This document shows, in pieces, positions 1-34,260 of a stretch of DNA of 34,260 nucleotides. A program made the position numbers and the translations under genes. This DNA comes from Thermosulfurimonas sp. GTDB taxonomy: Bacteria; Desulfobacterota; Thermodesulfobacteria; Thermodesulfobacteriales; Thermodesulfobacteriaceae. How positions within the stretch are numbered: position 1 is the first letter of the stretch; each line of letters starts with the position of its first letter. The stretch lies in contig WFPH01000150.1 of assembly GCA_015487645.1 (NCBI GenBank), forward strand, positions 1 to 34,260, given 5' to 3'. The notes below the pieces were generated by a model. That model was not told the DNA's origin. It was given only the letters and a program-made list of their open reading frames with translations, and made no database searches.

Positions 1-2
1 CC

Positions 3-476
3 CCACTTACCCCGGAGGGGTTCATTCTTGAGGCCCATGTGAAGCTGCGGCCGGTGGAGGTGGCGGTGGACGGAGTGTATGTGTGCGGGCTGGCTCATGG
101 ACCTAAACCCTTGGAGGAGACCATGGCCCAGGCCCGGGCGGCGGCGGGCAAGGCCGCGGTGCCTCTGGCCAAGGGTTTTGTGGAGGTGCCTCCGATCGTG
201 TCGCGGGTGGAAGAGAAGAAATGTATCGGCTGTGGGATCTGCGCCGCCCTTTGCCCCTATGGCGCCATCGAGATGGTCAAGGTGGAAAAGCGTCGGAAGG
301 CCCGGGTGATCGCGGCGGCCTGCAAGGGCTGTGGGGTCTGTGGTTCGCACTGTCCGGTCTTCGCCATTACGCTCGGAGGCTTTACGGACGAGGCTATCCT
401 GGAACAGATCCGGGCCTTCGGGCTTGAGGAGGTGGAGGAAAAGACCGAAGCCCAAGAGGAAAAGGAAGCCGCTTAA
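3..476 (+). CDS. hdrA: HdrA-like protein (CoB-CoM heterodisulfide reductase subunit A family), C-terminal part, 5' end outside window
   Basis: Frame stays open to the window edge (PLTPEGFILEAHVKLRPVEVAVDGVYVCGLAHGPK), typical HdrA C-terminus; two 4Fe-4S motifs CIGCGICAALCP and CKGCGVCGSHCP. The track start at 39 is an internal GTG. Confidence 0.88.
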   Translation, partial: PLTPEGFILEAHVKLRPVEVAVDGVYVCGLAHGPKPLEETMAQARAAAGKAAVPLAKGFVEVPPIVSRVEEKKCIGCGICAALCPYGAIEMVKVEKRRKARVIAAACKGCGVCGSHCPVFAITLGGFTDEAILEQIRAFGLEEVEEKTEAQEEKEAA

Positions 477-487
477 GGAGGGCCGGT

Positions 488-1204
488 ATGGGATTTGAGC
501 CGAGAATTCTGAGCTTTCTTTGTAATTGGTGTTGCTACGCGGCGGCGGATTCGGCCGGAGTGGCCCGGTTCAGTTATCCGCCGAACAACCGGGTTATCCG
601 GATTATGTGCACGGGGCGTATGGACCCCCGTTTCGTGGTTGAAGCTTTCTATGTGGGCTCCGACGGGGTCTTCGTGGGCGGGTGACACCTCGGGGAATGC
701 CATTACCAGTCTGGTAATTACGAAGCTCTGGTTATGGCCGAGACGGTAAGGCGGATCCTCGATACGGTGGGGGTCCAGAGGGAGAGGTTTTATATTGACT
801 GGGCTTCGGCGGCCGAAGGGCCGAGGTTCGTGAAACTCCTTACGGATTTCACGGAGCGGATCCGGGAGCTCGGCCCCCTCGGGGAGAGGGAAGGGCTTTC
901 CCGGGATAGGCTACGTTTTCGGCTTGAAGCGGCGCGCAAACTCTGTCAAAATATGCAATTCCGAGCCCAGTACGGTAACCTGGCCAAGGAGATAAAGAAG
1001 CTTGGAGACTACAGCCCGGAAAACATTTCTCAATTGGTGGAGAAGAAACTGGTGCCGCAAATCCGTAAGAGGATCTTCGAGGCCGAGGTGAAAGAACTCC
1101 TGGCCCAGGGGCCGCAGAGTCTTGAGGCCCTCAAGGAGGCCACCGGCGCGAGCGAGGAGGAACTGGCCGGGATCCTCAATTCTCTGGAGAAGGGGAAAAA
1201 ATGA
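488..1204 (+). CDS. mvhD: MvhD-like hydrogenase/Hdr iron-sulfur subunit, selenoprotein with in-frame UGA at 683-685 (about 238 aa)
   Basis: FEPRILSFLCNWCCYAAADSAGVARFSYPPNNRVIRIMCTGRMDPRFVVEAF..GVFVGG[UGA]HLGECHYQSGNYEA; the UGA sits where MvhD has the conserved Cys of G-C-H-x-G-x-C-H. The frame continues to 1204 and includes track ORF 734-1204. Confidence 0.88.
683..718 (+). promoter_or_regulatory. Candidate bacterial SECIS element for mvhD (UGA plus hairpin)
   Basis: UGA 683-685, then 16 nt, then perfect 7-bp hairpin ATTACCA-GTC-TGGTAAT (702-718) with GUCU at the apex, resembling the E. coli fdhF SECIS loop. Confidence 0.7.
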
Positions 1205-1752
1205 TGCGTCTGGAACTGGCAAGAGAATGGCTGCCCGAGGTAGAGGGTTTGCCGGAAACTTATAGTCAGTGTTTCCGGTGCGGAGCCTGTTCGGGGATCT
1301 GTCCGGTGAAGAAGATCCGGAAAGACTTTGATCCCCGGGTGATCGTGCACGCCACCATTTTGGGACTTAAAGAGAAGCTCTTCGGCACACCCATCCTCTG
1401 GCTCTGTTCACAGTGTCGCAGCTGTGTGCCGGTTTGTCCCATGGAGGTCAAGCCTGCGGAGGTCATCCAGGCCCTGCGGAATTATGCCTTCAAGTCCGGT
1501 CTGGCCAATGAAGAGACCCTTTTTGAGGCCGGGAGGCTGGCCCGGGTTAATCCCGGAAAGTGCATCGTTTGCCTTACCTGTGTGCGGGTTTGCCCATTCG
1601 GAGCTCCGAGCATCAAGGAAGAGGGCTATGCGGTGATTGATCCGGCCAAGTGCCACGCTTGCGGGATCTGCGTGCAGGAATGTCCGGCCCGGGCCATCGA
1701 ACTCAAGCCGGCGGCCGAATTCGAGACCTTGAAGGTGGGGGTGGCGGTCTGA
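1201..1752 (+). CDS. HdrC-like 4Fe-4S protein with extra C-terminal 2x[4Fe-4S] ferredoxin domain
   Basis: CFRCGACSGICP and CSQCRSCVPVCP (HdrC type), then CIVCLTCVRVCP and CHACGICVQECP; ATG overlaps upstream stop. Confidence 0.8.
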   Translation: MMRLELAREWLPEVEGLPETYSQCFRCGACSGICPVKKIRKDFDPRVIVHATILGLKEKLFGTPILWLCSQCRSCVPVCPMEVKPAEVIQALRNYAFKSGLANEETLFEAGRLARVNPGKCIVCLTCVRVCPFGAPSIKEEGYAVIDPAKCHACGICVQECPARAIELKPAAEFETLKVGVAV

Positions 1753-2135
1753 TGGCGAACATAACCATTGGCGTCCTTTGCTGTCATTACACCAACCAGG
1801 CAGGGGAGGAGGATTTCCGGGGTATTCCCGGGACCGTGATTCTCAAAAGGTATCCCTGTTCCGGGCACATCGAAGTGGCGGACATCCTGAAGACCTTTGA
1901 GGAAGGGGCGGAGGCGGTGCTGGTGGCCGGTTGCGAGAAGGACAAGTGCCATAATCTTTCGGGAAGCCTTCGGGCCGAGAAGAAGGCCCTGGGTGCCCGG
2001 AAGATTCTCGAAGAGATCGGGCTTGAGCCGGAACGGGTGAGATTCGCCTTCCTCCCGCGTCTGGATACCGGGCCTTTCATGGAAGAGGTCAAAAAAACTT
2101 TTGAAACAGCTTTAAATATGAAGTCTAAGTCTTGA
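1752..2135 (+). CDS. Second MvhD-family iron-sulfur subunit (Cys form)
   Basis: MANITIGVLCCHYTNQAGEEDFRGIPGTVILKRYPCSGHIEVADILKTFEEGAEAVLVAGCEKDKCHNLSG; ATG at 1752 overlaps preceding stop. The 1650 track start is too early. Confidence 0.8.
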   Translation: MANITIGVLCCHYTNQAGEEDFRGIPGTVILKRYPCSGHIEVADILKTFEEGAEAVLVAGCEKDKCHNLSGSLRAEKKALGARKILEEIGLEPERVRFAFLPRLDTGPFMEEVKKTFETALNMKSKS

Positions 2136-2148
2136 GGAGATAGGCAAA

Positions 2149-2820
2149 ATGATAATTGCAGAAAGGAGACCGATTCCTAAAGTCCTCAAGGCCATAGAGC
2201 CTTACGAAAAGATCCTGGTTCTGGGGTGTCGGGGGTGTGTGGCGGTGTGTTCCGCGGGCGGCGACCGGGAGGTGGAGACCATGGCGGCGGCCCTGCGGTT
2301 GGCGCGCAAGCTCTCCGGCCGACCGCTTGAGACCGGCGAGGCCACCTTTATTCGGCAGTGCGATCCGGAATATCTGGCCCCCCTGAAGGAGATGGTTCGG
2401 GACTACGAAGCGGTGGTCTCCATGGCCTGCGGGGTGGGAGTCAACCTCATAGCGGATCTCTTTCCGGAGATCAGGGTCTATCCCGGAGTGGATACCACCT
2501 TTTACGGGGCCAATCCGGCCCTGGGGGAGTGGCAGGAGAAATGCCGGGGGTGTGGGGACTGTATTCTGGATGTCACCGGGGGGCTTTGTCCGATCGCCCG
2601 GTGTGCCAAAAATCTTTTGAACGGCCCCTGCGGGGGTTCGCAGGGCGGGCGTTGTGAGATTCGGCGGGAGGTCCCCTGTGTGTGGCATCAGATTTACGAG
2701 AGGCTTTCCGCCCGGGGGGAACTGGATCGTCTCATGAACTTCTTCCCGGCCAAGGACTGGCGTCCGGCCGGACACGGTGGTCCCCGGGAAAGAATAAGAG
2801 AAGATTTGAAGATGGGATAA
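2149..2820 (+). CDS. metV: MetV-like methylenetetrahydrofolate reductase C-terminal/zinc-finger family protein
   Basis: Cys-rich CRGCVAVC, CRGCGDCILDVTGGLCPIARCAKNLLNGPCGGSQGGRCEI, typical of MetV; directly precedes metF. Confidence 0.85.
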   Translation: MIIAERRPIPKVLKAIEPYEKILVLGCRGCVAVCSAGGDREVETMAAALRLARKLSGRPLETGEATFIRQCDPEYLAPLKEMVRDYEAVVSMACGVGVNLIADLFPEIRVYPGVDTTFYGANPALGEWQEKCRGCGDCILDVTGGLCPIARCAKNLLNGPCGGSQGGRCEIRREVPCVWHQIYERLSARGELDRLMNFFPAKDWRPAGHGGPRERIREDLKMG

Positions 2821-2839
2821 AGCAAAGAGGAGGGAAACG

Positions 2840-5290
2840 GTGGAACCGAGAAGCCATCTGCATCGGGTCCTTTCCGAGGGGCACTTTGCGGTTACAGCGG
2901 AGATCGGGCCTCCCAAGAGCGCCGATGCCGAAGTGGTAAGGCGCAAGGCCCGAATCCTCAAAGGTTATGTGGACGCGGCCAACATTACCGACTGTCAGAC
3001 GGCCATTGTGAGAATGTCCTCTATCGCCTCGGCGGTCCTGGTGATGGCCGAAGGGGTGGAACCCGTCATTCAGATGACCTGCCGGGACCGCAACCGGATC
3101 GGTATGCAGGCCGATCTCTTAGGGGCGGCGGCCCTGGGGATACGGAATCTTCTCTGTATAACCGGCGATCACCAGAAGTTCGGTAACCACCCGGAGGCCA
3201 AAGGGGTCTTCGATCTGGACTCCATTCAACTCCTGGCCATGGTGCGAGGGATGCGGGACGAGGGAAAGTTCATGTGCGGGGAGGAGCTCACCGGGGCCCG
3301 GCCGGAATTTTTCCTGGGGGCCGCGGCCAACCCCTTTGCCGACCCCTTCGAATTCCGGGTGAAGAGACTCGAGAAAAAGATTCGGGCGGGGGCGGAATTC
3401 ATACAGACCCAGATCGTCTATAATGTGGAGCGTTTCCGTAAGTTCATGGAGATGGCCCGGGATCTTGGTCTCACGGAAAAGGCTTACATCCTGGCGGGTA
3501 TTACTCCCCCCAAGTCCTTCGGGATGGCCCGCTACATGAAATATTTTGTGCCCGGTCTCGACGTCCCGGATGAGATCCTCAAGCGCCTGAAAGAGGCCAA
3601 GGACAAACGCGAAGAGGGGATCAACATTGCGGTGGAGATCATTCAGCAGGTGCGGGAGATCCCCGGGGTGGCCGGGGTGCACATCATGGCCATCGAGTGG
3701 GAAGAGGCCGTGCCCGAGATCGTGAAGCGGGCGGGGCTTCATCCGCGTCCGCTCGAGGCCGAGATCCGTTCGCCCATCGCGGTGGAAGTGGAGAAGCCCG
3801 TGGAGCGCGTGGAGGTCATGGCTCCGCCGACCGAAGAGGTGTCGGAGGAAGTTCCGCCGAAGCTTGAGATTCCGGTCGAGGCGGTCAAAGAGGTCTTCTC
3901 CACGGTACGTTCGAGTATGGAAGCCCTGCGTGAGGGAATCAATCTCCTTCACGACAGCCTGGCCCGGCTCGAGAAAGCCCTTCTCGGCGGAGAGGTAGTG
4001 CCGACAGAAGTACCGGAGGTTCCGCGCCTTGAGGTCAAGGTAGAAGAGAAACCGGTGGCGGAAGAAAAGCCCCCGGTAGAGGAAAAACCTCCGGTTGAGG
4101 AGAAGCCTCCAGTTGAGGAAGCCAAACCTCCGGCGGAAGAGGCTAAGCCTGAAGTCAAGGAAGAGAAACCTGAGCCTGAAGAGAAGAAAGAGGAAAAGGT
4201 CGAAGCCCAGGTGGAAGAGAAACCGGAGGAAAAACCGGAGGAGGTCAAACCAGAAGAGAAGCCTGCGCCGGCGCCCCCCGCGGAGGGGTTGGAGCTGGGA
4301 GCCTTCTCCGGGGAATATCGTCCGCTTTCCGAGCGGGCGGCGGGGCTTCCGGAAGACCTCTACAGGGAGCCCGGGACGGCTTTTATCCGCGAGGTGGAGA
4401 TCGGAAAAGGGGAGAAGGCCTTCAAGGTGGGCGGTACGAACGTTCTGCCCTTCCATCTTTTTGAAGGCGAGATGCGGCACGAGCCGCGGATCGCCATGGA
4501 AGTTCTGGATGTAAAACCGGAGGGCTGGCCGGAAAGCCTCACCAAGTACTTCGCAGATGTCCTGGGGGATCCGGCGGCCTGGGCCAAAAAGTGTGTGGAG
4601 ACTTACGGGGCCGAGGCCGTGTGTGTCTATCTCATGGGTACCGATCCCAACTATCTCAACCTGGATGCCAAACACGCCCGGGAAGTGGTGGAGAAGGTGG
4701 CGGAGGCGGTGGATGTACCTCTGATCGTCTGGGGGGCGGGGCACGCCGAAAAGGATGTGGAGGTTCTGCGCGAGGTGGCCGAAGTCCTGGGCGATCGCGG
4801 GGCAGTGATCGGGCCGGTGGAAGAGGCCAATCACCGGACCATCGGGGCTACGGCCATGGGGTACGGACTTCCGGTGGTGGCCTCAAGCCCCATCGATGTG
4901 AACCTGGCCAAGCAGCTCAATATTCTCCTTGAAAACGTCGGGGTAGCGCTGGACAAGATCCTCATGGACCCCTCCATCGGGGCTCTGGGGTATGGTCTGG
5001 AGTACACCTATTCGGTCATGGAGAGGATAAGGCTTGCGGCCCTCTACGCGCAGGATGACAAGCTTCAGGTGCCTTTCATCTGTAACGTGGGCCGCGAGGT
5101 CTGGAAGACCAAGGAGGTGGGACTTCCCAGCGACGACCTGCTGGGCGACCAGGAGGTCCGTGGGGTTCTCATGGAAGCCATTACCTCTGTGGCCCTGGCT
5201 CTGGCCGGGGGAGATCTTTTCATTATGCGTCATCCCAAAGCAATTGAGCTGACAAAGACGATAATTAGAGGGCTTATGCAACAAAATTAA
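2840..5290 (+). CDS. Fusion protein: N-terminal methylenetetrahydrofolate reductase (MetF), acidic Pro/Glu-rich linker, C-terminal corrinoid iron-sulfur protein small subunit (AcsD/CdhD)
   Basis: Single uninterrupted 816-codon ORF (GTG start, SD aggaggg). N-terminal about 300 aa: MetF (AEIGPPKSADAEVVRRKA, LLCITGDHQ, QTQIVYNVERF, ILAGITPPKS). C-terminal about 320 aa: AcsD (FKVGGTNVLPFHLFEGEMRHEPRIAMEVLD, YLMGTDPNYLN, MDPSIGALGYGLEYTYSVMERIR, PFICNVGREVWKTKE). Confidence 0.9.
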   Translation: MEPRSHLHRVLSEGHFAVTAEIGPPKSADAEVVRRKARILKGYVDAANITDCQTAIVRMSSIASAVLVMAEGVEPVIQMTCRDRNRIGMQADLLGAAALGIRNLLCITGDHQKFGNHPEAKGVFDLDSIQLLAMVRGMRDEGKFMCGEELTGARPEFFLGAAANPFADPFEFRVKRLEKKIRAGAEFIQTQIVYNVERFRKFMEMARDLGLTEKAYILAGITPPKSFGMARYMKYFVPGLDVPDEILKRLKEAKDKREEGINIAVEIIQQVREIPGVAGVHIMAIEWEEAVPEIVKRAGLHPRPLEAEIRSPIAVEVEKPVERVEVMAPPTEEVSEEVPPKLEIPVEAVKEVFSTVRSSMEALREGINLLHDSLARLEKALLGGEVVPTEVPEVPRLEVKVEEKPVAEEKPPVEEKPPVEEKPPVEEAKPPAEEAKPEVKEEKPEPEEKKEEKVEAQVEEKPEEKPEEVKPEEKPAPAPPAEGLELGAFSGEYRPLSERAAGLPEDLYREPGTAFIREVEIGKGEKAFKVGGTNVLPFHLFEGEMRHEPRIAMEVLDVKPEGWPESLTKYFADVLGDPAAWAKKCVETYGAEAVCVYLMGTDPNYLNLDAKHAREVVEKVAEAVDVPLIVWGAGHAEKDVEVLREVAEVLGDRGAVIGPVEEANHRTIGATAMGYGLPVVASSPIDVNLAKQLNILLENVGVALDKILMDPSIGALGYGLEYTYSVMERIRLAALYAQDDKLQVPFICNVGREVWKTKEVGLPSDDLLGDQEVRGVLMEAITSVALALAGGDLFIMRHPKAIELTKTIIRGLMQQN
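4040..4262 (+). repeat. Degenerate in-frame tandem repeat coding (V/A)EEKPP(V)-type units in the MetF-AcsD linker
   Basis: Translation EEKPVAEEKPPVEEKPPVEEKPPVEEAKPPAEEAKPEVKEEKPEPEEKKEEKVEAQVEEKPEEKPEEVKPEEKP; about 18-bp DNA unit (gtagaggaaaaacctccg and variants). Confidence 0.85.
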
Positions 5291-5305
5291 AGGAGGGGTT
5301 GAGGT

Positions 5306-7528
5306 ATGTCGAAGATCATTGCCACCAAGGCCATCCGTGGGGCTCACAAGATTGTGGAGCGGGCCCAGGAGAAATATGAAGAGGCGGTCAAGAAATTCGG
5401 AAAGGACAAGGAGGTATCCTTTCCGAACACCGCCTACTATCTTCCTATTATCTACGCCATGCTGGGATATCCGGTGAAGAAGCTGGGGGATTGCGGAGAG
5501 GTGCTGGAAGAGGCCCGGAGGTTGCTTCCGCCGATCCCGGAGGAGGAGCTCTGGACGCCGTATCTCGGGCCGGCCCTGGATGCCGGCATGGCCACCTTTT
5601 TTGCGGAGGAGGTCATTGAGGCCATCCGTTATCTGGAGGATCCAAACTTTTACACCAAGACCGAGGAGCCGGTAAACGGCAACCTCTGGCTCGGGGCGGC
5701 CGACGACGTGATCTTCCGTAAGCGCGGAGTGGAGTTCGTGGACGGTACGGCCCCCGGGTTTGCGGCCATTTTAGGAGCCCCGCCGGACAAGGAAACGGCG
5801 GCCAGGATCGCCCAAGAGCTCCAGGAAAAGAACCTCTACGTCTTCATGCACCATCACACCGATGGGCGCTATATGCCGGAGATGCTTCGGGAGGCCGGAG
5901 TCCAGCTCGGCTGGCCCACTCGTCTCATCCCCTTCGGGCCGGATTACACCTCGGTGGTCTTCGCCATCGGGTTCGCCTGCCGGGTGGCCATGGCTTTCGG
6001 TGGCATCAAGCCCGGTGATTACATGGGCAACCTTCTTTACAACAAGGACCGGACCTTCGCCTTTGCCATTACCTTCGGGCCGATCTCGGATGAGTGGTAC
6101 GCCAATGGAGCCGGGGCCATCAACTGGGGCTTTCCGGTGATCTCGGACTGGGATGAGCCGGAGATCAAGCCTTACGGGATTTGCACTTACGAACACGTGG
6201 TCTCCAAAGTGCCGCATGACGAAATTGTGGACCGGGCTATCGAGGTTCGGGGACTCAAGGTCACCACGGTCAAACTGGATATCCCGGTGGCCTACGCCCC
6301 GGCCTTCGAGGGCGAGCGGGTGCGAAAAGACGATCTCTATCTGGAGTGCGGAGGAGGACGGACACCGGCGGTGGAGCTGCTGCTCTCAAAGCCTCTTGAG
6401 GAGGTGGAGGACGGGAAGATCGAGGTTGTGGGCCCGGAGATCAACGAGGTAGAAAAGCTCGGTCTCCAGGGGCCACCTTACCGGTTGCCCTTCGCGGTGG
6501 TGGTGGAGGTGGCCGGAGCCAACATGCAGGAGGACTTCGAGGCCATCCTGGAACGTCAGTTCCATCACCTCATCAACTACGCCCAGGGCATCATGCACGT
6601 GGGCCAGCGGAACATCATGTGGCTGCGGATCAGCAAGGCTGCGGTGGAGAAAGGGTTCCTCTTCAAACATATCGGTGAAATCCTTTACGCCAAGATGCGT
6701 CAGGAATTCGGGGCCATCGTGGACAAGTGTCAGGTGACCATCTACACCGAGGAAGAGAAGGTCAAGGAAATTCTTGAGCTGGCCAAGGAGGTCTACGCCA
6801 AGCGGGATGCCCGTATCGCAGGTATGACCGACGAGAGCGTGGAGGTCTATTATTCCTGCACCTTGTGTCAGAGCTTTGCGCCCAGCCACGTGTGCGTTAT
6901 CACCCCCGAGCGGATCGGGATGTGCGGGGCCTACAACTGGCTGGATGGCAAAGCCTGCTACGAACTCAATCCGGCGGGGCCCAATCAGCCCATCGAGAAG
7001 GGCGAGCTTATCGATGAACGCCTGGGACAGTTTTCCGGGATCAACGAGTTTGTGAAGAAGGCCAGCCGGGGCAAAGTGGAGCGGGTGAGCCTTTACAGCA
7101 TCCTGGTGGACCCCATGACGGCCTGCGGATGCTTTGAGTGCATCGCGGCCGTTCTGCCCTCGGTCAGCGGGATCATGATCGTGAACCGGGATTACCTCGG
7201 GATGACGCCCACCGGGATGAAGTTTTCCACCATGGCCGGTATGGTGGGTGGAGGACAGGTTACGCCCGGTTTCATGGGGGTCTCCAAGAACTATATCACC
7301 TCCAGGAAGTTCCTGCTCGCGGAGGGCGGACTCAAACGGGTGGTCTGGATGCCCAAGATGCTCAAGGAGGAGCTCAAGGACAGGCTCAAGGCCCGGGCCG
7401 AGGAGCTGGGTATTCCGGATCTCATCGATAAGATCGCGGACGAGACGGTGGCCACCACCGAGCAGGAAGTCAAGGAATGGCTTGAGAAGGTCAAACATCC
7501 GGTGCTTGAGATGGAACCTCTGATGTAA
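5306..7528 (+). CDS. acsB: Acetyl-CoA synthase (CODH/ACS alpha subunit, bacterial type)
   Basis: 740 aa; A-cluster region CTLCQSFAPSHVC, GMCGAYNWLDGKACYELNPAGPNQP, DPMTACGCFECI; N-terminal domain of the bacterial type present. Confidence 0.96.
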   Translation: MSKIIATKAIRGAHKIVERAQEKYEEAVKKFGKDKEVSFPNTAYYLPIIYAMLGYPVKKLGDCGEVLEEARRLLPPIPEEELWTPYLGPALDAGMATFFAEEVIEAIRYLEDPNFYTKTEEPVNGNLWLGAADDVIFRKRGVEFVDGTAPGFAAILGAPPDKETAARIAQELQEKNLYVFMHHHTDGRYMPEMLREAGVQLGWPTRLIPFGPDYTSVVFAIGFACRVAMAFGGIKPGDYMGNLLYNKDRTFAFAITFGPISDEWYANGAGAINWGFPVISDWDEPEIKPYGICTYEHVVSKVPHDEIVDRAIEVRGLKVTTVKLDIPVAYAPAFEGERVRKDDLYLECGGGRTPAVELLLSKPLEEVEDGKIEVVGPEINEVEKLGLQGPPYRLPFAVVVEVAGANMQEDFEAILERQFHHLINYAQGIMHVGQRNIMWLRISKAAVEKGFLFKHIGEILYAKMRQEFGAIVDKCQVTIYTEEEKVKEILELAKEVYAKRDARIAGMTDESVEVYYSCTLCQSFAPSHVCVITPERIGMCGAYNWLDGKACYELNPAGPNQPIEKGELIDERLGQFSGINEFVKKASRGKVERVSLYSILVDPMTACGCFECIAAVLPSVSGIMIVNRDYLGMTPTGMKFSTMAGMVGGGQVTPGFMGVSKNYITSRKFLLAEGGLKRVVWMPKMLKEELKDRLKARAEELGIPDLIDKIADETVATTEQEVKEWLEKVKHPVLEMEPLM

Positions 7529-7540
7529 GGGAGGAGGGAA

Positions 7541-8893
7541 ATGGGACTCACCGGTATTCAGATCATGCAGAAGTTGCCTAAGACCAACTGCGGGGATTGC
7601 GGTTTCCCCACCTGTCTGGCCTTTGCCATGAAGGTAGCTGCCGGGCAGGCCGAGATCGACAAGTGTCCGCACGTGGATCCGGCGGTCAAGGAGGAGATCG
7701 CCGAGGCCTCGGCGCCGCCTATCCGGACGGTGGTTCTTGGAAGCGGAGAAAACCAGGTCAAACTCGGAGGGGAAACTGTCCTTTTCCGGCACGAAAAGCG
7801 TTTCGAGAACCCCACGGCTATCGGTGTGAGGATAGCCACAGACATGTCTGCCGAGGAGATCGAACGGCGCCTTGAGGCCTTTCGTAAGTTCCGCTGGGAA
7901 CGGGTAGGGGTGGAGCTAAAGGCCGACATGGTGGCCGTAGAGGACACCGGAGCCGGCAAAGAGGCCTTCTGTAACTTGGTCAAGAAGGTGCGGGAGGAAG
8001 CCCCGGAGGCCGTCCTGGTTCTCATGAGCGGAGACCGGGAGATACTTTCTTCGGCCTGCGATCTCTGCGGGGAACACCGGCCTCTACTTTACGCGGCCAC
8101 GCTCGACAATTTCAAAGAGATGGGAGAACTGGCCAAAGAAAAGAAGGCCGCGCTGGCGGTGAAAGGCGAGAGTCTGGCGGAGACGGCCCGGATTTCTGAA
8201 GAGCTCATCAAGATGGGGCTCAAAGATCTGGTGCTTGATACCGGAGCCAAAAGCGTGCGTGAGCTTTATGAGGACCAGGTGATCGTGCGCCGGGCGGCCA
8301 TCAAGAAGCGTTTCAAACCCTTCGGGTTCCCCACGATCACTTTTCCTTACCGCTACACGGACAACTACCTGGCGGAGGCCATCCTGACCTCGGTCCTCAT
8401 CCCGAAGTATGCCGGAGCGGTTATACTTTCTGATTTCCGGGGGGATGTCCTCTTCCCGCTTTTCGTGGAACGGATGAACATCTTTACTGATCCGCAGAAG
8501 CCTCTGGTGGTAGAGGAGGGGATCTATCCCATCAATGGTCCGGACGAAAATTCTCCGGTGCTGGTAACCTGCAATTTTGCTCTGACTTACTTCATCGTTT
8601 CGGGAGAAGTGGAAGGCAGCCGGGTACCCTCCTGGCTTCTCATCAAGGATACCGAAGGACTTTCGGTGCTCACAGCCTGGGCCGCGGGCAAGTTTGGGGC
8701 GGACACCATCGCGGAGTTCGTTAAGAAATGCGGTATAGCGGACAAGGTCAAGCACCGTAAGCTGGTTATCCCGGGCTATCTGGCCTCTATCAAAGGCGAG
8801 CTTGAGGACGAGCTTCCGGACTGGGAAATTATTATCGGGCCGCGTGAGGCCAGTGGTCTTCCGGCCTTCCTCAAGGAATGGAAAGCGGCCTAA
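7541..8893 (+). CDS. acsC: Corrinoid iron-sulfur protein large subunit (AcsC/CdhE)
   Basis: N-terminal 4Fe-4S motif CGDCGFPTCLAFAMKVAAGQAEIDKC; TIM-barrel and C-terminal corrinoid domain; follows acsB. Confidence 0.95.
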   Translation: MGLTGIQIMQKLPKTNCGDCGFPTCLAFAMKVAAGQAEIDKCPHVDPAVKEEIAEASAPPIRTVVLGSGENQVKLGGETVLFRHEKRFENPTAIGVRIATDMSAEEIERRLEAFRKFRWERVGVELKADMVAVEDTGAGKEAFCNLVKKVREEAPEAVLVLMSGDREILSSACDLCGEHRPLLYAATLDNFKEMGELAKEKKAALAVKGESLAETARISEELIKMGLKDLVLDTGAKSVRELYEDQVIVRRAAIKKRFKPFGFPTITFPYRYTDNYLAEAILTSVLIPKYAGAVILSDFRGDVLFPLFVERMNIFTDPQKPLVVEEGIYPINGPDENSPVLVTCNFALTYFIVSGEVEGSRVPSWLLIKDTEGLSVLTAWAAGKFGADTIAEFVKKCGIADKVKHRKLVIPGYLASIKGELEDELPDWEIIIGPREASGLPAFLKEWKAA

Positions 8894-8941
8894 AATAGTT
8901 GATATGGGTATAAAATAAAGACTCCAAGAGGAGGGGAATTT

Positions 8942-9838
8942 ATGAGTCAGCAGGTTATCTGTATTGCCGAGAGTATTAACATCATGTCTAAGCGCATCGG
9001 TCCGGCCATGAAGGAAAGGAATCCCGAACCCATCAAGGAGATGGCCAAGGAAGAGGCTGAGCGGGGCGCGGATTATCTGGATCTTAATATTGGGCCGGCC
9101 AAGAAAGATGGTCCGGAGCTGGCGGCCTGGATCGTAAAGGTGGTGGAAGAGACGGTAGATGTGCCTATTTCGCTCGACACCACTAACCCCGAGGCCATGA
9201 CCGCGGGTCTCAAGGCTTCGAAGAATCCGGCCCGATGCCTCATGAACTCCATTTCCGCCCAGCCCGAGCGGATGGAAAAGCTCATCCCGGTGGCCGCGGA
9301 GCTCGGATGCGATGTGGTGGCTCTCCTTTGGGGGCCCGAGGGAATGCCGCGGGACGCTAACGAGCGGGCGGCGCTCGCGGTGGATCTCATCATGAAGCTC
9401 AACGAGGCCGGTATCCCCAACGAGAAGATCTGGGTGGATCCTATCGCTACCCCTATCACTCTGGGAGCCGAGCAGATCATGGCAGGTCTGGAGTTCCTGG
9501 CCATGCTTCAGGACATCGCTCCCGGGGCCAAGAGTACGGTAGGGCTTTCCAATGTCTCCAACGGGGTAGCCACTCACTTGAGACCTTACCTCAACCGCGT
9601 CTATCTCATGATGCTCATGAAGTACAACATCTATTCGGCCATTGTGGACGTTTATGACCAGGAGCTGGTAGAGATCGCCAAAGGGAAGCATCCGGATTGG
9701 GTGAAGCTGGTTCACGACATCATGGACGGGGATGAACCGGATCCCAAAAGCCTTTCTCCGAAGGAGCTCGAAATCTACAAAACGGCCAGGGTTTTACTCG
9801 GGAAGACCATCTTCTCGGAGTCCTGGCTTGAACTGTAG
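8942..9838 (+). CDS. acsE: 5-methyltetrahydrofolate:corrinoid iron-sulfur protein methyltransferase
   Basis: ADYLDLNIGPAKKDGPELAAWIVKVVEETVDVPISLDTTNPEAMTAGL: pterin-binding methyltransferase; cluster context. Confidence 0.94.
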   Translation: MSQQVICIAESINIMSKRIGPAMKERNPEPIKEMAKEEAERGADYLDLNIGPAKKDGPELAAWIVKVVEETVDVPISLDTTNPEAMTAGLKASKNPARCLMNSISAQPERMEKLIPVAAELGCDVVALLWGPEGMPRDANERAALAVDLIMKLNEAGIPNEKIWVDPIATPITLGAEQIMAGLEFLAMLQDIAPGAKSTVGLSNVSNGVATHLRPYLNRVYLMMLMKYNIYSAIVDVYDQELVEIAKGKHPDWVKLVHDIMDGDEPDPKSLSPKELEIYKTARVLLGKTIFSESWLEL

Positions 9839-9908
9839 CTTTTAGTAAAGCTCCTTAAAAGATAGACTTTCTCACTTTTTAGCTTAGGGAAAGCGATGGG
9901 GGCTTTTT

Positions 9909-12900
9909 ATGAAGATTTGGCTGGACGGACAGGAGATCGAGGTCCAGGCGGGGGAGACCCTTTTAGAGGTAGCTAAAAGGGTAGGGGTCCACGTTCCGAC
10001 CCTTTGCTATCTACCGAGGGCTTCGGAATCACCGGTGCCCTGCGGACTGTGTGTGGTAGAGGTGGAGGGCCGTGGTCTAGTTCGAGCCTGTGCCACCCCG
10101 GTGGAAGACGGTCTCAGGGTAAACACAATCTCAGAGGCCGTAAAAGAAGCTCGTCGCAAGAAACTCGAGGCTCTGGTAGCCAACCACTACGGGGACTGCA
10201 AGGCCCCCTGCGGTCAGCCCTGTCCCGGGGGGCTCAACATTCAGGGTTACATCGCCTTCATTGCCCGGGGAGAGTACGCCGCGGCCCTGAGCCTGATTAA
10301 GGAAAGGCTCCCTCTTCCGGCCACCGTGGGCCGGGTGTGCCCCCGTTTCTGTGAACCCCGATGTCGCCGCGCCCTGGTAGATGCCCCCATCGCCATCAAT
10401 GATCTCAAGCGTTTTGTGGCCGATTGGGGTTTGAAACATGGTGAGCGGCGTCCGGAAATAGCGCCCCCGACCGGAAAGAAGGTGGCGGTGGTGGGTGCCG
10501 GACCAGCCGGCCTCTCCGCGGCCTACTACTTGAGGCTCCGTGGACATGGAGTGACCATTTTTGAGGCCCGGGAAGAACCGGGTGGTATGCCTCGCTGGGC
10601 TATACCGGATTTCAAGCTCCCCAAAGAGGTCCTACGCCAGGAAATCAAGGGCCTGCTTTCTCTGGGGATAGAGCTCAAAACGGGCCAGGCCTGGGGACGA
10701 GACTTCACCCTCAAAGATCTTTTCGATCAGGGGTATGAGGCCATCTTTCTGGCTATTGGGGCTTCCCGTGATCGGGGCCACGACGTCCCGGGAGAAGATA
10801 AAGCCCTCTCCGGGCTCGAGCTCCTCTACCGGCTAAATGCCGGGGAGGATCTCCCGGTAAGTAAAGGGCAGAAGGTCTTGGTCATGGGGGGAGGCTACAC
10901 CGCGGTGGATGTTTCCCGGGCTCTGGTGCGTCTGGGAGCCCGGGTGACCCTGGTCTACCCCCGTTCCCGGGTGGAAATGCCCGCTCCTCAGAGAGAGATA
11001 AAGGCCGCCGAGGCCGAAGGGGTGGAACTCTTTCTGATGGCCCTCCCGCTCGAGATCGAAAAAACGGACTCCGCCTATCGGGTACGTATGGCTCGGACGG
11101 TCCTCTCTGAACCTGATCCCAAGACTAAAGCTCGGAAGGTTGTTCCACTTGAAGGCACCGAAAAGGAATACGAATTCGATCTGGTGGTGAGGGCCTGGGG
11201 AGAAGAACCGGACTCCGCCTTCAAGTCCTTTGGAGAACTTGAGGCCCAGCTGGCCACCACTCCTACCGGTCAACTTAAAGTCCAGAGCGGAAGCCAGGCC
11301 ACCAGTCTTCCGGGGGTCTTTGCCGGTGGAGACTTTGTTTCCGGTCCCAAAACCGTGATCCAGGCGGTGGCTTCCGGCCGAAGGGCGGCCGAGGCTATCC
11401 ACGCCTATCTCCTCGGGATCAAAAAACCTAAGGGTATTACCACCGTAAAATACGACTTCAATCGGGGACGGCGTCCGGAAGAGATGGACCTGGAGTTCTA
11501 CGAACAGTTTCCATCCGCTCAGCGGGAGACTCCGGCAGAAAGGCCTCCGGAGGAAAGGATAGGGGACTTCGGGGAGGTCGTGGCCGGATTCACCGAGGAG
11601 GCGGCCCGGAGGGAGGCCGAAAGATGTCTAAAATGTGGATGTCTGGGGTTCCACAAGTGCACCTTCAGGGAACTTTTGATCGCGGAAAATGTGGCCGCTA
11701 AAGGTCGGAAGAGGGCCAAGTACCGGCTGGACACGGACCATCCCTTCATCGAAGTGGACTCCAACAAATGTGTGGGCTGTTTTCGGTGTCTCAGAAGCTG
11801 TCAACACGAGGGCTTAGAGCTCAAGATCTATGCCCAAGGAACCAGCGAGGAGGAGATTCATTTCAGTTTTACAGAGAACTGTGTAGCCTGTGGAGCCTGC
11901 GTAGATGCCTGTCCTACAGGGGCCCTTACCCGTAAAGACTCCACGGTTCCCTTTGCCAAGGAGGAGGTCCGCGAGGTTCGCACGGTCTGTGTGTACTGCG
12001 GCACAGGCTGCAATATCCTGGCGCGGGTGAAGAACGGAAGCATCTTAGAGGTCACCGGAGCCGAGGTGCCCCCCAATTACGGAGACCTCTGTGTCAAGGG
12101 GCGCTTCGGGTATACTTTTTACCGGCATCCGGAAAGACTCAAGCGTCCGCTCTTAAGGAATGATCGGGGGCAACCCTTCCGGGAGGTTTCCTGGGAAGAG
12201 GCCTTTGACTTTGTAGCCGAAAGGTTGCAGGCTATTAAAGACAAATACGGGCCAGAGGCCATCGGGGTCCTCTGCTCCGCCAGGACCACCAACGAAGAGA
12301 CCTATGTCGCGCAGAAGTTTGCCCGGGCGGTCCTAGGAACGCACAATGTAGATAATCCCGCACGGGTCTGACACGCTCCCTCGGTCGCGGGTCTCGCGGC
12401 CACCTTCGGATCCGGAGCGGCTACGGGGACCTTCGACGAGATTCTGAGGACCGAGGTCCTCATTCTCTGGGGAGCCAACCCCACCGAGGCCCATCCTATC
12501 GTGGGGTACAAGATCAAAAGGGCCTTGGAGAAAGGTCTTAAGCTGGTGGTGGTGGATCCCCGGAAGACGGAGCTTGCGGCGCAGGCCGATCTCTGGCTTC
12601 CTATCCGTCCCGGTACCAATGTAGCGTTAGCCAATGGCATTGCCCATGTCATCATTCGCGATGGTCTTTACCGGGAAGATTTCATCCGGGAGAGAACGGA
12701 GAATTTCGACGGGTACGCCCGCTATATCCTTACCGAATGGCCTTTGGAAAGGGTCGAACGGCTTACGGGCATCCGCCGAGAATATATCGAGCAGGTAGCC
12801 CGACTTTACGCCCGGGCGAAGAGGGCTCTCATCCTCTGGGGACTCGGGGTCGCGGAACATCGGAGCGGAAGCTACGGGGTAATGGCCCTAGCCAATCTGG

Positions 12901-14009
12901 CCCTTCTTTGCGGGCACGTTGGGCGTCCGGGTACCGGGGCCATGCCTCTCCGGGGGCAGAATAACGTCCAGGGAGCCTGCGACATGGGGGCCCTCCCTTA
13001 TGTGCTGCCGGGCTATCAGAAGCCTGAAGATCCTCTGGTACGCAAAAAGTTCGAAGAGATCTGGGGGCGGCCGCTACCCGAAAAACCCGGTCTTACCGAG
13101 CCCCGAATGTACCAGGAAGCCCTGGCCGGCCACCTCAAGGCCCTTTACATTGTGGGTTACGATGTGGCCCTGACGCACGCCAACTTAGAAAATGTGCATC
13201 GGGCTCTTAGCAGCTTAGATCTCCTGGTGGTGCATGACATCTTTTTCCCTAAGACGGGAGAGTTTGCCCATGTGGTTTTTCCGTCGGCCTGTCTTTTCGA
13301 GAAGGACGGCACCACCGACAACGGGGAACGTCGAGTCCAACGGATAAGAAAACTGGTGGAGCCTCCCGAGGGGGTGCTTACGGATTGGCAGATTATTGCG
13401 GAAATATCTCGACGTCTAGGATACGAGATGAACTATGCCCGAGCGGAGGATATCTTTGAGGAGATGCGCCGGGTGATGCCCAGCTTTGCCGGCCTCACCT
13501 ACGGAAGACTGGAAGAAAAAGGTCTTTGCTGGCCCGTCCCGGAGGAGACGCACCCCGGCACAGAGATCATGTTCCAGGAGAAGTTCGCCACCTCTTCCGG
13601 AAAGGCCTGCTTTGCGCTCCCCAAATACTGGCCAGCGGAAGAGGAACCAGATGGTAACTATCCTTTCCTTTTGATTACCGGCCGACGGCTTCCGCATTAC
13701 AATTGCGGTTCCATGACCCGAAGGGTGGCGGGGATTATGGATCTACTTCCGGAAGAACTGGTGGAGATCCATCCCAAAGACGCCCGCCGGTTGAAACTCC
13801 GGGAACGGGACCGTATTCGGATCGTCAGCCGGAGAGGGACTATTTCCGCCAGGGTCCACATTTCCTCGCGGGTAAATCCCGGGATCCTTTTCATGGATTT
13901 CCATTTTGAGGAGCCGCTTACCAATATGGTTACCAGTCCGGGGCTGGACGTGAAGGTGCATACTCCGGAATATAAAGTGGCCGCTGTTAGGATAGAAAAG
14001 GTAGATTAA
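9909..14009 (+). CDS. Selenocysteine formate dehydrogenase fused to NuoG-like 2Fe-2S, GltD-like NAD(P)H/FAD and ferredoxin domains (1366 aa with UGA at 12369-12371)
   Basis: N-term 2Fe-2S (CYLPRASESPVPCGLCVVEVEGRGLVRAC), GltD-like (GDCKAPCGQPCPGGLNIQGYI, VAVVGAGPAGLSAAYYLRLRGHGVTIFEA, VLVMGGGYTAVDVSRAL), 4Fe-4S (CVGCFRCLRSC, CVACGACVDACP), FdhF N-term (CVYCGTGCNI..GDLCVKGRFGY), then VDNPARV[UGA]HAPSVAGLAATFGSGA and the Mo-bisPGD domain to 14009 in the same frame. Confidence 0.93.
12369..12401 (+). promoter_or_regulatory. SECIS element for formate dehydrogenase UGA recoding
   Basis: UGA 12369-12371, 11 nt, then GGTCGCG-GGTCT-CGCGGCC (12383-12401): perfect 7-bp stem (one G-U) with GGUCU loop. 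Same spacing and loop as the remembered E. coli fdhF SECIS. Confidence 0.88.
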
Positions 14010-15130
14010 AGCCTCTCGGTCACCACAGAAGCTCGATTGATATAGGAAAGCAGTTCATTAGTCATTAGGTTTTCGGCCGGCCCTTTGAGGTCCAGGACTC
14101 GGTATATCCAATTCGGAAGTTTGTACGCGTATTTACTCTCCAGATGGCCGTACAAGTGTGAAAGATAGTCGGCCACCGCGACCCAGGCGGCCAGTTTTCT
14201 CTCCTCGGGTGGTAGATCCCAGAACTGTTCTCTGGCTATAGGATGATGATAAGCGGTAGCGGCGTAAATTTCCGAGGGGAGGTTCCAGAATTTAACCACC
14301 AGACCTCCCAGAAGATTGTGCCCGAATCCAAAGCGAATTTCTTCTTCTTTTAAGGGGGGTAGGCTTTCCGTATAACTGGTGGTAAAGGACCCCTCTTCAC
14401 CAAACAAAGGCAGGAAAAATTTCCCTACGTCATGGAGGATTCCAGCCGTGATATAAAGACCGGGGTCATACCCCCTTTGAATGGCAAAATATCCCAGAAT
14501 ACTGGAGACCTCTACAGAATGTTTCCAGATATCTCTTATTTCCTCCCGGGACAGAGGAGTATATCGGTCAAGGGTTTTACGGAAAAAGTAGTGTAGCAAG
14601 ATCATTCTAAGCTGGTTATACCCCATGAGAACTATGGCTCTATGAACCGAGGTAATCTTTTGGGAAACTGCAGTTCGGAAAAAGGCCGAATTGGCTACTC
14701 GCAGGACTTCTGCGGTAAGAATGGGATCTAAAGAGATGATCTTGGCGATTTCTTTTACATTGGATTCAGGATTGGCTAAAAGCTGATACAATTTGGAGGA
14801 AAGGATTTCTGGAGGCGGGAGATCTTTCAAAAACTTAGGCATTTCTTTTTCCAACTTTTGCAGGTGTAGATTGGAGACCCAGTCGTATTGAGCCAGATCG
14901 TAGAGAATTATTTTCTCTTTTTCCTTTGTCAGTTCGTCTAAGATAGAATCGTGAGCCTCTTCCTTTTTTTCTTTTAGATCCGGACGGGAAAAACTCGAAG
15001 GAAGAGCCACCGTGGCTGATGAAGTATTTCTAAACAGATAGTACAATAGGTATATGAGCAACAAGAAAATTACAATCAGACCTAACTTCAACATATTTTT
15101 GATTTTAAATAAACGGCACTCAAAATTCAA
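14006..15130 (-). CDS. HDOD domain protein with N-terminal transmembrane helix
   Basis: N-term LGLIVIFLLLIYLLYYLF; HDOD core (LPPPEILSSKLYQLLANPESNVKEIAKIISLDPILTAEVLRVANSAFF..AIVLMGYNQLRMILL..AGILHDVGKFFLPLFGE). TTG start at 15130; ATG at 15094 is an alternative. Confidence 0.85.
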   Translation of the reverse strand: MNFECRLFKIKNMLKLGLIVIFLLLIYLLYYLFRNTSSATVALPSSFSRPDLKEKKEEAHDSILDELTKEKEKIILYDLAQYDWVSNLHLQKLEKEMPKFLKDLPPPEILSSKLYQLLANPESNVKEIAKIISLDPILTAEVLRVANSAFFRTAVSQKITSVHRAIVLMGYNQLRMILLHYFFRKTLDRYTPLSREEIRDIWKHSVEVSSILGYFAIQRGYDPGLYITAGILHDVGKFFLPLFGEEGSFTTSYTESLPPLKEEEIRFGFGHNLLGGLVVKFWNLPSEIYAATAYHHPIAREQFWDLPPEERKLAAWVAVADYLSHLYGHLESKYAYKLPNWIYRVLDLKGPAENLMTNELLSYINRASVVTERL

Positions 15131-15260
15131 TCTTTGTTAAAACTTGAACCTTTCCGGGCTCCTAGCTTTTCCTATGTCCGATAATAGATATTATGTAAAA
15201 TAAAGATCCGAAAAGCATCTTTCTGGCTTCCGGAGTAATTTTTTGCTATAAAAATAGCCG

Positions 15261-16160
15261 ATGCGAAGGATTTACGGTCCTCTAGCCCTCCTGGTTTTTG
15301 CGAGCGCTGTCCTCGGCCTTGCCACTGGTTGTCCCTTTCTCAAGACCTGGTTTTATCTCTTTGCCTGGTGGAGCTACATCTTTTTCCTGGACTGGCTCAA
15401 TTTGAGATTAAAAGGCACCTCTCGCCTGTACTCTGACCCTAAAGGATTTCTCAGACTCTCTCTGGCCTCAATCTTTCTGTGGCTTGTTTTCGAGTGGTTC
15501 AACCTGTTTCTTAAGAATTGGGCCTATCTCCAGGTTCCTTCGTCACTTTGGGTGCGTTGGCTGGGATACACCTTGGCCTTTGCCACCGTTCTTCCGGGAA
15601 TCTTTGAGACTTACGATCTCTTGGAGCACCTCTGGAAAAGGCCCCTCAGGATTCGCCCTCTTTCAACCCCCCTGAGATGGTTCCCTTTTTTTGCGATCTC
15701 GGGTCTACTCTGCGCGCTTCTTCCTCTGGCCTATCCGCATTACTTCTTCCCCTTGGTCTGGGCCTGGGGATTTCTCCTCCTGGAACCGTTCAATTATATA
15801 CTGATCCCCTCGGCTTCTCTCCTTAAAGATCTGGAAGAAGGCACGGCTAGACGCCCTGCCCTCCTCCTCTTATCTGGACTTATTTGTGGATTTTTTTGGG
15901 AGTGTTGGAACTACTGGGCTGGGACTAAGTGGATCTATACCCTCCCCTGGGCCTGGCTCATGAAAATCAAGCTCTTTGAAATGCCTTTGGCCGGCTATCT
16001 CGGTTTTCCTCCCTTTGCCCTGGAGTGCTGGTCTATGTGGATCTTCCTTCACAAAGAATTACAGAAAAAATGGGTAATTTTTATCATTGTTCTCTTCAGT
16101 ATAACCATGTTTCACGCTCTAGATCTTCATACAGTATTAAAATTCCAGAAATCTTTTTGA
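15261..16160 (+). CDS. Trp-rich polytopic membrane protein of unknown function
   Basis: Multiple hydrophobic segments, about 22 Trp in 299 aa; two similar W-E-x-x-N ... P-x-x-x-E-[TC] blocks. Confidence 0.75.
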   Translation: MRRIYGPLALLVFASAVLGLATGCPFLKTWFYLFAWWSYIFFLDWLNLRLKGTSRLYSDPKGFLRLSLASIFLWLVFEWFNLFLKNWAYLQVPSSLWVRWLGYTLAFATVLPGIFETYDLLEHLWKRPLRIRPLSTPLRWFPFFAISGLLCALLPLAYPHYFFPLVWAWGFLLLEPFNYILIPSASLLKDLEEGTARRPALLLLSGLICGFFWECWNYWAGTKWIYTLPWAWLMKIKLFEMPLAGYLGFPPFALECWSMWIFLHKELQKKWVIFIIVLFSITMFHALDLHTVLKFQKSF

Positions 16161-16218
16161 AGAAACATGTACCCGAAAATCATTCCTTTGAATTTGGCTT
16201 CCTTCTTGTTTCTTCAGG

Positions 16219-16247
16219 TTGACTTTTTTTATAAGAAACGTTTAAAA
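16219..16247 (+). promoter_or_regulatory. Candidate sigma-70-type promoter for the octaheme cytochrome gene
   Basis: TTGACT (16219-16224), 16-17 bp spacer, TTTAAA/TTAAAA; SD-like ggagg before ATG 16280. Confidence 0.5.
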
Positions 16248-16279
16248 GTGTTAAAACTGCAGTCACCGGAGGTTAGAGA

Positions 16280-17371
16280 ATGAAAAAACGCTGGCTGATA
16301 ATCCTAGGTATTCTGGTAATTGTAATCATTGGAGGCGTTATTAACGTAAAGATGTTGCATTACACCAGCGAACCTGAATTTTGTGCTAAATGTCACCCTG
16401 AAAAGAATTTCGGCCCCGGGGGAGAGTTTTACTCCTGGGAACACTCCTCTCACGCAGAAGCAGGGGTAAAGTGTCTGGACTGTCACGGAAGGCCGGGATT
16501 AGTGGGGTATTTGCAGGCTAAACTGGGGGGCCTCAAAGACCTCTATAACGAAATTTTCGGCTCCGAGGAGGAAAAGCTGGCTAAGTTGGAAAATCCTCCG
16601 AAGGATCTGGTTCCCAACGAGACCTGTCTCTTTTGTCATTCAGATGAAGTCAATCAGGCTATTCGGAAGAGCCGGTTAATGCAACTGGCAGGATTGAAAT
16701 TCCGGCTTCTGGATGAGGTTCAAAATCCGGGATTTCGAGAGACCTTCTGGCTCCCGGATATTCTCAAAGTTGATCGCATTAAGGGGCTTTACATTCCTCA
16801 TGCGGCACATCTAGAAAACGACCTGCATTGCGCGGATTGTCATAAAGGAATGATTCACCGGGCCGCTAAACCCAGTATGTGTACCTGTGATAAATGTCAT
16901 CAGGAAAATGGCGGGCCGGAATTAAGTGATTGTGCCTTGTGTCACCAGATCCAGGAAGAACTTTATTTCGGTAAAAAGGTAAGAGAGTTTGCAGGAACTC
17001 CCTCGCCTATGGCTGAAAGTGAAGTTTCCTGTGAAGATTGCCATGGTAGCGGGGATTGTGCCTCCCTCCGCCCTGATGTTTCTAAGGCCTGTGCTTCTTG
17101 CCATGAAGATGAACTTGAAGATGTGCTGCAGAGTTATCGAGATAAAGCCCGGGAAATAAAAAATAGTCTACAGATAACCACAAAGATGTTCGAGGAGACT
17201 TATCGCAGTTTGCTACAGAAAGGAGAAGAACAAAAATTAGTCCGATTAAAAGAAATCAAATATGTGCTTGATGAAGTAGCCGCAGGGGATCCGACCGGTA
17301 TCCATAATGGAGACTTCGTGTTAGATATTTTAAAGAGACTACGAAAAGAGCTAGCATCGCTGGGTAAATAG
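16280..17371 (+). CDS. Membrane-anchored octaheme c-type cytochrome with NapC/NrfH-like N-terminus
   Basis: N-terminal TM helix (WLIILGILVIVIIGGVINVKML) and eight CXXCH motifs: CAKCH, CLDCH, CLFCH, CADCH, CDKCH, CALCH, CEDCH, CASCH. Confidence 0.9.
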   Translation: MKKRWLIILGILVIVIIGGVINVKMLHYTSEPEFCAKCHPEKNFGPGGEFYSWEHSSHAEAGVKCLDCHGRPGLVGYLQAKLGGLKDLYNEIFGSEEEKLAKLENPPKDLVPNETCLFCHSDEVNQAIRKSRLMQLAGLKFRLLDEVQNPGFRETFWLPDILKVDRIKGLYIPHAAHLENDLHCADCHKGMIHRAAKPSMCTCDKCHQENGGPELSDCALCHQIQEELYFGKKVREFAGTPSPMAESEVSCEDCHGSGDCASLRPDVSKACASCHEDELEDVLQSYRDKAREIKNSLQITTKMFEETYRSLLQKGEEQKLVRLKEIKYVLDEVAAGDPTGIHNGDFVLDILKRLRKELASLGK

Positions 17372-17404
17372 ATTTCTTGACTAAACACAAGTAACGATTA
17401 TCTT

Positions 17405-17428
17405 CCCCCTCGAAAGAGGGGGTTTTTT
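17405..17428 (+). terminator. Rho-independent terminator
   Basis: CCCCCTC-GAAA-GAGGGGG perfect 7-bp stem with GAAA tetraloop followed by TTTTTT. Confidence 0.85.
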
Positions 17429-17430
17429 GT

Positions 17431-17904
17431 TTGGGCTCTAAAATTGATCGGGGAGACCGGGTTACCTTTAGGTATCAGGTCTTTTCCGAGGCCGGTGTGG
17501 TGGATGCCTCGGAAAAGCCGGTAACTATCGTGGTAGGTGAAGGACGGTTCCCTCCCTCCGTGGAGGAAGGACTTATAGGAAAAGAAGAAGGCCAACGGGT
17601 CTCAGTCTGGGTTCCCCCTGAGGAACACTATGGCCGTTACGATCCTAAGAAGATCCAGCTCATCCCCAGCGAAAAACTTCCCCCACAGGCTCGTCCGGGA
17701 GAAACAGTCTTCGTTCAGGACGATTTCGGGGTGCTCCATCCGGCCAGACTCGCCCGGCGGGACGCCTTCCTGGCGGTGGTGGACCTGAATCATCCCTTAG
17801 CCGGGAAATACCTGCGCTTTGATCTAGAGATCCTCAAAGTTGAAAAAGGAGATTTGTCCGAAAACCCCGCAGAGACCCCGGAGGAAAGGAGGATGGATCC
17901 ATGA
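17431..17904 (+). CDS. FKBP-type peptidyl-prolyl isomerase, SlyD-like
   Basis: GDRVTFRYQVFSEAGVVDAS..PVTIVVGEGRFPPSVEEGLIGKEEGQRVSVWVPPEEHYGRYDP..NHPLAGKYLRFDLEILKV; TTG start just after the terminator. Confidence 0.85.
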   Translation: MGSKIDRGDRVTFRYQVFSEAGVVDASEKPVTIVVGEGRFPPSVEEGLIGKEEGQRVSVWVPPEEHYGRYDPKKIQLIPSEKLPPQARPGETVFVQDDFGVLHPARLARRDAFLAVVDLNHPLAGKYLRFDLEILKVEKGDLSENPAETPEERRMDP

Positions 17905-19124
17905 AATATATCGTGCTGGTAGGCGATGGCATGGGAGATTTTCCGCTGAAAGAGCTTTCCGGAAGGACTCCTCTTGAGGTGGCCACCACGCCCGGACTGG
18001 ATTTCCTCACCGAACACGGGGAGATAGGCCTGGTTCAGACCGTGCCCCAGGGGCTTCACCCCGGAAGCGACGTGGCCAATATGAGCCTTCTGGGTTATCC
18101 GCCCGAGGAAAAGTACACCGGTCGGGGTCCTATTGAGGCTGCCAGTCTCGGGATCCCCATGCGCCCGGAGGACGTGGCCTTCCGCTGCAACCTAGTCACC
18201 CTGAAGAAGGTGGGGCAAAACCTGATTATGGAAGACTACAGCGCCGGACACATCTCCACCGAAGAAGCCCGGGTGCTCATCGAGGACCTCAACCGGGAGC
18301 TTGGCACCGACAAACTCGAACTTTTCTGCGGTAAGAGCTACCGACACATCCTCCTCTGGCGGGGTGGCCCGGAGGGGTTGCGCACCGTCCCACCCCATGA
18401 TCTCCTGGGGAAAAACATCTACCATGCTTGGCAGGCCTATCGGGAAGAGCCTCTGTTGAAAGATTTCCTGGTCAAGGCCATAAAGATCTTGGAAAAACAT
18501 CCGGTGAACCGAAAACGGATAGAAGAAGGTCTCCCTCCGGCCAATGCCCTCTGGCCCTGGGGTCAGGGGAGAATCCCGCACCTTGAGCCCTTTTCCGAAA
18601 AATGGGGACTTTCCGGCGCGGTGGTGGCCGCAGTGGATCTCATTAAGGGGCTAGGACGGCTGGCTGGTTTGAGCATCATAGAAGTGGAGGGGGCCACCGG
18701 TTACCTAGATACCAATTACGAAGGCAAGGCCCTGGCGGCTATAGAGGCTTTAAAAGAACACGATTTTGTTTTTGTGCACGTAGAGGCCCCGGACGAGGCT
18801 TCCCATCAGGGTTCCATAGAACTCAAGATCAAGGCCATCCAGGACTTTGACCGTTACGTGGTGCGGACCGTCATCGAAGAGACCGCGGCGCAATTCGGAG
18901 AGTATCGTATCCTGGCGGTTACGGATCATCTGACCCCTATTCCTCTGCGTACCCATTCCTCAAAGCCCGTGCCCTTCGTGATCTTTGACTCCAGAGACGA
19001 GTCCCCCAAGCGTTCGGAAGGCTTTTCGGAGACCACCGCTCAGGGGACGGGTCTCTTTATCTCCGACGGACAAACCCTTATGAGCCGCTTCTTGGAAAGG
19101 GAGCCGCGTTTGCCTCAGGAATAA
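17901..19124 (+). CDS. apgM: Cofactor-independent phosphoglycerate mutase, archaeal ApgM type
   Basis: [61 protein letters not shown]; ATGA overlap with upstream gene. Confidence 0.92.
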   Translation: [407 protein letters not shown]

Positions 19125-19125
19125 G

Positions 19126-20745
19126 ATGGCCCAAAAGACAGACTTCCTGATCATCGGTTCGGGCATTGCAGGCCTTTCCCTGGCCCTAAAACTCGCCGAA
19201 CTCGGAGAAGTGCTCATCGTTACCAAGAAAAAGGCCTCTGAAGGGGCCACAGCCCTGGCGCAGGGGGGCATCGCCTGTGTGATGAGTAAGGACGATTCCT
19301 TTGAACTCCATGTGGAAGACACCCTGCGGGCCGGAGACGGACTTTGCCGCCGCGAGACCGTGGAACTGGTGGTGCGCCAGGCCCCGGAGCGCATCCGGGA
19401 GCTTATAGAGCTGGGGGTAGAGTTTTCCCGGGATCCGAACGATCCCACCCGGTTAGATCTGGGACTTGAGGGGGGACACTCCCGGCGCCGGATTCTACAC
19501 GTGGAGGACCACACCGGCCGGGAAATCGAACGGGTCCTGCTCGCAAGAGTCCAGGAGAAGGCCAACCTCCGCGTCCTTGAGGGGCACCTAGCGGTGGATC
19601 TCATTACCACCGGAAAGATCGGCCGGAAGACCGAAGGCAACCGCATCCTCGGGGCCTACATCATGGAATGGGCCACGGGGAAGATTGAAACCTATCTCGC
19701 TCGGGTGGTCATCTTGGCCACGGGTGGAGCGGGCAAGGTCTACCTTTACACTAGCAATCCCGATACGGCTACCGGTGACGGAATAGCCCTGGCGGTAAGA
19801 GCCGGAGCTCGGGCGGCCAATCTAGAATTCGTGCAATTTCATCCCACTTGTCTCTATCACCCCAAGGCCAAGAATTTTCTTATCTCCGAGGCCCTCCGGG
19901 GCGAAGGTGCGCGACTGCTCGATCCCGAGGGGCGTCCTTTCATGCAAAAGTACCATCCCAGGGGGGAGTTGGCTCCCCGGGACATCGTGGCCCGGGCCAT
20001 CGATATGGAACTCAAACGCTCCGGAGCGGACCATGTGTGGCTCGACATCTCGCATCGTCCGGCAGACTTCGTGAAGGATCGATTTCCCTATATCTACGAG
20101 ACCTGCCTCCGGTTCGGGATAGACATTACTCGGGAGCCCATCCCAGTGGTCCCGGCGGCCCATTACCTTTGCGGAGGGATTTTGACCAATCTTTATGGCG
20201 AGACCGACATTCCGGGACTTTTGGCCGTGGGGGAGTGCGCCTGCACCGGCCTTCACGGGGCCAACCGCCTGGCCTCCAACTCGCTGCTTGAGGCCTTGGT
20301 CTTTGCCCATCAGGCCAGTCTTCGCCTGCGGGAGATCTGGCCCGAATGGCGAAGGCTCCCGCTCCTTGAAGTCCCAGACTGGGACCCCGGTGGAGCGGTG
20401 GACATGGAAGAAAAGGTCCTCATCTCTCACAACTGGGATGCCATCCGACGCCTCATGTGGAATTATGTAGGCCTGGTGAGAAGCCTCGATCGTCTGGAGC
20501 TGGCCCGCAGACGCCTGGCCTTCATTGCTCGGGAAGTGGAGGATCACTACTGGCGTTATCTTCTTACCCCGGAGTTTGTGGAACTGAGGAACCTTTGCCA
20601 GGTGGCTCGCCTGATCGTAATTTCCGCTCTCAAACGACACGAATCTCGAGGGGTGCATTATTTGAAAGACTTTCCGGAAAAAGATAACCGTTACCTCAAG
20701 GAAACCCTAGTCTCAAGGGAGGTTCTCTTGAGCTATGACCAGTGA
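19126..20745 (+). CDS. nadB: L-aspartate oxidase
   Basis: DFLIIGSGIAGLSLALKLAE, GATALAQGGIACVM, HVEDHTGREIERVL, PAAHYLCGGILTNLYGETDIPGLLAVGECACTGLHGANRLASNSLLEALVFA. Confidence 0.95.
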   Translation: MAQKTDFLIIGSGIAGLSLALKLAELGEVLIVTKKKASEGATALAQGGIACVMSKDDSFELHVEDTLRAGDGLCRRETVELVVRQAPERIRELIELGVEFSRDPNDPTRLDLGLEGGHSRRRILHVEDHTGREIERVLLARVQEKANLRVLEGHLAVDLITTGKIGRKTEGNRILGAYIMEWATGKIETYLARVVILATGGAGKVYLYTSNPDTATGDGIALAVRAGARAANLEFVQFHPTCLYHPKAKNFLISEALRGEGARLLDPEGRPFMQKYHPRGELAPRDIVARAIDMELKRSGADHVWLDISHRPADFVKDRFPYIYETCLRFGIDITREPIPVVPAAHYLCGGILTNLYGETDIPGLLAVGECACTGLHGANRLASNSLLEALVFAHQASLRLREIWPEWRRLPLLEVPDWDPGGAVDMEEKVLISHNWDAIRRLMWNYVGLVRSLDRLELARRRLAFIAREVEDHYWRYLLTPEFVELRNLCQVARLIVISALKRHESRGVHYLKDFPEKDNRYLKETLVSREVLLSYDQ

Positions 20746-21445
20746 AGGAGTGGCCGAGAGATTGCGGAGACTCCAAGAAAGGGTAGCCGAGGCGGCCCTC
20801 AGAGTGGGCCGTAAACCCGAGGAAGTAAGGATCCTGGGGGCCTCCAAAGGACAACCCTTGGAAAAGATAAGGGAGGCCGTGGCGGCGGGGCTTTCCCTTA
20901 TCGGCGAAAATTATGTCCAGGAAGCCGAAAGAAAAAAGGAAGCCCTCGGAGACCTACCCCTTAGCTGGCATCTTATCGGTCACCTTCAGAAGAACAAGGC
21001 CAAAAAGGCCCTAGCCCTTTTCGATCTCATCCAGACCGTGGATCGTCCAGAGCTCGTGCGGAAGCTATCGACCCTCACGGAAAAAATGGGGCGAACCCTT
21101 CCGGTTTTCATCCAGGTCAATCTGGGCTATGAGAAGACCAAGGCCGGTGTGCTCCCGGAAGACCTCTTCGAACTGGCTCGTCTGGTAAGAGATCTTCCAG
21201 GGCTTGAGCTGCGCGGTCTCATGACCATTCCTCCCTATAAGGAGGACCCGGAGGCCGTTCGTCCCTATTTCAGGCGCCTGCGGGAGCTGCGGGACGACCT
21301 CCGGGAAAGGCTCGATCTTGAAAGTCTCACCGAGCTTTCCATGGGGATGAGCCACGACTTCGAGGTGGCGGTAGAAGAAGGGGCCACCATCGTGCGCCTC
21401 GGCACGGCGCTTTTCGGGCCTCGCCCCTCAAAAGGTGGTGTTTGA
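20735..21445 (+). CDS. YggS/PLPBP family pyridoxal phosphate homeostasis protein
   Basis: AERLRRLQERVAEAALRVGRKPEEVRILGASKGQP, LIGENYVQEAERKKEAL, WHLIGHLQKNKAKKAL, LSMGMSHDFEVAVEEGATIVRLGTALFGPR. Confidence 0.93.
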   Translation: MTSEGVAERLRRLQERVAEAALRVGRKPEEVRILGASKGQPLEKIREAVAAGLSLIGENYVQEAERKKEALGDLPLSWHLIGHLQKNKAKKALALFDLIQTVDRPELVRKLSTLTEKMGRTLPVFIQVNLGYEKTKAGVLPEDLFELARLVRDLPGLELRGLMTIPPYKEDPEAVRPYFRRLRELRDDLRERLDLESLTELSMGMSHDFEVAVEEGATIVRLGTALFGPRPSKGGV

Positions 21446-23747
21446 GAAAACTCCCGTAAAGGAAACCGCCCTGGGTTTTTCCCTGGGGCTTCTTCTAACC
21501 TTCTGGAAATGCGCCCTCATCACCAAGGCCCTGGGGGCCCTTCTCTGGCTAGCCGCCGGTCTGCGCTGGGCTTTCGGAGCTTTTGCCTTGGCACTCCTCT
21601 ACGGGAACCTTTACCTGGCCTCCCATTCGCCGGCCGAGTTCTCCACTAAAAGAATGGAAATCTCCGGTGAGGTGCTCGCCAGGCGTCCACTCTTCCGGGG
21701 AGAGAGCCTCCTGGTTGAAACCCCTCACGGCCAAGGCGAAATCTTCTCCCCTTTAAGTCTTCCGGAATGCGAACCCGGGGCCCGTTTCAAAGCCAGAGTC
21801 AGACTTCGCTCACCGGGATACCTCAACCCCTTTGCCCCCTCCCCCGAGATTCGACGGCTCTCGAGAGGTCTTTCCTTTCGCGCGGCCCTCAAAAGGGAGA
21901 AAGATATCCTGTGCTTTGCCCCCGAAGGGAAAAGATGGTGGGAAGTCCTGCGGGAAAGGCTCTTCTTCTTTGCGGCCGGGCTTTCTCCGGAGGCTCGGGG
22001 TCTCTTTTCGGCCCTCATCCTGGGCGAGAAGACCTTTTTACCCGGAGAACTCCAAGAACGGGTAAAGGCCCTGGGACTTTATCATTTCTTGGCGGTCTCC
22101 GGTTTCCACCTAGGACTTCTTTACGCCCTTCTCTACGGGGTTACAAAGCGCCTCTGGCCCCGTCTTTGTCGTTTCTCTGGAGTTCCGGCCCAGATCCCGG
22201 CCGCTCTGACGGGCCTTTTCGGGGCGGGCTTCTACGCCGCCCTTTCGGGTTTTCCGCCCTCGGCCCTGAGAGCCCTCACCATGCTGGCCCTTTACACCTT
22301 CTCCCGGGTTCTTTTCCGGCGAACCTCGGGGTTCGACATCTTGGCCGGAGCCGTCCTCATATTGCTCGCCTTCTCGCCGGGCAGCATCTTGGATCTCTCC
22401 TTCAGGCTTTCGGTGTTGGCGGTCTGTGGGGTCATCCTGGGCCACCGCCTGGCTTCCCTCAGGCTTCGTGGAAAAAATCTCTTTCTACGCTACTCCTTAG
22501 AAGCCCTCGCGGTCTCGCTTGGGGCCTGGCTTTTCACCTTTCCCCTCCTTCTCTACACCTTCGGAGAGGTCCCCCTCCTTGGCCCTTTAAACACCGTAAT
22601 CCTCACCCCTCTCTGGTGTTTTCTTCTCATCCCCGGGGAGATGCTGGCGGCCCTCCTGGTCCCGGTGGCACCGGGTTGGGCCTTGACGCTGACCGAGTTC
22701 CTGGCAGAGGTGGCCCGCGCGGGGATCGATCTCCCTCTACCCTCCCCTCTTCTGCGGCCGCCCTGGCCGGTGGGACTTTTCGTACTCTTTCTTCTGACTC
22801 TGGCCACGGCCGCTTTCCTAGTGGTAAAAAGAAAAATCTGGCCCGCGATCTCAGCCCTCCTCCTGGCCCTGGCTCTTTTCGTTCTCGGCTGGTGGGTACG
22901 GGACAGGTTCTTCTACCTTCTGGCCCTTGATATCGGTAAAGGGAACGCGATCTTGGTGCATCTTCCGGGAAATCGGAACCTGCTTTTCGATGCCGGAGCC
23001 CGCTTCGGGGATTTCGACGCCGGGAAACACCTGCTGGCCCCCACTCTCCGCAAACTCGGAATAGACACCCTGGATCTGGTCCTCCTCTCCCATCCGGATC
23101 TCGACCACACCGGTGGACTCCCCGCGCTCCTTGGGGAATTCCACCTGAAAAAAATACTCTCTGGAAGATTCCCGAAGTCCTCCTGGGAGAAGATCGGAAG
23201 GCCTTTTCCCCTTGAGGAAATCGAGGCTCCACTCTCTCTCAGATTGGGGGAGGCCGAGATCCTCCTTTTTCCGGGAAGCCCCCTTTCCACCAACAAAAAC
23301 CGGGCCAGCCTGGTGGCCTATCTGGAGTACCGGGGACTTACGGTCTTTTTCCCGGGCGACATCGACACTTCGAGATTCCAGAGGCTTTACCTTTCCCGAA
23401 GGCTTATCCCGGCCGAAGTTTTCGTTCTTCCTCATCACGGATCCCGGAGTGGTCTTTTTACTGCGGGCTGGGAAGCCTTAAGATTCAGAATGGCTCTAGT
23501 CCTGGCCAGGGGCCGGAAGCATCCTCATCCCCTGGTACGAGAGTGGCTTAAGACCAGAGGATATCCCTTCTACGAGACCGGAAAGACCGGGGCCCTGGCC
23601 CTCTTCCTGAGGGCTGGAAGGTTCCTAGTCTGTCCGGAGAGGGATCTTCGTCCGGGCCTTCCTAAAGCCCTGTTATGGCCTTATATTCCTTATGTAACCT
23701 CAGACGGCTGCTATAGCTATGAATTTCATACCCTACGAGACCTTTGA
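21435..23747 (+). CDS. comEC: ComEC/Rec2-family DNA uptake channel with C-terminal metallo-beta-lactamase domain
   Basis: GLFSALILGEKTFLPGELQERVKALGLYHFLAVSGFHLGLLYALLYG; C-term LLSHPDLDHTGGLPALL, LPHHGSRSG; many TM helices. Confidence 0.92.
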   Translation: MVFEKTPVKETALGFSLGLLLTFWKCALITKALGALLWLAAGLRWAFGAFALALLYGNLYLASHSPAEFSTKRMEISGEVLARRPLFRGESLLVETPHGQGEIFSPLSLPECEPGARFKARVRLRSPGYLNPFAPSPEIRRLSRGLSFRAALKREKDILCFAPEGKRWWEVLRERLFFFAAGLSPEARGLFSALILGEKTFLPGELQERVKALGLYHFLAVSGFHLGLLYALLYGVTKRLWPRLCRFSGVPAQIPAALTGLFGAGFYAALSGFPPSALRALTMLALYTFSRVLFRRTSGFDILAGAVLILLAFSPGSILDLSFRLSVLAVCGVILGHRLASLRLRGKNLFLRYSLEALAVSLGAWLFTFPLLLYTFGEVPLLGPLNTVILTPLWCFLLIPGEMLAALLVPVAPGWALTLTEFLAEVARAGIDLPLPSPLLRPPWPVGLFVLFLLTLATAAFLVVKRKIWPAISALLLALALFVLGWWVRDRFFYLLALDIGKGNAILVHLPGNRNLLFDAGARFGDFDAGKHLLAPTLRKLGIDTLDLVLLSHPDLDHTGGLPALLGEFHLKKILSGRFPKSSWEKIGRPFPLEEIEAPLSLRLGEAEILLFPGSPLSTNKNRASLVAYLEYRGLTVFFPGDIDTSRFQRLYLSRRLIPAEVFVLPHHGSRSGLFTAGWEALRFRMALVLARGRKHPHPLVREWLKTRGYPFYETGKTGALALFLRAGRFLVCPERDLRPGLPKALLWPYIPYVTSDGCYSYEFHTLRDL

Positions 23748-24141
23748 ACACGGGGCGGACATCGGGGTCCGGGGTTATGGGCACACCCTAGAGGAGGCCT
23801 TTGAGAATGGGGCCCGGGCCCTCTTTGCCCTGATGGTGGAGAACTTCGAGGAGATCATCCCGGAGAGGGAAATTTCGCTCGAGGTCTCGGCGGAGCTCCT
23901 CGATGAGCTTTTTGTGGTCTGGCTCAACCAGCTTCTGACCGTTTCGGATCTAGAGAACATGGTCTTTCGGGACTTCAAGGTGAACCTCTCCGGGGAGGAG
24001 CTCCGGGCCAAGGCCCTCGGAGAACCCCTCGATCCAGCCAAACACCAGCTGGGCGTAGAAGTCAAGGGGGCCACTTTTACCCTGGCTAAAGTGGAAAGAC
24101 AAGGCGAGTTGTGGGTAGCTCAGTGTGTGGTAGACGTATGA
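23719..24141 (+). CDS. Archease (SHS2 domain)
   Basis: YETFEHGADIGVRGYGHTLEEAFENGARALFALMV, LLDELFVVWLNQLLTVSDLENMVF, HQLGVEVKGATFTLAKVERQGELWVAQCVVDV. Confidence 0.92.
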   Translation: MNFIPYETFEHGADIGVRGYGHTLEEAFENGARALFALMVENFEEIIPEREISLEVSAELLDELFVVWLNQLLTVSDLENMVFRDFKVNLSGEELRAKALGEPLDPAKHQLGVEVKGATFTLAKVERQGELWVAQCVVDV

Positions 24142-25679
24142 AACCCGCGGTCGAGATCCTGGAGGTTTCATTACCCCGCCCTAGCCTTTCGGATCAGCGC
24201 TCGGATGAGAGGCGTCTGCGGGAGGCCCTTCAGGAAAGACTCGGAGAGGCCCCGGAGATTCCGCTTTCCGTGCTGAAAGATCTCCCCGAACGCCTCAGGG
24301 CTTCGGATTTCTCGGTTCGAGTCGTACTCGGAAGGAAGGAAAAAGGCCCGGAGGTCCTGGAGGTGAGATCTCCCGAGGACGGAAGACCGATCCTAGGGCT
24401 GGGTATTGATCTCGGAAGTACCGGGGTGGCTCTTTACCTGGTGGATTTTCTCTCCCGAAAAGTGGTGCGGAGGACCACCTTTCGCAACCCCCAGATCCCT
24501 TACGGAGAGGACATTCTTACCCGACTGCACTTCGCCAACCGCCCGGAGGGTTTGACCGAACTACAGGAGAAAACCCTCCGTGGCCTTAAGGAAGAGATCC
24601 GGAAGCTGGCCGGGGAAGATACCGAGCACCTTTACTACTACGCTTTTTGCGGGAACACCACCATGACCCATTTCTTCCTGGGGCTACCCACCCGCTGGCT
24701 TTACCGGGAACCCTACATTCCCGCGGCGAACTGGGTGGAAGTTCTCAAGCTCCGAGAGTTGGGCCTTCCGGGGCACTCCGAGGGGCTGATCTTCGTGTTC
24801 CCGTCCGGAGGGAGCTATTTCGGAGGGGATCTCATTTCCGGACTCCTCTCGGTGGGGCTTCACCGGAGCACACAGCTCAGCCTTTTCGTGGATGTGGGGA
24901 CCAACGCCGAGATCGTCCTGGGAAACAGGGAGTTTCTTCTGGCCTGTGCGGGGGCGGCCGGGCCGGCCCTGGAAGGTGGAGTGCTTTCCTGCGGTATACA
25001 GGCCCGAGAAGGTGCCATCGAAAGCGTGAGGATCCGGGACGGCCGAGTGGAAGTTCGAACCATAGGCGGAGTCAAGCCTCTGGGGATCTGCGGTTCCGGC
25101 ACTATTGAGCTTCTGGCCGAGCTCTTTCTCTCTGGTCTGGTCAATCCCCAAGGGATCTTTCAGCCCGAAAAGCTTCCCGAGCGCTTCCGGGAGATCAAGG
25201 GAGAGAAGGCCTTTATCTTGGCCTTTGAAGACGAGACCGCCCATGGCCGTCCCATTTACGTCACCCAGGGGGAGATCAAGAACCTCATCCGCTCGAAAGG
25301 GGCCATGTACACCATGCTCACCGTGATCTGTGAAAGCCTTGGTGTGAGATTCGAGGACCTGGAGAGGATCTATGTGGCCGGAAGTTTTGGTAGTCACATT
25401 GACCCCGAAGCGGCCATCACCATCGGGATGCTTCCGGATCTCCCCCGGGAAAAATTCCAGTCCGTGGGCAACGCCGCGGGGGATGGTACCGTGAAGTTCC
25501 TCCTTGAGGGCAGTTTCGAAGAGGTCCGGGAGATCGTCTCCCGGCTAACATACCTTGAGATGAACGTGGAAAACCGCTTCATGCAGCTTCTCACCGGGGC
25601 CCTCTTTCTGCCTCACACCAATCTGGAATTGTTTCCGAGCGTAAAAGAAAAAATTAAGGATACGGTATGCCTAAAGTAG
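24138..25679 (+). CDS. RACo-like (AcsV/DUF4445, ASKHA-type) corrinoid activation protein lacking the N-terminal 2Fe-2S domain
   Basis: ILGLGIDLGSTGVALYLVDFLSRKVV, FCGNTTMTHFFLGL, LFVDVGTNAEIVLGN, ACAGAAGPALEGG, GICGSGTIELLAELF, IYVAGSFGSHIDPEAAITIGMLPDLP; ATG 24138 overlaps archease stop (ATGA). No Cys motif N-terminally. Confidence 0.88.
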   Translation: MKPAVEILEVSLPRPSLSDQRSDERRLREALQERLGEAPEIPLSVLKDLPERLRASDFSVRVVLGRKEKGPEVLEVRSPEDGRPILGLGIDLGSTGVALYLVDFLSRKVVRRTTFRNPQIPYGEDILTRLHFANRPEGLTELQEKTLRGLKEEIRKLAGEDTEHLYYYAFCGNTTMTHFFLGLPTRWLYREPYIPAANWVEVLKLRELGLPGHSEGLIFVFPSGGSYFGGDLISGLLSVGLHRSTQLSLFVDVGTNAEIVLGNREFLLACAGAAGPALEGGVLSCGIQAREGAIESVRIRDGRVEVRTIGGVKPLGICGSGTIELLAELFLSGLVNPQGIFQPEKLPERFREIKGEKAFILAFEDETAHGRPIYVTQGEIKNLIRSKGAMYTMLTVICESLGVRFEDLERIYVAGSFGSHIDPEAAITIGMLPDLPREKFQSVGNAAGDGTVKFLLEGSFEEVREIVSRLTYLEMNVENRFMQLLTGALFLPHTNLELFPSVKEKIKDTVCLK

Positions 25680-26986
25680 CCCTGGTAGGTCGACCGAACG
25701 TCGGCAAATCTACCCTTTTCAACACCCTTATAGGGGAACGCAAGGCCGTGGTGGAACGGAGCCCTGGAGTCACCCGGGATCGGGTTTACGGGGAAGCCGA
25801 GATCGAGGGACGCCGGATTACTTTCATCGATACCGGGGGCCTTGAGCCGGAAAGCGAAGATCTTCTTCAGAAAGAAACCTTGCGTCAGGCCGAAGCGGCC
25901 CTTTCCGAGGCGGATCTCATCCTCTTCGTGGTGGATGCTAAATCCGGTCTTACACCTCTCGATGAAGAGGTGGCTGAGCTCATTCGGACCACGGGCAAAC
26001 CGGTTATTCTGGTGGTGAATAAGGTGGACAGCCGGAAAGACCTTTTGAATCTCTCCGAATTCTACGCCCTGGGACTCGAACCTCTAGTCCCTATCTCGGC
26101 CAAACACCGCCAGGGGCTTGAAGAGCTTCGAAAGCTCCTGCTCGAACTTCTACCCGAAACCCCTGAAGAAGAGACTCCTTTCGAGGGACTGCCTCCCATA
26201 AAGGTGGCCATCCTTGGGCGCCCGAATGTGGGCAAGAGTTCTCTTCTCAATCGCCTGGTGGGTTATGAGCGGATGATCGTTTCCGACATCCCCGGCACCA
26301 CCCGGGACAGTATCGACACCCTGCTCGAGCTCCCGGATGGAAGACGCTATCTCCTGATAGACACAGCGGGCATCCGGCGTCGCCCAAGGATTAAGGCCCG
26401 GGTGGAAAAGTTCAGCGTGGACAAGGCCTTCGAAGCCCTGGATCGGGCCGAAGTGGCCCTTCTGGTGCTTACGGCCGAAGAGGGCATTACCGATCAGGAT
26501 CAGAAGATCCTCTCCCAGATAGAAAAACGTCACAAGGCCTGCATCATTCTGGTCAACAAATGGGATCTTCTTGACGGAAAACGGGAAGAGGGAAACATCC
26601 TGCTGGAAAGAATCAAGCACGGAGCCCGGTTCGTGCCTTGGGCCCCCATCCTTACCATCTCGGCCAAAACCGGCCGAAGAGTCCGGGAGATCCTCCCTCT
26701 CATCGAGGAGGTCTACGCGGAGTATTCCCGGCGGGTGCCTACCTCTCAGGTGAACCGGGTGCTGGAGGAAATCAGGAAGGAAAGGACCCTTTACACCCCC
26801 TCGGGAAAGAGATTAAAATTTTATTACGCCACGCAGGCCGAAATCAGGCCACCTACGGTGGTGGTCTTTACGAATTATCCAGAAGAGATTCCCAAAAGCG
26901 TGGAGCGTTTTATAAAGAACCGGTTGCGCACCTATCTGGGTTTTGAAAAATCCCCTCTCAAGGTCGTTTTCAGACCCCGCCGTTAG
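25667..26986 (+). CDS. der: Ribosome biogenesis GTPase Der (EngA)
   Basis: Two tandem GTPase domains (GRPNVGKSTLFNTLIG, NKVDS; GRPNVGKSSLLNRLVG, NKWDL) and C-terminal KH-like domain. Confidence 0.97.
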   Translation: MPKVALVGRPNVGKSTLFNTLIGERKAVVERSPGVTRDRVYGEAEIEGRRITFIDTGGLEPESEDLLQKETLRQAEAALSEADLILFVVDAKSGLTPLDEEVAELIRTTGKPVILVVNKVDSRKDLLNLSEFYALGLEPLVPISAKHRQGLEELRKLLLELLPETPEEETPFEGLPPIKVAILGRPNVGKSSLLNRLVGYERMIVSDIPGTTRDSIDTLLELPDGRRYLLIDTAGIRRRPRIKARVEKFSVDKAFEALDRAEVALLVLTAEEGITDQDQKILSQIEKRHKACIILVNKWDLLDGKREEGNILLERIKHGARFVPWAPILTISAKTGRRVREILPLIEEVYAEYSRRVPTSQVNRVLEEIRKERTLYTPSGKRLKFYYATQAEIRPPTVVVFTNYPEEIPKSVERFIKNRLRTYLGFEKSPLKVVFRPRR

Positions 26987-26992
26987 GGCTGC

Positions 26993-28630
26993 ATGTCGCG
27001 CACTATTTACGGTCAGACCACCGGCCTTAGCCCCAGCGAAACCAGGGCTCTGGAACGCCTTTACCGGCGAAGGGTCCCTCCGGACTACCTCATCACCCAT
27101 GAACTATGTCGGGAGCTGGCCCAGCTTTCCCACACTTTGAATCGCCAGATCGGTGTCTTGATCAACCGCCGGGGCGAGATCGAATACGTCATCCTGGGGA
27201 GTTACCATCAGATCGTGATTCCAGAGATCGCCAGAGCCCGTAAGGGCCCGGGCCGTCTACTGGGGCTCCGGTGTGTCCATACCCATCTTTCACACGAAGG
27301 CCTGGATCAGGACGATCTCCTGGACCTGGCCTTCCTCCGGCTCGACACCATGACGGCCCTTGAAGTGCGAGAAGAGGGGCTTCCCGGGCGCCTCCACACG
27401 GCCTATCTCCTGCCCCGTCGGGAGGAAAACGGTTATTACGGCTACTTAGAGCCCCGCTATCCCTGGGAACTCGAGGGAGATTTCCGGGATCTGGTGGAAT
27501 CCCTGGAAGAAGAGCTTGAGAGGGTGCGCCCCCTGAAGGAGGTCAGCGATCGGGAGGATCGGGCCCTGCTGGTGGCCGTGCACCCCGGACCGAGATTCCT
27601 CATGGAAGAACGCATGTCGGAACTGCGGGAGCTCGCCCGCACCGCCGGAGTAGCCGTGGTGGGCGAGGTCCTACAGAGACGGGCTGCTCCGGATCCCCGT
27701 TACGTGGTGGGCAAAGGCAAACTCTCGGAGATCATCATCCAGGCCATGCAGACCTCAGCCAACCTCCTGATCTTTGATGGGGAACTCAGCCCCTCCCAGG
27801 TGAGGGCCCTTACCGAGATCACGGATCTCCGGGTCATCGATCGCACCCAGCTCATCCTGGACATTTTCGCCCAGCGGGCGAGAAGCCGGGAGGGCAAGAT
27901 CCAGGTGGAGATGGCCCAGCTGCGCTACATGTTACCCCGCCTGAGGGCCAAGGACGACGCCTTCTCGCGGCTTACTGGAGGTATCGGAGGCCGCGGACCG
28001 GGAGAGACCAAACTCGAGGTGGATCGCCGGCGGATCCGGGAGCGTATTGCCCGCCTGGAAAGAGAACTCCGGGAGATCTCCAAACAGCGCAGTCTGCGAC
28101 GCAAACGCCGCAAGCGCAGAGGGCTTCCGGTGGTAGCTCTTATAGGCTATACCAACGCCGGCAAGACCACCCTCCTGAATACCCTCTCCCGCGAGGACTT
28201 CCTGGCCGAGGACAAGCTCTTTGCCACTCTGGATCCCGCCACCCGCAGAGTCAGGCTTCCCAACGGAAAAGTGGCCCTCTTCACCGACACCGTGGGGTTC
28301 ATTCGTGATCTCCCCAGGGATCTTAGGAAGGCCTTTCAGGCCACGCTGGAGGAACTCTACGAGGCCGATCTCCTTTTGCACCTGGTGGATGTAAGCCACC
28401 CCCATTTCGAAGAACATATTGAGGCCGTGGAAGAAATCCTTGACGAGATGGATCTTTCTCGTATTGATCGCCTTCTGGTTTTCAACAAGATCGACCGGGC
28501 TTCTCCCGAAGAAGTCAGAGCCTACCAAAATCGTTACCAAGCGGAAGCAATTTCGGCCATAAATCCTGAAACCCTCCCTCCTCTACTCTCTCGGATTGCG
28601 GCTTTCCTTGACAGAAAAGCGGCGGCGTGA
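26993..28630 (+). CDS. hflX: GTPase HflX
   Basis: RYVVGKGKLSEII, LIFDGELSPSQVRALTEITDLRVIDRTQLILDIFAQRARSREGKIQVEMAQLRYMLPRL, GGIGGRGPGETKLEVDRRRI, GYTNAGKTTLLN. Confidence 0.96.
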   Translation: MSRTIYGQTTGLSPSETRALERLYRRRVPPDYLITHELCRELAQLSHTLNRQIGVLINRRGEIEYVILGSYHQIVIPEIARARKGPGRLLGLRCVHTHLSHEGLDQDDLLDLAFLRLDTMTALEVREEGLPGRLHTAYLLPRREENGYYGYLEPRYPWELEGDFRDLVESLEEELERVRPLKEVSDREDRALLVAVHPGPRFLMEERMSELRELARTAGVAVVGEVLQRRAAPDPRYVVGKGKLSEIIIQAMQTSANLLIFDGELSPSQVRALTEITDLRVIDRTQLILDIFAQRARSREGKIQVEMAQLRYMLPRLRAKDDAFSRLTGGIGGRGPGETKLEVDRRRIRERIARLERELREISKQRSLRRKRRKRRGLPVVALIGYTNAGKTTLLNTLSREDFLAEDKLFATLDPATRRVRLPNGKVALFTDTVGFIRDLPRDLRKAFQATLEELYEADLLLHLVDVSHPHFEEHIEAVEEILDEMDLSRIDRLLVFNKIDRASPEEVRAYQNRYQAEAISAINPETLPPLLSRIAAFLDRKAAA

Positions 28631-28672
28631 TACCCAGAAAACGGCCAAATTCTATTCTGAAGGAGGGAGGAG

Positions 28673-29632
28673 ATGAGCAAGATCTACGTGGCCGGTCATA
28701 AGAGTCCAGATACGGATTCCATCTGTTCGGCTATAGGCTACGCCTATCTGCGTAACCAGCTGGTGAAGGCCGGGCATCCTTACGCCGCCACCCATAAAGA
28801 AGAGGCGGTGGCAGTTCGTCAGGGAGATTTGAACCCTGAGACCGAGTTTGTCCTCAAGCATTTCGGTATCGAGACCCCTGAACTCATGACCGACGGGGCC
28901 GGTAAAAAAGTCGTGTTGGTGGACCACAGTGAGCGTGGTCAGACCCTAGACAACATCGATCAGGCCGAGATCATTGCCATCATCGATCACCACAAGATCG
29001 GTGATGTAACCACGCCTAACCCCATCGTCTTCATCAACATGCCTACCGGATGCACGGCCTCCATCGTGAAGGCCCTTTTCGACTTCTTCAAGGTGGAGAT
29101 CCCCAAGGAGATCGCGGGCATTCTTCTGGCGGCCATCCTGAGTGACACCGTGGCCTTCAAGTCCGTAACCACCACCGACTTTGACAAGAAGGCCGCCGAG
29201 GATCTGGCCAAGATCGCCGGCATCGACGACATGATGGCCTTCGCCATGGAGATGTTCAAGGCCAAGAGCGATGTCTCCGGCAAGAGCCCGCGGGATCTCC
29301 TCTATCGCGACTTCAAGGACTACACCATGGCCGGCAACAAGGTCGGAGCCGGACAGATCGAGGTGGTGAGCCTCGATCTGCTAGCCGAGGTTAAAGACGC
29401 CATCTACGATGAGATGCAAAAGGTTAAATCCGAGGGCGGCTACCACACTATCGTTCTCATGCTGACCGACATCATGAAGGAGGGCACGGAGCTCCTGGTG
29501 GTTACTGACGATCCCTCGGTCATCGAAAAGGCCTTTGGAAAGAAACTCGAGGGCAAGAGCGTGTGGCTCGACGGTGTTATGAGCCGTAAAAAGCAGGTGG
29601 TGCCGCCGCTGGAGAAGGCTTTCGGCGCCTAA
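28673..29632 (+). CDS. ppaC: Manganese-dependent (family II) inorganic pyrophosphatase
   Basis: YVAGHKSPDTDSICSAIGYAYL, VVLVDHSE, IAIIDHHKIGD, GCTASIV, LLAAILSDTVAFKS, C-terminal SRKKQVVPPLEKAF. Confidence 0.92.
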   Translation: MSKIYVAGHKSPDTDSICSAIGYAYLRNQLVKAGHPYAATHKEEAVAVRQGDLNPETEFVLKHFGIETPELMTDGAGKKVVLVDHSERGQTLDNIDQAEIIAIIDHHKIGDVTTPNPIVFINMPTGCTASIVKALFDFFKVEIPKEIAGILLAAILSDTVAFKSVTTTDFDKKAAEDLAKIAGIDDMMAFAMEMFKAKSDVSGKSPRDLLYRDFKDYTMAGNKVGAGQIEVVSLDLLAEVKDAIYDEMQKVKSEGGYHTIVLMLTDIMKEGTELLVVTDDPSVIEKAFGKKLEGKSVWLDGVMSRKKQVVPPLEKAFGA

Positions 29633-29656
29633 AAAGCCCTTTTGCTAGATAAGGTC

Positions 29657-29687
29657 AAAGGGGCGGGGGTACCCCCCGCCCCTTTTT
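29657..29687. terminator. Bidirectional terminator between convergent ppaC and thi4
   Basis: AAAGGGGCGGGGG-TAC-CCCCCGCCCCTTTTT: 10 G-C pairs plus flanking A-T pairs; T tract on the + strand. Confidence 0.85.
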
Positions 29688-30471
29688 ATTCTCCCTCTCG
29701 CAACCTCTTAGCGATCTCCCGGGCTACCTTTTCTCCGGAAAGGAGCATTCCTCCGAAGATAGGCCCCATGCGGAAGGATCCGAAGGTGGCGTTGGCGGCC
29801 ATACCAGCCACGAAGACTCCGGGGTAGACTTCTCGGGTGTTTTCAAGAGTGGTGGTCTCCGCCACCTCAGCCCAGAGAGACCGTTCTCCCTCGATCTGCC
29901 CGCTGGGGGTCATGAGCTTCACGCCCATCTTTTTCTGCATCACGTGAAGCACGGAAAGCTCATGGCCGGTGGATTCGATCACATACTTGGCTCTTACCGC
30001 CAGGGGATCCACGTGGAGTCCGCCCATCTCCACCGCGGTCCAGTTGATGACCAGGCCCACCACCCGATTTTCTCTGACCATCACGTCTTCCACGCTGATA
30101 AGGTTAAAGATGTAAGCTCCGGCCCTGCGAGCCGCATACCCTAGGGCGCAGACTGCTTCCACGGAGTCTGCAGTGTAGTAATTTTCCTGCCAGGGTTTGA
30201 CCGCAACACCGATCTCCTGAAGAAGCCGGGCCCCCTCTTCCTGAACCACCACTTCGTTGAACATCATGCCTCCGCCCCACATTCCACCACCTATGGAGAG
30301 TTTCCTCTCGAAGACCGCTACCTTGAAGCCCTCCTTGGCCAGCTTGTAGGCCGCCATCAGGCCCGACGGGCCGGCCCCCACAATGGCCACGTCAAGGTTC
30401 AGGGCTTCCTTGAGTTTTTCGGTGAACTTTTCCACAATGGCCTGCGTGATCTTCACCTCATCAAGCGCCAT
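29686..30471 (-). CDS. thi4: Sulfide-dependent thiazole synthase, Thi4 family (archaeal-type)
   Basis: VAIVGAGPSGLMAAYKLAKEGFKVAVFERKLSIGGGMWGGGMMFNEVVVQ..GLVINWTAVEMGGLHVDPLAVRAKYVIESTGHE..NATFGSFRMGPIFGGMLLSGEKVA. Confidence 0.92.
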   Translation of the reverse strand: MALDEVKITQAIVEKFTEKLKEALNLDVAIVGAGPSGLMAAYKLAKEGFKVAVFERKLSIGGGMWGGGMMFNEVVVQEEGARLLQEIGVAVKPWQENYYTADSVEAVCALGYAARRAGAYIFNLISVEDVMVRENRVVGLVINWTAVEMGGLHVDPLAVRAKYVIESTGHELSVLHVMQKKMGVKLMTPSGQIEGERSLWAEVAETTTLENTREVYPGVFVAGMAANATFGSFRMGPIFGGMLLSGEKVAREIAKRLREGE

Positions 30472-30502
30472 AGGAGCCTCCTTCTGGGATTATTTCCGGC
30501 AA

Positions 30503-30531
30503 ACTATAAACGGGCTTTCAATAAGGGACAA
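30503..30531 (-). promoter_or_regulatory. Candidate sigma-70-type promoter for thi4
   Basis: Minus strand: TTGTCC-17 bp-TATAGT, followed by SD-like GGAGG before the ATG at 30471. Confidence 0.45.
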
Positions 30532-30553
30532 TAGGAAGTGAAAATTTTCAATT

Positions 30554-31411
30554 TCAATCAAAAATATCTACCAGTTTCAGATGAATATCCACGGCCCGGG
30601 CCGAATGGGTGAGTCGGCCTACAGAAACGATATCCACCCCGGTTTCCGCGATGGACCTCACGTTCTCGAGCGTGACTCCTCCCGAAGCTTCAAGGATAAC
30701 CTCCGGCCTGAGAGCGCGGGCTAGTTTCACCGCCTCCCGGAGTTCCTCCGGGCTCAGATTGTCGAGCAAAATCACCTCGGCCCCTGAGGAAAGGGCCTCC
30801 CGAAGCTCCTCCATGTTTCGGACCTCGATTTCTATCCGGAAAACGTGGGGGCCGGCCGCCCTCGCCCTCTCTACCGCTTCTCTTACCCCTCCACAGGCCA
30901 CAATGTGATTGTCCTTTATGAGGATACCTTCCGAGAGACCGAAACGGTGATTGCCCCCCCCTCCCACCTTCACGGCATACTTTTCAAGATACCGGAGACC
31001 AGGGATAGTCTTTCGGGTTTCCACGATTCTCACCGGCAATCCCTCCACCGCTTTCACAAACTGCCGCGTAAGAGTAGCGATCCCGGAGAGGTGCTGTAGG
31101 AAATTGAGGGCCACCCGTTCCCCTTTCAGGATGGATCTCACCTTCCCGGAGACTTCAAACAGTACGGTGCCGCTGGCCACCTCTTCACCTTCCCCTATCC
31201 GCCTTTTCACCCGGAGCTCAGGATCTACTACGCGAAAAACCTCCTCCGCGATCGGCAGGCCGCAGACCACAAGCTGCTCTTTGGCCCGGGCTACCGCCCG
31301 CCCGCAGAGCCCCTCCGGCACCACGGATTCGGTAGTTACATCTCCGAAAAAGAGATCCTCCTCAAGGGCTCTTTTTACGATCTTCCGCAGCAAAAAAGAC
31401 TCAAGAGACAT
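30554..31411 (-). CDS. nadC: Nicotinate-nucleotide (quinolinate phosphoribosyltransferase) pyrophosphorylase
   Basis: EDLFFGDVTTESVVPEG, LNFLQHLSGIATLTRQFV, IVETRKTIPGLRYLEKYAVKVGGGGNHRFGLSEGILIKDNHI, IEIEVRNMEEL, LEASGGVTLENVRSIAETGVDIVSVGRLTHSARAVDIHLK. Confidence 0.96.
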   Translation of the reverse strand: MSLESFLLRKIVKRALEEDLFFGDVTTESVVPEGLCGRAVARAKEQLVVCGLPIAEEVFRVVDPELRVKRRIGEGEEVASGTVLFEVSGKVRSILKGERVALNFLQHLSGIATLTRQFVKAVEGLPVRIVETRKTIPGLRYLEKYAVKVGGGGNHRFGLSEGILIKDNHIVACGGVREAVERARAAGPHVFRIEIEVRNMEELREALSSGAEVILLDNLSPEELREAVKLARALRPEVILEASGGVTLENVRSIAETGVDIVSVGRLTHSARAVDIHLKLVDIFD

Positions 31412-31470
31412 ATTGAGAATTCTAGTCTTTCCCTGCGGCGAGGGTCAAGCGATAAGGTCTGTTCAAAAAT

Positions 31471-31500
31471 TTGACACCATCCCTTTTCCCATGCTATGAG
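31471..31500 (+). promoter_or_regulatory. Candidate sigma-70-type promoter for the sigma-54 activator gene
   Basis: TTGACA (31471-31476), 18 bp, TATGAG (31495-31500). Confidence 0.5.
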
Positions 31501-32461
31501 AAGAAATATGCAGGAAATCATAGGAAAAAGCCCGGCCATTCAGAGGGTCTTTCAACTCATCGAAAAAGTGGCCCCCACGGAGAGCACGGTCCTCATCCTG
31601 GGGGAATCCGGGACCGGAAAAGAACTGGTAGCCCGAGCTATCCATGCCAAAAGCCGACGCCGAGAGGGGCCCTTTATCCCGGTCAACTGTGGGGCCATCC
31701 CGGAGGAGCTCCTTGAAAGCGAGCTTTTCGGATACGAGCGAGGGGCCTTTACCGGGGCCAACCGGAGCAAGCCCGGCCGTTTCGAACTGGCCCACGGAGG
31801 GACCATTTTTCTGGACGAAATTGCCGAAATGAGCCCCAAGCTCCAGGTGAAGCTCCTGCGAATCCTTCAGGAAAGAACGGTGGAAAGACTGGGGAGCGAG
31901 CGCGCCATTCCGGTGGACATCCGGATCATCGCGGCTACCAACCGCGACCTCGAGCAAGAGGTAGCCGAAGGTCGTTTCCGGGAGGATCTCTATTTCAGGT
32001 TGAATGTCATTCCCATAAAATTGCCCCCTCTTCGGGAAAGGAAGGAGGATATCCCTCTGCTAGTGGAATACTTCCTGGCCCGGTTTTGCGAAAGAGAAGA
32101 GGTTCCCCTTAAACGGTTTTCGGAAAAGGCCCTGAAAAGACTCGTGGATTACCATTGGCCGGGCAACGTGCGCGAGCTGGAGAACCTAATAGAAAGACTG
32201 GTTATCCTCACCGAAGGAGACCTTATCGAGGAGGATGATCTTCCCGACCACATCAGGGCCTCGCATCCCTCGACTAATCCTATCCTCAAGGAATTTCCGG
32301 CCGAGGGGTTCAGTCTCCCTCAGGCCTTGAGAGAATTCGAAAAAAGCCTCATCCTTCGGGCCCTTGAAGCCTCCGGTGGCGTGAAGAGCCGAGCGGCCAA
32401 GCTCCTCGGCATAAAGCGCACCACCCTTATCGAAAAAATGAAACGCCTGGGATTGGAATAG
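31496..32461 (+). CDS. Sigma-54 interaction (AAA+) domain transcriptional activator with Fis-type HTH and no sensory domain; ATG 31508 is the alternative start
   Basis: LILGESGTGKELVARAIH (Walker A), ELFGYERGAFTGA, GGTIFLDEIAEMSPKLQVKLLRILQE, NVRELENLIER, C-term LILRALEASGGVKSRAAKLLGIKRTTLIEKMKRLGLE. Confidence 0.94.
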   Translation: MRRNMQEIIGKSPAIQRVFQLIEKVAPTESTVLILGESGTGKELVARAIHAKSRRREGPFIPVNCGAIPEELLESELFGYERGAFTGANRSKPGRFELAHGGTIFLDEIAEMSPKLQVKLLRILQERTVERLGSERAIPVDIRIIAATNRDLEQEVAEGRFREDLYFRLNVIPIKLPPLRERKEDIPLLVEYFLARFCEREEVPLKRFSEKALKRLVDYHWPGNVRELENLIERLVILTEGDLIEEDDLPDHIRASHPSTNPILKEFPAEGFSLPQALREFEKSLILRALEASGGVKSRAAKLLGIKRTTLIEKMKRLGLE

Positions 32462-32496
32462 GTTAGGCCCGGTTTTTGCATAACTCCTCACTGAAA

Positions 32497-34260
32497 ATGA
32501 ACGCGCGCGGTCGCCTCTTCATCATAATGGTCCTGGCGCTACTGATCGGCTTAGGTCCTCTTGGGGCTCAGGAGAGTCCCGAAAAGGACCCGGCCTGGTG
32601 GCTCTCACAGGCCTGGTTTGCTTATGAACAGGGGGACTTTTTAGGGGCCCTCTATATCGTTAGAGAGGCCCGTACCCGCTTCCCCGATCGCGGGCGCGAA
32701 CGGTTTGCGATACTCGAAGCCCGGATCTTGTATGACCTGGGCAAGCCAGAAAAATGCGTAAAAATATTGGGCCCGCTTTCCCTTTCCTACGAGCTTGCTC
32801 CGGCGGATCTCCTTATTCTGGCCAAAGCCTACCTGGCCCTCAAGAACCTGGGCAACGCCCTCTTTTACGCGCGATTGGTGGAAAAGAAGGCCCAACGGCC
32901 AGAACTTATCTGTGAGGCCAGGGCCATAGCAGCCAAAGCCTATCTGAAAAACAAGCTCCGGCGGAAAGCCATCCGCAAGGCCCGAGAAATCCTGCAAGGT
33001 TCCTGCTCGGATGAGGTGGTGGCCAAGGCTCTGGAAATCCTCCTGGAGGCTGGAATTTCCCCTAAAGAAATCCAGGGGTATCTCGCCCGCAATCCCAACC
33101 TGAAGCTCTATGCACCCAAGATCTTTAAATACCTGGGGGACAGGCTCCTGGCCGAAGGCAAACTCGCCGAGGCCGAGAGGTCTTATTTCCGATATCTCAA
33201 TCTTTCCGGCAAAGAGGACGAGGCTCCCCCTATATTCTTAAAACTTGCGGAAGCAGCCTTTCATCAGAACCGTTTGCGCAAGGCCCGACTTTACTATAAG
33301 CTACTGGCCACGGTCTGGCCCCACCGTGACGAAGCCCAGTTTGCCAAGTTTAGGCTATATCACCTCGCCTACATCCTCAACAAGCGCCTGGGACTTCCTA
33401 CTCTAAAACAGCGCAAAGCTCTCATTCCCATCATCAATGACCTCCGCCGAAAGCATCCCGAAAATCCTATCACTCAGGAAGCCCAGGCCTTTGAAATTGA
33501 GCTTTATCTTGAGGACAAAAAGCCGGAAAAAGCTTTTGAGACAGCTATAGACTTCGTGCGGAAGTACCCTCGGTCAAAACACCTGTCCAAAGTCTATCAG
33601 CTTCTCTGTGAGGCCGACAATCTCTATCTCACCCGTTTATTTACCGAAAAGGACTACTTTAAGATAATAGACCTTCACCGACACTACCGGGAATTCGCTA
33701 GAAAAGCCACCTGCGGGGCCCATTTTTATTGGCTAGGCAAAGTCTACGAAGAATTTGCCCTCGATACCAAAAGGGATTGCTATTTTTTACAGGCCTTTGA
33801 ATGGGGCGTTCCCAAAGTCTATCGGCCCGAACTTTACCTCACTCTAACTCAAGAGGCCCTAAAAGAAAAACACTTCTCGGAGGCTAAAGATTTGTTGGAG
33901 TCTTTTCTTAAGGAATTCCCCTTTTATCAAAAAAATCCTCGCTACCTTTATCTTGAAGCCCTTTACCATTATCGAACCGGCAACCTCCAGCGGGCCCAGA
34001 AAATCTTTGAAAACCTCTTCACCCAAAAAGGGCTCCCCAAGTCCTTGCGCCAAAAGATTTTAGGGACCTATTTTTCCCTGGCCCTCGCTACCAAAAATAT
34101 AGATCTGGCCTTGAAGATCCTTGAAGCGCCGGATTTTCGCAGCACGGATAACGATTTCGCTTTTCTCATTCAGTTGGCCCTGGAAAATGAAGATTATCTG
34201 CGGGCCAAACTGATCCTGGAGAAAGCCAGGAAGCGCTTTCCTGATTCGATCACCCTCAAG
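32497..34260 (+). CDS. Secreted/periplasmic TPR-repeat protein, 3' end outside window
   Basis: ATG at 32497, signal-peptide-like MNARGRLFIIMVLALLIGLGPLGAQ, then TPR-like helices (WWLSQAWFAYEQGDFLGALYIVREARTRFPDRGRERFAILEARILYDLGKPEKCV..). My translation is open for 588 codons to the window end; absent from the ORF track because it has no stop. Confidence 0.85.
   Translation, partial: MNARGRLFIIMVLALLIGLGPLGAQESPEKDPAWWLSQAWFAYEQGDFLGALYIVREARTRFPDRGRERFAILEARILYDLGKPEKCVKILGPLSLSYELAPADLLILAKAYLALKNLGNALFYARLVEKKAQRPELICEARAIAAKAYLKNKLRRKAIRKAREILQGSCSDEVVAKALEILLEAGISPKEIQGYLARNPNLKLYAPKIFKYLGDRLLAEGKLAEAERSYFRYLNLSGKEDEAPPIFLKLAEAAFHQNRLRKARLYYKLLATVWPHRDEAQFAKFRLYHLAYILNKRLGLPTLKQRKALIPIINDLRRKHPENPITQEAQAFEIELYLEDKKPEKAFETAIDFVRKYPRSKHLSKVYQLLCEADNLYLTRLFTEKDYFKIIDLHRHYREFARKATCGAHFYWLGKVYEEFALDTKRDCYFLQAFEWGVPKVYRPELYLTLTQEALKEKHFSEAKDLLESFLKEFPFYQKNPRYLYLEALYHYRTGNLQRAQKIFENLFTQKGLPKSLRQKILGTYFSLALATKNIDLALKILEAPDFRSTDNDFAFLIQLALENEDYLRAKLILEKARKRFPDSITLK

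Follow-up and report, generated by a model that had tools for sequence, protein, structure and literature searches.

In a Thermosulfurimonas genome, methylene-THF reductase (MetF) and AcsD, the small subunit of the corrinoid iron-sulfur protein (CFeSP), are encoded as a single polypeptide. The two complete domains occupy one uninterrupted reading frame of 816 codons (positions 2840-5290, forward strand), with a GTG start and no internal stops, within the 34,260-nucleotide stretch of DNA that we analyzed, referred to here as the window. The frame begins 19 bp after metV and ends 15 bp before acsB, and a long disordered arm joins its two halves. A large Desulfobacterota lineage has this architecture in common. 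A first-pass annotation of the window had proposed a one-chain MetF–AcsD fusion, and we find that both the continuity of the chain and the two domain identities hold, the latter by agreement of Pfam, NCBIfam and Foldseek matches. The features of the locus are collected in Table 1.

Table 1. The MetF–AcsD fusion and its neighboring genes in the window
Feature	Position	Strand	Remarks
HdrA 3' end, MvhD, double-4Fe4S protein	3..1752	+	Pfam; upstream of MetV; HdrA named from position and Fe-S domains
MetV partner (DUF5981/PF12225)	2149..2820	+	E 1.3e-36
MetF (methylene-THF reductase) domain	2840..3754	+	Residues 1-305; GTG start with strong SD-like sequence AGAGGAGGG upstream
Pro/Glu/Lys/Val-rich disordered arm	3755..4333	+	Residues 306-498, ~190 residues
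Amphipathic helix within arm	3884..3979	+	Residues 349-380, EVFSTVRSSMEALREGINLLHDSLARLEKALL
(E)EKPPV-type tandem repeat	4064..4120	+	18-bp unit, 3.2 copies (TRF)
Junction motif	4316..4363	+	Residues 493-508, YRPLSERAAGLPEDLY, directly N-terminal to AcsD
AcsD (CFeSP small subunit) domain plus stop	4370..5290	+	Residues 511-816
AcsB (acetyl-CoA synthase)	5306..7528	+	NF040764 equivalog over cut-off
AcsC (CFeSP large subunit, Fe-S and corrinoid)	7541..8893	+	FeS and CdhD Pfam; NF003195 over cut-off
AcsE (methyl-THF:CFeSP methyltransferase)	8942..9838	+	Pterin_bind Pfam; NF005719/NF040758 below cut-off

Domain identity and gene neighborhood

The N-terminal domain is a full-length MTHFR. Residues 7-299 match the Pfam MTHFR profile over positions 2-287 of 287 (E 9e-42), and sequence and fold searches of the PDB match the domain to bacterial MetF (1v93 and 8eac), with Foldseek recognizing the MTHFR TIM barrel at an E-value of about 1e-14. 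Residues E21, D110 and Q191 are invariant in 24 fusions and fall where the PDB alignments show conserved MTHFR segments; we take them to be the equivalents of the catalytic Glu28, Asp120 and Gln183 of the Escherichia coli enzyme. Two complete genomes (G028 and G065) encode no MTHFR other than the fused MetF, which makes it probable that the fused enzyme is catalytically active. All 17 fused or re-split genomes that were checked carry a gene for MetV (PF12225), the partner of MetF.

The C-terminal domain has the full-length AcsD fold. It is matched by Pfam CdhD at residues 518-759 (E 1.6e-43) and by AcsD-type NCBIfam models spanning residues 513-815. WLP_AcsD aligns over profile positions 10-312 of 312 (E 1e-87), yet scores below its model cut-off, and NF003376 matches over its cut-off. 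A phmmer search with the domain gave an E-value of 2.7e-82, and PDB sequence and fold searches returned the CFeSP small subunits 2h9a_B, 4djd_D and 9fzy_E, the first with a Foldseek E-value of 2.4e-31 and a TMt of 0.91. The likeness to these solved chains covers the whole TIM barrel, and the AcsC, AcsE and AcsB genes lie nearby; the solved chains are bare, at ~310 aa, whereas the fusion adds MetF and the arm at the N-terminus.

The order HdrA, MvhD, Fe-S protein, MetV, MetF–AcsD, AcsB, AcsC and AcsE recurs among relatives. In loci of the Desulfobulbales type, the Hdr, MvhD and MetV genes are not beside the fusion, and MetV is encoded elsewhere in the genomes checked. Of the MetFV-HdrABC-MvhD set, the genes individually assigned as neighbors of MetF are those for MetV, HdrA and MvhD, and the genes upstream of metV are a probable electron-input module for MetF/MetV, judging from their domains. 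In Moorella-type MetFV-HdrABC-MvhD complexes, MetF is described as a free protein. The fused MetF resembles this MetFV type in being a complete MTHFR with MetV directly upstream and HdrA, MvhD and Fe-S genes further upstream, and differs from it in that only the fusion has AcsD attached.

The same genome encodes a second MTHFR (G000:C125:6176-7618), a 531-aa frame with MTHFR and DUF5981, that is, MetF and MetV in one chain, and ~510-530-aa proteins resembling it are found in many relatives. Such one-chain MetF-MetV proteins, as well as Hcy-methyltransferase/MTHFR fusions, likewise place MTHFR within a multidomain chain, but they have other partner domains, a distant MTHFR (31% identity between the C125 protein and the fused MetF) and no long disordered arm shown.

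Two further loci of the window were noted. At 9909-14009, a NuoG/NfnB-like module is joined to formate dehydrogenase; the in-frame TGA at 12369-12371 (NPARV-TGA-HAPSV) probably encodes selenocysteine, and several relatives likewise appear to have the halves as separate ORFs. At 24111-25679 lies a RACo-like CFeSP activator whose ORF begins at the linker domain, without the N-terminal 2Fe-2S domain.

Distribution and origin of the fusion

The two-domain order is widespread in the lineage and not unique to the source organism. Within a phylum sample of 247 genomes, of which 164 bear AcsD, the in-frame fusion is present in 20 of the 164 and a re-split form in one (G100). It is found as one frame in the single-contig genomes G028, G065, G128, G101, G195 and G204. 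Fusions also make up 36 of the 80 best named GTDB loci, with records from Thermosulfurimonas, Thermodesulfatator, Caldimicrobium, Desulfurivibrio, Desulfocapsa and Desulfobulbaceae among them; the named fused loci include Desulfurivibrio sp. AMeS2 and the isolate and type strain T. dismutans S95 (NZ_LWLG01000005). MetF is separate in the Chloroflexi, Planctomycetes, Actinomycetes and Gemmatimonadetes loci among the same 80.

In the AcsD tree, 48 fused and three split rows form one clade with an SH-aLRT of 100, and all other separate AcsD sequences fall outside it. Two of the split rows are sisters (L036 and L099); the third (L086) was ruled out as a split fusion, its apparent break being a scaffold gap of Ns. 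A quick MetF tree placed the fused rows as paraphyletic under a midpoint root. A MetF tree with the fused rows held together is 32 lnL better, with a p-AU of 0.88, and a single clade is therefore not rejected. Since the fused AcsD is monophyletic and a single MetF clade is compatible with the data, the fusion likely arose once. Multiple independent fusions are not needed, given the single AcsD clade and an AU test that favors one MetF clade.

Candidatus Desulfaltia bathyphila (L108) and a second locus (L105) have an identical gene order in which metF and acsD are separate and no arm is present. On this comparison, their unfused pair likely represents the parent state, and the fusion would be derived most simply from adjacent metF and acsD genes.

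The arm, its helix and the re-split lineage

The first-pass annotation had described a flexible acidic tether of 170-180 residues containing a short helix and an EEKPPV-type repeat. The tether itself stands and is slightly longer than first thought; its composition is rich in Pro, Glu and Lys, the repeat is recovered by TRF, and the quoted helix is located at about residues 350-380. AlphaFold predicts the two domains mostly with confidence and gives most of the arm (308-493) a pLDDT below 50, with low-confidence helices at 346-367 and 372-382 and the rest of the arm unordered.

Against close relatives (T. dismutans and a Thermodesulfatator MAG), indels in the arm are in-frame only. Where Ks could be estimated, Ka/Ks is about 0.08-0.12 for the arm and 0.03-0.05 for the domains, rough values since Ks is near saturation. 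As judged from sequence comparison, the arm is translated and under purifying selection. Across fusions the arm spans 104 to 454 aa, and conservation of the repeat is poor even among close relatives. TPR-like repeats are present inside the MetF–AcsD arms of seven loci (L042, L043, L044, L045, L040, L039 and L035), and the window arm is without them. Given this fourfold variation in length and the gain of TPR repeats by some arms, no fixed arm geometry is required.

Both main fused lineages have a single conserved helix in the arm. In nine members, a profile of the Thermodesulfobacteria-type helix reaches 49-67 bits, and it has no match in the short Thermodesulfobacterium arms of G028 and G065; the profile of the second lineage scores 35-67 bits in nearly all of its members, and shuffled arms give about 4 bits or less with either. 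The hydrophobic moment of the window helix is above that of shuffles, as is true for most arm helices of both lineages. Homology between the helices of the two lineages was not demonstrated by hhalign (37%) or by HMM cross-hits (3.3 bits or less). The junction motif YRPLSERAxGIPEDLY is common to both lineages (hhalign probability 90%, E 1.4e-6), and R499 is invariant across the fusions compared.

Natural fission sites were seen in Thermodesulfobacterium (L036:8400-8404 and L099:6921-6970). In this re-split pair, MetF closes with a stop that is followed by a new SD and ATG, and the arm and helix stay on AcsD. Values of pN between the two are 0.126 for the helix, where synonymous sites are saturated, 0.317 for the remaining arm and 0.097 for AcsD. 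Since the helix stays conserved while the remaining arm drifts, it is selected even without a covalent link to MetF, and the existence of the fission lineage shows that the tether is dispensable. The retention of arm and helix on the re-split AcsD points to an assembly or docking element and not to a strictly needed covalent swinging arm.

Arms on AcsD are also found outside this clade. In two genomes, AcsD is fused at its C-terminus to Ni-CODH of the Prismane family (L157:3816-7184:+ in G026 and L158:1925-5374:- in G102). The connecting arm is Pro/Ala/Lys-rich and includes a helix-like segment, which is amphipathic above shuffles in G026 only; a further AcsD copy in G102 carries a free tail. 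These proteins resemble MetF–AcsD in linking AcsD to a pathway enzyme via an arm with a helix-like segment, but the junction is C-terminal, the partner is Ni-CODH, the lineages are different and the event is independent. Three further AcsD frames of about 530 aa (L068, L071 and L072) have a ~200-aa C-terminal low-complexity tail, which in L068 and L071 is Ala/Pro-rich with a conserved terminal segment (DG-YILRQL-RWRLRG-GILR). The CODH fusions and the long C-terminal tails together suggest that AcsD may be a favored anchor for arms.

Function and significance

We lean toward a bifunctional protein whose arm tethers MetF to the CFeSP/AcsE/ACS machinery in a 1:1 ratio, with the helix docking or self-associating. 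MetF, together with MetV and the probable Hdr/MvhD module, would be permanently tethered to AcsD through the disordered, charged arm, which would set the MetF:CFeSP ratio at 1:1 and keep MetF beside AcsE, AcsC/D and AcsB, so that CH3-THF would be made at its place of use. Through its conserved amphipathic helix, the flexible arm would gain a defined point of attachment, serving for docking or self-association. Physical coupling of MetF to the CFeSP/ACS machinery, as the first-pass annotation had suggested, is plausible and agrees with the conservation of the operon, and the fusion may channel CH3-THF. The covalent linkage would be helpful, not essential, and the arm itself would not carry the methyl group.

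The comparison with swinging linkers that accompanied the original proposal is weak. In the established pathway, AcsE moves the methyl from CH3-THF to the corrinoid and must still act between MetF and CFeSP; domain profile searches of the arm found no lipoyl, biotinyl or ACP carrier domain; and the re-split lineage keeps arm and helix on AcsD. The swinging arms of 2-oxoacid dehydrogenases are likewise Ala/Pro/Glu-rich flexible linkers with a small helical element, but they serve E2 lipoyl domains, which the MetF–AcsD arm lacks, and the resemblance is one of analogy only.

An unlikely but credible alternative is that the fusion serves mainly for expression or assembly, the stop between two co-transcribed neighbors having been lost; equal dosage and co-folding would be useful, the arm would only insulate the domains and no metabolite would be handed over. 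The adjacency of metF and acsD in the same order in unfused relatives, the high variability of arm length and sequence and the tolerance of re-splitting all agree with this. However, the arm helix and junction motif are conserved beyond the needs of a passive spacer, and the helix is still conserved after re-splitting. That same persistence of the helix on AcsD favors a different account, in which the helix-bearing AcsD arm is the functional element by which CFeSP docks to MetV/Hdr, CODH/ACS or another CFeSP, and the link to MetF is secondary. The long Ala/Pro-rich AcsD tails in other Desulfobacterota and the AcsD-arm-CODH fusions of two lineages, one with a clearly amphipathic arm helix, point the same way, but the MetF link is kept in nearly all clade members and no homology was demonstrated between the N-terminal and C-terminal arms of AcsD; we regard this account as rather improbable. 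An artefact of assembly or annotation, or two proteins made from one ORF through an internal start, is extremely improbable: the source assembly is fragmented (1.63 Mb in 217 contigs, the window being contig C150), which made an artefact worth testing, and a few relatives have SD-like strings before an in-frame GTG in the E/K-rich arm, but an assembly artefact is ruled out by the single-contig genomes and the T. dismutans isolate, the arm evolves in frame, and a separate AcsD was rejected because no SD-supported internal start was found ahead of AcsD in the window or in L112.

Beyond the bifunctional, tethered enzyme that we prefer, a broader scheme is conceivable though doubtful. AcsD might be a scaffold hub in Desulfobacterota, its helix-bearing disordered arms repeatedly recruiting MetF at the N-terminus and CODH at the C-terminus into a metabolon of the methyl and carbonyl branches, with a real handover of CH3-THF from MetF to AcsE/CFeSP.

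The enzymes are already known; what appears new here is their clade-wide fusion, of which we found no description in the searchable open-access literature. In the genome paper on T. dismutans, TDIS_1006 is given simply as MetF (PMC4911364); this gene is the probable counterpart of the fusion, since it is positioned before AcsE (TDIS_1009) and FDH (TDIS_1010). A 2026 survey of the Wood-Ljungdahl pathway in Desulfobacterota mentions neither the fusion nor MetF in its main text (PMC12827605), and other genome papers on member organisms are silent on the fusion. For annotation, this means that the genome papers of members give only MetF or omit the fusion.

The fusion could mark an autotrophic group of Thermodesulfobacteria, Dissulfuribacteria and Desulfobulbia, which seems to overlap 'clade B' of that survey (PMC12827605). 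A large group of autotrophic sulfur bacteria has retained it. The Wood-Ljungdahl pathway is regarded as one of the most ancient ways of fixing carbon, and the fused, unfused parent-like and re-split forms make it testable in cultured species whether its methyl branch is a physical complex.
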